The notes under the pieces were generated by a model. That model saw only the letters and a program-made list of their open reading frames with translations, made no database searches and was not told where the DNA came from. Position numbers and translations under genes: made by a program. Shown piece after piece: positions 1 through 50,201 of a DNA stretch of 50,201 bases. Origin of the DNA: a virus; the IMG/VR virus record IMGVR_UViG_3300025155_000005, positions 1 to 50,201 of that record; one strand, given 5' to 3'. Each line of letters begins with the position of its first letter. Within the stretch, counting starts at the first letter, position 1.

Positions 1-132
1 GCTCCCTTGTCACCCTACTGCGCTCCGCGAATCCCCCACACCCTGCCACGAGCGAGTGCGCAACCAGGCCAAAGCCCTGCCACTGCACTTCAAGGGCAAC
101 AGAGGAAGCGCGCTCGCTCGCTACGCTCGCTC

Positions 133-192
133 GCGCGCAGGGCGCGCAACAAGAAGGGGAAGCAGGGCTCGGCAGCCCTCCGCCCTGCGCGC
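133..192. repeat. Nested hairpin, 12-bp outer stem
   Basis: GCGCGCAGGGCG at 133-144 is perfectly complementary to CGCCCTGCGCGC at 181-192. Inside it AGGGCT (164-169) pairs with AGCCCT (174-179) around a CGGC loop. Nothing on either side looks like a coding region or a U-run, so a simple terminator is not the best reading. It may be a structured DNA or RNA element of the control region. Confidence 0.55.
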
Positions 193-230
193 ACCACACC
201 CATCACACCCATGCGACGAAGGGCCGGTTG

Positions 231-679
231 GCGCGCTCTCTCTCGGCCTTCCGTCTGCTCGGCTCCCCGTCCGTCGCCGACCGGCCCATCCGCTACTCTC
301 GGTCGACACTCTCGCGGTGAGTCCGTCTCGCGGTCGATGCGCTCATCCTTCGAGCCAGTCCCCGGCGGACCGCTGCCTACGAGCCCGGGCCTTGCTGCAT
401 CATCCTAGCGCACCGCCGGCGGCACTCCGGCCGCCTCAGCCTGCGTGTCAAGGCGCCGCGGCCCCCCCTAAAGGTCCCCCCGCGGCGAAAGCCCCTTGAC
501 ACGCGGCTGCGGTGCGCTTCGGCTGACTTGCAAGGCCCAAACAGGCTCGTAGGCAGTCGCCGGGGACAGTCTCTCGGGTGAGCGCTATCGACCGCGGACT
601 CACCGCAAGTGTCTCCCGAGAGTGCGGAGGACCGGCGACGGACGAGCCGATCAGACGAAAGACCTTCGAGAGAGCGCGC
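231..679. repeat. Giant imperfect palindrome (about 450 bp)
   Basis: The left arm (231-461) is the imperfect reverse complement of the right arm (480-679), around an 18-nt C-rich centre. Exact paired blocks are 231-242/668-679 (12 bp), 269-279/633-643 (11), 295-302/616-623 (8), 314-325/595-606 (12), 329-338/587-596 (10), 358-367/558-567 (10), 373-385/544-556 (13), 387-395/530-538 (9), 408-415/510-517 (8), 443-453/494-504 (11) and 454-461/480-487 (8). The blocks keep their order with small gaps. The region is non-coding, so the symmetry is not a by-product of protein sequence. An old inverted duplication kept for pairing, or two outward-facing copies of one control element, are possible; its role is unknown. 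Confidence 0.85.
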
Positions 680-731
680 TTTGCTCTAAAGTGCTTCTTT
701 TCTGATCGAGAGGAGCGTGAGAGCCGTGCCA

Positions 732-845
732 ATGCCAACGATCAACCTTCTAGCCCCCCGTACCCGCACGATTCTCGTCTGGGGTTACATCTACGGGTGG
801 GGCCAGGTTTGGCGATACCTCTACCCGTTCAACGACGAAGGCTAG
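732..845 (+). CDS. Small aromatic, possibly membrane protein (37 aa)
   Basis: An ATG at 732 opens 37 codons ending TAG. The product begins MPTINLLAPRT and continues with a very aromatic stretch (TILVWGYIYGWGQVW, then RYLYPF) that could be one membrane segment. No family is recognised. The SD is weak: GAGAG lies about 10 nt upstream, and GTG at 726 is an alternative in-frame start. It is the first candidate gene after the large palindrome and faces the early operon. The hydrophobic, non-repetitive composition differs from the Arg/Pro-rich chance frames around it, which is the main reason for listing it. Confidence 0.4.
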   Translation: MPTINLLAPRTRTILVWGYIYGWGQVWRYLYPFNDEG

Positions 846-937
846 CGCGTGCGCTCTCTCGGGGCCTACGGAGAGAAGAGCCGAGAGGGTCAGGTTCTAC
901 ATCCCGCCCCTGTCAGGGGCCAGAGAGCAGGTGAGTC

Positions 938-1234
938 ATGCCTACAACCCTCCGGCTGAACCAGGCCGCGTTCTTGACCGTTCCGAAGAGCGAGTCGATG
1001 TCCGAGTACGTCTTCCCGGACGTGCTCCACGAGCCCGATCTCGCGTCCATCGCCGAGACCATCGGTGAGGCCGTGAAGGCCAGCATCAAGGCCAAGCGCC
1101 TGTACGTCGGCATCTTCGACGACAAGGCGGAGAAGGGCCGCTTCCAGGGCCGTGAGGTGGTTCTCGCGGATGGCGCTACGGCACGCACGCAGGGCCAGTG
1201 CGGCATCCGGCTCTGGGGTACGCTCGAAGTCTAG
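938..1234 (+). CDS. Early protein of unknown function (98 aa)
   Basis: The start ATG follows GAGAGCAGGTGAGTC, an acceptable SD. The 98-residue product is soluble and mixed alpha/beta in appearance (LHEPDLASIAETIGEAV, then KRLYVGIFDDKAEKGRF). It ends with a small Gly/Val-rich segment (GIRLWGTLEV). It is not assigned to a family. It is the first clear gene of the plus-strand early arm and lies just downstream of a CTCTCGG/CCGAGAG inverted repeat at 856-887. Position suggests immediate-early expression and possibly a host-directed role, but that is inference from location only. Confidence 0.75.
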   Translation: MPTTLRLNQAAFLTVPKSESMSEYVFPDVLHEPDLASIAETIGEAVKASIKAKRLYVGIFDDKAEKGRFQGREVVLADGATARTQGQCGIRLWGTLEV

Positions 1235-1292
1235 TCGCACGGCCTCTCGGCTTTTCTCCCTGTAGGCTCATCGACAGGAGGAGGAGAAGACG

Positions 1293-1463
1293 ATGCGCAC
1301 AAGATGGGTGTCCATCGTATGGACCGTGCGGTACTCTGATGGGGACCAGATCACCGTCATGGCTCGCGATCGCCGAGAGGCGATTCGACGGGCGAGCGCG
1401 TGGCGCGCCACGCACGGGCGGCGCGCGTCATTCGTGATTGACGCGCAGGAGGTGGCCGACTAA
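1293..1463 (+). CDS. Small basic early protein (56 aa)
   Basis: ATG at 1293 is preceded by a very strong SD (AGGAGGAGGAG). The 56-residue product starts MRTRWVSIVWTVRYSDGDQI and has an Arg-rich middle (ARDRREAIRRASAWRATHGRR) ending FVIDAQEVAD. The shape, a beta strand pair followed by a basic helix, is typical of small phage proteins that touch nucleic acid or host enzymes, but no family is recognised. Its TAA overlaps the next ATG by one base (TAATG), so it is translationally coupled to the gene at 1463. Confidence 0.7.
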   Translation: MRTRWVSIVWTVRYSDGDQITVMARDRREAIRRASAWRATHGRRASFVIDAQEVAD

Positions 1464-1777
1464 TGCGGCGTAGGCCAGCATCCATGAGCCGGCTTCGCTT
1501 TGAGCAGGACCGGCTAGACGGCTCAGAGCATTTTGACGAACGGCGAGATCTAACGCCGGACCGGCGAGACGCGCTTGAAGAGCAGGACAGGCGTCTGCGC
1601 CTCGGGCGCGAAGAGATCGTCGTGGACGAGCGCGGAGAGCGGAAGCCACGTTGGGTGATCGACGAAGAGCGTCAGCGCAAGCGGCAGTACGCGCTCTACA
1701 AGAGCGGCGGGCTGCATCAGGGCCAGTGGGACTGGCCGGATGACCGGCATGAGTGGCCGGAGGAGGATGAGCCATGA
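1463..1777 (+). CDS. Highly charged early protein (104 aa)
   Basis: It starts at the ATG of TAATG, with AGGAGG upstream inside the preceding gene. The product is extremely rich in Arg, Glu and Asp (RRDALEEQDRRLRLGREEI) and ends with a Trp-containing acidic tail (QWDWPDDRHEWPEEDEP). Its composition suggests a flexible or helical charged protein. No family is recognised. It overlaps the next gene by ATGA, so this is a tightly packed operon. The acidic tail and the GAGGAGGATGAGCC that encodes it double as the SD of the next gene. Confidence 0.65.
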   Translation: MRRRPASMSRLRFEQDRLDGSEHFDERRDLTPDRRDALEEQDRRLRLGREEIVVDERGERKPRWVIDEERQRKRQYALYKSGGLHQGQWDWPDDRHEWPEEDEP

Positions 1778-2109
1778 CGGACATCCCAGACAAGGACACA
1801 AGAGCCGAATGGCGGGAGGAAGCCAAGAACGCCATACGGTGCACTCTCTGGGAATACTGCCCTCCCGAGTTCGAAGTCTTGCTTGATGCCGTGGAACGAC
1901 TTGCGCAAGAGGAGACCGACTCGCCCGTCGTTAAAGAGCTACAAGCCATCGCGGCTGAAGCTCAAGCACTAGGGGACGACGAGACGCTGTACGAGAATGT
2001 GGCGTTTTGGAGCCTCGCAGAGCAGGTGCGAGCCGTTCTCCGCACGATGGGCATTGAGGCCCCTGAGCCACAGCCTCGGCATGATGCCGCCGAAGAGGAG
2101 GAGCCATGA
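1774..2109 (+). CDS. Acidic early protein of unknown function (111 aa)
   Basis: ATG overlaps the previous stop (ATGA), with GGAGGAGGATGAGCC as SD. The 111-residue product is acidic and mostly helical (EWREEAKNAIRCTLWEYCP, then EVLLDAVERLAQEE). It has a C-terminal EAPEPQPRHDAAEEEEP tail. No family is recognised. The DNA encoding this tail (GCCGAAGAGGAGGAGCCATGATG) recurs almost unchanged about 40 bp later before the next start, so the SD block appears to have been duplicated. Confidence 0.65.
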   Translation: MTDIPDKDTRAEWREEAKNAIRCTLWEYCPPEFEVLLDAVERLAQEETDSPVVKELQAIAAEAQALGDDETLYENVAFWSLAEQVRAVLRTMGIEAPEPQPRHDAAEEEEP

Positions 2110-2147
2110 TGCCGCCGAGCTGAGGGACAAGAAGAGGAGGATGAGCC

Positions 2148-2336
2148 ATGATGGTCGAGTTGAGCGAGCAGGCAAAGCCGTGGCGTGTCGTCGCCACAGA
2201 CAGGATCTTCCTGTCAGGGCATGACACGCAGGAGCAGGCACAGGTGAGAGCGGCTGACGCGAACGAGCAGGCGTTGCTCTTGGGCATCCCGACGCGCTAC
2301 ACCGTCGTCGAGAAGGCGAACACCAGTTCCGGCTAG
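2148..2336 (+). CDS. Small early protein (62 aa)
   Basis: Two adjacent ATG codons (2148, 2151) follow GAGGAGGATGAGCC. The product (MMVELSEQAKPWRVVATDR, then IFLSGHDTQEQAQVRAADAN) looks like a small alpha/beta protein. It resembles unclassified phage proteins that begin with a WRVVATDR-type strand followed by a helix, but no named family is claimed. Its TAG stop lies inside the -35 region of the promoter at 2334-2361, so transcription can restart right after it. Confidence 0.6.
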   Translation: MMVELSEQAKPWRVVATDRIFLSGHDTQEQAQVRAADANEQALLLGIPTRYTVVEKANTSSG

Positions 2337-2361
2337 ACACCAGGCTTGCAAGTGATACCAT
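2334..2361 (+). promoter_or_regulatory. Sigma70-like promoter with CTTGCAAG operator
   Basis: TAGACA (2334-2339), a 16-bp spacer and TACCAT (2356-2361), with an extended TGA just before the -10. The palindrome CTTGCAAG (2345-2352) sits inside the spacer. The expected start near 2368 leaves a short leader before the SD and ATG at 2387. A bound dimer on the palindrome would block RNA polymerase. Promoter by sequence match; repression is inference. Confidence 0.65.
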
Positions 2362-2386
2362 AGGGCGTGCAAGCGGAGGTGAGGAG

Positions 2387-2554
2387 ATGGGAGCTCAGCA
2401 AGTGCCGGTGTGGAGCTCGGAAGATCAGGAGATGCTGATCGTCCTGCTCAAGCAGTACGGCATCGTCGCGGTCGTAGCCATTGCGAACGCGCTGTGGGAT
2501 GACTTGCGCGCTGACAGCAGGGAGGAGAACGATGTTCTACCTTCATACGGATAA
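2387..2554 (+). CDS. Small early protein (55 aa)
   Basis: ATG at 2387 follows GGAGGTGAGGAG and is the first gene behind the promoter at 2334-2361. The 55-residue product starts MGAQQVPVWSSEDQEMLIVL and has a hydrophobic centre (YGIVAVVAIANALWDDL) and an acidic end. One short membrane segment or a buried helix is possible. No family is recognised. Its 3' end overlaps the next gene by 23 bp in another frame, which is common in this operon. Confidence 0.6.
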   Translation: MGAQQVPVWSSEDQEMLIVLLKQYGIVAVVAIANALWDDLRADSREENDVLPSYG

Positions 2555-2765
2555 GCTCTCTCGGCTGATGTATAAGATGTTCGAGCCGACCTGCCAGTTC
2601 TACCATTCTGACGGTGTCACTCGCTGTGGCAAAAAGGCAGTGGCCGTCTACGTCTCAGCGGACTATCTGCAAGAACTGCGCCCCATCTGCCAGAAGCACA
2701 GGCAAGTGGCAGGCGATGGAGACGGGCCAGTCTACGATCTGGTCCGCGCGGTGCATCCGGAATGA
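2532..2765 (+). CDS. Possible small zinc-binding early protein (77 aa)
   Basis: ATG at 2532 has a good SD (GGGAGGAGAACG) located inside the previous gene. The product carries Cys and His residues in a zinc-knuckle-like order: CQFYHSDGVTRCGKKA near residues 21-36, then CQKH near residue 56. This is the pattern of small treble-clef or recombination-endonuclease-like domains, though too short to assign. The remainder is soluble. It overlaps the next reading frame start region and belongs to the strongly SD-led early cluster. Confidence 0.65.
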   Translation: MFYLHTDKLSRLMYKMFEPTCQFYHSDGVTRCGKKAVAVYVSADYLQELRPICQKHRQVAGDGDGPVYDLVRAVHPE

Positions 2766-2785
2766 GCCGCGGAGGAGGGCCGCTG

Positions 2786-3100
2786 ATGCCTGACAAGCCG
2801 GTGGTGTTCATTCAGGTCGACGGCGGAGTCGCCGACTGGAAAGTCCTGAGAGGCAACGTCGATGTTGTCCTGCTTGACTGGGACAACATAGAGTCCGGGC
2901 TGCTCACGGATTTCGACGCGAAGATCGCCGAGATCGAGAGCCTGCCGCGGCATGAGTGGAGAGAGGGTGCGCTTTTCTCTCTCCGGAATCTGCGGCAGGA
3001 GCTTGTCGCGGAGCTTGCCGAAGAGGCGCGGCGCAAGGCTGACAAAGCGTACTGCATTCACAAGTGTCCTAGTTGCGGAGAGAAGGTGCATCATGGGTAA
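2786..3100 (+). CDS. Early protein with LDWD motif, paralogue of the protein at 4821 (104 aa)
   Basis: ATG at 2786 is chosen because GGAGGAGGG precedes it at good spacing; ATG at 2762 is an in-frame alternative. The N-terminal 50 residues (MPDKPVVFIQVDGG, then VDVVLLDWDNIESG) clearly resemble the protein at 4821 (MSDKPLVVVGVEGG, then VDVLLIDWDEMGNE). Small proteins with this beta-strand plus (L/I)DWD pattern are widespread hypothetical proteins in phages and plasmids. A C-terminal CPSCGEKVHHG looks like a half zinc ribbon. The function is unknown; the two copies suggest duplication within the early region. Confidence 0.7.
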   Translation: MPDKPVVFIQVDGGVADWKVLRGNVDVVLLDWDNIESGLLTDFDAKIAEIESLPRHEWREGALFSLRNLRQELVAELAEEARRKADKAYCIHKCPSCGEKVHHG

Positions 3101-3323
3101 TCTGATGAAGATTCATATCACAGACTCGTCGCGGCTTGTCCCCGAGATGTGGCCGACAGAGTGGCAAACCGAGTCCGACCCGAAGGAGCTTGAGGCCCTG
3201 CTGAACGACGAGGGGTTCGCCTACGTCGGGAAGGTTCGCCCGTGGGACGAGACCGATAACGAACATATCGTCTATCACGACGGGGATCTGATCCTGATTC
3301 GTGGAACGGTTGAGGAGATCTGA
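3093..3323 (+). CDS. Small early protein (76 aa)
   Basis: ATG at 3093 lies 8 bases inside the previous gene, with GGAGAGAAGG upstream. The product (MGNLMKIHITDSSRLVPEMW, then YHDGDLILIRGTVEEI) is acidic and beta-rich in appearance. An ATG at residue 5 is an alternative start. No family is recognised. The next ATG follows two bases after the stop, with the SD (GAGGAG) encoded by the last codons of this gene. Confidence 0.65.
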   Translation: MGNLMKIHITDSSRLVPEMWPTEWQTESDPKELEALLNDEGFAYVGKVRPWDETDNEHIVYHDGDLILIRGTVEEI

Positions 3324-3324
3324 G

Positions 3325-3546
3325 ATGCTGCGCAACTGCTTGCTCTGTGGAGCGTGCAAGCCTGTTGAGCCAGGCTCGCCGCAATACTGCGACGAGTGCA
3401 AGTCGGCGCCTGTCAACGTGCTGATTGCTACCGGCGCGCCTGAACCGGAGGACTACCGCAGCGAAGAGCGGGCGCTGGACAGCATTGACCTGCTCATCAA
3501 GGAAGTTCTCGACGAGAGCTACGAGCCGCACAGGAGGGCGAAATGA
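3325..3546 (+). CDS. Zinc-ribbon early protein (73 aa)
   Basis: ATG at 3325 with GAGGAG nine bases upstream. The N-terminus carries CLLCGACKPVEPGSPQYC followed by DEC, a four-cysteine zinc-ribbon arrangement (residues about 4-28). An acidic helix follows (SIDLLIKEVLDESYEP). Small zinc ribbons of this kind are frequent in early phage regions and several more occur at 9.4-10.6 kb here. DNA or RNA polymerase binding is a family-level possibility only. The stop overlaps the next ATG (ATGA). Confidence 0.7.
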   Translation: MLRNCLLCGACKPVEPGSPQYCDECKSAPVNVLIATGAPEPEDYRSEERALDSIDLLIKEVLDESYEPHRRAK

Positions 3547-3713
3547 GAGACCGATGCTATCCAGGCTACCGCATGTGGCATCTGAGGCACCCGAACGTGC
3601 CGAACCGGCGAGAGTGGCTGCGGGTTCTCCGGGGGAGGTTCTTGTGGATCTTCCGTGCTCCCGCCTACGCCTGTCGTGACTTTTGGAGCGCGTTCTGGCT
3701 GGGGAGAGACTGA
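3543..3713 (+). CDS. Trp/Arg-rich small protein (56 aa)
   Basis: ATGA overlaps the preceding stop and CAGGAGGGCGAA provides the SD. The 56-residue product is unusually rich in Trp, Phe and Arg (MWHLRHPNVPNRREWLRVLR, then FLWIFRAPAYACRDFWSAFW). It could be a membrane-surface amphipathic protein. No family is recognised. The strong SD and packed position between two other coupled genes argue that it is real despite its odd composition. Confidence 0.6.
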   Translation: MRDRCYPGYRMWHLRHPNVPNRREWLRVLRGRFLWIFRAPAYACRDFWSAFWLGRD

Positions 3714-3715
3714 AA

Positions 3716-4417
3716 ATGGACGAGGCGCGGCGGAAGGAAGTTGAGCGTGCGCTGGAGCACGATCTTGCCCATCCTTCGGGGCTGTGGCCGTGGAACGCGT
3801 ATTGTCGTGAACTCCTCGCCGCCCTCTCCGCCGCCGAGACTCGCGCCGAGAAAGCCTTTTTGGCTGAGGGGTATGCAGTAACGGCGCTTGAGACCACGCG
3901 AGAGAATCTAGAGGCCGCCGAGGCCCGCGCAGAAGAAGCCGAGGCGGTAAGTACAGAAGGCGCGGTGATGATGGCTGACCACCTGCGCAAATGTCAAGAG
4001 AAATTGGCCGCTGCCGAGGCCCACATCGGCAGGCTGCGAAAGGCGCTAGAAGAGGCTGAAGACCTCATCGGCATCCTCTACGACCTTGAATCGACGCTAA
4101 CCCGCCGCTCAGTACCTCTCATGCTTCAAACGCACCCGGAACAAGGGCATGGAGGAGGTGCAGACACGGCGGACCTCCTCGAAGCGGACCTAGAGAAACT
4201 GCGGAAGCGCGGGAAATACTGGGCAGAAATTGGGAAGGTCCTTCTGTCCAACCCCGCCCAGAGCGCGGAGCGGCTGCGGGCGCTGGAGAAGGTGGTGGAG
4301 GCGGCGCGTATTGGGTTGAGCAGGTTGACATTTTTGCGGGACAGGGCCGAGTTGCAATCAAATCTAGCGATTGACGTTCTTGAGAAAGCCCTCTCCGACC
4401 TGGACGCCAGTGAGTAA
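3716..4417 (+). CDS. Coiled-coil early protein (233 aa)
   Basis: ATG at 3716 follows GGGGAGAGACTGAAA, three bases after the previous stop. The product is a long helical protein with heptad-like Ala/Glu/Leu/Arg segments (LEAAEARAEEAEAV around residue 70, AEAHIGRLRKALEEAEDLIG around 105). A Gly-rich break (HGGGADTADLLEADLEKLRK, about 150-170) and a second coiled coil follow. A Trp-containing N-terminal part (HPSGLWPWNAYC) precedes the coils. Similar Ala-rich coiled-coil proteins are common unannotated early phage proteins. No enzymatic motif is visible; it is probably structural or scaffolding in the infected cell. Confidence 0.75.
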   Translation: MDEARRKEVERALEHDLAHPSGLWPWNAYCRELLAALSAAETRAEKAFLAEGYAVTALETTRENLEAAEARAEEAEAVSTEGAVMMADHLRKCQEKLAAAEAHIGRLRKALEEAEDLIGILYDLESTLTRRSVPLMLQTHPEQGHGGGADTADLLEADLEKLRKRGKYWAEIGKVLLSNPAQSAERLRALEKVVEAARIGLSRLTFLRDRAELQSNLAIDVLEKALSDLDASE

Positions 4418-4577
4418 CACAAAGGTCAAGCGTCCAAAGGGCAGTCGCGCTCCGCTATGGGCGATGACTCATGGGGCATGTGGGACGACTTGGCCTCCAC
4501 ATGATTACCAGAATCGCGAGCAGGACGCGGGGCACAAATGCCGTCCGCCGGACGCCATCGAGCGGGGTGAGAAATAG
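4410..4577 (+). CDS. Small Cys/His protein, GTG start (55 aa)
   Basis: The reading frame can start at GTG 4410, overlapping the previous gene by 8 bases; no strong SD is seen, so coupling would be needed. The product (VSNTKVKRPKGSRAPLWAMT, then HGACGTTWPPHDYQNREQDA and GHKCRPP) has a C..H..H..C order that could bind zinc. A downstream ATG (MTHGACG) is an alternative start. The TAG stop is immediately followed by the ATG of the next gene. Confidence 0.5.
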   Translation: MSNTKVKRPKGSRAPLWAMTHGACGTTWPPHDYQNREQDAGHKCRPPDAIERGEK

Positions 4578-4790
4578 ATGGAGCAACCGCAGCATTTCTT
4601 GGGCTATCCTGAATCCCAAGCCCGTAGGATTATCGGTGAGGGCCTTTGGGAAGATTTCGACGCTTGGATGAGCGGGCAAACCGTAAGTGCTACAGACAGC
4701 GGCGAAACCATTTACTACACGATCGATGTTCACAGATACCTCAACCTGCGCCGCACTGGGCGTAAAGAGCATCCGCTGGAGTGGGATTGA
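4578..4790 (+). CDS. Small early protein (70 aa)
   Basis: The ATG directly abuts the upstream stop (TAGATG), with GGGGTGAG as SD. The product (MEQPQHFLGYPESQARRIIG, then IYYTIDVHRYLNLRRTGRKE) is soluble and not recognised. The 30-bp gap to the next gene holds only the next SD region (CGGAGGGGAGC). Confidence 0.65.
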   Translation: MEQPQHFLGYPESQARRIIGEGLWEDFDAWMSGQTVSATDSGETIYYTIDVHRYLNLRRTGRKEHPLEWD

Positions 4791-4820
4791 TAGATGACAT
4801 CGAATCGGAGGGGAGCATAG

Positions 4821-5291
4821 ATGTCTGACAAGCCGCTAGTTGTCGTCGGAGTAGAAGGCGGGTGCGCTAGCTACTCGGAGTGGCCGCCTCAGTCAGTTGA
4901 TGTGCTTTTGATCGACTGGGACGAGATGGGTAACGAGGACTACATTCGCGACAAGGTGACCGAAGTCGAAGACGACAAGCGGATCGAACTCTGGTTCAGG
5001 AACGAGCTGCTCAATGCTCTCGCTGGACACCTGGAAGGGCCATTCGACGAGCCTGATGATCCGCATCTTAACGCGCAGCTTGCGATGGAAGGGGTGCTTG
5101 CAAGCACGTCACATGCAGAGGAGGTGAGCACGATGGGAGCGAGCCGTCTAGACGACGCGTTCTCGACGATCAACCAGGTCATCGAGACGCGCGAGCAGCA
5201 GGGCCGCACTGCAGCGGTCGCGCTGCTTCAGGCAGCCGCGGAGGCCATCAAGGCCGAGCGCGCGCTGAGCGCTGCCGGGTTCCAGAAGTAA
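4821..5291 (+). CDS. LDWD-motif early protein with C-terminal extension (156 aa)
   Basis: ATG at 4821 follows GGAGGGGAGCATAG. The first 80 residues (MSDKPLVVVGVEGGCASY, then VDVLLIDWDEMGNEDYI) match the paralogue at 2786. The last 53 residues (MGASRLDDAFSTINQVIETR, then AVALLQAAAEAIKAERALSA) form an independent Ala-rich helical region. A second ATG at 5132 is preceded by a perfect internal SD (GAGGAGGTGAGCACG) and lies 28 bp after a CTTGCAAG site (5097-5104). The gene therefore looks like an in-frame fusion or a nested gene making a full-length and a short product. Confidence 0.7.
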   Translation: MSDKPLVVVGVEGGCASYSEWPPQSVDVLLIDWDEMGNEDYIRDKVTEVEDDKRIELWFRNELLNALAGHLEGPFDEPDDPHLNAQLAMEGVLASTSHAEEVSTMGASRLDDAFSTINQVIETREQQGRTAAVALLQAAAEAIKAERALSAAGFQK

Positions 5292-5307
5292 GCGTTCTGG
5301 TTCCTTT

Positions 5308-5343
5308 CACGGGCGCCCGTGTCCCCCCGGCAACGGGGGGCAC
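5308..5343. terminator. GC hairpin pair after the early cluster
   Basis: A 14-bp perfect palindrome CACGGGCGCCCGTG (5308-5321) overlaps a second hairpin in which CCCCCCG (5323-5329) pairs with CGGGGGG (5334-5340) around a GCAA tetraloop. GTG/CAC extends the stem. There is no U-run, so it is either a weak or factor-dependent terminator or an RNA-stabilising element. It separates the small early genes from the phosphotransfer cassette. Confidence 0.6.
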
Positions 5344-5371
5344 AGGGGGCGTGTGAAGCCCGGGAGGAGAG

Positions 5372-5977
5372 ATGACAATGACAGGGGAACAACCGGAGAC
5401 GCTGCAACAGCTGATAAGAACGCTGCTGACCGAGTTCAACTTGAGCAGCGAGATCGACAACGGAGTGGTCTCAAAAGATCCCTATGTATGGGTCCCGTGG
5501 GACGACTCGTCACACGGTCGGGTTGCTGCGCGGCAGGCGGCAGAGCGGCTCACAGAAGCTGGGCATCTCGTTCTCGGGGTGCAACAGCATCCAGAGACCC
5601 TAGCATGGGGCGTCGCTGTCGGGCTTCATCCCCTAAGCCCTGTTGACCTGCCAATCACGCTAACGGGACTCGGAGTGAGCAAGGGCGCGTATGACGGGAC
5701 GATCAGGGTCATCACGCACTGGAAAGGGATCGACAAGCTTGAACGCGGTGAGGTGTTGTGCTGCCCAACAACCGACCCGAACTGGGCTGAAGCGTTCGAG
5801 AGAGCCGGTGCTGTCATCACGCAGATCGGCAGCCTGCTGTGCCACGCGGCAATCGTCTGCCGAGAATACGGCTTGCCGTGTGTGGTGAACGTCCGGGACG
5901 CGATGCGGCCGCAATACAACGGGTTGCAGGGCCGCGTCGATGGAAAGGCCGGGACCGTGGAGGTGTTGGCGCCGTGA
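5372..5977 (+). CDS. PEP-utiliser-type phosphohistidine (swivel) domain protein (201 aa)
   Basis: ATG at 5372 follows GGGAGGAGAG. Residues 1-95 are an unassigned N-terminal region. From about residue 100 to the end the protein matches the mobile phosphohistidine domain of PEP synthase, pyruvate phosphate dikinase and rifampin phosphotransferase (PF00391-like). It shows GVSKGAYDGTIRVI, then EVLCCPTTDPNWAEAFERAG, then ITQIGSLLCHAAIVCREYGL and GRVDGKAGTVEVL. The His of CHAAI occupies the phosphorylated position; the usual GG(x)SHA is here SLLCHA. In known enzymes this domain ferries phosphate between an ATP-binding and a substrate domain. Here it is a separate protein overlapping (GTGA) the gene for the ATP-binding partner. 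No substrate (TIM-barrel or rifampin) domain is encoded nearby. Confidence 0.85.
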   Translation: MTMTGEQPETLQQLIRTLLTEFNLSSEIDNGVVSKDPYVWVPWDDSSHGRVAARQAAERLTEAGHLVLGVQQHPETLAWGVAVGLHPLSPVDLPITLTGLGVSKGAYDGTIRVITHWKGIDKLERGEVLCCPTTDPNWAEAFERAGAVITQIGSLLCHAAIVCREYGLPCVVNVRDAMRPQYNGLQGRVDGKAGTVEVLAP

Positions 5978-6750
5978 CCGTCGGGTTTCTTCCGCTTGAG
6001 CGGGTTGTCCGCCGCTCCACTCACGGCGGCAAGGCGGCCACACTCGGACGGCTGCTACGCGCGGGCCTACCCGTCCCGCCCGGCCTTGCGATCTCACCCG
6101 GCCAGAGTCCGCGCGGGGACCCAGTAGTAACGGCCATCCTGGCCCTTCAAAATGGTAAGGGCGCACAGATCCCTCTTGCTGTGCGGTCTTCAGCCGTAGG
6201 TGAAGACGGACGTGACGCATCCTACGCGGGGCGGTTTGAGTCAGTGCTCGGCTGCTATACGTTTTCTGAGGCGTGCGCAGCGGCAGAGCTCGTCCGCACG
6301 TCGGCGTCTGCGGCGCGAGTCGCCGCGTATCAAGAAAGAAAGAAGGGCGACACTGCGCCAGTGCGCGTGGGCGTAATCTTCCAACGGCTCGTCAACGCGA
6401 CGCACTCGGCCGTGGTTTTCACGCGACATCCCATGCCGACCGGACCGAGCGATCCCGACGATGTCGTCGTTGAGGTGACGGAGGGGCTAGGCGATCGGCT
6501 GGTCAGCGGTCGGGTTGAGCCGGCGACCTGGGAATACGGACGCGACGACAAGCTGTGGGCGCATCGCGCCGGTCCAATGATTGAGGTGCCGGCGCGGAAT
6601 CAGCTGGTGCAGCTGGCGCTGAAATGCGAGAAAGTGATCCGCGCGCCAGCCGACGTAGAAGCGACTTTTGACGGCGAGATGTGGTGGATCGTACAAGCGC
6701 GACCGATCACCACGCTGCCGAAGCCGCGGCGGAAGGGGACACGGAAATGA
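5974..6750 (+). CDS. Dikinase-type ATP-binding domain protein (PPDK/PEPS N-domain, 258 aa)
   Basis: The start is GTG 5974, overlapping the previous stop, with GGAGG 11 nt upstream. The sequence follows the ATP-binding domain of pyruvate phosphate dikinase/PEP synthase (PF01326-like). It shows GGKAATLGRLLRAGLPVPPG near residue 17, LAVRSSAVGEDGRDASYAG near 65, an SAVVFTRHP(M) strand near 145, VVEVTEGLGDRLVSGRVEP near 165, and the terminal EMWWIVQARPITT, the conserved WxxQARPIT-type strand. Family members phosphorylate a swivel His using ATP. At 258 residues it is shorter than usual. It stands alone, so it must act on the swivel protein encoded just upstream. An ATGA overlap couples it to the next gene. 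Confidence 0.88.
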   Translation: MTVGFLPLERVVRRSTHGGKAATLGRLLRAGLPVPPGLAISPGQSPRGDPVVTAILALQNGKGAQIPLAVRSSAVGEDGRDASYAGRFESVLGCYTFSEACAAAELVRTSASAARVAAYQERKKGDTAPVRVGVIFQRLVNATHSAVVFTRHPMPTGPSDPDDVVVEVTEGLGDRLVSGRVEPATWEYGRDDKLWAHRAGPMIEVPARNQLVQLALKCEKVIRAPADVEATFDGEMWWIVQARPITTLPKPRRKGTRK

Positions 6751-8039
6751 GCCCACGGGCGGCAAAGATCATCGAAGTTACGATGGAACAAGTTGCTAGT
6801 CTCGGTCTTCCTAAGGGCGCGGTTATTGTTGGGGAGGACCCGGCGAGTGGCGTCTTCAAGGTGCAGCTCTCGGCGGTGAAGGGACCTGAAGCGCTCGCAG
6901 AGGCGCTGCCAGTACCGCCTCCGCCTCCTCCGTTCGTTAAAGGCCCGGAGCCGGCCGATGGACTCGCTGGATCGCCGTGTGCCGGCTGCGGCAAGATCGT
7001 TAAGAAAGGCGAAATAATCGTTTGGGGCGGAACGAACTTCAAGGTCGCTCACCAGAAGTGCGTAAGCTCCGGGACGCATTTCATGTCAGCAGCAGAAGCC
7101 GTCGCGCTTGGTGGGATGCTTAAGTCTCTTCAGGAAGAGGAGCAGGAAGAGGAGCAGGAGGAGGAGGAGGAGGAGGAAGAAGAAGAGGAGGAAGAGCCCG
7201 ACCCCAACATCTGCCCGGATTGCGGCGCGTTAACCTGCGATGGCTGTGGTAACTTCAACTGCGCTTGCACATGTGATGGCGGTGACGGTGAGGAGCCCAG
7301 TCCAGAAGCGCCGCCGTCAGGCGTCAACCCCTCGGACTACGCCGAGCCTGACATGCTTGGACTTCATGCAATCTATGACCTGTGGGAGCTGCCAACGGTG
7401 TTGCTCCCAAAGGAGGCGTCTGATTTCTACCTGCTGGAGTACCTGGGCTCTGTTCTAGAGCATCCTGAAGCGCGAGAGCTGCAAGCTGCGCAGGTCGCTC
7501 GCCTTGCGCCGGTGTTGGCGAACTACACAAACTTTGCTCTCGGCGGCGAGCTTCGACACGTCATCCGGTATACCAAGTGGGTAGATCTTCCGGATAGCTA
7601 CCAGAAGTTTTACCCCGACCCGAATATCGACCTGGGGCTGCATCTCGCACTACACCGTCCGGTTGCGTGGCGCGGCTGGCACGGCGTTTGGGTTCGTCAC
7701 GGAGTTGACGCGATCTGCGCTGCGGAGGAAATGTTCCGTGATTTCTTCGAGCGCTCGACGAGCTACGGAGGCCCCGCGTGGAGCCGAATCGCCAAGACGC
7801 TCGCGGACTACTTGAAGGGAGTGCTGCGGCCCAAGCTCTTCGTCGACCGCGTGTGGTCGATTCAGCATAACGGCGGCACACTGCTGAATAAGGCGCCGCA
7901 GCGGCTTCTCGGGCTGGAGCTGCTTGGCAGTATTCTGGACGCACAGAAGTCCGGTGATCTGGCGACACTTCGGACCTACGCAAGCTCTGGTGTCGTTCGC
8001 TTGTACCTCAAACTAGTGGAACATGAGGAGGGGTCGTGA
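6747..8039 (+). CDS. Cys-rich, poly-Glu protein of the phosphotransfer cassette (430 aa)
   Basis: ATG overlaps the previous stop (ATGA). Residues 1-75 are unassigned, with a PPPPPP stretch. Residues about 75-110 carry CAGCGKIVKKGE and a later HQKC, a LIM/zinc-ribbon-like set. A Glu/Gln run of more than 20 residues (DNA 7131-7199) follows. Then comes a dense Cys cluster (CPDCGALTCDGCGNFNCACTC) and a helical C-terminal domain of about 230 residues containing FVDRVWSIQHNGGTLLNKA. No enzyme family is recognised. Being third of four overlapping genes, it may be the phosphate acceptor or the specificity subunit of the cassette; this is inference. The GAGGAG microsatellite could vary in length between isolates. 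Confidence 0.75.
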   Translation: MSPRAAKIIEVTMEQVASLGLPKGAVIVGEDPASGVFKVQLSAVKGPEALAEALPVPPPPPPFVKGPEPADGLAGSPCAGCGKIVKKGEIIVWGGTNFKVAHQKCVSSGTHFMSAAEAVALGGMLKSLQEEEQEEEQEEEEEEEEEEEEEPDPNICPDCGALTCDGCGNFNCACTCDGGDGEEPSPEAPPSGVNPSDYAEPDMLGLHAIYDLWELPTVLLPKEASDFYLLEYLGSVLEHPEARELQAAQVARLAPVLANYTNFALGGELRHVIRYTKWVDLPDSYQKFYPDPNIDLGLHLALHRPVAWRGWHGVWVRHGVDAICAAEEMFRDFFERSTSYGGPAWSRIAKTLADYLKGVLRPKLFVDRVWSIQHNGGTLLNKAPQRLLGLELLGSILDAQKSGDLATLRTYASSGVVRLYLKLVEHEEGS

Positions 8040-9322
8040 TGGGACGCAAGAAGAAGCGCAACAAAGGGACGATCTACTATAACGGGGAGGAAGCCCTGAT
8101 CGACTACATCGACGACGACCCCTGCCGGACCTGCGGCGCGATCCCTACGAAGGCGTGGCCGCGAGAGGACCTGGAGTCCTGGGATGATGGGGTCTGCCCG
8201 AAGTGCATGACCGTACATCCTGACTCCGTAGTGGAGGATGCGACGTACTGGAACGAGGACTACGGATACGGAGGCGGACAGGTCTACGCTGCCTATAAGG
8301 CATGCACTCACGACGGCTCTCCGGTTCAGCTCATGCCAGGGGCGCAGCTGTACGCGTACTCATCGCGAAGCACAAAAGGACTGCCGGACGTCGACTACTT
8401 CATCGCGCTATCGTATAACTGGACTGACGACGGCGACGGGCTGCTGATGGCGCCCGGCGTGCCGTTCATGTCGGCATCGGTGACGTCAGGGCCGAAGTAC
8501 ATCTACCTGGCAACACCCGATCATGGAGTCATCCGCAATATCGGGTTGTTTATCGACCTTGTCGAGTGGGCTGTCGAGCAGGCGCTTGGCGGCAAGCGCG
8601 TCGGTGTGGGGTGCATGGGCGGGCACGGCCGAACCGGCACGTTCCTTTCTGCTGCGCTGCTCGCCGCGAATCCGACCTGGAACGCAAAGGAAGCTGTCGA
8701 GTTCCTGCGGGCTCAATACTGCAAGGACGCGGTTGAGAGCGAGTCGCAGGTGGACCTGCTTGTGGCGCTCGCCGAGATCGTGTGGACGGACAAGCCCAAG
8801 GTGGCAGACCCGGTTGCGCAGGTGAAAGCCTACCTTGCGAAACAGGACGCGGATCGGGAGGTTGAGCGCAAGGCGAAAGCCGTGTCCTATACCATGTCTG
8901 GTGCATCGCTGAACACCGGACCGTACCCGAAGCGAGTGCGCATCAAGACCGGACTGCCTGGAGGGTTCTTGGCGCCGATGTGGGGGCTGGAGGTCGCTGT
9001 CGAGAGCTGGGGGTACACAAAGGGCGCGGTCGTCGTCCGGCGCCCGGACGGAGGAACCGCATCTGTCTTTCCAGTTGAGTACGACGTAACGGTCCCAGCT
9101 GACGAGCCGAAAGGTAAAAGCTTCTCAGGGCGCTGGATTCGCTGCACGCACCCCCCGTACACGGAGTACCAGGTACTGCGAGTCGGATACGCCTCTGACT
9201 CTGTGATCGTGCTTGGCATCACCGGCGGTGAGCTAGAGTACCTAGCTTCGGAGTATGAGTTCATCGCCAAGCCAACGGTGAAAACGTTCCCTGGCAAGAT
9301 CATGCGAGTCATCAAGCCCTGA
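8039..9322 (+). CDS. Tyrosine/dual-specificity phosphatase-like protein (427 aa)
   Basis: ATG 8039 overlaps the previous stop; GTG 8036 is an in-frame alternative, and GAGGAGG lies upstream. An N-terminal zinc ribbon (CRTCG, then CPKC) is followed by a domain with the PTP signature C-x5-R: VGVGCMGGHGRTGTF, Cys near residue 191. A helix follows, as in dual-specificity phosphatases. The residue before the catalytic Cys is Gly instead of the usual His. A WTDDGDG segment near residue 125 could supply the general acid. The C-terminal 140 residues look beta-rich and unassigned. As the last gene of the cassette it could remove the phosphate that the dikinase pair adds; phosphatase activity is family inference. 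Confidence 0.78.
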   Translation: MGRKKKRNKGTIYYNGEEALIDYIDDDPCRTCGAIPTKAWPREDLESWDDGVCPKCMTVHPDSVVEDATYWNEDYGYGGGQVYAAYKACTHDGSPVQLMPGAQLYAYSSRSTKGLPDVDYFIALSYNWTDDGDGLLMAPGVPFMSASVTSGPKYIYLATPDHGVIRNIGLFIDLVEWAVEQALGGKRVGVGCMGGHGRTGTFLSAALLAANPTWNAKEAVEFLRAQYCKDAVESESQVDLLVALAEIVWTDKPKVADPVAQVKAYLAKQDADREVERKAKAVSYTMSGASLNTGPYPKRVRIKTGLPGGFLAPMWGLEVAVESWGYTKGAVVVRRPDGGTASVFPVEYDVTVPADEPKGKSFSGRWIRCTHPPYTEYQVLRVGYASDSVIVLGITGGELEYLASEYEFIAKPTVKTFPGKIMRVIKP

Positions 9323-9328
9323 GTGGGC

Positions 9329-9357
9329 TTGCAAGCCGGGCGCGGGGGTGGTACGCT
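9329..9357 (+). promoter_or_regulatory. Promoter overlapping a CTTGCAAG site
   Basis: TTGCAA (9329-9334), which is the core of CTTGCAAG (9328-9335), lies exactly 17 bp from TACGCT (9352-9357). The start would be near 9364 and the next gene begins at 9382 after GGGAGGTCCGT. It opens the zinc-ribbon cluster directly after the phosphotransfer cassette. Confidence 0.6.
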
Positions 9358-9381
9358 AGAGATCCTTCATGGGAGGTCCGT

Positions 9382-9564
9382 ATGACAAAGGCCAGGCAGG
9401 CACTGCGGTACACCATCTTCGAGTGTCCGAAGTGTTCTCGTCACGCGACTGCACTGGCTCGTCAGCATTCGTGCCGGGGCGGCGTGCCGCGAGATGATGA
9501 GAGCACCATCCCGCCGCATGACGCGGTATGGATGAAGCCTATCGGCGAGACCGACCGGCTATGA
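9382..9564 (+). CDS. Small zinc-ribbon protein (60 aa)
   Basis: ATG 9382 with GGGAGG upstream, first gene after the promoter at 9329-9357. It contains CPKCSRHATALARQHSC, a Cys/His set suggesting a zinc ribbon, followed by an acidic and proline-containing tail ending DAVWMKPIGETDRL. No specific family is assigned. ATGA overlap with the following gene. Confidence 0.65.
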   Translation: MTKARQALRYTIFECPKCSRHATALARQHSCRGGVPRDDESTIPPHDAVWMKPIGETDRL

Positions 9565-9887
9565 GCGATCTAGAGGAGGACAGATCCGACCTGCGCGCTC
9601 AACATCTTCAACTGATCTTCGGCCAAGAAGTAGCGCTTATGCTCCCCGTGCTTCGGCTGCTCATCACGCAGGTCCCTGAAGACGAGCGGCGTCTTGACTT
9701 TATGCTGGCGAGAGCGACGGCGCTGTCGCTTCTCGGGCTGCGAGTCGCACAGCGCGTGCTGCTGCAGGTGCGGGTGCCAGTCGAGGAGACGGACGCGACA
9801 CTGCATGGGATCTTGGAGTATCTGCACAATCAGATCTGCGGGACCTCGTGGTCTCTCGACAAGGAGCCGCCGCATGGCGACGGGTGA
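9561..9887 (+). CDS. Helical protein of unknown function (108 aa)
   Basis: ATG 9561 overlaps the upstream stop. The product is helical and leucine-rich (ALMLPVLRLLITQVPEDERR, then ATALSLLGLRVAQRVLLQVR), ending HGDG. It is amphipathic rather than clearly membrane-spanning. No motif is recognised. Its 3' end contains AAGGAG, the SD for the gene at 9874, and overlaps that gene by 14 bases. Confidence 0.6.
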   Translation: MSDLEEDRSDLRAQHLQLIFGQEVALMLPVLRLLITQVPEDERRLDFMLARATALSLLGLRVAQRVLLQVRVPVEETDATLHGILEYLHNQICGTSWSLDKEPPHGDG

Positions 9888-10230
9888 GCCGACAATTCGA
9901 TGTATACGATGCGGCGAGTGGGTCGCGGTGCGGAACCTTGTCGTGCATCCCTACACCGGCTTGGCACATTGTCCGGCCTGTTCGACGCCGCTCGCACCAG
10001 CAGCAAACATCTACGCAGCGACCGGGGTCAATCCGACCGGACAGCATACGGGTTTCGATTACACGCTGAGTACGTGGCCGGAGGGGGCCGCGGGCGAGTC
10101 GCTTCGTAGCCTGCAGGAGTCGGGAGAGCTTGTCGTTGTCGACCTTGGCTTGCAAGCTGTGCCACGGTACGGCATCTGTATCTTACATGGAGGAGGAGCC
10201 CGAGATGCCCCAAAGCAGCATGGACGGTGA
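9874..10230 (+). CDS. Zinc-ribbon protein (118 aa)
   Basis: ATG 9874 preceded by AAGGAGCCGCCGC. The N-terminus has CIRCGEWVAVRNLVVHP and then CPACSTPLAP, a CxxC...CxxC zinc ribbon within 45 residues. A beta-like segment with STWPEGAAGESLRSLQESGE follows, and the product ends in a Gly/His-rich tail. A CTTGCAAG site (10,149-10,156) lies within its 3' part, with a possible promoter (TTGGCT, 17 bp, TACGGC) for the next gene. Confidence 0.65.
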   Translation: MATGEPTIRCIRCGEWVAVRNLVVHPYTGLAHCPACSTPLAPAANIYAATGVNPTGQHTGFDYTLSTWPEGAAGESLRSLQESGELVVVDLGLQAVPRYGICILHGGGARDAPKQHGR

Positions 10231-10450
10231 GATGCAGCTACGGATACTGCGGCTCGACCAGGGCATCCTCGCCGCGATGCGGTGGCTGAACGCGCTTGAT
10301 GACGTGTTGACTCGCGCAGAGGAGCTGGGAGCAGGCATCCCGGCGGGGAACGTCTCCGAAATCCGTACCTACCTGGAATACATCGTTGTCGAGCTCGACC
10401 GCGTGGACCCCGTTCGCACGCCTGAGGAGGTGTACAGTGGTTCGCTGTGA
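10205..10450 (+). CDS. Small helical protein (81 aa)
   Basis: ATG 10,205 is chosen because GGAGGAGGAG lies immediately upstream; ATG 10,187 is an in-frame alternative. The product (MQLRILRLDQGILAAMRWLN, then ALDDVLTRAEELGAG) looks like a two- or three-helix bundle. No family is recognised. It overlaps the previous gene by 26 bases and the next by 14 bases. Confidence 0.6.
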   Translation: MPQSSMDGEMQLRILRLDQGILAAMRWLNALDDVLTRAEELGAGIPAGNVSEIRTYLEYIVVELDRVDPVRTPEEVYSGSL

Positions 10451-10595
10451 TGAGTGCCGAGAGCCGATTGGGGAGGCAGAAGTCGAGGACGCCCTGGCCG
10501 AGACGGGCTATGCGGGCTTTCGAGCGGAGGACCTGCGGTACGTCACGATCATCTGCGGGGATTGTAGCGGAAACGGGCGGGCCGAAGCACAATGA
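10437..10595 (+). CDS. Tiny zinc-finger protein, GTG start (52 aa)
   Basis: GTG 10,437 follows GAGGAGGTGTACA. The product starts VVRCDECREPIGEAEVEDAL and ends with CGDCSGNGRAEAQ, giving two CxxC pairs about 30 residues apart, a complete zinc ribbon. Such tiny ribbons often sit beside replication genes in phages; this one overlaps the primase-helicase start by ATGA. Confidence 0.65.
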   Translation: MVRCDECREPIGEAEVEDALAETGYAGFRAEDLRYVTIICGDCSGNGRAEAQ

Positions 10596-13216
10596 GCCGC
10601 GCGTTCTTTGACGTCCTCTTCGGGCAGATCCCGAAGGGCGCGGCTATCGAGATCAGGTACAAGGCCGATCCCGAGCGCGACCTCGGCATCAACAAGGCGG
10701 TCAAGCCGTTCAAGCGGTGGTATGAGTCCGTCGACGCGCTGCCGGAGGAATGGCGCGACGATGCGCATGTCTTCTTCGGCGTCGCCTTGCGGCAGAAAGG
10801 CAAGAGCGACCCGATCCTCTGGCCTGTGCTGTGGGCGGATGCGGACAGCTGGGACGATGCCTCCCGTGGGCTGGACTCTGGCGTAGTCCCTCCGCCTACA
10901 GCCATTGTCAAGAGCGGCCAGGGCTATCATCTGTACTGGCGGCTCGCGGCGCCGCTGCTCGACAAGGCACAGGTGTTCCAGCTGGTACGGGCGATTCAAG
11001 AAGCTCTCGGCGCCGACCCTCGCGCCGCAGAGCCCGCTCGCCTGCTGCGCGTGCCGGGCACATGGAACGTGAAGTACGGACCGCCGCTACGAGCCGAGCT
11101 GGTCGAGCTGCATCCGGACCGGGTCTACGACGCCGCCGCCTTCGGCGAGCTCCCGGTATCTGAGCGCACAGCCTGGTCGGGGAACATCGAGCCCATCGTG
11201 GCCGAACCGCTGCCGTGGGAGATCGCCGCGGCGCACCTGCCGCTTGACCTGAAGCAGCTCGCATGGGCCGGCACACAAGAGGATGTGAAAGCACAGCTGA
11301 AGGACGGCGAGGGCAGCTGGTCCGACCTGGACTGGGCGCTCGCGGCTCGGCTGGCGAAGGCCGGCTTCTCGAAGGCGCAGGTCAAGGGCTTCTTCACCAG
11401 CAACCCGGAGATGGCCGTGAGCCGGCGGTTCAAGCACGGCCATCCGATGCTTGAGGCTGAGGAGTACCTGCATCGGACCATTCACAACGCGTTTGAGGAG
11501 ATCGAGCGTGAGCAGGCAGCGGCCAGGGCAGCAGGGCAGGTGGGGTTCACGGTGCGTGGGGGCGAGCTCTATGCCCTCGGCCCTAAAGGCGAGCCTCGGG
11601 TCGTTGCCAATTTCGACGCCGAGCCACTCTCTATTGTGGAGGGTGTGGGCGCAGGGATCGAGACGCACCTGCGACGGCATGACGGCCACGAGCGTACTGT
11701 CTTCCTAGACGCGCGCGCGACTTCCAGCAAGATGCTCTTCAAGCAAACGGTCGGCTCGACCTTCGTGTGGAAGGGGAGCGACGGGGATCTCACGGCGTTC
11801 CATGACTACTTGCTCCGCAAACGTCCAGATCTTCCAGTCAAGCTCGGCACGCGCATCCTGGGCTGGCACTACGAGGGGCCGCGGCCCATACTCGTTGCCA
11901 GCAACGCCGCGTGGGACCGAGAGGGCTACCAGGCGGCCCCCGAAATCATCTACCGAGGACGGGAGGTCTGGACTCTCGTCGACGAACCGGAGTGGCGAGA
12001 GCAGGCGAAGCGCGTGCTCGCGCTTCTCCTGCATCTGCACGAGCCCGAGACCGTCTGGGCTCTGCTCGGCTGGACGATGACGACCTTCCTCACGCCGCAC
12101 GTCCGACAGGCGAGAGGCGGCAACCCGTCTGAGGCCGGCGAGTTCAGCGGCGTGTGGCTGTGGGGCGAGCAGGGCGGCGGCAAGAGCCGCACGGCGGGCC
12201 AGTTCCTCCGCCTGACGGCGAGCCCCTTCCTGAACCTCTCCGGCGGGGCGACAGTGGCCGGGCTGCAAGCCGTGGTCGCGGAGACGAACACGCTCCCCGT
12301 GTTCATTGACGACCCGAAGAAGATGTTCCGCCGACTGAAGGAGGGGGATACTAGCTTCCAGGACGTGCTGCATTATGCGTTCGGCGGGTCCCCCGTCCGC
12401 AAGGGGACGAAGGATCTGAGCGGCGCACAGGTGCAGCCGATGCTGGCGCCGTGCCTGGGCACGAGCGAGCAGGCGATGGAGCGCGACCCGGCGTTCGGCG
12501 AGCGCTACCTGCAGATCCCCGTCAGCAAGTCGTACAAACTGAAGCACGGCGAGACGGCCGAGGCTATCGAACGTCTGTTCGACTGGCCGCTGGAACGCTT
12601 GGCCTACGGGTTCTTCCGCTGGGTGTGGGACGTCGACGTGCCTGCCGCCTGGACTCGGGCTCTGTCTCTTTCAGCTCCTCTTCAGGCGGCGGGCGCGCAG
12701 GACCGTATCCGCAAGTCCATCGCCCAGATCCTCATGGGTCTGGAGATCGCCGCGGAGATCGGGGAGCTGGACTACGGGCTGTCGTACTCCGGCATCGCTG
12801 AGGCGCTGTGGCAGGCGAGCTACAAGGACCGCGGCCACGATCCCCGAGCGGTGTACTCGGAGCGACTGCGTGAGCTGGTTGAGCTGCTGTGGAACCTTAT
12901 CAGCGAAGGCAAGATGCACGAAGGGGTGGACTTCCGCGTTGTCGGCGACGCGCTCTTCGTGCCGGTGACGCGCCTGCTCCACCTTGTCGAACAGAACAGC
13001 CGCTTCGACACGATGCCGTTCACCCGGACGACCACGCATAACCTGCTGAACTCGAACCTGGGCGAGATCGTCTCCGGCTTTCGCCGGGAGCGGTTCCAGG
13101 GCGGAGCCGGCAACGAGCCGCAGTGCGTTGTGTTCAACCTGTCGGCGATCGAGAAGCAGATGGGCCTGACCGAGCGGCCGTGGCTTGCGACGCGGGGCTT
13201 GCAAGTGATAGACTGA
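10592..13216 (+). CDS. Primase-polymerase/helicase fusion (replication initiator, 874 aa)
   Basis: ATG overlaps the previous stop. The first 200 residues resemble an archaeo-eukaryotic primase domain: WADADSW near residue 83 (metal-binding DxD), SGQGYHLYWRL near 109 (sxH), and LRVPGTWNVKYG near 153. After a linker (PriCT-like helices, 230-310), the C-terminal half carries an SF3/D5-like ATPase. This has WLWGEQGGGKSRTAGQF near 522 (Walker A) and PVFIDDPKKMF near 568 (Walker B). Such proteins synthesise primers and unwind DNA at the fork. No RNA polymerase or separate helicase loader is present, so this is the probable initiator. It ends in the CTTGCAAG promoter at 13,185-13,214. Confidence 0.85.
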   Translation: MSRAFFDVLFGQIPKGAAIEIRYKADPERDLGINKAVKPFKRWYESVDALPEEWRDDAHVFFGVALRQKGKSDPILWPVLWADADSWDDASRGLDSGVVPPPTAIVKSGQGYHLYWRLAAPLLDKAQVFQLVRAIQEALGADPRAAEPARLLRVPGTWNVKYGPPLRAELVELHPDRVYDAAAFGELPVSERTAWSGNIEPIVAEPLPWEIAAAHLPLDLKQLAWAGTQEDVKAQLKDGEGSWSDLDWALAARLAKAGFSKAQVKGFFTSNPEMAVSRRFKHGHPMLEAEEYLHRTIHNAFEEIEREQAAARAAGQVGFTVRGGELYALGPKGEPRVVANFDAEPLSIVEGVGAGIETHLRRHDGHERTVFLDARATSSKMLFKQTVGSTFVWKGSDGDLTAFHDYLLRKRPDLPVKLGTRILGWHYEGPRPILVASNAAWDREGYQAAPEIIYRGREVWTLVDEPEWREQAKRVLALLLHLHEPETVWALLGWTMTTFLTPHVRQARGGNPSEAGEFSGVWLWGEQGGGKSRTAGQFLRLTASPFLNLSGGATVAGLQAVVAETNTLPVFIDDPKKMFRRLKEGDTSFQDVLHYAFGGSPVRKGTKDLSGAQVQPMLAPCLGTSEQAMERDPAFGERYLQIPVSKSYKLKHGETAEAIERLFDWPLERLAYGFFRWVWDVDVPAAWTRALSLSAPLQAAGAQDRIRKSIAQILMGLEIAAEIGELDYGLSYSGIAEALWQASYKDRGHDPRAVYSERLRELVELLWNLISEGKMHEGVDFRVVGDALFVPVTRLLHLVEQNSRFDTMPFTRTTTHNLLNSNLGEIVSGFRRERFQGGAGNEPQCVVFNLSAIEKQMGLTERPWLATRGLQVID
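13185..13214 (+). promoter_or_regulatory. Promoter with CTTGCAAG operator in the spacer
   Basis: TTGCGA (13,185-13,190), an 18-bp spacer containing CTTGCAAG (13,198-13,205), and TAGACT (13,209-13,214) with an extended TGA. The expected start is at about 13,221, exactly where the 11-bp closing stem of the structured RNA begins. Confidence 0.6.
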
Positions 13217-13220
13217 TGAT

Positions 13221-13306
13221 GAGGCGAGCAGGGATGGCTCCCTTAACAGTCAAGGCTGACCTTGAGCATCCCGTAGGGCGATAAAGGGGGCGAAGCTGCT
13301 CGCTTC
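13221..13306 (+). ncRNA. Structured RNA/leader candidate (86 nt)
   Basis: GAGGCGAGCAG (13,221-13,231) pairs with CTGCTCGCTTC (13,296-13,306) to form an 11-bp closing stem with one G-U. Inside, GGAT-GCTC (13,232-13,235 and 13,237-13,240, one bulged G) pairs with GAGC-ATCC (13,264-13,271). AAGG/CCTT closes a CTGA tetraloop (13,252-13,263). The 3' half (GTAGGGCGATAAAGGGGGCG) is purine-rich and unpaired. The RNA would start at a matching promoter and precedes a GGGAGGAGG SD at about 13,317. It may be a riboswitch-like leader or a small RNA; no known family is recognised. Confidence 0.55.
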
Positions 13307-13333
13307 AGACCTGCATGGGAGGAGGTGGGCGCA

Positions 13334-13420
13334 GTGGATGGGCTACATCCGTGGTACGTCGAGCTCTTTGAACTCCTCATCTTCGTCTTTCTACAGCTGC
13401 GGACGCTGAGGTGGGCGTAG
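13334..13420 (+). CDS. Leader peptide candidate (28 aa)
   Basis: GTG 13,334 stands behind a very strong SD (GGGAGGAGGTGGGCGCA). The 28-codon product (VDGLHPWYVELFELLIFVFL, then QLRTLRWA) is hydrophobic enough for one membrane segment. It overlaps the start of the helicase gene by 10 bases. It may be a real small membrane protein or simply a coupling leader that brings ribosomes to GTG 13,411. Confidence 0.45.
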   Translation: MDGLHPWYVELFELLIFVFLQLRTLRWA

Positions 13421-14697
13421 TCCCGCTTTTCTCACATCAGCAGACGGGGCTGGATTTCCTCAAGGACAAGCCCGCGGCGGCGATCTATGCCGGGCTTGGG
13501 ACCGGGAAGACCCGCATCATCTTGGAGGATGCTGCGCGTCTCGATCTTCCCCTCTATGTCTTCTGCCCGAAGTCCGCAATTCCGGTATGGGAGCGCGAAA
13601 TTGTCAAGTGGGGATTCGACCGGGGCTTCTGGGCTGTGAACTACGAGAAGGTGTGGCGCGAGCCGTGGTACAAGCGACTAGAGACGAAGCTCAGGGCTAG
13701 TCCCCACATGCTCGTCCTCGACGAATCTCACCGCATCAAGGACCGGACGACGAAGCAGAGCAGGGCGGCGCGCCGGCTCGCGCGTTTCGCGTCGTTTCGC
13801 CGCGTCCTCACCGGCACTCCTGTCGTGAATGGCTACCACGACCTCTGGGCGCAGATGGACTTCTTGAATCCGACAATCCTCGGCAAGTGGGGGGCATTCT
13901 CCGACGAGCATCTACTCTTCGACATGTTCTTCCCGAGCAAGGTTGTCGGGGTGAAGAACGTTGCGGCGCTCCAAGCGAAGGTCGCGCCATACGTCTTCTC
14001 CGTGAAAGCCGAGGACGTGCTCGACCTGCCCGCTGAAACTGACCTGTACCGGGAGTTTGAGCTGCCGGCGAAAGCGCGTAAAGCCTATGACGATATGGAG
14101 CAGGACCTCTATGCGGAGCTAGAGGGCTTCGAGATCGAAGCGCCGAACGCGCTGGTGAAGATCCTCCGTCTGGCGCAGATCACGGGTGGGTTCTTGACTC
14201 GGGACGGGACGACCGAGAAGCTGCACGAGGGCAAACTAGCGCTGCTCGACGAAACGATCGAGTCGCTCGACGGTGAGAAATTCGTCATATTCTGCCGTTT
14301 TCGGGCAGAATTGGCCGAAATCAGCCGTTTGCTTGAGCGCCGCGGAATTGCCTACAAGCAGATCTCCGGTGACACGACGCTCCTTGCGCGCGGTCTGTTT
14401 CTTGACGGATTTCATGCGGGCAAGCTGCAGGCAATGGTGCTGCAGATCCAGGCCGGGTCCGCGAGCATCGACCTGATACCGGCGCGCTACGCGATCTACT
14501 ACAGCGTGGGCTGGGCGTTCGGCGACTACGAGCAGAGCCGGGGCCGCATCCGCCGGTACGGGCAGACGCGCCCGCAGTTCTACCTGCACTTGCAAGCCCG
14601 TGATACAATTGATGCAGTGATCGACCAAGCACTTGCGCGTAAGGAAGGCATTCACGAAGCGGTGCGATCCTGGTGGAGACGGAGGGAGGAACGATGA
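13411..14697 (+). CDS. SNF2/SF2-type DNA helicase (428 aa)
   Basis: GTG 13,411 gives MGVVPLFSHQQTGLDFLKDK, the Q-motif-like start of SNF2 helicases. Motif I is GLGTGKT (about residue 29), motif II DESHRIKD (104), motif III VLTGTPVVNGYHDLW (137), and motifs V-VI are SGDTT, IQAGSASIDL and QSRGRIRRYGQ near 375. SF2 enzymes of this kind translocate on DNA and occur in many phage replication modules; a fork-remodelling or recombination role is likely. The 3' end contains a promoter (14,581-14,609). The leader peptide upstream probably drives its translation. Confidence 0.9.
   Translation: MGVVPLFSHQQTGLDFLKDKPAAAIYAGLGTGKTRIILEDAARLDLPLYVFCPKSAIPVWEREIVKWGFDRGFWAVNYEKVWREPWYKRLETKLRASPHMLVLDESHRIKDRTTKQSRAARRLARFASFRRVLTGTPVVNGYHDLWAQMDFLNPTILGKWGAFSDEHLLFDMFFPSKVVGVKNVAALQAKVAPYVFSVKAEDVLDLPAETDLYREFELPAKARKAYDDMEQDLYAELEGFEIEAPNALVKILRLAQITGGFLTRDGTTEKLHEGKLALLDETIESLDGEKFVIFCRFRAELAEISRLLERRGIAYKQISGDTTLLARGLFLDGFHAGKLQAMVLQIQAGSASIDLIPARYAIYYSVGWAFGDYEQSRGRIRRYGQTRPQFYLHLQARDTIDAVIDQALARKEGIHEAVRSWWRRREER
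14581..14609 (+). promoter_or_regulatory. Extended -10 promoter with CTTGCAAG
   Basis: CTTGCAAG (14,589-14,596) is followed after CCCG by TGATACAAT (extended -10, TACAAT 14,604-14,609). The same arrangement occurs on the minus strand at 49,794-49,814. The -35 is poor (TACCTG), so the extended -10 carries the match. It lies in the 3' end of the helicase gene and would serve the polymerase gene. Confidence 0.55.
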
Positions 14698-14714
14698 ACC
14701 TCTATGGGGCGTAA
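14694..14714 (+). CDS. Six-codon minigene before the polymerase
   Basis: ATG 14,694 overlaps the helicase stop and has the perfect SD (GGAGGGAGGAACG). It encodes only MNLYGA and stops at TAA 14,712, overlapping the polymerase ATG at 14,704 in another frame. It may act as a translational throttle or hand-off for the polymerase. It could also be a chance product of the true start lying close by. Confidence 0.35.
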   Translation: MNLYGA

Positions 14715-17076
14715 TCCTAGCTGCGACGCCTGCCCGCTGGCGCAGCGCGCTTGCACGATCTGCGTCTGGGGAGAGGGGCCGCCACAAGCCGACCTGATGA
14801 TTGTCGGCATGGCACCGGGCTCCACGGAGGACGTGCGAGGGCGTCCCTTTGTCGGACCGGCCGGCGAGGTCCTGAACGATCTTCTCGCCCAAGCGGGACT
14901 GGCGAGAGCGGAGATTTACATCACGAACGCCGTGAAGTGCTATCCCGGCAAGGGCAAGCCGGGGCGCAAGGACATCGGCACCTGCACCGAGCTGTACCTG
15001 AAAGGCGAGATCGAGAGCGTCCGTCCGAAGCTGATCGTGGCGATGGGCGATCTCTCCATGCTGTCCTTGACCAACCGCTCAGGGGTGAAGGCAAACCGCG
15101 GCACAACCCTGGAGCTGCGGGCCGGCCTGGGTGGCGGCATCCCCGTCCTGGTGACGTATCATCCGGCGGCGTTCCTACATAGCCACGATCCCAAGATCAA
15201 GGAGGCGATTCGTGCCGACCTCGAAACAGCGAAAGCGATCCTCGAAGGCAAAGGTCTCAGCCTTGAAGTACGCAGGAGTGTTCATGAGGATAGCGGTGCC
15301 CTCGGAGCTATCGTCGCCGTCGACGTGGAGACGGGTCAGGAAGGATCTCTCGTTGTCGGTACTCTCGCCACAGCGGACGGAGAATACCTCCGGTTTCATC
15401 GTGAAGGAGTTCTTCGGCTTTTTGCCGATCTCCCCGCGCGGCGCCTCGTCGCGTGGAACGCGAAGTTTGACCGTGAGGTCCTCGCACGCGAAGGCGTAGA
15501 CGTAGACCGCTTCGAGTGGTCCGACCCGATGCTCATGCTGCATCTGCTGGACAGCGGGCGGCAGGGCCGGTACAATCTCGCAGCTGCCGTGCTTGACGAG
15601 TTCGGCTGGGCTGACCGCGAGTGGCTGGAGAGCAAGCGGGCAGTTCATGGCGGAGAGGAGATCCCCCTGGAGCGGCTGACGCGCTACTGCGCGCAGGACG
15701 CGACCTACACGATGATGCTCTACGAGCGGTATCGAGAGCGCCTGCTCAAGATGCCGAAGGCCGCGAAGCTCTACAAGACGTTGGTTGTGCCTGCTTCGTT
15801 CATGCTTGCCGAGACGGAGAAGGTGCCGGTCCCGCTGGACATGGCCTACCTGGAGCAGCTGGACGAGGACTTCACGCGGGACATCCGCCGGCTGGAGGAG
15901 GAACTGCGAGAGCTCGCTGGGCTGGAGACAACCCCGAACTTCCGCTCGCCGAAGATGCTCGCGGAGGTGATGTACCAGCGGCTCGGGCTGCCGATCGTGA
16001 AGGTGACGGAGACAGGCCAGCCGAGCACGGACAAGTCCGTGCTGATGGAGCTGATGCAGCTCTCGCCTTTCGTGGTGCGACTGATGCGTCACCGCAAGTT
16101 CTCCAAGCTGCACTCGTCTTACGTCAAGCGCTGGTTGAATAAATATTCGAGTACACCTTACTACGTCTCGACGAACCAGACCGGCACCGTGACGGGCCGA
16201 CTCGCCAACGACTTCCAGCAGGTGCCGCGGGTGTCAGAAGACCCCGAGATCCCGAACATCAAGAACGCGGTAGCGGCGCCGGAGGGCTTCGTGATCCTGG
16301 AGGCGGACTACTCCATGCTGGAGCTGCGCCTGGGCGCGTGGTGGGCCGGCGAGGAGACGATGCTCCGGCTCCTCCGGGAAGAGGGGCAGGACATCCACCG
16401 CCATACTGCCGAACAAGCGTTCGGTAAGGGGGTGACGGGCTTCCAGCGGTACGTCGGGAAGACCATGAACTTCCTCCTGGAGTACAAGGGCGGGCCGCCG
16501 AAGCTGGCCGAGACGTTGCGGTTGCGCATGACGGACGAGCAGATCGCCAACCTCTGCGCGATGCTGTCCGTGGGCACGCTGGGCGAGGCTTCCCGTTTGT
16601 TGTCCGCCTCCTGGCATCATACCTACCCCGGCATCCGGCAGTGGCACTGGCGCGAGGGAGGCAACATCGAGGTCCGCGGCTACGCGGTGGCGCCCCACGG
16701 GCGTATTCGGTGGCTTCCAGAGGCCAGGAGCACGAACAACCAGCAACGGGAGGAGGCCATCCGGGAGGGGATCAACCATGTGATCCAGTCCCTTGCTACC
16801 GACCTGTGTCTGATGGCCGGCGTGCTCGCAGCGCCTACCTTCGCGAGTCTCGGCGCGCAGGGTCCGTGGCCCGTCCATGACTCCCTGATGTGGGTCGTGC
16901 CCGCCGCGCATGTGCGGTGGCTGGCAGCGCATCTGAAGCGGGTCATGGAGGTCGACGCCGTCGCGACGATGGAGAACATCATGGGTCGGACGATCGACGT
17001 GCCCATCGTGGCAGACATCAAGGTCGGCCCGCGGTGGGGCTCGGTCGAGCTGCTTGACTTGCAAGCCGTAGCGTGA
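14704..17076 (+). CDS. Uracil-DNA glycosylase / DNA polymerase I fusion (790 aa)
   Basis: Residues 1-170 match family-4-type uracil-DNA glycosylases. They have GMAPGSTEDVRGRPFVGPAG (35-54), the YHPAA motif (152-156) and four cysteines at 7, 10, 79 and 94 in the order of the 4Fe-4S ligands. Residues about 200-345 are a 3'-5' exonuclease (VAVDVETG near 205, WNAKFDREVL near 252, YCAQDATYT near 328). The rest is a family A polymerase: motif A EADYSMLELRLG near 533, motif B RYVGKTMNF near 582, motif C VHDSLMW near 724. Motif A has Met instead of the usual Gln/Gly after DYS. Motif C has HDS instead of HDE. The fusion would place base-excision recognition on the replicating enzyme. Confidence 0.92.
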   Translation: MGRNPSCDACPLAQRACTICVWGEGPPQADLMIVGMAPGSTEDVRGRPFVGPAGEVLNDLLAQAGLARAEIYITNAVKCYPGKGKPGRKDIGTCTELYLKGEIESVRPKLIVAMGDLSMLSLTNRSGVKANRGTTLELRAGLGGGIPVLVTYHPAAFLHSHDPKIKEAIRADLETAKAILEGKGLSLEVRRSVHEDSGALGAIVAVDVETGQEGSLVVGTLATADGEYLRFHREGVLRLFADLPARRLVAWNAKFDREVLAREGVDVDRFEWSDPMLMLHLLDSGRQGRYNLAAAVLDEFGWADREWLESKRAVHGGEEIPLERLTRYCAQDATYTMMLYERYRERLLKMPKAAKLYKTLVVPASFMLAETEKVPVPLDMAYLEQLDEDFTRDIRRLEEELRELAGLETTPNFRSPKMLAEVMYQRLGLPIVKVTETGQPSTDKSVLMELMQLSPFVVRLMRHRKFSKLHSSYVKRWLNKYSSTPYYVSTNQTGTVTGRLANDFQQVPRVSEDPEIPNIKNAVAAPEGFVILEADYSMLELRLGAWWAGEETMLRLLREEGQDIHRHTAEQAFGKGVTGFQRYVGKTMNFLLEYKGGPPKLAETLRLRMTDEQIANLCAMLSVGTLGEASRLLSASWHHTYPGIRQWHWREGGNIEVRGYAVAPHGRIRWLPEARSTNNQQREEAIREGINHVIQSLATDLCLMAGVLAAPTFASLGAQGPWPVHDSLMWVVPAAHVRWLAAHLKRVMEVDAVATMENIMGRTIDVPIVADIKVGPRWGSVELLDLQAVA

Positions 17077-17082
17077 GACAAT
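17054..17082 (+). promoter_or_regulatory. Promoter TTGACT-17-GACAAT overlapping CTTGCAAG
   Basis: TTGACT (17,054-17,059) and GACAAT (17,077-17,082) with a 17-bp spacer. CTTGCAAG (17,058-17,065) overlaps the -35 and the spacer, and TGA precedes the -10. The start near 17,089 leaves the ATG at 17,100 just downstream, which excludes the in-frame GTG 17,073 as a start for this transcript. Confidence 0.65.
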
Positions 17083-17099
17083 ACAAGTCGGAGGGGACG

Positions 17100-18116
17100 A
17101 TGGGCGACCACATTAGCTACTCTGAGATCCGCACGTTCGAGCGCTGCAAGCGCCTGCACTGGTACACCTACGAGCGCGGCTGGGAGCCGGTGCGAGAGGA
17201 CGACAAGCTGGCGGACGGCCGGTGGATGCACAAGCTGCTGGCTGCCTACTACACCGAGAAGTTCGTAGCGGAGCAGCACGACGCGATTCTGCAAGCGGCG
17301 TTGGAGTCGTGTCTCTTCGACGAAGAGCGGGACGTGTTGCGGGCGCGCGCGGATCTCATTGCCGGAGTGTTGGACAATTACATCGCGCACTACGAGGCCG
17401 AACGATGGGAGCCCGTCTACTTCGAGGATGAGCCGCTGGTCGAGCGTGAGATCCTTGTCCCGCTGCCGTCCGGAGGGACGCTGAAGATCCTCGTGGACCT
17501 GGTGGCACGGGACCGAGAGTCCGGGCTGATCTGGGTGTGGGACCACAAGACGAAGAAAGAGTTTGACAAGGACATGGAAGCCCGCCTGGACTTCGACCCG
17601 CAGTTGTCTATCTACACCGTAGGCTTGCGAGCTCTTGGCATCAACGTCGTGGGGGGCTTGCACAACTACATCCGGATGCGTCTCCCCCGCGACCCCCAGA
17701 TCAACAAGGACGGGAGCATGTCGAAGGTCCAGGTCATCACCGATGAGGCCAGCGTGCGCGCGTTCGTCGCGCACTCCGGCGTTAAGATCAGCGAGCCCGA
17801 CCTGGAAGCCTACATCGCCAAGCTCCCCAAGGACGCCTTCTTCCGGAGGTACACCACGCTGCGCGAGGAGCACGAGCTCTCGGCTACCGTGCAGGAGCTG
17901 GAGATGAAGCTGCGAGAGCGCGAGATGGCACGACGCGAAGGGATGAACACGCGGACACTGATCCGCGACTGCATCTTCTGTCCCTTCTTCTCTCCGTGCC
18001 TGACATCTATGAAGGGGGGTGATGAGGAAGTCGTACTAGCAGAGCGGTTCCGCCGGCGGGAGACGGAGCCCGTACAGGCTCCTCTCCCGGCCGACTTTGA
18101 AGGAGGTGAGTCTTGA
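17100..18116 (+). CDS. Cas4/RecB-like PD-(D/E)XK nuclease (338 aa)
   Basis: ATG 17,100 has a CGGAGGGGACG SD. The protein begins HISYSEIRTFERCKRLHWY, as in PDDEXK_1 nucleases. The catalytic core is ILVDLVARDRESGLIWVWDH followed by KTKK (VD ... DHK, about 130-150), and the QLSIYTVGLRALGI helix supplies the QxxxY motif. One Cys near residue 15 (ERCKR) and a C-terminal CIFCPFFSPC (about 291) form the four-cysteine iron-sulphur set of Cas4/AddB proteins. It is probably a 5'-3' exonuclease in phage recombination with the neighbouring ATPase and DUF669-like protein. Confidence 0.88.
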   Translation: MGDHISYSEIRTFERCKRLHWYTYERGWEPVREDDKLADGRWMHKLLAAYYTEKFVAEQHDAILQAALESCLFDEERDVLRARADLIAGVLDNYIAHYEAERWEPVYFEDEPLVEREILVPLPSGGTLKILVDLVARDRESGLIWVWDHKTKKEFDKDMEARLDFDPQLSIYTVGLRALGINVVGGLHNYIRMRLPRDPQINKDGSMSKVQVITDEASVRAFVAHSGVKISEPDLEAYIAKLPKDAFFRRYTTLREEHELSATVQELEMKLREREMARREGMNTRTLIRDCIFCPFFSPCLTSMKGGDEEVVLAERFRRRETEPVQAPLPADFEGGES

Positions 18117-18898
18117 GCACGGCTATCGTGGCGCCTCAGATCGAAATCGTCAAGCCGGGCGACCGGAAGTTCTTGACGTTTCTCTTCTACGGAGACACCG
18201 GCGCGGGAAAGTCATGGCTCGGGGCATCGGCCGAAGCGACGCTCGGAGGCCGTACCCTCGTGATTATGACTGAAGACGCCGACGCCGGGCTCCAGGGCTT
18301 CGACGTGGACATTACCTACGTCCGAAGCGCCGAACAGATGTGGTCGGTGCTTCGTGCCCTGAAGGCCGGGACACCGCCGTTTGACCAGTACAAGAACGGC
18401 GCGCTGGTCCTGGATTCGCTGACGCAGGCTCAGGCGTTCTTCCTGGCGGAAGACGCCGAGGGCGAGCACAAGAAGGGCAACACTCGGACGCCGCTCACCG
18501 TCCCGCGGGACACCTACCAGCGGGTCGGCGAGAACATCCGGCGGATGGTGTGGTTCGCCCGGACGCTGCCAATGCACCAGGTCTACATCTGCCTGGAGCG
18601 CACGTTCACGGACGAGAACGGGGTGATTCAGAAGAAAGGCCCTGACCTCACGCCGGCGCTCTCCGGCGACGTGCGGGCCTACTGCGACGCAGTCGGGTAC
18701 ATGACCGCGGAAATGCTCGACGTGACCAGCGGGGACAAGAAGGAGCGCCGCCTGGTCCGCCGCTTGTGGCTCCAACCCGGAGACGGCTTCTACGCTCGGG
18801 TCCGAGCGGGGAAGGGGATCGCCGTCCCGCAGTTCGTCGTAAGTCCCACGCTGGCAAAGCTGTTGAAGGCCATCACACAGAGGGAGGGAGAGCAATGA
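18113..18898 (+). CDS. RecA-like ATPase (AAA_24 type, 261 aa)
   Basis: TTG 18,113 overlaps the previous stop and has an excellent SD (AAGGAGGTGAGTC). FLFYGDTGAGKSWLG near residue 25 is the Walker A motif. TLVIMTEDADAGL and GALVLDSLTQAQAF (near 102) supply the strand-and-Asp of Walker B. Phage ATPases of this type (PF13479-like) sit beside a Cas4-like nuclease and a DUF669 protein and are thought to act as recombination mediators; the same order is present here. An ATGA overlap couples it to the next gene. Confidence 0.85.
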   Translation: MSTAIVAPQIEIVKPGDRKFLTFLFYGDTGAGKSWLGASAEATLGGRTLVIMTEDADAGLQGFDVDITYVRSAEQMWSVLRALKAGTPPFDQYKNGALVLDSLTQAQAFFLAEDAEGEHKKGNTRTPLTVPRDTYQRVGENIRRMVWFARTLPMHQVYICLERTFTDENGVIQKKGPDLTPALSGDVRAYCDAVGYMTAEMLDVTSGDKKERRLVRRLWLQPGDGFYARVRAGKGIAVPQFVVSPTLAKLLKAITQREGEQ

Positions 18899-19350
18899 GT
18901 ACGATGGCAGGAGAGGTTCTGAATCTGGATCTAGTCGATGCGGCGACACCCGGCAAGTATCCGCCGATCCCTGAAGGGGAGTACACCCTGAAGGTGATGG
19001 ATACGAGCCCGGAGCCGGCGAAGAACGGCAAGCCGATGTACACGCTGGTCATGGACGTCATCGACGGCGAGTACCGCGGCAAGAAGCTCTGGCACCGGCG
19101 CCCCGTGCAGGCAAGTACCGCTCCGTTTGTGAAGGCGGACTTGCAAGCGCTGCAGGTGAAGGTGCCGGCGGGCAGCGTCTCCGCGGAGGACCTGGCGCGC
19201 TTCGTCGCGCGCGAGGCCCGCGGGCGGCTGGTCCGCGCTTCAGTTGGGTTCGGGACCGGAGACTACGCCGACCGCAACGAGGTCAAGGCGCTGCTGCCGG
19301 TTGAGGCCGAGACGATTGACGCGACTGAGATCGACGAGTCCGAGATCTAG
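18895..19350 (+). CDS. DUF669-like single-strand-binding candidate (151 aa)
   Basis: ATG 18,895 overlaps the ATPase stop; GGGAGGGAGAGCA is the SD. The fold-like pattern EGEYTLKVMDTSPEPAKNGK, then YTLVMDVIDGEYRGKKLWHR and VRASVGFGTGDYADRNEVKA is that of phage DUF669 proteins (OB-like strands). These are considered single-strand-binding or recombination accessory proteins. The C-terminus is acidic (IDATEIDESEI), as in SSB proteins that dock partners. It contains one CTTGCAAG site (19,140). Confidence 0.8.
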   Translation: MSTMAGEVLNLDLVDAATPGKYPPIPEGEYTLKVMDTSPEPAKNGKPMYTLVMDVIDGEYRGKKLWHRRPVQASTAPFVKADLQALQVKVPAGSVSAEDLARFVAREARGRLVRASVGFGTGDYADRNEVKALLPVEAETIDATEIDESEI

Positions 19351-19687
19351 CCCTACGGAGTCGGTATACGGGGGGCGTCTGAGAGCTGCTCTCGGACGTC
19401 TCCCCGACACCTGGTTCCTGAAGGTTCACGGCGGCCCGTTCCAGGCTGCAGGCGTGCCGGACTTTCTCGTGCTCCACCGGGGGCAGCTCTTCGCGATGGA
19501 GCTCAAGAGGCCGGATAGAGAGCCGACTCCGCTTCAGGAGCGGCAGCTGCGAAAGATCAATCTTGCGGGGGGACACGCTGTCGTGATTCACACCACTATG
19601 CCCATCAACGAGGTGATCGCATGGCTGCACCGATCTTCTGCCCGGTCTGCCGGTCAGATCGAATCATCAAGCACGGCAGCATCTTAG
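19316..19687 (+). CDS. VRR-NUC nuclease (start uncertain)
   Basis: The core AAGVPDFLVLHRGQLFAMELKR followed by PLQERQLRKINLAGGHAVVI is a VRR-NUC/PD-(D/E)XK nuclease. It has PD, then E-L-K, then the Q-x-x-x-L helix, as in Holliday-junction or structure-specific phage nucleases. There is no ATG; TTG 19,316 and CTG 19,379 are the possible starts, and the annotated start is a guess. It follows the DUF669-like gene and overlaps the next gene by 67 bases. The usual length of the stand-alone family (80-130 residues) fits. Confidence 0.75.
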   Translation: MTRLRSTSPRSSPTESVYGGRLRAALGRLPDTWFLKVHGGPFQAAGVPDFLVLHRGQLFAMELKRPDREPTPLQERQLRKINLAGGHAVVIHTTMPINEVIAWLHRSSARSAGQIESSSTAAS

Positions 19688-20304
19688 GTCCGAAGGGCCG
19701 GATTCAGCGGTATGACTGCAAGGCTTGCGGCAAGCGGTTCCATCCGTCGCTGAAGGAAATCCCGCTTGTCGAGGGGTTCTTCGACATCGAGACGAGCCAG
19801 GCTGGCCGCGGCGCGGGGAACTTCGGAATCATGTACTCCTGGGCCATCAAAGTCGGCGGCAAGGATCAGGTCTACTACGACGTGCTGCGCGAGCGGACGC
19901 TGAAAGACGAGGCCCGCATCGTGCTCAGTCTGGTCGCTGCGCTGCGACGCTTCGACATGATCTATACCTGGTACGGCACAGGGCATGACTTCCCCGTGGC
20001 GCGCTCGCGCTCGGAGGCCCATCACATCCCGTTCCCCGAGTACCTGGAGCTCTATCACGTCGACCTCTACTACATCTTCCGCCGGCTGTTCAAGCTGCAC
20101 AGCAACCGGCTTGCCGCGGCTGCGGAGTTCTTCGGCATCGAAGGCAAGACGCCGCTAGACCCGAGCGTGTGGGTGGATGCGTCGTTCGGCAAGAAGAGCG
20201 CGCTGCGGTACATCCTCAAGCACAACATCGGCGACGTGCAGATCCTCGAACAGGTCCACAAGATGATCCGGCCGTACTACAAGGGTACGAAGAGGAGCAT
20301 CTGA
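19621..20304 (+). CDS. Zinc ribbon plus RNase H-like exonuclease (227 aa)
   Basis: ATG 19,621 follows GAGGTGATCGC. Residues 1-45 form a transposase-style zinc ribbon (CPVCRSDRIIKHG, then YDCKACGKRFHPS). The rest resembles the predicted RNase H-like exonuclease family (PF13482-like): FFDIETS near 52 (first Asp/Glu pair), TWYGTGHDFPV near 118 and a later HVDLYYIFRRLFKLHSNRL with a final Asp region. It probably degrades or resolves nucleic acid ends. The unusual fusion of a zinc ribbon to this nuclease suggests site or substrate recruitment. TGATG overlap with the next gene. Confidence 0.78.
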   Translation: MAAPIFCPVCRSDRIIKHGSILGPKGRIQRYDCKACGKRFHPSLKEIPLVEGFFDIETSQAGRGAGNFGIMYSWAIKVGGKDQVYYDVLRERTLKDEARIVLSLVAALRRFDMIYTWYGTGHDFPVARSRSEAHHIPFPEYLELYHVDLYYIFRRLFKLHSNRLAAAAEFFGIEGKTPLDPSVWVDASFGKKSALRYILKHNIGDVQILEQVHKMIRPYYKGTKRSI

Positions 20305-20615
20305 TGCGAATCTACGTTGCCGGCCCCATCACTGGGTACGACCTGGAGGAGCGGCTTGCGTTCTTCCGAGAGAAGCGCGTGGAGCTGGAGCGTCAGGGGC
20401 ACATCGGAGTCAACCCGCTAGAGTGTCACCCGCTTGGCATCCCGTGGGAGGCTGCGCTCAAAGCGGACTTGCAAGAGCTAGTCCGATGCGACGCGATCTT
20501 GCTGACGCCCGGATGGGAGCGCTCGCGCGGAGTGCAGTTGGAGTTGCACGTCGCCCTGGCTCTTGGGTTGAAAGTCATCATCTGGGAGGGGATACATGCC
20601 ACGGCACCCTGGTAG
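20304..20615 (+). CDS. DUF4406/deoxyribosyltransferase-like protein (103 aa)
   Basis: The ATG of TGATG, with GAGGAG upstream. It begins MRIYVAGPITGYD and shows the Asp and Gly-rich segments of the nucleoside 2-deoxyribosyltransferase superfamily (DUF4406-like). These include VRCDAILLTPGWERSRGVQL with the Glu of ELHVALALGLKVIIW. Such proteins cleave or transfer nucleobases from deoxynucleosides or nucleotides. Together with the next gene it suggests phage control of the nucleotide pool. One CTTGCAAG site lies inside (20,468). Confidence 0.85.
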   Translation: MRIYVAGPITGYDLEERLAFFREKRVELERQGHIGVNPLECHPLGIPWEAALKADLQELVRCDAILLTPGWERSRGVQLELHVALALGLKVIIWEGIHATAPW

Positions 20616-20988
20616 CGAGCGGTTCCATCAGATCTTGCAGGAGCTAGGCGAGCTACACGACAGGAAGCAGGCAGATTACGGCACGGACGCCGACCCGTTC
20701 GCTAACGTCCGGTCGTCGAGGGACTTCGCCGTGCCGGCGTGGGTTGGTGCGATGATTCGGGGGAACGACAAGATCTCCCGTATCAAGTCGTTCATCAAGA
20801 AGAGGCGGCTGGAGAACGAGGCGCTAGAGGACTCCCTGAGAGATCTAGCCGTCTATACGATCATCGCGCTTGTGCTGTACGAGGAGGAGCGTGAGGGCGC
20901 GCCATCCGGACAGGCGCTGTTGGAGCCGCGGCCTTCCGAAGCCGCGTCCAAGCTCTACCGCGATATGGCTGGCGGGCACAGGACGTAG
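20596..20988 (+). CDS. Nmad1/DUF1599-like nucleotide-modification-associated protein (130 aa)
   Basis: ATG 20,596 (GGGAGGGGATAC upstream) overlaps the previous gene by 20 bases. LHDRKQADYGTDADPFANVR and WVGAMIRGNDKISRIKSFIK with LRDLAVYTIIALVLYEEE match the all-helical DUF1599/Nmad1-type domain. This domain often sits with thymidylate-synthase-like or base-modification genes in phages. Role: probably nucleotide binding or hydrolysis, by family only. It is the last gene of the plus arm. Confidence 0.75.
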   Translation: MPRHPGSERFHQILQELGELHDRKQADYGTDADPFANVRSSRDFAVPAWVGAMIRGNDKISRIKSFIKKRRLENEALEDSLRDLAVYTIIALVLYEEEREGAPSGQALLEPRPSEAASKLYRDMAGGHRT

Positions 20989-21012
20989 GTAAGCGTCCCT
21001 CTGCCCAAGTGA

Positions 21013-21052
21013 GAGAGCCCGGCCCCATCAGGGACCAGGCTCTTCTCGTTTT
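21013..21052 (+). terminator. Rho-independent terminator of the plus arm
   Basis: AGAGCC (21,014-21,019) pairs with GGCTCT (21,038-21,043); inner GG/CC and CCC/GGG pairs surround an ATCA loop. TTCTCGTTTT follows. It lies 25 bp after the last plus-strand gene, as expected at a convergent junction. Confidence 0.75.
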
Positions 21053-21084
21053 GGCCGGAGGCCTCCCGCCCGCCAATGCCGGCC

Positions 21085-21106
21085 GCGCGCCCCGCGCGAG
21101 GCGCGC
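21085..21106 (-). terminator. GC hairpin at the end of the minus arm
   Basis: GCGCGCC (21,085-21,091) pairs with GGCGCGC (21,100-21,106) around an 8-nt loop, just downstream of the last minus-strand gene. There is no U-run, so termination would need Rho or be inefficient. Confidence 0.4.
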
Positions 21107-21121
21107 CCCCAACCCACAGCG

Positions 21122-21706
21122 TTAGTCGTCGCGCCTTCGATCTCGTTCAAGTTCCTCCTGCCGACGTGGTGTAATGTAGGGCGAGTCAGGGACCGCGGGA
21201 GCCGGAGCTCTCGTCACCGGGGCCGGAGCTGGTGCTCTAGGCGCAGGCGCCTTGGGCGCTGCGATCCCGTTCGCGACGCCGTTCTTTGCGATTGCCGTCG
21301 CCTTCTCGATGGTCCGTCCACCGAAGTAGAAGATGATGACGGTCCGCATGATCGACTCTTGCACAGGGTCAAGGACTAGGTCAGGGATGCCCAGCCACTT
21401 GTCGATGATGGTGATGACGTAGATCGCCAGCATCACGAACGACCACATCGGCCGGTGCAGGGCGGCGAGGACGTTTGTCAGAGCGCTGCCCTTCTCGACA
21501 TCTGCCTGTCCAAGAGAGCGCGCCGAGGCGCGGTCGGACATCTCGGCTGTGAACTCCGTTGCAGACTGGTTGAGCACCGCCATCTGAAGCGCTTGCTCCA
21601 GCTTGAGACGCTCGACCTCGGAGATCTTCTCGGGCGGCAGCACCCGCTTCACGATTGACGAGATGGTCTCGAACAGTGGCCCGATCAGGATCGGGTTGAT
21701 TGCCAC
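21122..21706 (-). CDS. Holin (GTA-type 3TM family, 194 aa)
   Basis: GTG 21,706 follows AAAGGAGGCGTAGTC. The N-terminus (INPILIGPLFETISSIVKRV, then KLEQALQMAVLNQ) matches the 3TM holin family known from gene-transfer agents. Two hydrophobic segments (about 86-107, MWSFVMLAIYVITIIDKW; about 115-130, ESIMRTVIIFYFGG) cross the membrane. The C-terminus is an Ala/Pro repeat (APAPRAPAPAPVTRAPAPA) with a charged end. It sits beside an endolysin-like gene and would release it. The long Ala/Pro tail is more than this family usually has. Confidence 0.82.
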   Translation of the reverse strand: MAINPILIGPLFETISSIVKRVLPPEKISEVERLKLEQALQMAVLNQSATEFTAEMSDRASARSLGQADVEKGSALTNVLAALHRPMWSFVMLAIYVITIIDKWLGIPDLVLDPVQESIMRTVIIFYFGGRTIEKATAIAKNGVANGIAAPKAPAPRAPAPAPVTRAPAPAVPDSPYITPRRQEELERDRRRDD

Positions 21707-21708
21707 GA

Positions 21709-22203
21709 CTACGCCTCCTTTGCTGAAAGTCGCTCCCAGAGAGCGATGAGCTCGTTCACGAGCGCCGCGTAGGATGTCGGGTTGTTGCGGTCAGCAGACG
21801 GCGCGTACCGCGGCGTGACCTTGCTGACGGTATCCAAGCCGCCCTTCACATAGAGGGGGCCGGTGAGGAGCTTGCAGAAGTCGTTGAGACTTACAAGCCA
21901 ACTCGCGTACTCGCCAAACCCGCCCGAGACGCCTGTGTGAACCTGACGAAGCTGGCCGGGACCCTTGCGAAGGTTGCCCCAGTTCTTCGTGCGCCGTGCC
22001 GCGCCTTTGGTGCCGACGTTCGACTCGTGGACGAAGAAGGCCAGCGCGACAGCCGGGTTGACTCCCCATGCCAGGCAGATGTTGTATGCCTCATCCGAGA
22101 GCTCATCAGCAGGAGAGTCGACGGGCGAGCGGCGGTTCTCCAGCGCCTGTTTGAACACGCGCCAGGAGATGGTCGGTGAGCTCACGATCGGATAGTCCAT
22201 CAT
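21709..22203 (-). CDS. Endolysin, glucosaminidase/lysozyme-like (164 aa)
   Basis: Two adjacent ATG codons (22,203, 22,200) start the frame. The core AYNICLAWGVNPAVALAFFV followed by HESNVGTKGA places Glu in the position of the catalytic acid of glucosaminidase-type lysozymes. NWGNLRKGPGQL and FGEYASWLVSLNDFCKLL are typical of this fold. It is probably the cell-wall hydrolase; there is no signal peptide, so release depends on the adjacent holin. It overlaps the gene upstream by 4 bases. Confidence 0.75.
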   Translation of the reverse strand: MMDYPIVSSPTISWRVFKQALENRRSPVDSPADELSDEAYNICLAWGVNPAVALAFFVHESNVGTKGAARRTKNWGNLRKGPGQLRQVHTGVSGGFGEYASWLVSLNDFCKLLTGPLYVKGGLDTVSKVTPRYAPSADRNNPTSYAALVNELIALWERLSAKEA

Positions 22204-22409
22204 GGCTTGTTCAGCCTGGCGTCCATGACCTCGATGCGGGTCACGAGCTTGTTCAGGATCTCCGCGACCTTGCTCAGGTGATTCTCCAACAGCCCGCGGT
22301 CCTTCGCTCGCTCGTTCCTGATGAAGTCCAGGAAGAGGCGGGTGATGACAATCAAGGCGACGCCTACGGGGATGTTCATCGCCAGGGACTGCAGCAGTTG
22401 ATCGTTCAT
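22200..22409 (-). CDS. Small membrane protein of the lysis module (69 aa)
   Basis: ATG 22,409 with GGAGAG upstream. It starts MNDQLLQSLAMNIPVGVALI and has one membrane helix (about residues 8-30), followed by a charged helical segment (FIRNERAKDRGLLENHLSKV, then EILNKLVTRIEVMDARLNKP). Its shape resembles spanin-like or accessory lysis proteins. No family is claimed. It overlaps the endolysin start. Confidence 0.7.
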   Translation of the reverse strand: MNDQLLQSLAMNIPVGVALIVITRLFLDFIRNERAKDRGLLENHLSKVAEILNKLVTRIEVMDARLNKP

Positions 22410-22423
22410 GCTATACTCTCCGT

Positions 22424-22528
22424 ATGAATGACATCGTCGCGTGGCTTGTAGTCGCCGCGGTGCTCGTCGGCGTCGTAGCAACTGTCGCCGACATTAGCCG
22501 CCGCATCGACGCGAAGACTCGTCACTAA
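22424..22528 (+). CDS. Possible tiny membrane protein on the opposite strand (34 aa)
   Basis: ATG 22,424 opens MNDIVAWLVVAAVLVGVVAT, continuing VADISRRIDAKTRH, a convincing single membrane segment with a basic tail. It would be divergent from the small lysis gene. There is no SD, only a TATACT box a few bases upstream, so expression is doubtful. It shares the MND start pattern with the neighbour at 22,409. Confidence 0.25.
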   Translation: MNDIVAWLVVAAVLVGVVATVADISRRIDAKTRH

Positions 22529-22953
22529 GGACTACTCACAGGCGGGATCATCTTGCGCTTCTTCTGGCGATACCGCTCCTGGATGCGCGCCATCGTCTCG
22601 GCATCCTGCCGACGCTTCGCACGGTCCTGCAGCGCGTAGGCCGGCGCTTCGAGGAAACTCTCGAACAGCGGGTCCTTGCCCTGCGCCTTCGCCAGCAGGT
22701 AGGCCGGCAGCATCGAGAGACGCTGCAGCAGCCCGCTTCCGCCCATCTGCCGCGCGTGCTCCAGCTCGTGCTGAAACACCGCCGGGTCGAGGCCGTGCTT
22801 CTGACTTATCTGGATCTTCCCACGCCCGAGAAGCCCCGGAATGAACGCCGCCAGCACGTCGGGCGGCAGGTCAGCGTAGCTCGTCGGCACCCCCGAGGCT
22901 TGCACATAGGGGACGCGCACAGGACCGACAGGCATACGAACGGGAGTAGCCAT
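22525..22953 (-). CDS. HExxH metallopeptidase-like protein (142 aa)
   Basis: ATG 22,953 overlaps the stop of the large ejection gene (TAATG). Residues 62-66 are HELEH, a zinc-binding HExxH motif, in FQHELEHARQMGGSG. A Glu about 35 residues later (FLEAPAYALQ) could be the third ligand. The N-terminus is Pro-rich and the C-terminus basic. Phage proteins of this size with HExxH occur near virion genes; local wall or protein cleavage during entry is possible. Function not established. Confidence 0.7.
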   Translation of the reverse strand: MATPVRMPVGPVRVPYVQASGVPTSYADLPPDVLAAFIPGLLGRGKIQISQKHGLDPAVFQHELEHARQMGGSGLLQRLSMLPAYLLAKAQGKDPLFESFLEAPAYALQDRAKRRQDAETMARIQERYRQKKRKMIPPVSSP

Positions 22954-25499
22954 TAGGGTTTCGGCAGCTCAATCGCGCGACGCTTACGGAACAGGTCTTG
23001 GACGTCCGGTCGCAGCCGCTTCTGCAGGCCGCGTTCCAGCCGGATGCTCGGGGGAATCCGCACGTTCCGCATCTCCCGGATGATGTCTTCTCGACGGTAG
23101 CCCAGCTTGAAGAGCTCGCGTACCGCCCGGCTGCGTCGGGCCGTATCCCTAGACTGTGTGGACAGCCGCAGCTCCTTGAGCCAGAACTCGGTCTGCTTCC
23201 GGCCGCGCTCACGCAGGGTCATCTGAATCCCGGTCGCCGCCTGCCCGCTCGCCTGCACCATCGGCGTGAAGCCCAACGCCTTGACGGACAGATCCCGCGC
23301 TGACGTCACCGGCGCGACCGGCAGGCCGCGCTGCGTGACAAACGCGCCGACCTCCTCGGCCTCTGACGCTTCGCCGATCCGCTTCAGGCTCATGGGCGCG
23401 AGGAACTGACGCGCCGCGGAGAGCATGTTTGCTGGTGACGGGTCGGCAATCGCCCGCTCCAGAGCAGTCGCAAAGCCTTCGAGAAGCTGCGTGTAAGGCG
23501 CATCGCCGAGCTTGTACCACCGGCCCAGCAGGTCGCTGGTAAAGTCCAGCCGGCGGCCGAGCGAGGCTCCCGTGGCTGCCGCTGTTGGGCCTTCAGCGAC
23601 GATCTGTGCCCACAGAGCCGGGTCGGCCTGGAGGCGGTCAAGCATCGACCAGCCGGTGTACATCGCAAACGCCCGGTCGGCCACCCGCGAGAACGGCACG
23701 GCGATCGCGCCGCCCAGCGCCATCTGATACGTCAGGAACCGGGAGAGCTCCACGGCGCTCATGCTCGCCATGAAGTTCATCTGATTCAGGATGAATGGGT
23801 AGAACTGGAACAGCACGCGGGCGAGCTGCCCGCCCCCGCTGGTCGAGCGGAGGAACGCCGGCAGGTTCCACTGGAAGTCGAAGAGCTCCTGCCTCGCAGC
23901 CTGCGCCGCCTGCTTCAGGGCGTCCCGCATCACGCCGCCGCCCTTCATCACGTTGAAGTAGCGGGCCATGCCAGCGATGACGCGGGCTTCCTCTTCGCCT
24001 TTGGAGAACCCGAACATCGACACCTTGGCGAGCTTGCTGCCTAGCTCCAGCCCCTGCGAAGGAACTGCCAGAATCGGCTTCGCGATGTACTTCTTCACCA
24101 TCTCGTGGACTCGCCCGCGCATCGAGCGCTCCATGACCGCCCGTGCCGTGGCCTCCGGCCCTTCGCGCGCGCCGACGTTTGTAAAGATGGCGGTGAGGTT
24201 GATCCCCGCGGATGCGGGGTTCAGAACGCCCAGGAAGCTATGTGCAATCAACGTGCGCGCTGCGTGTTCCGCCACGCGGCCGCCCGGCACGGCGAGCTTT
24301 AAGTTGTCCCGGATCACAGCGAACAAGTCTCCAAGGATGGTCTGACCGCCTGTCTCCTTGAGGAATCCAAGCTCAGGGAAGTTCGTGTTGATGGCGCTGT
24401 CGATCCGCGCCGCCACGCTCCGGAGCACCTGACCGGGCACGACCTGGCTCCGCTGAGCAAGCGTCCGGAGCTCGATTGCGCCTTCGGCAAGCTGCCGGGC
24501 GTGAAACTGTGCGGCGTCACGCACCTGCATCGTCCGCTTGGGGTCGGTTGCGTGGATGAAGGTCTGACTGATCTGGGCGAGTCGCTGGGCCTCAACGTCA
24601 GCCATATTGGCGATCGAGGTCGCGCCGCGGCTCGTCCGGGGGCCGGTGATGACCGTGAGGATCGGACGCGCACCCATCGGGGCGACGTTCATCCGCACGC
24701 CGCGTCCGAGGTCGTTCATCAGCTGGACGACGTCGTGGCCTGTCGTCTCGACGCCATGCGTCTGCAGATAGCGCTCGGCCGGCATGAACATCCGGGAGAA
24801 GCCGGTGGCGAAGCCCTCGTAGGCTTCGCGTCCAGCCACCCGGCCCACGCGCCCTCCGGCTTGCCGGTTGCCCAGGAGGTGCTTCACGCTGCCAGCAACT
24901 CGGCCGATCTCGCCGTAGACTGCCTTCCCGGCCGCGCCGACTGCCTCGCCCAGGCGGAACTTCTCCGCGCCAGGGATGCGGCGGGCCAACCCGCCAGCAA
25001 CCTTCCCCGCCCCGCCGAACGCCAGCGGCACGGCGCCGCCGATGGCGGCTTCTCGGGCGATGCTCGCGGGCTGGAAGCCCTGCCCGGTTACGCCCCTGAC
25101 GGTCTGCTTCAGCGTCTCCACGCCGCCTGATGCCAGCGCAGTCTGTGCGGCCAGCCCGACTACCGGGCGGGCCAGAAGGCGCGATGCGAAGGGCGCCGCG
25201 CGGGCGGCTTTCAGTGCGAGGCCGGCTTCACCGACACCCACGGTGAACAGTGCCGCAGTGGCGAGTACGTCGGCGGCTGTGCCAACGCCTCGCTCGCCCG
25301 GCTCCAGCGTGATCGGCAGGCCGACAGAGCGGCCCACCCCCTTCGCGGCGGGGATGAGGTAGCGGCCCACGAAGCCCTTGTGAGCGCCCGGTCCTGCGGC
25401 TCCCATCGGCGGACCCGCGTAGGGCGAGCCCAGAGCCTCGCTGATCTTCTTCGCCTTCTTCTTCGCGCTCAGCAGCAGCGCGTTTGCGATGCTTCCCAC
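22953..25499 (-). CDS. Large virion/ejection protein (848 aa)
   Basis: GTG 25,499 with GGAGGTAATCC. The protein is long, Ala/Gly/Arg-rich and helical. It has a possible hydrophobic stretch near residue 80 (VLATAALFTVGVGEAGLALK) and later segments such as FYPFILNQMNFMASM (near 570). Large helical proteins at this position in podoviruses are internal virion proteins that leave the capsid with the DNA. No enzymatic motif is identified. It lies next to the 703-residue protein with a lysozyme-like domain and the HExxH gene, which together look like an ejection set. Confidence 0.7.
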   Translation of the reverse strand: MGSIANALLLSAKKKAKKISEALGSPYAGPPMGAAGPGAHKGFVGRYLIPAAKGVGRSVGLPITLEPGERGVGTAADVLATAALFTVGVGEAGLALKAARAAPFASRLLARPVVGLAAQTALASGGVETLKQTVRGVTGQGFQPASIAREAAIGGAVPLAFGGAGKVAGGLARRIPGAEKFRLGEAVGAAGKAVYGEIGRVAGSVKHLLGNRQAGGRVGRVAGREAYEGFATGFSRMFMPAERYLQTHGVETTGHDVVQLMNDLGRGVRMNVAPMGARPILTVITGPRTSRGATSIANMADVEAQRLAQISQTFIHATDPKRTMQVRDAAQFHARQLAEGAIELRTLAQRSQVVPGQVLRSVAARIDSAINTNFPELGFLKETGGQTILGDLFAVIRDNLKLAVPGGRVAEHAARTLIAHSFLGVLNPASAGINLTAIFTNVGAREGPEATARAVMERSMRGRVHEMVKKYIAKPILAVPSQGLELGSKLAKVSMFGFSKGEEEARVIAGMARYFNVMKGGGVMRDALKQAAQAARQELFDFQWNLPAFLRSTSGGGQLARVLFQFYPFILNQMNFMASMSAVELSRFLTYQMALGGAIAVPFSRVADRAFAMYTGWSMLDRLQADPALWAQIVAEGPTAAATGASLGRRLDFTSDLLGRWYKLGDAPYTQLLEGFATALERAIADPSPANMLSAARQFLAPMSLKRIGEASEAEEVGAFVTQRGLPVAPVTSARDLSVKALGFTPMVQASGQAATGIQMTLRERGRKQTEFWLKELRLSTQSRDTARRSRAVRELFKLGYRREDIIREMRNVRIPPSIRLERGLQKRLRPDVQDLFRKRRAIELPKP

Positions 25500-25502
25500 G
25501 GA

Positions 25503-27614
25503 TTACCTCCGCCGGAAATTGGCGTTGTAGGCGCGGCGGAGCCGGGCGATCTGCTTCGCCGTCAGGCCAGCACTTCGCAGCTGGGCCTCGGGGAACGGCC
25601 GCCCAGCACGGGCCGCTTGCATGACCGATGACTCGTGCGGCTGCATACTTGGCATCCGGAACGGCGCGCTAACGGCCTGTGTGACAGCTTGAACGTTCTC
25701 TTGCGTCATGTCCTTGACCGGCTGTCGCTTCGAGAGCCGAACGGAGAGTCCGCCTTCCTCGACGCGCTGCACCCCCTGGTCCGTCTCTGAGTAGACCTGG
25801 TAGGCGGCTTGGATCACGTTAGGGTCGTTGATCCCCGCCTGCCTGAGCTGCTGCTCCACTTCCGTCCAGGGCTTCCCGGCCTGCTTCCATGTGGCAAGCG
25901 TCTGCCGGTCGTCCGCGTCCAGCATGGCGATCTTCTTCAGCGTCTCGCCCTTCTGGCGTTGCGACGCGTCAGAAGCCGTCTGACCTGCACTCGACTCCAG
26001 CCTGGCGCGGACGTTGCGCTCCCAGTTGTCCCACTCTGCCGGGTTCGCGTTGTAGCCCTTGCGTGCCAGCCAGCGGATGAAGTCCCAGCCCTGCGTGCGC
26101 TCGGGCGAGTTGACCCACTTCTTCCACTCGCCTGACAGCTCCGCTGTGACAGCCTGATCGTAGCGGCCACGCGCGGTCCACGGGTCGGCCCCGAACATCG
26201 TCGGGTTGCTCGTCGCGGCGTAGCCGTAGGGCGTCTTCGCCTTCGTGCCGCCCTCGGCTTCAAAGATGGCCTGCTGCACCTGGGCGAGGTAATCGCCCGA
26301 TCGTGCTGGTACGGCCGAGGCTCCTGTCCCGCCGCCGGCAGGCTGAGCGCCTGGCGCCGGCTGCTGGCCTGGACGCGGAGGCACAGGCGGCAGGGGCGCA
26401 GCGGCTCCCTGCGACTGCACATACTTCAGCTCGGCCTGGAGCCCCGCGAGCTTCGCGCGCTCGCGAGTCAGCTGCGCGGCAAGCTCTGGGTTCATCAGAG
26501 ACATCTCTTGCTCGTCCGGGTACTTTTTCGCCATCGCCTCCAGCTGCTGCAGCTTCGCGCCGGAGGAGGCGATGTCGCTTTGGATCTGCGCGGCCGGCCG
26601 CGTGCTGCCCCGGTTCTGGGCGCCGATGTCCTGTCCGCGTGCGGTGATGTCCTGCCCGCGGAGCGCGACATCGCGGCCCGCCTGGGCGTTGTACAGGCTG
26701 ATGAACTCGCCGGCGGTCAGCCCGCTAAGCTTCGTCCCGTCTGGAAGGTTCACGGTCCAGCTGCGCAGCCGGTTCTCCTTGTCCAGGCTGATGATGTGGT
26801 CAATGGCCTTGTCCCGAGGCACCCTGATGACGCCCCCGTCGCTTAGCGTGATAGTCACGCTGTCGGCTTCGGTGAAGGCGCGGCGGACGAGAAAGTCCTT
26901 CGTCTGCGCGGGCAGCTCGCTCCAGCGTCGCTGGCCCAGGCCAGGGATGGTCACGACGTAGTCGACCTCGCCCTGCGGCAGGTCCTCGACCTCGCGCTCG
27001 CCGGTGGGGATCTCCAGCACGCGGGGGCCAACAGGCTCGCCGATTTTCGGGTCGCGCTGGCCTGGCGCGCCCTGCACAATCGGGACTCTGTCGACAACCG
27101 GCTCCTTCCGCATCGGGATGATGTAGCCGGCCTGCTGGAGGATCGCGCGGTCCTCTGGGGTGTAAGGGAGCTTCCGCCCGTAGCGCGACTCCTGCTCCTT
27201 GTACCGATCAATGATCTCCGCGGCCTTCTGCTTGACGTCCGGCTCGACGCCGTAGAGCGTCCGGCCCAGATCCGGCCGGACCTGGAGAACGTAGTTCCAC
27301 GGCTGGTCGTGCAGCTCAGGCGGCAGCTTCGCCAGGAGCTCAGGCTTCCCCGCGAGAACCTCTTTCGCCGCCCGCTCGCCGATCGGCTTGGTCCGGGCCG
27401 GGAACTGAATGTCCGTTGGGAGCTTGAAGCCTAGCTTCTCGTAGGTGCTCTGCAGCGCAGGGCGCGACTCATCAGACGCTCCGAACAGAGAGAGCACGAG
27501 CTGGAGAGTCTGATTGCGCTTAGCCTCCTTGCGCTGCTTGTAGAGATCCTGCAGCGTCAGGTAGGTTTTGAGGCCACGAGTCGCAGCCTGGCCGATACCG
27601 CCGAAGATCGACAT
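25503..27614 (-). CDS. Ejection protein with transglycosylase-like domain (703 aa)
   Basis: ATG 27,614 with AGGAGCCTAC. The N-terminus is helical (TYLTLQDLYKQRKEAKRNQT). The middle holds a Pro/Gln-rich linker (PPVPPRPGQQPAPGAQPAGG). Residues about 445-550 (YLAQVQQAIFEAEGGTKAK, then TPYGYAATSNPTMFGADPWT and WVNSPERTQGWDFIRWLARK) look like a lysozyme/transglycosylase-type domain with a candidate Glu in FEAEGG. Tail or internal wall hydrolases open the peptidoglycan for DNA entry. The assignment is by pattern; the domain boundaries are rough. Confidence 0.68.
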   Translation of the reverse strand: MSIFGGIGQAATRGLKTYLTLQDLYKQRKEAKRNQTLQLVLSLFGASDESRPALQSTYEKLGFKLPTDIQFPARTKPIGERAAKEVLAGKPELLAKLPPELHDQPWNYVLQVRPDLGRTLYGVEPDVKQKAAEIIDRYKEQESRYGRKLPYTPEDRAILQQAGYIIPMRKEPVVDRVPIVQGAPGQRDPKIGEPVGPRVLEIPTGEREVEDLPQGEVDYVVTIPGLGQRRWSELPAQTKDFLVRRAFTEADSVTITLSDGGVIRVPRDKAIDHIISLDKENRLRSWTVNLPDGTKLSGLTAGEFISLYNAQAGRDVALRGQDITARGQDIGAQNRGSTRPAAQIQSDIASSGAKLQQLEAMAKKYPDEQEMSLMNPELAAQLTRERAKLAGLQAELKYVQSQGAAAPLPPVPPRPGQQPAPGAQPAGGGTGASAVPARSGDYLAQVQQAIFEAEGGTKAKTPYGYAATSNPTMFGADPWTARGRYDQAVTAELSGEWKKWVNSPERTQGWDFIRWLARKGYNANPAEWDNWERNVRARLESSAGQTASDASQRQKGETLKKIAMLDADDRQTLATWKQAGKPWTEVEQQLRQAGINDPNVIQAAYQVYSETDQGVQRVEEGGLSVRLSKRQPVKDMTQENVQAVTQAVSAPFRMPSMQPHESSVMQAARAGRPFPEAQLRSAGLTAKQIARLRRAYNANFRRR

Positions 27615-27623
27615 GTAGGCTCC

Positions 27624-28592
27624 TTAGTCCTGATTCTCTTGCTGGCTGAGAAGCATCCCGAACAGATCCCCAAGCCCGCCGAAGGAGTCAGCCGCGCTCT
27701 GAGTCGCCAACGCCTGCTGCTGGCCGAGAAGTCCTGCCAGCGAGGCGCCAATCTGAGAGGCGCCCATCGTGTAGTTCGGGTCGCCGCTCAGGATCGCGAC
27801 GAGGTCCATGAGACGCTGCCGCTCTGTCTGGTCGAGCTGGTACTCGACCCCGCGGGCTGCGGCGGTCCGACGCTCGCGCTCGCCGATCTTCCGCAGCTGC
27901 AGGTCGCGCCGGAAGCTAGAAGCCTCCCGGGCCTGGTCGCGGTCGATCTCATCCATCGCCCGGCCATACAGCCGGGAGCGAGGGTCGAGGCCGCGCTGGG
28001 CCATCTCCATTGACTTCTTCTTCCGCAGCACGTTGTACCGCTCGCTTGCAAGTTCATCCGCACGCGCAAGCGCGGACTGCTCGAACTCGGTGCTCCACGG
28101 CTCAGCCCGCAGCTCGTCGATGTCGCGGAACCCGGAGCCGGTCGGCTCAGAGGTCGCCGGCGCAGGGGCGCCTGTCGCCGGAAGCGGCGTGCCAGGCGTT
28201 GTCAGTTGCGGCAGCGGCGAAGTTGGAGTGGTGGGCGCGCCGACGAAGGGGAGAGTCGTGCCCCCTGGAGTCGGAGACGTCGTCGGGGGAACTGTGGGGC
28301 GTGGCGCAGGCGCGGCTGTCGCGGGGAGCGGCAGCCAGTCACGTCGGTTCTGCGCGGAGTCTCCCGCCTTCTCGCGTGCGGCGAAGGCTTCCGCATTGAG
28401 CCTCTCTTGCAAGCCACGCCAGTCGTTCCCTGGTCCTTCTGCTCCCGTTGCGCCCTCGCGGCTACCAGGCGGGCTGTACGCTTCCCCCGTCGTGTCTCCG
28501 GTAGGGGTATTCCCAGGAGCGAAGGGGCCGCGCTTGTCTTCCTCCTCCTCCTTCTCCTCCTCGATGTCTGGACCGAGCTCAAACCACGCCAT
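27624..28592 (-). CDS. Virion-associated protein with Pro/Thr-rich linker (322 aa)
   Basis: ATG 28,592 overlaps the stop of the upstream gene (TAATG). It begins MAWFELGPDIEEEKEEEEDK. A Pro/Thr/Gly-rich low-complexity centre of about 80 residues (TAAPAPRPTVPPTTSPTPGG) is followed by a helical Arg-rich C-terminus (SMEMAQRGLDPRSRLYGRAM) and an Ala/Gln-rich end. No domain is recognised. Its place between capsid/tail genes and ejection proteins suggests an internal virion protein. Two CTTGCAAG sites (28,045 and 28,406) lie inside. Confidence 0.6.
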   Translation of the reverse strand: MAWFELGPDIEEEKEEEEDKRGPFAPGNTPTGDTTGEAYSPPGSREGATGAEGPGNDWRGLQERLNAEAFAAREKAGDSAQNRRDWLPLPATAAPAPRPTVPPTTSPTPGGTTLPFVGAPTTPTSPLPQLTTPGTPLPATGAPAPATSEPTGSGFRDIDELRAEPWSTEFEQSALARADELASERYNVLRKKKSMEMAQRGLDPRSRLYGRAMDEIDRDQAREASSFRRDLQLRKIGERERRTAAARGVEYQLDQTERQRLMDLVAILSGDPNYTMGASQIGASLAGLLGQQQALATQSAADSFGGLGDLFGMLLSQQENQD

Positions 28593-28945
28593 TAGCGGAC
28601 ACCTCCAGAGGGTACGGCATACGGGTCTTCGCCGCCGATCAGCTCCGGCTTCGGGAGCTGGACACGGTAGCCCCGCAGCCCCGCCATGAGCGGCAGCAAG
28701 CCAGGCCCGTAGGCTCCAGCCATCTTCGGCACGCCATGCGTGCGTGTAAGCGCCTGGCTCAGCAGCCCGAGGAAGATCGGGTCGATCTGCGCCTGCCGCT
28801 TGAACTGGTACTTCTGCGCCTTCTTGAGCAAGCCGATCTGCTCGCCCTGTGCGGCGCCGGCCTGACTTGCAGCATTAGACGCGCCGATCCCACCGGCGAG
28901 CGAGCCCAGCGCGCCAAGACCACCGAGAATCGAGAGAAGCGACAT
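28592..28945 (-). CDS. Small virion protein with Gly-rich N-terminus (117 aa)
   Basis: ATG 28,945 with AGGAGGCTAAC. The N-terminus (SLLSILGGLGALGSLAGGIG, then ASNAASQAG) is a Gly/Ala/Leu-rich, possibly membrane-inserting segment. It is followed by KKAQKYQFKRQAQIDPIF. Small proteins of this kind are common among podovirus ejection proteins. The C-terminus is Pro/Gly-rich. Confidence 0.6.
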   Translation of the reverse strand: MSLLSILGGLGALGSLAGGIGASNAASQAGAAQGEQIGLLKKAQKYQFKRQAQIDPIFLGLLSQALTRTHGVPKMAGAYGPGLLPLMAGLRGYRVQLPKPELIGGEDPYAVPSGGVR

Positions 28946-28946
28946 G

Positions 28947-29318
28947 TTAGCCTCCTGAGCTGTCTGTGCCCCAGAGCATGATGCAAATGGTAACGCTGGT
29001 CTGCGGACTCTTCAGGTAGATATACTTCGCGGTCCAGGGGAGTCGCGTACCGCCTGCATCCGTCCCTGGACTCAACTGCACCACATCCGTCGACGGCGTG
29101 CCAACGACGAGATACCCCAGCGGGGCCTCACCGAGCTCGTGGACGAGCCCGAAGGTCGTGTTGGCCCCCGCCGGTAGCGAGAAGACCATGAAGAGGCAGC
29201 GGAAGTTCCCGGCCTTCTGGCCGTCGAGCGGCATCCCGAACCACAGGTTCGCTGAGAGCTCCTGGAGGTCGGCCCGGAGGCGCTTCTCGTAGGACTGAAT
29301 CCCCTGAAGCTGTGCCAC
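28947..29318 (-). CDS. Tail-associated protein of unknown function (123 aa)
   Basis: GTG 29,318 overlaps the upstream TAG. It contains a beta-like segment (FRCLFMVFSLPAGANTTFGL, then GYLVVGTPSTDVVQL) and a YIYLKSPQTSVTICIMLWGT strand set near the C-terminus. It resembles small receptor-binding or tail-spike-associated beta domains, but no family is assigned. It lies between the fibre gene and the ejection proteins. Confidence 0.6.
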   Translation of the reverse strand: MAQLQGIQSYEKRLRADLQELSANLWFGMPLDGQKAGNFRCLFMVFSLPAGANTTFGLVHELGEAPLGYLVVGTPSTDVVQLSPGTDAGGTRLPWTAKYIYLKSPQTSVTICIMLWGTDSSGG

Positions 29319-29557
29319 TAGACGTACCTCGCCCGGAGGATGTTCTCGATCGCACGCATCACGCCGAGCAGGCCCGCTCGCTGTGCCGGGGTGAGGTCAT
29401 TCAGGTCGAGCACGAGCTGCTTCGGCACCTGCTCGATAATAGCCCCTGCGGCATCGCGGACCAGTTCGACATAGATCACGACGGCCTGATCCGGGCCGTG
29501 CAGGAGATGAGTCTCCTGGACGAGGGCGTCTTGTGTTCGACGGATCTCGCGAGGCAC
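29318..29557 (-). CDS. Small tail-module protein (79 aa)
   Basis: GTG 29,557 start with weak SD (GGGTGCG); stop overlaps the next gene. The product is helical and acidic (VIYVELVRDAAGAIIEQVPK, then QLVLDLNDLTPAQRAGLLGV). No family is recognised. Tight packing in the tail operon supports it. Confidence 0.55.
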   Translation of the reverse strand: MPREIRRTQDALVQETHLLHGPDQAVVIYVELVRDAAGAIIEQVPKQLVLDLNDLTPAQRAGLLGVMRAIENILRARYV

Positions 29558-29560
29558 GGG

Positions 29561-30604
29561 CTACGCACCCACGAACAACAGCCGAGGAGCATTGACGGCA
29601 GTGCTGTTGTGCATTGTTGCTGTTGCAGAAGCCGTCCGCCACCGCAGTTTGAAGGTGTGTGACGACCCGTCTCCGGTAAAGACATAGGATACTGTGGTAG
29701 GAACAGAACGAGTAGTTGTGGGTATAGCCTCGGTTTCTGCAAGTGCTGTCGTGCCGTCCGCAAGAACGACTGTTACGGCAACGGTGCTGCTATGAAGCAC
29801 AGACACCGTAGCGATGATGAAGACCTTCTTGCCCGACGCAGGCGACACCGTGTACGCGAGGTTCGTGCCGTCTACGTCCACATCTGACGCGCTTGTCGTC
29901 GTATAGTCTCCCGCTGCGCTGCCGGCCCTCGTGGTCATGACGACAGAAGCAGCATCCACATACTGCTTCGTCGCGGCGTCGAGCGCTGCGGACGGGTCCG
30001 CCGCCAGCAGAAGGGGGTTGGCCTTGATCTCGACCTTCCCCGTGCCCTTCGGCCACAGCCCCAATCCGACGTTCGTGTCTGACCCCTCAGACGCCACGAT
30101 TGCGGGGTTGCCTGTCGTCGCTGGCTTGAACTCAATCCTGTTAACGGCCGAGGCCACCGCAAGAAACCTGGCGACGTCCGCGCCGTCTGCCGCCAGCCCA
30201 ATCACGCCGGCCGACACGCGATAGATCCCGGTATCGAGATCGCCTGCAAACGACACGCCAGGGGCGCTGACAGATCCAACCGCCGCGACGAGCGCGCCGG
30301 TCATCGTGCCACCAGCAAGCCGGAGGAAGCCTGTCTCCAGCGACGCGACGGGCGCCGTGTACCAGTTGGCCTTCCCGGTGATCGCCTTGATCTGGTTCGC
30401 GATCATGTCGAGGTATACCGCGACACTGGCCGGAGAGGCACCTGGAGCGGTGGTGTCGTCGATCGTCTTTGGGGCGGTCCCCAGCTCGGTCTCGATCGCG
30501 TTGACTTCGTCCTGCAGGTCGTTAACATGAACGGCCTGTGGGTAGTCAACCGCGTCGACCTTTGCGGTGAATGTCTTGATGCTCGACGGGTAACTCGCGG
30601 GCAT
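29561..30604 (-). CDS. Tail fibre/receptor-binding protein candidate (347 aa)
   Basis: ATG 30,604. The N-terminal region (PASYPSSIKTFTAKVDAVDY, then VNDLQDEVNAIETELG) and the GGTMTGALVAAVGSVSAPG repeat-like segment are typical of phage tail fibre connectors. A later VKIPLG-type stretch (LWPKGTGKVEIKANPLLLAA) and a C-terminal beta domain (VSYVFTGDGSSHTFKLRWRT) follow. This organisation fits a trimeric fibre ending in a receptor-binding head. Host range would reside here. Confidence 0.7.
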   Translation of the reverse strand: MPASYPSSIKTFTAKVDAVDYPQAVHVNDLQDEVNAIETELGTAPKTIDDTTAPGASPASVAVYLDMIANQIKAITGKANWYTAPVASLETGFLRLAGGTMTGALVAAVGSVSAPGVSFAGDLDTGIYRVSAGVIGLAADGADVARFLAVASAVNRIEFKPATTGNPAIVASEGSDTNVGLGLWPKGTGKVEIKANPLLLAADPSAALDAATKQYVDAASVVMTTRAGSAAGDYTTTSASDVDVDGTNLAYTVSPASGKKVFIIATVSVLHSSTVAVTVVLADGTTALAETEAIPTTTRSVPTTVSYVFTGDGSSHTFKLRWRTASATATMHNSTAVNAPRLLFVGA

Positions 30605-30613
30605 GAGAGCCTC

Positions 30614-32482
30614 CTACGTCTTCCGGAGCCAGGATTCCTGGTCGAACTCACAGTCGATGCGGTACAGCTCGAACTCGGCCTTGCCGGTGTACTGAATCAG
30701 CATCTCAGCATGTCGGACTAGAAAGTCCTTCGACGCGCTCGGGTCATAAGTGAACCCATCGTCGAAGCTGACGATCAGCGAACCCCCGTAGAGCCGGGAG
30801 CTGTCACCGTACTTCTTCGAGGCATCCCCGTAGAAGAACAGCGAGCCCGAGAGGCTCGGTGAGAACACCTCCAGCCGATCGCCAGAGTCGCCGCGGACGT
30901 CGATTGCGAGCGTGCCGGTCGTCGGGTTCGTGTCGACAAAGATGTGCCACAGATGCTTCAAGAAGCGGCCGGCCTGGAAGTCGAACGTCTTCGTCCGGTA
31001 ACGGGCGACGATGTTGGCGCCGTTGTCGTCTGTGCCCTGGTTCTCCTGCCAGATGTACCCGGTCGTCGGGTCGCCGGTCAGGAGCTCGCCCCGATCCGGA
31101 GCGCCGCGTAGCGGCATGTAGCAACTGATCGAGCGGTCGCTGCGCGTCCAGCCGCGACGGAAGAGGTCGTACACGACCTCGCCGCGACCGCCGGACTTCA
31201 GCGGCACGGACCAGCGAACCACGCGGTTCTCGAAGTCATAGGCGCCGTCGAACGAGTCCAGCTTCGCCAGGTCGATCTCCTCACGCAGCGTCGGCTCGAT
31301 CTCGATCGACAGGATGCGAGCGTTGGCGCCGTCGAACGCCTGGAAGCCGAACCGTGTCGGCCCCATCACAACGTTCTCGACCTCCACGACAGCCTTCTGC
31401 GCGACGAACCCTTCGTCAGCGAAAGTCTGCCGGATCGTGAAGTTGAACGGGCTGTCGCCGATCAACACGAAGACCGTGCTCATCCCGTAGATGAACAGCA
31501 GATCCCCACGGGTCTTCAGCCCGATGATCTTGTCCCCTTCGGGGAAGGGGATGGTCACGCCATAGTCGACCGGGAAGCCTTCGGGCTCGAAGAGCTCGCT
31601 GAACAGCAGCTCCCGGAGGTTCGACCGCGCGACGGCGAAGACGCGGTTCTTGAACGGCTCGATGAACTCCAAGTCTGTCGGCGGCATGTCGTTGTCGACG
31701 GGGAGCTCGATCGACACGTCCAAGCCGGAGTCAAGCGTGTCGTCCGTATATATCGTAGTGACGTTATCGTTGATCTGGGTCAGGAAGTAGTAGATCGCCC
31801 CGCCATTCTTCGTGCGGTAGATCCGCCGCTTCGTGACGTCTGTGCCGCCTGTCGGGATGTTCGTCAGGCTGACGTTTCGGTTCACAACCGTGATCGACGT
31901 CCCCGTCGCGTTGCCGTTGCTCTCAGCCGTCGCCGTGACGAACGTCACCTTGTACAGCACGGTGCCGTTGACGTTGCCGACCGACCCTCCGTCAGCGGCC
32001 GTGACCCCCGAGCCGGGAGCAGCGATGCCCCACTTCGTCACCGTCGTCCCGTCGTACTTGAGCGGAGTGTTCACCCCGTCAGCGCGGAAGAGCAGGTCGA
32101 CGGACTGGACGTAGTAGGCTCGGTCGAACGCAGACAGCGACACCGGCAGCGTCAGCGCCGTGCCGGTCTGTCCGTGGTCGGTGCTCTTGTAGATCGACGT
32201 GCTGTGGTCGAAGACGAGCTGCGCGCTACCCGTCGCTGGGTAGTACCGCGTGCCGCTCTTGATCCCGCCGGCCCCGAAGCTCGTCGTGGTCTTGCGGATC
32301 GAGCCTGGCCGGACGCGTAGCACGCCGCCCAGGCCGAACCAGAAGTTCATGATCTCGGTGGCCTGCGTGTCTTTGATAAGAAACCGGCTCGTCCGAGTGT
32401 TCAACCCACCCGTGAAGTCGGTCAGTTGGAGGAGGCGCCGGTCGGCGGTCTTGACGACGCCGGCCTGGCTCTTCTTCGCCAT
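30614..32482 (-). CDS. Tail nozzle/stabilisation protein (622 aa)
   Basis: ATG 32,482. The protein is beta-rich, with a 'TGGLNTRTSRFLIKD' start of the kind seen in podovirus tail nozzle (T7 gp12-like, P22 gp10-like) proteins. It then has regular beta repeats (FVTATAESNGNATGTSITVV, SDRSISCYMPLRGAPDRGEL). It would form the distal tube of the short tail. Its large size and its place next to the fibre and the adaptor cluster support this. Family assignment is by pattern, not alignment. Confidence 0.7.
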   Translation of the reverse strand: MAKKSQAGVVKTADRRLLQLTDFTGGLNTRTSRFLIKDTQATEIMNFWFGLGGVLRVRPGSIRKTTTSFGAGGIKSGTRYYPATGSAQLVFDHSTSIYKSTDHGQTGTALTLPVSLSAFDRAYYVQSVDLLFRADGVNTPLKYDGTTVTKWGIAAPGSGVTAADGGSVGNVNGTVLYKVTFVTATAESNGNATGTSITVVNRNVSLTNIPTGGTDVTKRRIYRTKNGGAIYYFLTQINDNVTTIYTDDTLDSGLDVSIELPVDNDMPPTDLEFIEPFKNRVFAVARSNLRELLFSELFEPEGFPVDYGVTIPFPEGDKIIGLKTRGDLLFIYGMSTVFVLIGDSPFNFTIRQTFADEGFVAQKAVVEVENVVMGPTRFGFQAFDGANARILSIEIEPTLREEIDLAKLDSFDGAYDFENRVVRWSVPLKSGGRGEVVYDLFRRGWTRSDRSISCYMPLRGAPDRGELLTGDPTTGYIWQENQGTDDNGANIVARYRTKTFDFQAGRFLKHLWHIFVDTNPTTGTLAIDVRGDSGDRLEVFSPSLSGSLFFYGDASKKYGDSSRLYGGSLIVSFDDGFTYDPSASKDFLVRHAEMLIQYTGKAEFELYRIDCEFDQESWLRKT

Positions 32483-32484
32483 TG

Positions 32485-33075
32485 TTAGATCGGCTGGTTC
32501 TGTCCTAGAAGAGTCCGAAAGAACTCATCGTCCTCTTCATCCTCTCCAGCCGGAACCGGAGGAGCAGAAGGCGCGGCTGTGGGAGCATACTCCGAGAACG
32601 GGTTGATCGGGTTGGGCTCACCAGTCGGCCCGCTTGTCGACGGCACGTTCCCTGGACTGCCGAGGTAGGGGTTGCCATACGGGTCCGTCTGTCCCTCGTT
32701 AGGCACGGGCCAGTCGACCTCTGGGCCTTCCGGCTGCTCCGTACCCGGCGCGACAGGCTCTCCCTCTTCGGGCGTCATACGCTCGGGGGCGAGCTCCTCG
32801 GCAGGCGCTGGCGCCTCCTCGGGCAGCCCCTCGGGCGCTTCCGTCACGGCGGGCTGCTGCGGGGCCAGGATCTCCGAGATCTCCGGCCGGCGCACTCCGC
32901 CGCTCAGAAGCGAGGCGAACAGATTGTCGATGACGCCGCGGATTTTCGGGCGCGGGAGAGCCGAGATGCTTGGCTTCGCACCCCCGAACAGCCGTTCGAG
33001 CATCCGCTGGAGCTCCTCTTCAGTCTGATCCCCGCTGATGGGGCTGAAGCTCACGCCGTAGTTGTCGCTAGCCAT
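32485..33075 (-). CDS. Pro/Glu-rich virion protein (196 aa)
   Basis: ATG 33,075. The first 80 residues are mildly helical (SISALPRPKIRGVIDNLFAS). The remainder is Pro/Glu/Gly-rich and disordered (GLPEEAPAPAEELAPERMTP), ending in an acidic EDEEDDEFFRTLLGQ. It may be a flexible linker or an internal-cargo protein. Stop and start overlap with neighbours; no family is claimed. Confidence 0.55.
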   Translation of the reverse strand: MASDNYGVSFSPISGDQTEEELQRMLERLFGGAKPSISALPRPKIRGVIDNLFASLLSGGVRRPEISEILAPQQPAVTEAPEGLPEEAPAPAEELAPERMTPEEGEPVAPGTEQPEGPEVDWPVPNEGQTDPYGNPYLGSPGNVPSTSGPTGEPNPINPFSEYAPTAAPSAPPVPAGEDEEDDEFFRTLLGQNQPI

Positions 33076-33379
33076 TGGGAAACCACCTCTCGGTTGCGGT
33101 CTTCAGCTCCGCATCACTCAACTCGGGCGCGAGCTTGCGGGCTGTCTGGACAAAGGTTTTCGGGTCATCCAACCACGTCGGCGCTCCGCCGACCTTGTGT
33201 CGTCCTGGCTCCACGCGCGCGCGCGTCCGAGGGCTGTTGCGCATGATCGGCACGCCCTCTGGGGCGGACTCGGGCGCGAGACGAACGTGCCGGCAACCAC
33301 AGACGGGGCAGGACACGGCCTCAGCGGCCGGGGCCACCTCGAAGGCGTGCAAGTTCTCGATGCACAGGACGCGAATCAT
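33068..33379 (-). CDS. Zinc-ribbon protein in the tail module (103 aa)
   Basis: ATG 33,379. It contains CPVCGCRHVRLAPES, a CxxC-type ribbon half, plus an upstream CIEN. Then follows a helical C-terminus (WLDDPKTFVQTARKLAPELS). The mixture of zinc ribbon and structural position is unusual; it may regulate late genes or be a minor virion protein. Confidence 0.55.
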   Translation of the reverse strand: MIRVLCIENLHAFEVAPAAEAVSCPVCGCRHVRLAPESAPEGVPIMRNSPRTRARVEPGRHKVGGAPTWLDDPKTFVQTARKLAPELSDAELKTATERWFPNG

Positions 33380-34086
33380 TGGGCTCGGTAGTTGAACAGC
33401 GAGATCACCGGCTCTCGGTCCGGCTCGCGCCGAAGCTCCTGCTTCATCAGCTGGATGCCAGCGCTGTACTCCTGAAGAACCTGCTGGCCCTTCGGCGCGC
33501 CGGCCTTGAGGAGCGCGCGATAGCCAGCAAAGAGTACAGGCAGCCGGTGGTACGGATAGAACTCCGGAAAGTCATCGAACGGCTTGTCGGTAGGGTTGAC
33601 CAGCCCCCCGACCGTGGTGCCGGAAATTGGGTAGTAGTGGTAGCCAATGATCCAGCCGCCCGTTACGGCCGAGATAGGTACAGGCTGGAAGTAGACCTTC
33701 AGGCCATATTTGGCGTAGTAGGAAAGGGTGTCCGACCGATTCGTGGCGCTCGTGTCTCGCCAGCCGGCGACATTCTCGTCCAGCCACTCGATCGACTTCC
33801 GCTCCAGCGGCGTCCACAGAGGAGCCGTCGAGGAGCCGTTGTAGTGCTGGATGCCTTCCTTGGCGAACGCAAGAAAGTCGGTCAGCGACCAGTCGGTCTT
33901 GATGTCGTAGGTCCGGGTGGCTGCCGTGACGTTCTTCGCGACTTCCTTCTGGAGACACAGGGTCAGCCGGCAAACGTCGACGACTCCCTCGTTGAGCCAC
34001 CGCTTGCGGGCGGCGAGGGAGAAGGTCTTGACGTTGGACTCAGCGAGGATCTCACTGAGCTCGGCCTGCATGTCAGAGAAGTCCAC
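33376..34086 (-). CDS. Head-tail adaptor (SU10-adaptor/gp4-like, 236 aa)
   Basis: GTG 34,086 with AGGAG. The helical N-terminus (DFSDMQAELSEILAESNVKT, then FSLAARKRWLNEGVVDVCRL) and the later WTPLERKSIEWLDENVAGWR and YAKYGLKVYFQPVPISA match the phage adaptor family that joins portal to nozzle in short-tailed phages. The length (236) is typical. Assigned from pattern and position between capsid genes and the nozzle. Confidence 0.75.
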   Translation of the reverse strand: MDFSDMQAELSEILAESNVKTFSLAARKRWLNEGVVDVCRLTLCLQKEVAKNVTAATRTYDIKTDWSLTDFLAFAKEGIQHYNGSSTAPLWTPLERKSIEWLDENVAGWRDTSATNRSDTLSYYAKYGLKVYFQPVPISAVTGGWIIGYHYYPISGTTVGGLVNPTDKPFDDFPEFYPYHRLPVLFAGYRALLKAGAPKGQQVLQEYSAGIQLMKQELRREPDREPVISLFNYRAQ

Positions 34087-34089
34087 GAG

Positions 34090-34758
34090 TTACACTCCTG
34101 CGGTGGCAACGCCCTGGATGCGATAGGTGTAGGCCGGGTGCATCCCGGCGATGATGATCTTGGCGATGACGCCGAGTTCGTCGTTCACGGCTACGACGAG
34201 ACCGTTGAGCTGGTAGAACCAGCGGGTCTGCGGCGCGCCTACGGCCGTCGCCGGGTCGATCGCCGGGACGACGAACCGCTGGAGGAGCTGGTTGGTCTGG
34301 TTCCGCAGATGGAAGATTTCCACTACGGCTCCTGGCCGCGACTTGTTGACAGGAAGCGGCGTCACGCGCTCGTAGGGATACGGCGCGAGACCCTGCTTCG
34401 GGAAGCCGGGGAAGGAGCCACCCAGGTCGCTGCCCTCGCCGAGCTCGGCCATGCCCTGATCGAGCAGCCGGTTTGTCGCCCCGAAGTCCTGCCACTGGAA
34501 CCGAATCGCGTTCACGAAGTCGTGATGGCCGGGGTCCTGGTGCTGCACGAAGGCGTAGACCGTGTGGTAGGAGATGCGGTCCCCGTCTGCCCAGCGCGTA
34601 TAGCCGCGGTTGAATCCCCAGCGGTCGATGTCCGACTGCGATACCGACAAGTCCTGCACCGGGTCGCGGCTTGCACGGAAGGACCAGAGCATCTTGCGAA
34701 TGTCGGTCTCAGGGACGCCGTTGCGCGTCTGGTAGATGTCAAACCCGTTGAAAGGCAT
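34090..34758 (-). CDS. Structural protein of unknown function (222 aa)
   Basis: ATG 34,758. It is a mixed alpha/beta protein (GFDIYQTRNGVPETDIRKML, then YTRWADGDRISYHTVYAFVQ) with a final beta segment (AKIIIAGMHPAYTYRIQGVA). No family is recognised. Its place between the adaptor and the AVG-repeat protein suggests a neck or tail component. Confidence 0.6.
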   Translation of the reverse strand: MPFNGFDIYQTRNGVPETDIRKMLWSFRASRDPVQDLSVSQSDIDRWGFNRGYTRWADGDRISYHTVYAFVQHQDPGHHDFVNAIRFQWQDFGATNRLLDQGMAELGEGSDLGGSFPGFPKQGLAPYPYERVTPLPVNKSRPGAVVEIFHLRNQTNQLLQRFVVPAIDPATAVGAPQTRWFYQLNGLVVAVNDELGVIAKIIIAGMHPAYTYRIQGVATAGV

Positions 34759-34764
34759 GGGGCG

Positions 34765-35556
34765 TTACCTCCGTTTGATGAGTTTCACGAACCGCTTGAA
34801 CTTGCTTCGAGCGCCACCGCCGCCCCCGCCGCCTGAGATGAAGGTGGGTGTCAGCGTCGGAGTGCCTACGGCTGTGGCGCCTAGCGTCTTGAAGTATTTC
34901 CGCGAGAGACCCGCCGCCCCGACTGCCGTAGCGGCCAGCGTCCGGCGGAAGGTTGTGACCCGGCTTACAGAGGCGACACCGACTGCGGTAGCCGCCAGCG
35001 TCATCGAGATCTTCCGGGCAACCGCGGCGACCCCAACGGCTGTCGCCGCCAGCGTGCGCCGGTACGTTGCCGCCTTTGTGAGCGTCGCAACCCCGACTGC
35101 AACTGCGCTCAGGGCTTGCGAGTACAGCGGCGCTTTCGTCAGCGTCGGCACCCCGACAGCCGTCGCGGCCATCGAGCGACGGAACGTCGCCACCGGGTCC
35201 ATGAACGGCACTCCCACAGCCACCGCAGCTTTCGTCATCGAGATCTTCCGGACGAAAACCGCCTGCCCGACAGCAACCGCCGCAAGGGTCTTGAAGTATG
35301 TGATGACCCCTGCCGCCTTGACCGGCCAGGGGATCTTCACGTCCGAGCCCGTCGACCAGTTATGCGTAAACGCTCCGGACGAGCCGTCGTTGTCCGGACG
35401 GAACCGCTGTTGGACCTGAACAGCCTCTCCCGCCATCATGCCGATCTCTGTGTTGGCGTTAAGAGCCTGGGCGGGCTTAAGGGACATCCCAGCCCGGAGA
35501 GCCGCGTAAACCGCCTGCTGGATGCCGTTGGCGCCGACCGCCCAGCCGAGGAGCAT
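34765..35556 (-). CDS. AVG-repeat virion protein with cationic tail (263 aa)
   Basis: ATG 35,556; no strong SD. Residues 1-80 form an N-terminal domain. Residues about 88-235 contain eight repeats of the type LAATAVGVATLTK, with the Gly of AVG at 97, 115, 135, 155, 175, 193, 213 and 231, an even period of 18 or 20. The linkers alternate between RKISMT and FRR forms. A run of seven Gly and a strongly basic amphipathic end (SKFKRFVKLIKRR) follow. The even period suggests beta strands in register. The protein could be a fibre-like or membrane-active tail component; no known family is claimed. Confidence 0.7.
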   Translation of the reverse strand: MLLGWAVGANGIQQAVYAALRAGMSLKPAQALNANTEIGMMAGEAVQVQQRFRPDNDGSSGAFTHNWSTGSDVKIPWPVKAAGVITYFKTLAAVAVGQAVFVRKISMTKAAVAVGVPFMDPVATFRRSMAATAVGVPTLTKAPLYSQALSAVAVGVATLTKAATYRRTLAATAVGVAAVARKISMTLAATAVGVASVSRVTTFRRTLAATAVGAAGLSRKYFKTLGATAVGTPTLTPTFISGGGGGGGARSKFKRFVKLIKRR

Positions 35557-36708
35557 TTATCCGTTGCAGGTCCGCAGGAAGTAAGTGCCGATGCCGCTAG
35601 ATGTCGTGTTGCAGAAGGCATAGGCCGCCAGGCAGCCCAGCACTCCGCCGGCGGTCTGCACCAGCTCGGTCAAGCCATCCACCGACACGGTGCTGCCACG
35701 CTCCATGTAGACGTTCGCGCCGATCCCAGGCACGAACGCGATCGGGAAGTAGAGGTTCAGGGCGAACACCCCTGCCGCGAGAGCTGCAGAGTTCGTATAC
35801 TGTTCGACCGACCGCACCCCGTAGTCCCCAGTAGCAAGCTGCATAAAGGGGCCTAGGCCAACCGGGACAAGACGCATCACGATACCACCACTCAACCCGG
35901 TCTGAGCACCTGTCGTTTGGGCGGCGGTGCCCGCCTGGTTCGTGTAGGAGTTGACCGTCATGTTGTGGGCAGTAGCCGAAAGAGCAGTCGTGATGTCAAA
36001 GGTCATCATCACGCCTGCGCCGGTCGTGTATCGCGTCAGGGCCGTTGAGTTGACGGTTTGGGCAGATGCTGTGGTTGCCAGAATGTTCCCGGCTGCCACC
36101 AGCAGGTCGATCAGGATGAGCATGTTGAGCGCCGAAGCGTGCGTGAAGCCCAGCGTCAGCATGTACTTCTTGTCCGGGTTAGTTGGGTCGATGAGGCCAG
36201 TAGACCAAGCCCCTGTCGAGGCGCGGGTGTGCGCCGCGCCGCCGGGGATGTTCGTGTACGTCCCGGCCACCGGCAGACCGCCGGCCCGATAGAGCGTGGA
36301 GTAGGTGTTAGCGACGGTGGTGATGCTGGTCTTAGACCAGGTGATGTCGAACGCTTTGCCGCCAGCACGCGCGCTGATGATGCCGTCGTAGGTCGTGATG
36401 GCTCCCTGTTCGGCCCAGGCCAGCGGCAGGCCAAATCCCACCAGCCCGTCGATCAGCCGCTTCACGGGGGAGCGGGCGAAGACGTGACGCGGAAAGTGCG
36501 TCATCCCTAGCTCTTTGGGGTCGAACTCTAGATACAGCCCCTTGCCTGGCAGCAAGCGGCCCATGTACTCGCCACCCGGCCCGCTGTAGACGTGCGAGAT
36601 GTGCGCGCCCTTCCACGCCGGCGGCATGGATCGTGCAAGTGCGCCGGCATACGCCAAGTTCCGCGCCAGCACATCCGGGTCTGCGGTTTGCACTCGAAGG
36701 AGCTCCAT
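35557..36708 (-). CDS. Large structural protein (383 aa)
   Basis: ATG 36,708. It has a mixed N-terminal part (YSGPGGEYMGRLLPGKGLYL, then GMTHFPRHVFARSPVKRLID) and a beta-rich, Thr/Ala/Gly-rich C-terminal half (AGTAAQTTGAQTGLSGGIVM). It may be a minor capsid or neck protein. Unassigned. Its stop is directly followed by the ATG of the AVG-repeat gene. Confidence 0.6.
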   Translation of the reverse strand: MELLRVQTADPDVLARNLAYAGALARSMPPAWKGAHISHVYSGPGGEYMGRLLPGKGLYLEFDPKELGMTHFPRHVFARSPVKRLIDGLVGFGLPLAWAEQGAITTYDGIISARAGGKAFDITWSKTSITTVANTYSTLYRAGGLPVAGTYTNIPGGAAHTRASTGAWSTGLIDPTNPDKKYMLTLGFTHASALNMLILIDLLVAAGNILATTASAQTVNSTALTRYTTGAGVMMTFDITTALSATAHNMTVNSYTNQAGTAAQTTGAQTGLSGGIVMRLVPVGLGPFMQLATGDYGVRSVEQYTNSAALAAGVFALNLYFPIAFVPGIGANVYMERGSTVSVDGLTELVQTAGGVLGCLAAYAFCNTTSSGIGTYFLRTCNG

Positions 36709-36711
36709 GAG

Positions 36712-37074
36712 TTACGTCTGCTCCAGCGTGACGGTGAACTCGATCTTGTCGCCCAGCAACAGCGCGACACCAGCGAAGTCGCCATGAACAATCAGCGTCC
36801 CGACCGTCAGAGCGCTGAGCACGCCCCCGTTGGTGATGGTCTTCGCGGCGTCAGCGGTCAGCGTGCCGAGCCACTGGTTCTTGTCAACCGCCGGCTGCGA
36901 CTTGGTCGCGGCCACGCGGGTCTCGGACGCCTCTGTGAAGAGGGTCGTGTCGCCCTTGGCGGCCGTGCCTGCGCCCGTGCCCCAGCCGATGTAGTGCGTC
37001 GCCGCGCCGCTGGCGGTGTCGTCGATAAGGTCAACGACCAGCTCTTCGCCGGCCTGCGTGTAGATTGTCGCCAT
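36712..37074 (-). CDS. Small structural protein (120 aa)
   Basis: ATG 37,074 with AAGGAGTAACTC. The beta-rich sequence (YTQAGEELVVDLIDDTASGA, then NGGVLSALTVGTLIVHGDFA) resembles small decoration-type virion proteins. No family is claimed. Confidence 0.6.
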   Translation of the reverse strand: MATIYTQAGEELVVDLIDDTASGAATHYIGWGTGAGTAAKGDTTLFTEASETRVAATKSQPAVDKNQWLGTLTADAAKTITNGGVLSALTVGTLIVHGDFAGVALLLGDKIEFTVTLEQT

Positions 37075-37077
37075 GAG

Positions 37078-37425
37078 TTACTCCTTGTTAATGGGGCGGA
37101 TGTCGACAGAGTCGACGACGATCGGCGCCTCCCAGGTCTTCGTGGCTTCTCGATAGACTCGAAGGACCATCGAAGCCCTCGGGCGGGCCGTCGCAACGAT
37201 TGTGCTGCCCTGCATCCCGAGATCGACTTGGGGCGGAACTAGCTCGCCGCGGTCCTGGGCGCGCCACACCTCTTGCCGGCCGCGCCGCGGTGCGACGACT
37301 TGCGAGTCCTCAAGGAAATGCCGAACTCGCGCGGTGAACCGGAGCCACCAGCTAGAGTTCGGCAGGGTTGTCACGGGCCGGACCTCGGGAAGGGGCGTCT
37401 TAGCAGATACCCCCTTGAGTGTCAT
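37078..37425 (-). CDS. Small virion protein (115 aa)
   Basis: ATG 37,425 overlaps the upstream stop (ATGA). It is basic, with a WWLRFTARVRHFLEDSQVVA segment and a beta-like C-terminus (MVLRVYREATKTWEAPIVVD). Possibly head-completion; unassigned. Confidence 0.55.
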   Translation of the reverse strand: MTLKGVSAKTPLPEVRPVTTLPNSSWWLRFTARVRHFLEDSQVVAPRRGRQEVWRAQDRGELVPPQVDLGMQGSTIVATARPRASMVLRVYREATKTWEAPIVVDSVDIRPINKE

Positions 37426-37700
37426 TCGATGTAGATGTACGCTTCTGCGCCGGCACCAGCGATCGTAGCGTGGATGACGTCCTTGAAGATCGCTTTCGTG
37501 ACGATGCCGTCGAACCCGTTGATCGCGACGTCGCCGACGCTGATGAGCTTCTGTCCAGTGCCCGCGGCGTCATCCCGCAGGATCACGCTGGAGGCTGCCG
37601 CCGCAGCTTTCACGGCGACGGCGATCACGCGGGCGCCGCCGGTGAAGACGACGCCCGTCGTGTCGACGAAGATGACGTTGTTCTTAATGGAGTTAGCCAT
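37422..37700 (-). CDS. Small structural protein (92 aa)
   Basis: ATG 37,700 with GTAGGAGTGGGC. It is beta-rich (NVIFVDTTGVVFTGGARVIA, then GAGAEAYIYIE). Small virion or connector protein; no family. Confidence 0.55.
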   Translation of the reverse strand: MANSIKNNVIFVDTTGVVFTGGARVIAVAVKAAAAASSVILRDDAAGTGQKLISVGDVAINGFDGIVTKAIFKDVIHATIAGAGAEAYIYIE

Positions 37701-37712
37701 TTAAGCCCACTC

Positions 37713-38132
37713 CTACACGTCACTCGGGGTTGGGTTCTTCTTGCGGATGAAGCCCCATGCGTTGACCGTGAGGTCTTCGATGGCGGTCGTGATACCGTTG
37801 TCGACATCGACCGTCAGCACGGAACCACCCGCGACGAGCGCGCCCTTCTCGCCGCCGGTCGCAACGACCGCGGCGACAACGACGCCGTCCGAGACAAGCA
37901 CAGCGTCGGCGCTCAGGATGCTGACTCCGTCGTCTTCCACGTCCACATCGCCGGCGTTGCCCTGCACGTCGCAGTACGCCTGGACCTTCATGATGATCCA
38001 GTCCTCGTCGGCCGGGATGTCGATCTGGAGGATCTCTAGTGCTGACGCTGAGGCGGCGATGTTCTCCTTGCTAACCGAAAACAGGTTCGCGTAGGCCCCG
38101 TACACAGGGCCACTGTGAAACGTTGCTCCCAT
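37713..38132 (-). CDS. Small capsid-region protein (139 aa)
   Basis: ATG 38,132. It is beta-rich and acidic (EILQIDIPADEDWIIMKVQA, then VDDGVSILSADAVLVSDGVV). It resembles decoration or stabilising proteins of the head. It is the first gene after the hairpin that follows the capsid gene. Confidence 0.6.
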   Translation of the reverse strand: MGATFHSGPVYGAYANLFSVSKENIAASASALEILQIDIPADEDWIIMKVQAYCDVQGNAGDVDVEDDGVSILSADAVLVSDGVVVAAVVATGGEKGALVAGGSVLTVDVDNGITTAIEDLTVNAWGFIRKKNPTPSDV

Positions 38133-38184
38133 TTCAGTTCACCGATTGGGGCGAGCGAGGCGCCGAAGCTCTCTGTGTCGCCCG

Positions 38185-38241
38185 AGTGTCTTGCACGCCG
38201 GGGGCCTAGCTCAGTTGCAGAGTCAGGCCCCCAGCGACACT
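38185..38241 (-). terminator. Hairpin after the major capsid gene
   Basis: GGGGGCCT (38,200-38,207) pairs with AGGCCCCC (38,225-38,232); AGTGTC (38,185-38,190) pairs with GACACT (38,236-38,241). A CTTGCAAG site overlaps the end (38,240-38,247). There is no U-run, so partial termination or mRNA end protection for the capsid transcript is likely. The loop carries a tRNA D-arm-like TAGCTCAGTTGCAGAG, but no tRNA can be folded. Confidence 0.5.
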
Positions 38242-38254
38242 TGCAAGGTGCGGA

Positions 38255-39160
38255 CTAGATGCCAGGGTTGCCCCACCAGCCGCGCCAGTCGGCCGCACCG
38301 AGAGACTTCCGGTAGCGAACGACGTGCTTCCAGGAGTCGTTGATGACGTCCTGGTCGGCTTCCTGGGCAATGTCCTTGCGGATGAAGCAGACCAGCTTGT
38401 GCTGGCCCTTCGGGTAGCCGAGGAAGAAGGCGTCCGCATCGGTGAGGTAGTCCCACACGATGAGGTTCCAACGCCGCAGCTGGGCCAGCGCGTTGATCGC
38501 GCGGTTGGCCGTGTCAGGCCGCTCGACGGACTTGATGATCTCAGCCGCGTCGAACTCACCCTCGGGGCTGACGAGCAGGTTGATCTCCTGCGAGCCGGCG
38601 ATCGGGATAGCGGAGTCGTCGGTGACTTTCCGCAGGTCGATGACCCCCTGCCGCAGCGAGCTGATCCCCAGGTCGGCTGAGGTCGCCGCCTTGTTCGATC
38701 CGGTCCCGCCGCGCTTCAGCGGGTGAGCGGTGCTGAAGAGCTGCTGCCCGTCAGCAAGAGGCGCGCCCCCGGAGAAGCCGAGGTTGAAGACGTCGGCCGA
38801 GATCTTCTCCATCGTGGCTCGCGCGGAGCGCGCTAGCCCGGACGGGAACTCTCGGACCATGCCGTACATGTCGTCGTCGATGAGCTCCTGTGAGAGCTGG
38901 TAGCCCAACGCGTACTTAAGGTGGGTGAAGCGGGTCTTGAAGCCTTCCAGCGCGTCCTGGAGCGTGGTTGTCTCCAGCTCACCAGTCTGCGCCAGGTAGC
39001 CGAACCCGACCATGCCGAGCATTTCCTCGTAGTTCTTGTCCGACCGCAGCACGTTGAAGACTCGGTCGTACACCGAGGGAAGCTCCTTGTAGCTGGTGTT
39101 GAAGACTTCCTTCAGGCCGCGGATGAAGTAGTTCGCAAACGCGGCTCGGGTCATAGCCAC
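38255..39160 (-). CDS. Major capsid protein (301 aa)
   Basis: GTG 39,160 with AGGAGGTAACGTACT. It begins MTRAAFANYFIRGLKEVFNT, as in Mu-gpT/HK97-fold capsids. The GKQHKLVCF-like segment (YPKGQHKLVCFIRKDIAQEA) and the NYEEMLGMVGFGYLAQTGEL start are typical. The size and its position after the scaffold support the call. The strong SD and the flanking hairpins allow high expression. Confidence 0.82.
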   Translation of the reverse strand: MAMTRAAFANYFIRGLKEVFNTSYKELPSVYDRVFNVLRSDKNYEEMLGMVGFGYLAQTGELETTTLQDALEGFKTRFTHLKYALGYQLSQELIDDDMYGMVREFPSGLARSARATMEKISADVFNLGFSGGAPLADGQQLFSTAHPLKRGGTGSNKAATSADLGISSLRQGVIDLRKVTDDSAIPIAGSQEINLLVSPEGEFDAAEIIKSVERPDTANRAINALAQLRRWNLIVWDYLTDADAFFLGYPKGQHKLVCFIRKDIAQEADQDVINDSWKHVVRYRKSLGAADWRGWWGNPGI

Positions 39161-39188
39161 AGTACGTTACCTCCTGGGATCTGGCTCG

Positions 39189-39653
39189 TTACGCGCTCAG
39201 GTCGAGCGAGGCGGCCATGAACTTGAAGATCACGCGCCCGTTCGTGTCGCCAACCTTGTCACGCCGGTCCAGGTCCACCACGACAACACGGGTGTTGGTC
39301 GTGTCAGACTGGTCGACATGCACGAGGTCAGAGGCCTCGACGAGCCCGTAGAGCGCGCCGCGGTCGGTCGCCGCCGTAACCTGGGACACGCCCAGGTTGC
39401 CGACGAAGAGCGAGTCGGGCGTCGGGACGAAGATGACCGCGTCGGCGTCAGTCACGCCGCTGGCGTCGGCCACTGCGATCCCTAGGATCGTCTCGGCGGT
39501 CGGGTCGGTCCCGGACAGCGCCGCGACCTTGCCTGAAGACAGCGTCACGAGCTCGCCACGCTTGAACGTGGCGGACGCGGCCTCGGGGTAGGTGCGGAAC
39601 TCCCCGTCCTTGGGGTCGATGATTTCGATCTGTGCCTTAGCGATTGTAGCCAC
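39189..39653 (-). CDS. Head decoration/stabilisation protein (154 aa)
   Basis: GTG 39,653 with AGGAGGTTCTACA. It has a beta-rich shape (AEIIDPKDGEFRTYPEAASA-type start, then VTAATDRGALYGLVEASDLV). It sits directly before the capsid gene, where head decoration proteins are often found. Function by position. Confidence 0.6.
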   Translation of the reverse strand: MATIAKAQIEIIDPKDGEFRTYPEAASATFKRGELVTLSSGKVAALSGTDPTAETILGIAVADASGVTDADAVIFVPTPDSLFVGNLGVSQVTAATDRGALYGLVEASDLVHVDQSDTTNTRVVVVDLDRRDKVGDTNGRVIFKFMAASLDLSA

Positions 39654-39673
39654 TGTAGAACCTCCTGGAGAGG

Positions 39674-39693
39674 AAAAGGGGGCCTATGCCCCC
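39674..39693 (-). terminator. Terminator-like hairpin with U-run
   Basis: On the minus strand GGGGGC-ATAG-GCCCCC (39,693-39,678) is followed by TTTT (39,677-39,674). It separates the gene at 39,728 from the decoration and capsid genes. It could be an attenuator or a processing site that adjusts head-protein ratios. Confidence 0.6.
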
Positions 39694-39727
39694 CCTCCGT
39701 TCCTCATTGTCAGGTGATGAGCAGCGG

Positions 39728-40108
39728 TTATGAGCCGCCGCCCTCGATTGACACGCCGCCGATGATCCCGGTCTTGCCCCGGAACTCGTCCTTCTGCGTG
39801 ACCCCTTCTAGGTCGCGCCGGACGGACCGGCTGAGCGCCTCGCGCTGACGTCGGACTTCGGCGACCTTTGCGGCCTGACGCGCATCGTGGAGATCTTGTG
39901 GCGTCTCCATGACAACGAACTCGCGTCGGACGAACGGCCCGCCGTCCTCCTTCTGCACGACCCGGTAGCCTAGCTCTTCCATCTCTTCGATGCGGATCGG
40001 GTCGTTCTTCACGAGGCGCCGAGCAAAGCCTGGACGCTGCGGCGTCTTCAGAACATCCCGCTCTGAGCGGGTGGAAACGTCGATTGCTTGAACCCGAGGC
40101 TTGGTCAT
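39728..40108 (-). CDS. Small head-module protein (126 aa)
   Basis: ATG 40,108 overlaps the scaffold stop. It is basic, helical and charged (LGYRVVQKEDGGPFVRREFV, then QAAKVAEVRRQREALSRSVR). Possibly a head-completion or scaffold-associated protein. Unassigned. It ends before the terminator-like hairpin. Confidence 0.6.
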   Translation of the reverse strand: MTKPRVQAIDVSTRSERDVLKTPQRPGFARRLVKNDPIRIEEMEELGYRVVQKEDGGPFVRREFVVMETPQDLHDARQAAKVAEVRRQREALSRSVRRDLEGVTQKDEFRGKTGIIGGVSIEGGGS

Positions 40109-40905
40109 AGCACTTCCTCCCTTGGCGTGTTCGCGGTGTATGCTGGCGTCAGGCCGAGCTTCGCTCGGATTGCCGCCTCGTCCGCTGTCGGCTGTGCGCC
40201 TGGCTGTGCGCCAGGAGACGGCCGAAGCATCGCCGGAGTCGGAACCCCTGCAGGCGCCCGACCCCCGCCACGAGCCTTCTGGATGTAATACTCTCCGATG
40301 GCCTGGCGAAGCACCGTCTCACGCCCCTGAGGGGTCAGAAGTGCGCGCGCGTTCATCGTCCGGGCTCGATCAACCCACTTCGCGACGAACGTCGCGGCCT
40401 CTTTCGGCACCACGTCGGAGGCGATCAGACCCGCCTTCATCGACTCGATGTTGGCGGACACCATCGGCTCCGTCTCTTGCGAGACGATGTTACGCGCGAT
40501 GGCTTCTGCGAGCGTCACGACCCCCTCCACCTGTTCGGGGAGGAAGCCGAGCTTCGTCGCCCATTCGCCGATCCGAGCGCGGTAGGCCACCTCGGGGTCT
40601 GACGTCGGGGCCGCCGGGGCCGCAGCAATCTGCGTCCGGACATGCTCCACGACTTCGGGCCGGAGCCCGACGATCTCGCCCTGCTCGTCCATGACGACGA
40701 GCTGTTCCAGGGCGCCGCGGTAACGCGCAGAGCGCGCCCGCTCTTCAGTCACTGCCGCGTGCACCTCTGGCGACAGCGGTTGTCCTTTTGGCTTCCCGTC
40801 CCCCGGCTGTGCGTCGCCGGCGACGACTGGTGCAGTTGCGGGTGCGGGAACCAAGCTTGCCTGATCCGCCACTACGGGGGCGGCGACCGAAAGCTCTTCA
40901 GGCAT
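40105..40905 (-). CDS. Scaffolding protein candidate (266 aa)
   Basis: ATG 40,905. It has an Ala/Pro-rich N-terminus, a helical middle (EVHAAVTEERARSARYRGAL, then VEGVVTLAEAIARNIVSQET) and a charged C-terminus rich in Ala/Pro/Gly. Charged, helical, low-complexity proteins between portal and capsid are scaffolds. No domain is claimed. Confidence 0.65.
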   Translation of the reverse strand: MPEELSVAAPVVADQASLVPAPATAPVVAGDAQPGDGKPKGQPLSPEVHAAVTEERARSARYRGALEQLVVMDEQGEIVGLRPEVVEHVRTQIAAAPAAPTSDPEVAYRARIGEWATKLGFLPEQVEGVVTLAEAIARNIVSQETEPMVSANIESMKAGLIASDVVPKEAATFVAKWVDRARTMNARALLTPQGRETVLRQAIGEYYIQKARGGGRAPAGVPTPAMLRPSPGAQPGAQPTADEAAIRAKLGLTPAYTANTPREEVL

Positions 40906-40908
40906 GAA

Positions 40909-41190
40909 TCAGTCTCCTTGCGCCGATACGCTGGCGCGTGCGAGTGCGACCCGCCGTCCTTTCTCGATCTCCTGCTCGGGCCACTTAAGCAGGATGTCGA
41001 TCTCAGTGATTTTGGCTTGCAAGCTTCGCACGGCAGCCAGGTCGCCCGTCGCAGACTCGATTGTCAGGTTGAGTAGGTGGCGAGTCCTTCGGGCCTGGAG
41101 CTCCCGTGCGAAGACCGTCCAGCCAGGTGAGGCGATGAGGTCTTGCAGTGGCCCCATCGTATCGAACAATTGTTCCCTTGTCAAGGCCAC
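40909..41190 (-). CDS. Small helical protein between scaffold and portal (93 aa)
   Basis: GTG 41,190. It is helical (REQLFDTMGPLQDLIASPGW, then LLNLTIESATGDLAAVRSLQ). It carries a CTTGCAAG site in its 3' half (41,016-41,023). Possibly a head accessory protein; unassigned. Confidence 0.6.
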   Translation of the reverse strand: MALTREQLFDTMGPLQDLIASPGWTVFARELQARRTRHLLNLTIESATGDLAAVRSLQAKITEIDILLKWPEQEIEKGRRVALARASVSAQGD

Positions 41191-41191
41191 C

Positions 41192-43261
41192 CTAGCCCAC
41201 CTGAGGAGCTACTTCGGCCGGGGCAGGGGGGATGGGACGCCCAGTCTGGATACTCTGGACGGTCTGCTCGACTCTAGGGTCGCTGCCGCCCGGCTCTGGC
41301 CTGCCAGCCGCCGTAGCGGCCTGGGCCTGAAGGTACGCTTGCAGCTGTTCCTTCGTGCCGATGATGTCCGTGACGGGGATGTCGCCGCTTCCCAGCTTGT
41401 CCAGGACCATCTTTGCCAGGTTCCAGCCGTTAAGTGGGTTGATCTTAATGAAGGCTTGCAGAACGGCGCTCTTCTCCACCAGCTCCAGCAGCTCTAGCAT
41501 CTTGCGGGCGTCGAGGTCCTGGTTGCTGGCAATCGCGGCGCCATGCACGCGGTAGTTGAACCGTCCGGCGATCTCGTTCGCCTCGACCGTCCGGAACGGG
41601 TTGTCGGGGTCGTTCAGCACCTTCACGACCTTAGGCATCGCGCGGTCGGCGTGCTGCTGGTACAGGCCGATGACCTGATAGGCCAGCTCCTTCAGCGCGA
41701 CCTCACACCGCTCGATGTACCGCTTGAAGCGGACGTTGCCCTCCTGGATCACCGCGCCGATCTCGAACGCGGTCGTCCGACTCGTGGTGGTCCGCCCGGT
41801 CTGCGCATCGCTGATGCCGCTCAGGCGCTCGGCGAAGCTCAGGAGCAAGTTCTCCAGCTCGGCGCCGGGGACTTGCACGCCCCGGAAGGCGCGTGCGAGC
41901 GACTGGATCTGGTTGACGTCGCCCTCGACCTTGATCGGCCGCCCGAGCTGAATCTTGTCCCGCTCCAGGTCAAGACTGGCCCCCTCGCCGACCAGGAACG
42001 TGAAGAGAGCCGCGATGGACACCGCCGTCGCATCCGTCCGCTGGTTGTGCGTGGCGTCTGTCTCGTCCTGGGTCATCCGCATGTCCGCGGCCAGGCTGCG
42101 GCCGAGGAAGTGCGATGTCCGAGGGAGGATGCGAAGGACGATGTAGTTGGGGCGGTTATGCAGGTAGGGGTACTTGATGAGCCGGATCAGCCGGCGCTGC
42201 GGCATGGCGATTTCCATGACCACGCGCTCGGGCTGCCCGTCCCGGTCCCAGTCGTACCACCCCAGGAGGCTCCAGATCTCATACCACTGGAGCATCTTGA
42301 GCGATGACGGCTGGCTGGACTCCACGACGCCAGTCCGCTTCTCCTCGCCGGCCTGCTGCGCCGTGAGGACGGACTCCGTCGCCTGGTTCCCCGTGCTAGA
42401 CAGGACCGCGTCGATCTCCTCGTCGATATAGCCTTCCTGGCCCCGGAGCGCCGACAGTTCCGGCGCGTACAGCCGGGTGCGATGCCCCATCCAAGGCTGC
42501 TCCGCCAGGTTCTTCCGGCGCCAGTCGGCGACCAGGAAGTCCAGCAGCGGCACGAGGTCCAGCCGCGGCCCCTCGTAAGACACATCCTCGCGCTCGACGA
42601 TACGGCTCTTTGTCGTGCGCTTCATGATGGGCTGCCCATAGGGATCGAGCATGGGCTGCCCCGACTCGTCCGGCACAGGCTCCTGGATCTCTTGAATGTC
42701 CTCCTGGAGCCGATGTTCCGTCTTGACATCCCAGTTCAGGACGCCGACAGCCGTGCCCTCGACCAGGCCGTTCAGGAGCGCGTCGTCGAGCCACTCCGCG
42801 TAGTTGAGCTCCTGCTCAAAGACGTAGTCCAGGAACTCTTCAATCCGTGCGGCGTGGGCACTGTCATCCGGCTCCATCGGCTCGACCTTGTAAGTCGGCC
42901 GCACGGAAGACAAGCCGGCGTAGGCGCGGCCGTGGATGGAGTCGATGACCCACTTCGTCAAGGGGACGCGGTAGTTCGCGGCGCCCTCAAAGGGGAGCTC
43001 GCGGTCCGGCGGGATCAGCTCGTAGCGCTCCCAGTAGTCCTGCAGGTCCTGCTCCAGCCCCTTGCTGGCGGTGGAGCCGAGCCTGCGGACACGAAGCGAT
43101 CGCTCGATTTCGTTCGAGTATGCGCGCGCCAGATCCTCGCGATCGGACTGTTCAAGCACGATCGCAAAGACAGGCTGCTCCGGCGGCGCCGACTGCGGCG
43201 CGTCGAAGCTTATAGGCGCGGGCGCGGCTGGCTGCTCAGCCGGGGGAGGAAGAACGCTCAT
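41192..43261 (-). CDS. Portal protein (689 aa)
   Basis: ATG 43,261. The length and the segments ELPFEGAANYRVPLTKWVID, VEPMEPDDSAHAARIEEFLD and YPYLHNRPNYIVLRILPRTS match P22-type portals. The C-terminal QAYLQAQAATAAGRPEPGGS tail is disordered. It forms the dodecameric DNA entrance on the head and sits next to the terminase module, as usual. Confidence 0.85.
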   Translation of the reverse strand: MSVLPPPAEQPAAPAPISFDAPQSAPPEQPVFAIVLEQSDREDLARAYSNEIERSLRVRRLGSTASKGLEQDLQDYWERYELIPPDRELPFEGAANYRVPLTKWVIDSIHGRAYAGLSSVRPTYKVEPMEPDDSAHAARIEEFLDYVFEQELNYAEWLDDALLNGLVEGTAVGVLNWDVKTEHRLQEDIQEIQEPVPDESGQPMLDPYGQPIMKRTTKSRIVEREDVSYEGPRLDLVPLLDFLVADWRRKNLAEQPWMGHRTRLYAPELSALRGQEGYIDEEIDAVLSSTGNQATESVLTAQQAGEEKRTGVVESSQPSSLKMLQWYEIWSLLGWYDWDRDGQPERVVMEIAMPQRRLIRLIKYPYLHNRPNYIVLRILPRTSHFLGRSLAADMRMTQDETDATHNQRTDATAVSIAALFTFLVGEGASLDLERDKIQLGRPIKVEGDVNQIQSLARAFRGVQVPGAELENLLLSFAERLSGISDAQTGRTTTSRTTAFEIGAVIQEGNVRFKRYIERCEVALKELAYQVIGLYQQHADRAMPKVVKVLNDPDNPFRTVEANEIAGRFNYRVHGAAIASNQDLDARKMLELLELVEKSAVLQAFIKINPLNGWNLAKMVLDKLGSGDIPVTDIIGTKEQLQAYLQAQAATAAGRPEPGGSDPRVEQTVQSIQTGRPIPPAPAEVAPQVG

Positions 43262-43281
43262 TGTGACCTCCGAGGCGTGGG

Positions 43282-43434
43282 CTACTTAATGAAATACTGC
43301 CCAGCCGCAAATCCGGCAGCGGCGAGTGCGAGCGAGATGATGCCGTACCCCTGCAGGCCGAAGTACCCCTGCACATACCCGCCGGCGACGAAGCCGAGCA
43401 CGGCAAGCACGATAGCCACGGGCTTGATCTTCAT
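43282..43434 (-). CDS. Two-helix membrane protein (50 aa)
   Basis: ATG 43,434 overlaps the upstream stop (ATGA), with GGAGAGGAGACACCTTC. The 50 residues contain two hydrophobic stretches (KIKPVAIVLAVLGFVAGGYV, then YGIISLALAAAGFAAGQYFI). It is a small membrane protein in the packaging module; function unknown. Not recognised as a holin family. Confidence 0.65.
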   Translation of the reverse strand: MKIKPVAIVLAVLGFVAGGYVQGYFGLQGYGIISLALAAAGFAAGQYFIK

Positions 43435-43592
43435 GAAGGTGTCTCCTCTCCGGCAGCCTTTCCGGCCGCCTTACTCTCGTCGAGTTCCGCTTGCAACTTC
43501 TCGGCGCGCTCCGCCTGCTCGCGCAGATGGCGCTGCAGGATCAGGTTCGCGACGTACAGCTCTCCGATCGCCTGGTACGCGAGCTCTTCCAT
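43431..43592 (-). CDS. Small coiled-coil protein (53 aa)
   Basis: ATG 43,592 overlaps the GroES-like stop by one base (TGATG). It is helical and charged (LAYQAIGELYVANLILQRHL, then REQAERAEKLQAELDESKAA). A membrane-associated or assembly chaperone role is possible. It is coupled to genes on both sides. Confidence 0.6.
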   Translation of the reverse strand: MEELAYQAIGELYVANLILQRHLREQAERAEKLQAELDESKAAGKAAGEETPS

Positions 43593-43960
43593 CAAATGAT
43601 CCTCTCCTCGCCTGTTGGGAGATCCTCCGGCTCCTGCCCAGGCTTGAGCTTAGGCAGGTGCTCGTAGGGATCGTCTTCTAGAACAAGCATGATTGAGTCC
43701 GCCTCTATCAGCAGGTACTCATCCGTGGGGTCCGCCGGATCGGGAAAGATCTGGTTCTCCTGATACGAGTCGAACAGCACGACGTCTCCTGGCATCAAGT
43801 CGCATACTCCCGGCGCTGCGGCCACGATGAGCCCTTGGCAGGAGGGGTGCTTCACGTTGCTCGGGATGACAAGCCCGGAGCGGCGCTGGAGCTCCTCCTG
43901 CAGCACCTGAACCAGAACCCTATTCCCTAGGGGTCGAATTGCAAGCGGGTTGGCGAACAT
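43592..43960 (-). CDS. GroES-like co-chaperonin (122 aa)
   Basis: ATG 43,960. The sequence AIRPLGNRVLVQVLQEELQR, then SGLVIPSNVKHPSCQGLIVA and a MPGDVVLFDSYQENQI strand with EYLLIEADSIMLVLEDD follow the Cpn10 fold. The mobile loop of GroES lies around LQRRSGLVIP. Phage co-chaperonins such as T4 gp31 replace host GroES for capsid folding; this gene next to portal and capsid fits. The C-terminal 25 residues are an extra acidic/Pro-rich tail. Confidence 0.85.
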   Translation of the reverse strand: MFANPLAIRPLGNRVLVQVLQEELQRRSGLVIPSNVKHPSCQGLIVAAAPGVCDLMPGDVVLFDSYQENQIFPDPADPTDEYLLIEADSIMLVLEDDPYEHLPKLKPGQEPEDLPTGEERII

Positions 43961-43968
43961 GTGTTCCT

Positions 43969-43998
43969 ATCCTATCAGAGGCTTGCAAGCCATGTCAA
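43969..43998 (-). promoter_or_regulatory. Promoter TTGACA-18-TAGGAT with CTTGCAAG
   Basis: On the minus strand TTGACA (43,998-43,993), an 18-bp spacer containing CTTGCAAG (43,989-43,982) and TAGGAT (43,974-43,969) with TGA before the -10. The start would fall only a few bases before the GroES-like ATG (43,960), making its own transcript almost leaderless. Read-through from the terminase gene would supply the GGATAGGA SD. Confidence 0.7.
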
Positions 43999-44004
43999 GG
44001 GCAC

Positions 44005-45435
44005 CTAATACCCCGCGGCCGTCGTGCGCTTCCGCTTCGGCTGGCGCGGAGGAGCGTCGGGGTCATGGGCCTTCCGAGGCTGCCGGATGCCCGGCCCGAA
44101 GTGCTGCTTGATGTACAGCAGCGTGTCGACGCCGTGATCGTAATACCCATCCTGCTTGGGCAGCTTGGGCGTCGGGCGGGCCTCGGTAGGCTCGTCCCAG
44201 ACCCAGCCGCCCTCCATCGCCTCGATCAGGTAGGCACAGCGGGGGTGGAAGACGATCGCCGGCTGCCCCCGGACCAGCCGGGTGAAGTAGCTCAGGAACT
44301 GCTGAACGAGGAACGCTTTGTCTGCGACCACGCCGACCTTGGGCGACACCCCCCAAGGCTTCAGCCACTGCTTGAAGATGTCGAACTCGGTCTTCTTCGA
44401 GCTCCCCTTGTGCTGCTCCATCGCTCGGTCGCCGCACGCGTACAGCTCCACGACCTCGCCGAACGTCTCAGCCTGCTGCTGGAAGACGCGCTGGAAGAAC
44501 TCGTCGGCATAGGTGTCCGTGCCGAGGTAGCAGTCCAGCACGCGGAGCTGGCCGTCCAGCGTGATCTGTGCCCAGGAGACCGCCGGGTGACGGGCGCCGG
44601 GGTCGTAGGAGAGGATCAGCGGGAGGCCGGGGTCGTACTCGACCTCCTGGATGTGGAGCCGGTGGTTGAACAGCTCGCCGACGACGGGGTCGCCGCGCGC
44701 GGACAGCCCGCGCTCGCCGAAGAGCATCCGCCGGCGAAGCGGGTGCCCCGGCGGGTAGTCGCGCTCCAAGTTGCGGATGAAGTCCGGAGGAAGGTTGGCT
44801 TCGTTGTCGTAGGTGGAGCTGACTAGCAGCCGCCGGGACGGGTCAGGAGCCTTGAACTCTCGATAGATGTGGTGGTCCTCATGGACCGGGTTCATCTCGA
44901 AGAGGAAGTGATGGGGGACGCCCGGTTGCCGGAGGCGGACGCGGAGTCGCTGAAAGATGTCTTTCGGCACTTCCTCCGCCTGGCTGATTGCCACGGCCCC
45001 CAAGGTCAGGCCGTCAAACTTGGCATAGCGGTTGTTGTCGTCGCCGCTCTTCAGAGCGCGCAGGTAGACCGAGCTGTTGTTGGCGAGGATCTGCCGCTCC
45101 TCAGCGGCGATCCAGCCCTTATGCGGCAGCTGAGTCGCCAGGATCTCCTCGTCATAGTCCTCCCGGATGACCTTGTAGAACAGCGGCCGGAGGACGGCAT
45201 CCAGCGAGTCCTGCGTCCAGCGAGAGAGAATCACCATGCAGCCGGGGAATCGCAGGCACAGGTCCAGCGTCTCGTTGATGAGCCAGTAGGTCTTGCCCGA
45301 CCCGCCGGCGCCCTCGATACCGACCGTGTGGACGTCCTGGGTCACGGCCTGGTGGGCCGCCCACTGCTTCGCGTTGATCGAGCCCGACTTCTTCCCGAAG
45401 TACCGAAGCTCGACCCGTTCAACCCTAGGGGGCAT
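44005..45435 (-). CDS. terL: Terminase large subunit (476 aa)
   Basis: Start ATG 45,435 (MPPRVERVEL), overlapping the upstream gene by 11 bases. IEGAGGSGKTYWL near residue 45 is the Walker A motif and VAISQAEEVPKD supplies the Walker B Glu region. The nuclease domain has ILSYDPGARHPAVSWAQI (Asp of motif I) and a later DHGVDTLLYIKQHF (Asp). This ATPase pumps DNA into the head through the portal. The length and neighbouring gene order are standard. Confidence 0.88.
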   Translation of the reverse strand: MPPRVERVELRYFGKKSGSINAKQWAAHQAVTQDVHTVGIEGAGGSGKTYWLINETLDLCLRFPGCMVILSRWTQDSLDAVLRPLFYKVIREDYDEEILATQLPHKGWIAAEERQILANNSSVYLRALKSGDDNNRYAKFDGLTLGAVAISQAEEVPKDIFQRLRVRLRQPGVPHHFLFEMNPVHEDHHIYREFKAPDPSRRLLVSSTYDNEANLPPDFIRNLERDYPPGHPLRRRMLFGERGLSARGDPVVGELFNHRLHIQEVEYDPGLPLILSYDPGARHPAVSWAQITLDGQLRVLDCYLGTDTYADEFFQRVFQQQAETFGEVVELYACGDRAMEQHKGSSKKTEFDIFKQWLKPWGVSPKVGVVADKAFLVQQFLSYFTRLVRGQPAIVFHPRCAYLIEAMEGGWVWDEPTEARPTPKLPKQDGYYDHGVDTLLYIKQHFGPGIRQPRKAHDPDAPPRQPKRKRTTAAGY

Positions 45436-45793
45436 CGTTGGTCGTCGAGGGCCGAGGCCGAGGATACGGCGCAGCCGTGCCAGTGTCCAGAAGCAGCGGC
45501 TGCATGTCATCCGGCCGCCGACCCGGTGGGAGCGGCGTAACGTTCTTGTCGCCCTCGTAGACCAGGATCTTCCGCACGTCCAGCTCCAGATTGACGTTCG
45601 CCGGCAGCGCAGCGTACTTGCGCAGCAGGTCTGCTGCGGCGATCCGCAGGCTCAGAGGAATGGGCTTCGGCTCGCCGAGTGCCTGCCAGGCGTTATCCAT
45701 CACGGCCTGGAGGAACTTGAGAACGTCGAAACCCTGGTCGCGGGCGAGCTCGACAAGCGACTTCTGTTCGGCAGTAGTTGGCAGCGTTTTCAT
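45425..45793 (-). CDS. Terminase small subunit candidate (122 aa)
   Basis: ATG 45,793. The N-terminal half is helical (QKSLVELARDQGFDVLKFLQ, then AVMDNAWQALGEPKPIPLSL), as in small terminases that bind pac/cos sites. The C-terminus is Pro-rich. Position directly before terL with an 11-base overlap is the main argument. Confidence 0.55.
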   Translation of the reverse strand: MKTLPTTAEQKSLVELARDQGFDVLKFLQAVMDNAWQALGEPKPIPLSLRIAAADLLRKYAALPANVNLELDVRKILVYEGDKNVTPLPPGRRPDDMQPLLLDTGTAAPYPRPRPSTTNDAP

Positions 45794-45981
45794 ACCTTAA
45801 TCAGCCCCGTGTCCGTCCGCTCCTCCAGCAAGCCCTTCTGCTTGAGCGCCGTCCGGACTTCGGCCATCTGGCGCATCAGCACGGACACCACCGCCACGAC
45901 GTCCGCGTGGCTTGGCAGCTGAGCCTTCATCCGCTCGCGGAGCGCCCGATCCTGCTTGCGCCTCAGATCCTTGATCCCCAT
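45790..45981 (-). CDS. Small packaging-module protein (63 aa)
   Basis: ATG 45,981 with GGAGGGTGAAGAAAG. It is helical (IKDLRRKQDRALRERMKAQL, then VVAVVSVLMRQMAEVRTALK). It lies wholly inside the longer frame at 45,797-46,267, in another reading frame. Either the two genes overlap or the longer gene is read into this one by frameshift. Confidence 0.6.
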   Translation of the reverse strand: MGIKDLRRKQDRALRERMKAQLPSHADVVAVVSVLMRQMAEVRTALKQKGLLEERTDTGLIKV

Positions 45982-46267
45982 CTTTCTTCACCCTCCGGTT
46001 TCCCTGCCGAACAGAGAGGACGAGGATGCTCGGCATGGTCTGAGTGTCGCCCGTCTCCGGCTCCTCGCCGTCCTCTTCGGGCGCATCGTAGTCGCGCGCA
46101 ATCACGGTCAATTGGTCGTCATACCGCAGGAGCCAACCCTGGCTCTCGCGCCGCTTCAGCCTGGCCTGGTCGAGGACGGCGTTCAGTGTTCCGTGCAGCT
46201 CGACCTGAGCACTGGCGTCGAGCCACTCGACTGTGACCCTCTTCGGCTTCCAGACTTTCTTCTTCAC
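45797..46267 (-). CDS. Overlapping frame: packaging-region protein (up to 156 aa)
   Basis: GTG 46,267 with GGAGGATTGCAA, just after the three-way-junction RNA. Residues 1-95 look real (VKKKVWKPKRVTVEWLDASA, then VLDQARLKRRESQGWLLRYD). From about residue 98 the frame covers the 63-residue gene and turns into Gly/Ala/Arg-rich sequence typical of an out-of-frame shadow. The true end may be different (frameshift near GTGAAGAAAGATGGGG, 45,975-45,990), or both frames may be used. Confidence 0.5.
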   Translation of the reverse strand: MKKKVWKPKRVTVEWLDASAQVELHGTLNAVLDQARLKRRESQGWLLRYDDQLTVIARDYDAPEEDGEEPETGDTQTMPSILVLSVRQGNRRVKKDGDQGSEAQAGSGAPRADEGSAAKPRGRRGGGVRADAPDGRSPDGAQAEGLAGGADGHGAD

Positions 46268-46293
46268 TTGCAATCCTCCAGTCACAAAGAGTG

Positions 46294-46355
46294 AGCGGCT
46301 CTTCACCGGGGAGGTGATAAGGCTGGGGAGGAGAGGGGGACCAGCCAGAGCCGCT
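46294..46355 (-). ncRNA. Three-way-junction RNA leader candidate (62 nt)
   Basis: AGCGGCTCT (46,294-46,302) pairs with AGAGCCGCT (46,347-46,355). TCACC (46,303-46,307) pairs with GGTGA (46,313-46,317) around a 5-nt loop. GGCTGG (46,321-46,326) pairs with CCAGCC (46,341-46,346) around a 14-nt loop. Only three bases (46,318-46,320) are unpaired at the junction. On the minus-strand RNA the large loop contains UCCUCC (46,332-46,327), the exact complement of GGAGGA (46,279-46,274), the SD of the gene at 46,267. This suggests a translational switch. Evidence is structural only. Confidence 0.65.
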
Positions 46356-46441
46356 CGCGGAGGGAGGTGGAGAACAGAATGGGCATCCGTCCTCCGAAAG
46401 CCTGGACGAGCCCAGCTCTCCTACCGCGGCTCCACTGCCCC

Positions 46442-46633
46442 CTAGCTTATCAGGTCGAACACCCGTTCGTCAAGGGCACCCGCCAGGGCCGATAGAGCCG
46501 CAGGATGCGCCGCGAGCTCTTCAAGCAGACACAGGACTGTCGTCGGGAGCGGTGTGCCTAGCACGGCCCCCAGGCGGGTATAGAACCTGCGGGCCTCTGG
46601 CCTTAGATCTGTAATGAGGCATTTCGGAGCCAT
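46442..46633 (-). CDS. Small helical protein (63 aa)
   Basis: ATG 46,633 with AAGGAG upstream. It has a helix-rich sequence (ITDLRPEARRFYTRLGAVLG, then VLCLLEELAAHPAALSALAG). Unknown function. It borders the intergenic gap (46,634-46,792) that separates it from the plus-strand gene at 46,793. Confidence 0.6.
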   Translation of the reverse strand: MAPKCLITDLRPEARRFYTRLGAVLGTPLPTTVLCLLEELAAHPAALSALAGALDERVFDLIS

Positions 46634-46792
46634 CTCCCAAGTGCTCCTTTCCCGGCAGTCGCCGGCAGTAGGATTCTCTCGTTCTTATGCCGAAACTCCT
46701 ATCTACCTACCCCGATGTTGCACAATGCCGATTCGTATCAGTCTAGCCTCGGGCAGCTCGGGGTAGAGTTCTAAGCAGCCGGAGGTCAAGCG
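46634..46792. other. Divergent intergenic gap
   Basis: 159 bp between the divergent genes at 46,633 (minus) and 46,793 (plus). It is relatively AT-rich in the middle. TTGCAC occurs here with a possible GTCTAG at 17 bp on the plus strand, but the match is poor. No CTTGCAAG site lies here. Confidence 0.4.
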
Positions 46793-47281
46793 TTGGAAGC
46801 TTTCTGGAACACCCCAAACGGCACGGAGCTGCTCCAGGCGGTTCGTGGTGGCACAAGAAGTCTTGCCCAAGTCGCTCTGGATCTAGACAAGTCCGAAGAT
46901 GCGGTGCGCCGCGCGTACCGCCGGTACACCGGCGAGTGGCCGCCAGGAGAGGTCCACCCCGGAGTGCCGCGCTCATTCCTTCAGCGGTGGGAGGAAGAGA
47001 ACCCGGAGGAGGCCGCGCTAGTCCGTGGGAACGGAGTGCTCAACCAGAACGCCCTTCTCCCGCAGCTTCTCGACCACGGCGCGCTCAACGGAGCCCACCC
47101 GAGCCCGCTCCCCAGCGAGCTCCGCCTCCAGTCGCTCCTTGTCCTGCTGGAGCTGTGCGACCTCAGCTTCAAGGTCCTGGATGCGGATCTTCACGGCCTC
47201 GGCGACGATCTCCGCCGCCACGTCAGTCAGCTGCGCGAGCTTGTCGCGCGAGGTCTTGGGCCGGAGCACCCGGAGCCGTGA
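46793..47281 (+). CDS. HTH-like protein on the opposite strand (up to 162 aa)
   Basis: TTG 46,793 follows CCGGAGGTCAAGCG. Residues 1-75 look real: ELLQAVRGGTRSLAQVALDL, then DKSEDAVRRAYRRYTGEW, a helix-turn-helix-like unit of the sigma-region-4 or regulator type. From about residue 76 the frame runs antisense to the gene at 47,018-47,497 and becomes Leu-rich shadow sequence. A shorter product or a real overlap are possible. It is the only plus-strand gene in the minus arm and so a candidate switch gene. Confidence 0.5.
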   Translation: MEAFWNTPNGTELLQAVRGGTRSLAQVALDLDKSEDAVRRAYRRYTGEWPPGEVHPGVPRSFLQRWEEENPEEAALVRGNGVLNQNALLPQLLDHGALNGAHPSPLPSELRLQSLLVLLELCDLSFKVLDADLHGLGDDLRRHVSQLRELVARGLGPEHPEP

Positions 47282-47497
47282 CGCCGGCATCCCGGACTTC
47301 CCGAGGACAGCCGCCGCCCGGTAGTCCGGGTTCTTCTGGCGGTAGGCCGCATCCTTGACGTGCTTCTCGATCACCTTCGTCTTCCAGAGGTCAGAGGCAC
47401 GCGCTGCGGCCTGCGCGCGCGTCAGCTTGCCGTCAAGCACCGCGGCCAGCAGCTTCTGGCCTTCCTTGCTTGCCCACGCACCTCGGGGAACTGACAT
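47018..47497 (-). CDS. Coiled-coil DNA-binding regulator candidate (159 aa)
   Basis: ATG 47,497. Residues about 14-50 (KLLAAVLDGKLTRAQAAARA, then SDLWKTKVIEKHVKDAAYR) are helix-turn-helix-like. They share the LL.AV..G....AQ.A spacing with the plus-strand gene at 46,793. Residues about 85-150 form a long coiled coil (AEIVAEAVKIRIQDLEAEVA, then QLQQDKERLEAELAGERAR) suited to dimerisation. Its own promoter contains CTTGCAAG in the spacer, as expected for an autoregulated repressor that binds a palindrome. The link to the operator is inference. Confidence 0.6.
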   Translation of the reverse strand: MSVPRGAWASKEGQKLLAAVLDGKLTRAQAAARASDLWKTKVIEKHVKDAAYRQKNPDYRAAAVLGKSGMPASRLRVLRPKTSRDKLAQLTDVAAEIVAEAVKIRIQDLEAEVAQLQQDKERLEAELAGERARVGSVERAVVEKLREKGVLVEHSVPTD

Positions 47498-47524
47498 GGC
47501 CGGCAGACCTCCTCTCCACCGGCC

Positions 47525-47553
47525 ATCGTATTACACTTGCAAGGACTTGTCAA
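47525..47553 (-). promoter_or_regulatory. Promoter TTGACA-17-TACGAT with CTTGCAAG
   Basis: On the minus strand TTGACA (47,553-47,548), 17-bp spacer containing CTTGCAAG (47,543-47,536) and TACGAT (47,530-47,525). It is the best sigma70 match in the window. The start near 47,518 and the SD GGAGGTCTGCC lead into the gene at 47,497. Confidence 0.75.
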
Positions 47554-47566
47554 GTTCTGGAGAAGA

Positions 47567-47743
47567 TTATCCGATGCCGACCCTGATCCAGCAGAGCAGC
47601 GCCGCGAAGAGGAGCGAGAAGGCCCCGAACATGGGGACCACCCACTCTGGCCCCAGCGTCGCGCCGAGCCAGAAGGCGACGGCCGTCGACGCCGCGAAGG
47701 TCCGCACCAGGACCCATCGAGCCTCCGGCGTTATCTCTCTCAC
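47567..47743 (-). CDS. Small membrane protein (58 aa)
   Basis: GTG 47,743 overlaps the protease stop (TTGTGA). The 58 residues have two hydrophobic segments (VRTFAASTAVAFWLG; WVVPMFGAFSLLFAALLCWI). Unknown function; coupled to the membrane-anchored protease. Small double-TM proteins beside membrane proteases can be partners or regulators, but this is inference. Confidence 0.65.
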   Translation of the reverse strand: MREITPEARWVLVRTFAASTAVAFWLGATLGPEWVVPMFGAFSLLFAALLCWIRVGIG

Positions 47744-48657
47744 AATCGAACAGCCCCTACCGGGTATCCGTTCAGCGCCAGGATGACCTTGATGAGACTG
47801 ATCGGCACAGACAGCCCGATGTTACGCCCGCTGCGGAACCCCGCGAACGAGCCGTGGTGTAGTGCGACGACCTTACCGCTTTTCGCGCTCACCACCGCAC
47901 TCCCGCTGTACCCGCCGGCCGACACGATGTCGTTCGGCAGGCTCGCCCGCCACCCTGGCTCGTCGATCCACCCGTCGCCGCGGCGGAGCCACTGGCCCCT
48001 GGCAACCACGTCGCCGACCAGGTACGGGGCGCCGACCATGAAGACTGGATCACCGTCCTTCATCACGCTGTCGTCGCCCAGCGGCAGAGTCGTAATGCCC
48101 TTCAACGTGTCCTTTGCCAGAGAATCAAACGTGACAACCGCGAAGTCGAGGTCGACGTCGGCCAGCTCCACGTCAGGCTCGCTCAGGCACGACTTAGGCC
48201 ACGAGGCGTTCGTGAAGTTCGGGCAGAGCCACGTCCCGGAGTCGATGATGTACTTGAAAGCCGGGAACTTCTTGTTCGCTGCTTCGAGCGCCTTTAGGGT
48301 CCCCTTGGCGCCCATGAGTGCTACGTGGGCGTTCGTCAGGGCGTAGGCTTCTCTCTTCTCCTTATCAACAGCGAACCACCACGCCGTACCCCCTCCGATG
48401 GGGGCGCTGATGAGGACGTAGGAGCCAACGCGCCAGTTCTCGCGCCGCTGGATGCGCTTCGCCCCGATCTCATTCATCAGAGCCGCGCCGTACTTATCCC
48501 ACGCCTTCTCGTCGACCGACAACGCGAAGACGGCCTCGATGTTCAGGACGAACGTCGCGGCCTTCGCCCGCGCGACGTAGTCTGGGGACGCGCGGTAAGA
48601 CCACCCCACGAAGGTCACAACGACAAGCATGACTAGTACCGCCAGTTGACGAAGCAT
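47740..48657 (-). CDS. Membrane-anchored or secreted trypsin-like serine protease (305 aa)
   Basis: ATG 48,657 overlaps the upstream stop. Residues 4-20 (QLAVLVMLVVVTFVGWS) are a membrane segment or signal peptide. The chymotrypsin/HtrA-fold triad is visible: His111 in ALTNAHVALM, Asp171 in DVDLDFAVVTF and Ser251 in GGYSGSAVVS. Two cysteines (145 and 157) could form a disulphide outside the cytoplasm. A phage gene for an exported protease is unusual; roles in superinfection exclusion, cell-envelope remodelling or host protein cleavage are possible. No PDZ domain is present. Confidence 0.82.
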   Translation of the reverse strand: MLRQLAVLVMLVVVTFVGWSYRASPDYVARAKAATFVLNIEAVFALSVDEKAWDKYGAALMNEIGAKRIQRRENWRVGSYVLISAPIGGGTAWWFAVDKEKREAYALTNAHVALMGAKGTLKALEAANKKFPAFKYIIDSGTWLCPNFTNASWPKSCLSEPDVELADVDLDFAVVTFDSLAKDTLKGITTLPLGDDSVMKDGDPVFMVGAPYLVGDVVARGQWLRRGDGWIDEPGWRASLPNDIVSAGGYSGSAVVSAKSGKVVALHHGSFAGFRSGRNIGLSVPISLIKVILALNGYPVGAVRL

Positions 48658-48827
48658 CAGCGGGTCTCCTTGTAGGCGATGTAGGACTCCAACGCGAGCC
48701 GGATGGCTTCGCTGGGCGTGATCCCGAGCTGCCTTGCAAGTCCGTTCAGGCGTGCCTCAAGCGCCGGGCCGAGGCGGAAGACCTTTGCCCGAGCCCGAGT
48801 GCCCTCTTCAAGGGGGCGTTTGGACAT
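48657..48827 (-). CDS. Ribbon-helix-helix regulator candidate (56 aa)
   Basis: ATG 48,827 with GGAGGTGCTCC. The pattern ARAKVFRLGPALEARLNGLA, then RQLGITPSEAIRLALESYIA is that of ribbon-helix-helix (CopG/Arc-type) proteins. A short basic beta strand is followed by two helices. Such proteins bind short palindromes as dimers of dimers, so it is a second candidate for recognising CTTGCAAG. A CTTGCAAG site lies in its own gene (48,733-48,740). Its stop overlaps the protease start. Confidence 0.65.
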   Translation of the reverse strand: MSKRPLEEGTRARAKVFRLGPALEARLNGLARQLGITPSEAIRLALESYIAYKETR

Positions 48828-48987
48828 GGAGCACCTCCGTGGGATGAAACGCCCGAGACTCCACGAGCTGCCAGGTCTGGTCGACCGCGCGGATGTCCGG
48901 GTTCTTGTGGAAGACCGTGACCGCGACGACGCCGTCATGGAAGGAGAGCGCGAGCTTGAACTCGCCGTAGAAGATCTGCTGTTCCAT
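48808..48987 (-). CDS. Small beta-rich protein (59 aa)
   Basis: ATG 48,987 of TGATG. The product (MEQQIFYGEFKLALSFHDGV, then VAVTVFHKNPDIRAVDQTWQ) looks like a small beta barrel or sheet. No family. It overlaps both neighbours. A CTTGCAAG site (49,009-49,016) lies 22 bp upstream of its start. Confidence 0.6.
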   Translation of the reverse strand: MEQQIFYGEFKLALSFHDGVVAVTVFHKNPDIRAVDQTWQLVESRAFHPTEVLHVQTPP

Positions 48988-49205
48988 CACGACCCCCCCT
49001 TGAACTGCCTTGCAAGCCAGCGACAGACCTCGGAACCCAGAAACCCAACGACCACCAGCACCATGAACGGCCAGATCGTCCCTACGCCGAACCACTCCTC
49101 CGTACTCATGGGCGGAAACCCGCGGAGCCGGTCTATCAGCGCAATTCCGGCGGCCGTGAGCGCGCCCAGCACGACGTAGATCCCGATATAGGTGAAAACT
49201 GTCAC
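48987..49205 (-). CDS. Double-TM membrane protein (72 aa)
   Basis: GTG 49,205 overlaps the upstream stop (GTGA), with GGGGGTGG upstream. Two hydrophobic segments (TVFTYIGIYVVLGALTAAGI; GTIWPFMVLVVVGFLGSEV) are separated by RLRGFPPMSTEEWFG. Function unknown. It is the first of several membrane genes in this early minus-strand cluster. Confidence 0.65.
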   Translation of the reverse strand: MTVFTYIGIYVVLGALTAAGIALIDRLRGFPPMSTEEWFGVGTIWPFMVLVVVGFLGSEVCRWLARQFKGGS

Positions 49206-49630
49206 GCAACCACCCCCGATTTGGCCCATAGGGCCGGAAACAGCCGTTCCATCGACCCAGACCACCCCTTAAAGTCCGTTAGAACGTCCCACGCGAGCTC
49301 CTGGGCGCCCAAATGGGCTCCCCAAGGGTCAAATTCGAGGAAACTGAGCGCCGGGAGGCCGTGTTTCGACCGTTCGAGGTTGTACAGATGATGCAGCCGG
49401 GTCAGAGGCGCCCGTTTCTTGTGCGCCGTGAGCTCGTCAGGCTCGATCGGCACGCCGGCAGCCCTCAGAGCCTCGGTTTTCGCCCGCAGCGCGGCCCACC
49501 AGGCTCTACGGACCGTGCTTTGACTGGGCCGGACTGTTCGATGAGGGCCAAGTCGACCCTCGTGGCCGCAGTCGAGGAACATCAGAACGACCCTGCCGTG
49601 CTTTCCGCAAACCGCGCATGATTTCCGCAC
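49202..49630 (-). CDS. Zinc-binding protein of unknown function (142 aa)
   Basis: ATG 49,630. It starts CAVCGKHGRVVLMFLDCGHE, a CxxC...CxH zinc-binding set (residues 5-25). The remainder has TRLHHLYNLERSKHGLPALS and a C-terminal WDVLTDFKGWSGSMERLFPA. An HNH-type nuclease is conceivable but the DH/N-H pattern is not clear. First gene of the minus arm, behind the promoter at 49,794-49,822. Confidence 0.6.
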   Translation of the reverse strand: MRKSCAVCGKHGRVVLMFLDCGHEGRLGPHRTVRPSQSTVRRAWWAALRAKTEALRAAGVPIEPDELTAHKKRAPLTRLHHLYNLERSKHGLPALSFLEFDPWGAHLGAQELAWDVLTDFKGWSGSMERLFPALWAKSGVVA

Positions 49631-49787
49631 GACATCTCCCCCTGTGCTAACAGCTGGTGGAGGCGGGGGCCTCTCGGCCCGTCCGCACGGGAGGTGAAAT
49701 ACGGGATGCTCCCCCAGCAGGTCCCTTGTCAGGCTCTGGGTTGTCCGTTCCTTCCCCGCGCGGTCGATTCCCGCCCCCGCGACTCAT
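49631..49787 (-). promoter_or_regulatory. Long leader of the minus arm
   Basis: About 157 nt lie between the predicted start of the 49,794-49,822 promoter and the first ATG. The minus-strand leader contains GGGCCGAGAGGCCC (stem GGGCC/GGCCC with a GAGA tetraloop), consistent with a control hairpin. Confidence 0.45.
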
Positions 49788-49793
49788 GCAAGC

Positions 49794-49822
49794 ATTGTAT
49801 CACAGGCTTGCAAGCCCGGCAA
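49794..49822 (-). promoter_or_regulatory. Promoter TTGCCG-17-TACAAT with CTTGCAAG
   Basis: On the minus strand TTGCCG (49,822-49,817), spacer of 17 with CTTGCAAG (49,814-49,807) and TACAAT (49,799-49,794), with an extended TGA. It drives the minus arm away from the control region. GCAAG half-sites flank it on both sides (49,789-49,793 and 49,819-49,823). Confidence 0.7.
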
Positions 49823-49844
49823 GCCCACCACTCTACTATCTTTT

Positions 49845-50154
49845 CTGCTATCTTGAGGAATAGTATGACGTATCCGTCCGGAGGGCTGTACTGCACGGCG
49901 CGCAAGGCTTTCAGCCGATTTCCCAGCCGAGTCTGCTATTTTGCTATCCCTTTTGCGGATCAGAGCCTGTACTTAGAGAGACCTCCCTCCCCCTCCCCCC
50001 TCGCGCGCGCGCGCGATTTATACATACACTTGCACTTTACAATAGCAAAATAGCAGAAGAGAGAGAGAGAGAGGCTGGAGGTCGCCTGGGGCCTGCATTT
50101 GCGCGCGATTCCGGCTTATGTCATACTATTCGATCAAGATAGCATTGATAGCAG
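49845..50154. repeat. Second giant imperfect palindrome with TGCTAT iterons
   Basis: Left GCTATCTTGA...GAATAGTATGACGTA (49,847-49,872) is nearly the reverse complement of 50,117-50,143. CTGCTATTTTGCTAT (49,933-49,947) is the exact reverse complement of ATAGCAAAATAGCAG (50,042-50,056). Both pairs share the centre at about 49,995, and further weaker blocks (GCGCGCAA, CCAGCC) align between. TGCTAT/ATAGCA occurs at 49,846, 49,934, 49,942, 50,042, 50,050, 50,139 and 50,148. A (CG)7 tract (50,002-50,015) lies near the centre and a GA repeat (50,056-50,072) in the right arm. AT-rich islands with iterons suggest a replication origin or a protein-binding centre; not proven. Confidence 0.8.
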
Positions 50155-50201
50155 AATTGGGGCGCACCTTGGGTGGGGGGGTCCCATGGCGGGGGGTGGG
50201 G
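50155..50201. other. G-rich right end
   Basis: The last bases are G-rich (GGGTGGGGGGGTCCC, then GGCGGGGGGTGGGG). No gene, hairpin or CTTGCAAG is seen. Whether it is a true terminus or an assembly edge cannot be told. Confidence 0.4.

Follow-up and report, generated by a model that had tools for sequence, protein, structure and literature searches.

Which substrate does a phage dikinase serve when the domain that would normally accept the phosphate is missing? This question is raised by a block of four adjacent, overlapping open reading frames (ORFs A to D, positions 5372-9322, overlaps of 4, 4, and 1-4 nt) in a virus record from IMG/VR; the whole stretch of 50,201 bases taken from this record is referred to here as the window. 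The block would be a phosphotransfer cassette in which B and A act as the phosphate donor, C is an acceptor module supplied in trans, and D is a phosphatase, a reading to which we assign a probability of about 0.5.

Layout of the Block and Its Flanks

The plus strand of the window carries phage replication genes (primase, helicase, DNA polymerase, exonuclease, and a Sak4-like annealing protein), while the head genes, portal, and terminase are found on the minus strand. A first-pass annotation had reported four overlapping genes in the block, and all four ORFs, from A at 5372-5977 to the end of D at 9322, were recovered. Profiles built with the window left out were compared with the 664 six-frame ORFs of the window, and matched C (1.9e-16) and D (2.1e-27), which are neighbours; no other ORF matched significantly. 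The same profiles gave nothing significant among 3,320 shuffled ORFs. Since the two matches adjoin and the shuffled ORFs are blank, chance does not explain the arrangement of these genes.

Single-sequence scans of IMG/VR found no close relatives of A, B, C, D, or the window DNA polymerase, and thus no second phage with a split dikinase was found. No close relative was found when the DNA polymerase and portal of the window phage were considered. PADLOC-DB models did not match A, B, C, or D at E 0.1, and an anti-phage defence reading was rejected on this basis.

Just 5' of gene A, on the plus strand, lies a strong hairpin. The RNA fold of 5290-5372 has an energy of -49.3 kcal/mol (z = -4.6), which no shuffle equalled. 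The hairpin described earlier at 5308-5343 is therefore real, but it is slightly longer, extending over about 5305-5358. Further upstream, at 2762-3100 and 4821-5291, the window encodes two small proteins that are alike at their start (MPDKPVVFIQVDGG and MSDKPLVVVGVEGG, followed by VDVVLLDWD and VDVLLIDWD), which suggests a duplicated gene just 5' of the cassette. On the 3' side of the block, the sequence CTTGCAAG (9328-9335, plus strand) had been taken for a promoter at 9329. The sequence is present; however, it is an over-represented palindrome, with 19 copies in the window (sites 527 to 49807) against 0.69 expected, and a promoter role is at most putative. The copies are spread across plus- and minus-strand gene regions, several of them near gene starts or ends, and CTTGCAAG would seem to be a regulatory or replication site used across the phage.

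A Dikinase in Two Pieces

Gene A (5372-5977, plus strand) encodes a phosphohistidine swivel protein of 201 aa, in which the PEP-utilizers domain PF00391 spans residues 124-194 (4.7e-20) and is preceded by an N-terminus of some 95 residues of unknown kind. The catalytic His158 (LLCHAAIVCREYG, codon at 5843-5845) was located by sequence and by alignment to solved swivel enzymes. Gene B (5974-6750, plus strand, GTG start) overlaps A by 4 nt and encodes a free-standing ATP-binding protein of the PPDK_N type (258 aa; PF01326, 9.4e-34). Its ATP-site motifs (GGK, VRSS, DxE, and QxRP) are intact. The swivel and the separate PPDK-type ATP protein of the first-pass annotation are thus both found. Its statement that the substrate domain is missing also holds, since a Pfam scan detects no PEP-utilizers_C domain (the PEP/pyruvate barrel) in either protein.

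Against NCBIfam, B matches NF004880 at 1.9e-27 and the pyruvate phosphate dikinase (PPDK) model TIGR01828 at only 0.033, while A has its best matches among models of PEP synthase, PRK08296, and rifampin phosphotransferase type (2.1e-28, against 2.5e-5 for PPDK). B also matches the solved PEP synthase 8a8e (1.5e-17). Judged by sequence, A and B are much closer to the PEP synthase/rifampin phosphotransferase branch than to PPDK, with B in the PEP synthase branch.

Gene D, a Phage Phosphatase

Gene D (8039-9322, plus strand; alternative GTG start at 8036) encodes a protein of 427-428 aa that starts with a Cys-pair region and has an additional C-terminal stretch of some 170 residues. It matches phrog_17568 at 3.8e-18, while the Pfam models for protein tyrosine and dual-specificity phosphatases (PTP/DSP) remain below cut-off. 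Of the profiles made without the window, PTP2 (2.1e-27) scores better than PTP1 (1.2e-18). The C-x5-R phosphatase signature reported in the earlier annotation is present as C192-MGGHG-R198 (8612-8632, plus strand) in a protein of PTP2 type. In an alignment of nine cassette phosphatases, the Cys and Arg of this P-loop are invariant; the general-acid position is Asp in D and in most relatives, and Asn in one relative. Loss of catalytic residues in homologues had been named as a point against the proposal, and such loss is rare: the dikinase His motif is kept in 55 of 56 near-full-length dikinases and the PTP2 P-loop in 77 of 78, with the motifs of A, B, and D intact.

The label "thymidylate synthase" carried by phrog_17568 was rejected because the aligned cassette members carry phosphatase motifs; PF00303, the thymidylate synthase family, had no match in the phages searched. 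Judging from these motifs, the label is apparently an error that has been propagated. Genes of that name are found at phosphatase positions in DLP3 and SIO-2 (L003 8489-9265 and L200 4486-4962), and the DLP3 gene is by motif a Cx5R phosphatase.

Gene C and Its Family Domain

Gene C (6747-8039, plus strand) encodes 430 aa. The earlier description, a Cys-rich poly-Glu protein with an uncharacterised domain, stands for the first half, where a poly-Glu run and several Cys pairs are seen; the helical domain that follows (7320-8036, plus strand) is about 239 rather than 230 residues long and matches phrog_20946 (1.8e-12). In about 90 homologues, H374-N375-x-G377...N381-K382 and D398-x-Q400-x-x-G403 are invariant or nearly so, and across the family the E/R-H, GG-W, D, HN-x-G, NK, and D-x-Q residues are retained in nearly all sequences. 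This conserved pattern suggests an active site.

AlphaFold modelled the window domain at a pLDDT of 75 (best parts over 90) and the homologue L029, which is helical, at 93.8. The top four structural matches of the window model are viral proteins, and a search with the family representative places these same four first; as the alignment behind the window model contained relatives, this agreement is support and not independent proof. A search of the PDB with the model of pLDDT 93.8 yielded nothing convincing: the best E value in Foldseek was 1.1, and VIA-align reached a best Z of 4.8, to a long helix only. The missing PDB match does not prove a new fold.

Conservation of the Cassette among Phages

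Are these genes linked elsewhere? A tblastn search with C matched 32 phage records. In the first four inspected, C lies between genes annotated as pyruvate phosphate dikinase and tyrosine phosphatase, and all eight phosphatases were verified. An alignment scan for C extended this to 80 viral loci and 6 in bacterial genomes, and six-frame ORF profiles gave a fixed order on one strand: dikinase, CsrA-like, PTP1, C, PTP2, and D142. Wherever more than 4 kb of sequence 5' of C is available (93 distinct loci), the dikinase is found there; of the 100 distinct loci with over 2.5 kb on the 3' side, 99 have a phosphatase there, the sole exception being a clone of Vibrio phage 1. The order is identical in 138 of 140 fully covered C loci, some of which are repeats of one contig. 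The records of Vibrio phages J26, SIO-2, sm030, and LV6 have one phosphatase-position gene 5' of C and none 3' of it; because the phosphatase is found only before C in some Vibrio phages, the constant core consists of the dikinase, C, and at least one phosphatase.

The reverse test gave a similar picture. Among phages with named hosts, 40 records were found for the dikinase and 40 for C, from the same genera; the PPDK-like gene occurs in 33 Vibrio, 4 Stenotrophomonas, 2 Rhizobium, and 1 Rhodobacter records, and the only difference between the two sets lies in two cloned Vibrio phage 1 fragments. Outside these records, the dikinase matches Bacillus phage G and unannotated records, several of which are short. 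When the dikinase alone was used for a scan, 78 new loci were obtained, 67 of them with C and a phosphatase; 8 of the others break off at the dikinase or close to it, and 3 encode complete PPDKs of the bacterial type. The last three (L162, L163, and L165) had been candidates for dikinases without C and were rejected as complete enzymes of about 875-890 residues. Co-occurrence in other genomes, which the first-pass annotation had proposed as a check, is therefore observed from both sides (93/93 for the dikinase, 99/100 for the phosphatase, and 67/78 in the reverse scan). The gp139 protein of Bacillus phage G (L170 5713-6810) is a short PPDK-like protein, consisting of the end of the ATP domain and the swivel, encoded beside a putative FtsZ-like gene. 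It is a barrel-less dikinase, and no C or phosphatase is named nearby in that record.

The CsrA-like and D142 genes are present in all siphophage loci with sufficient coverage, while neither has a significant profile match among the 664 six-frame ORFs of the window. The CsrA name comes from the phage records, and two members tested had no Pfam match. D142 proteins (e.g., L003 9351-10226), encoded 3' of C or PTP2, have the motif LYQPVxGTSxxSxY, and no Pfam family was above cut-off for the two members tested. Vibrio phage genes called "pyruvate decarboxylase" or "transporter" occupy the D142 position (L171 962-1809, L199 5947-6801, and L202 5912-6814) and are probably misnamed. On the basis of its gene content and sequences, the window is classed as a divergent outlier of the cassette family.

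The first-pass annotation knew of no described phage system of this kind. Single cassette genes have in fact been annotated in about 40 phage records (as PPDK, tyrosine phosphatase, "thymidylate synthase", CsrA, or "transporter"); however, no open-access paper was found that treats the cassette as one system, and subscription journals or preprints may hold one.

Proposed Phosphotransfer and Its Alternatives

In the proposed scheme, B would bind ATP and phosphorylate His158 of A, a step equivalent to the ATP half-reaction of PEP synthase and PPDK enzymes. The third domain, where pyruvate or a drug would ordinarily receive the phosphate, is absent and would be replaced in trans by C, which could itself be phosphorylated or could hold the true acceptor. 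D, a cysteine phosphatase, would then take a phosphomonoester off the product or an intermediate. We infer that A and B form a complex, that the phosphate passes to C or by way of C, and that D acts in this manner. The suggestion that C defines the acceptor or substrate had already been made from the window, and it gains support from the finding that C and the phosphatase are kept with two types of barrel-less donor. Because the donor enzyme varies in the outlying window while C and the phosphatase stay, C is singled out for study. The simplest reading of this linkage is that the dikinase merely makes phosphohistidine and that C directs the phosphate.

Several observations argue against the phosphotransfer scheme. 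A phosphatase and a kinase in one operon need not have a common substrate, and the phosphatase lies solely before C in some Vibrio phages. The window, which has neither the CsrA-like gene nor D142, may not act exactly like the larger cassette. C has no fold match, and its role is deduced from linkage only.

What might the acceptor be? A nucleotide or DNA would be the first candidate, given the DNA polymerase gene beside the cassette in the other phages and the restriction-resistant DNA of two cassette phages. A bolder and rather unlikely reading is a new pathway, in which a phosphohistidine donor feeds the new-fold C family, a nucleotide or a DNA position is phosphorylated or activated, and the phosphatases finish the modification. 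If true, a phage group and an unrelated window phage would protect or reprogram nucleic acid by an undescribed chemistry.

An alternative that survives best, though it remains rather doubtful, is a narrower version of this scheme, in which the cassette serves to modify DNA or nucleotides: the dikinase would activate a base, sugar, or nucleotide precursor held by C through phosphorylation, the phosphatases would trim phosphates, and the phage DNA would be protected. DLP3 DNA resists all 15 restriction enzymes tried (PMC7326821), and only 4 of 36 enzymes cut DLP5 DNA (PMC5834331). Three Pfam families that mark known routes to hypermodified DNA (thymidylate synthase, QueC, and TGT) gave no match in DLP3 or in the rest of the records searched; the window and four cassette phages were all without them. 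In addition, DNA polymerase I adjoins the cassette in 63 of 71 loci, usually as the next gene, and a dCTP deaminase adjoins it in VH2_2019. The unexplained modification of DLP3 and DLP5 DNA would have a concrete candidate source in the cassette. However, other genes of these phages may give the resistance, and the DLP3 paper names a glycosyltransferase (PMC7326821). The DNA of Vibrio phage 1 was deposited as clones, and so is probably not wholly refractory. Restriction data for further cassette phages were sought in open-access papers and not found; a Vibrio phage set with digests was set aside, as it had no demonstrated link to cassette phages.

A regulatory circuit of protein phosphorylation is unlikely. 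Here, the dikinase would act on C or on host proteins, the phosphatases would reverse this, and the CsrA-like protein would tie the circuit to translation control. Phosphatases of tyrosine/dual-specificity type do adjoin the kinase, and a CsrA-like gene is found in every sufficiently covered siphophage cassette, but that gene is absent from the window and lacks a Pfam match in the two members tested. Furthermore, no sensor or output domain was found, and known swivel enzymes chiefly phosphorylate small molecules.

Far less probable is the published view that the dikinase is an auxiliary metabolic gene, a true pyruvate phosphate dikinase/PEP synthase that boosts host carbon metabolism, as described for Vibrio phage J26. 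The papers on Virtus, LV6, R21Y, R18L, and J26 all treat the dikinase as a carbon-metabolism auxiliary gene, with the phosphatase considered separately. Similarity to PPDK is indeed strong across the N-terminal 60% or so, and the J26 model, which docks PEP, has a PEP/pyruvate domain at residues 524-691, placed in the final 168 residues of the protein (PMC12038007). However, the siphophage dikinases, which are of the fused PPDK type, end before the barrel: in seven tested, the TIGR01828 match covers only the first 468-531 or so of 865 positions, and PEP-utilizers_C has no match in the three scanned with Pfam. No barrel was detected in the window either, and the region 3' of the swivel is poorly conserved among the phage copies. 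For proteins related to that of J26, these domain tests lend no support to a complete barrel. Moreover, the window enzyme is of another branch and in two pieces, yet C and the phosphatase are retained. A repeatedly published "auxiliary" gene of carbon metabolism therefore appears to be part of an order-fixed cassette whose dikinase has no metabolic substrate domain.

That four unrelated genes came together by chance deserves scarcely any credence and, judging from the loci compared, is already refuted as regards linkage: short overlaps are frequent in phage operons, but co-occurrence and order are near-perfect in about 100 distinct loci, and C and PTP2 are retained with a different dikinase.

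Comparison with Known Systems

The dikinases of the siphophage cassettes have the same ATP domain and swivel as PPDK (TIGR01828), and the window has the equivalent domains, with A being a PF00391 swivel with His158. The likeness conferred by PF01326, which is found in B and in the fused phage enzymes, is at superfamily level only, as B fits the PPDK model poorly. Unlike PPDK, the phage copies end before the PEP/pyruvate barrel, and the window pieces belong to the other branch and are encoded by two genes. The closest families to A and B are PEP synthase (TIGR01418) and PRK06241/PRK08296-type proteins, from which the window differs in having the ATP domain and the swivel on separate proteins, with no PEP/pyruvate domain.

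Rifampin phosphotransferase (NF041857) and the PigC/RedH ligases use an ATP domain and a swivel for a substrate other than pyruvate, and their similarity to A and B is detectable. However, A and B match just the two ends of NF041857, and the central rifampin-binding domain is absent. C has no sequence relation to these enzymes and no solved-fold match.

D shares the Cx5R loop with the PTP-SAK (PF22784) and Tc-R-P (PF22785) families; PF22784 is below cut-off for D and above it for cassette relatives. The GC-x-GG-x-GRTG loop, which is not preceded by the usual His, sets the cassette phosphatases apart from other Cys-based PTP/DSP enzymes, as do a conserved YC-x-x-AVES-x-x-Q segment and the extra regions in D.

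The nearest relatives of the block as a whole are the "PPDK + tyrosine phosphatase" genes of Vibrio, Stenotrophomonas, Rhizobium, and Rhodobacter siphophages. The window departs from these in that its dikinase is split and of the other branch, its C protein bears a Cys-rich poly-Glu extension, and it encodes a single phosphatase, no CsrA-like protein, and no D142. What the two share is the C and phosphatase families, the C-PTP2 order, and a barrel-less dikinase on the 5' side.
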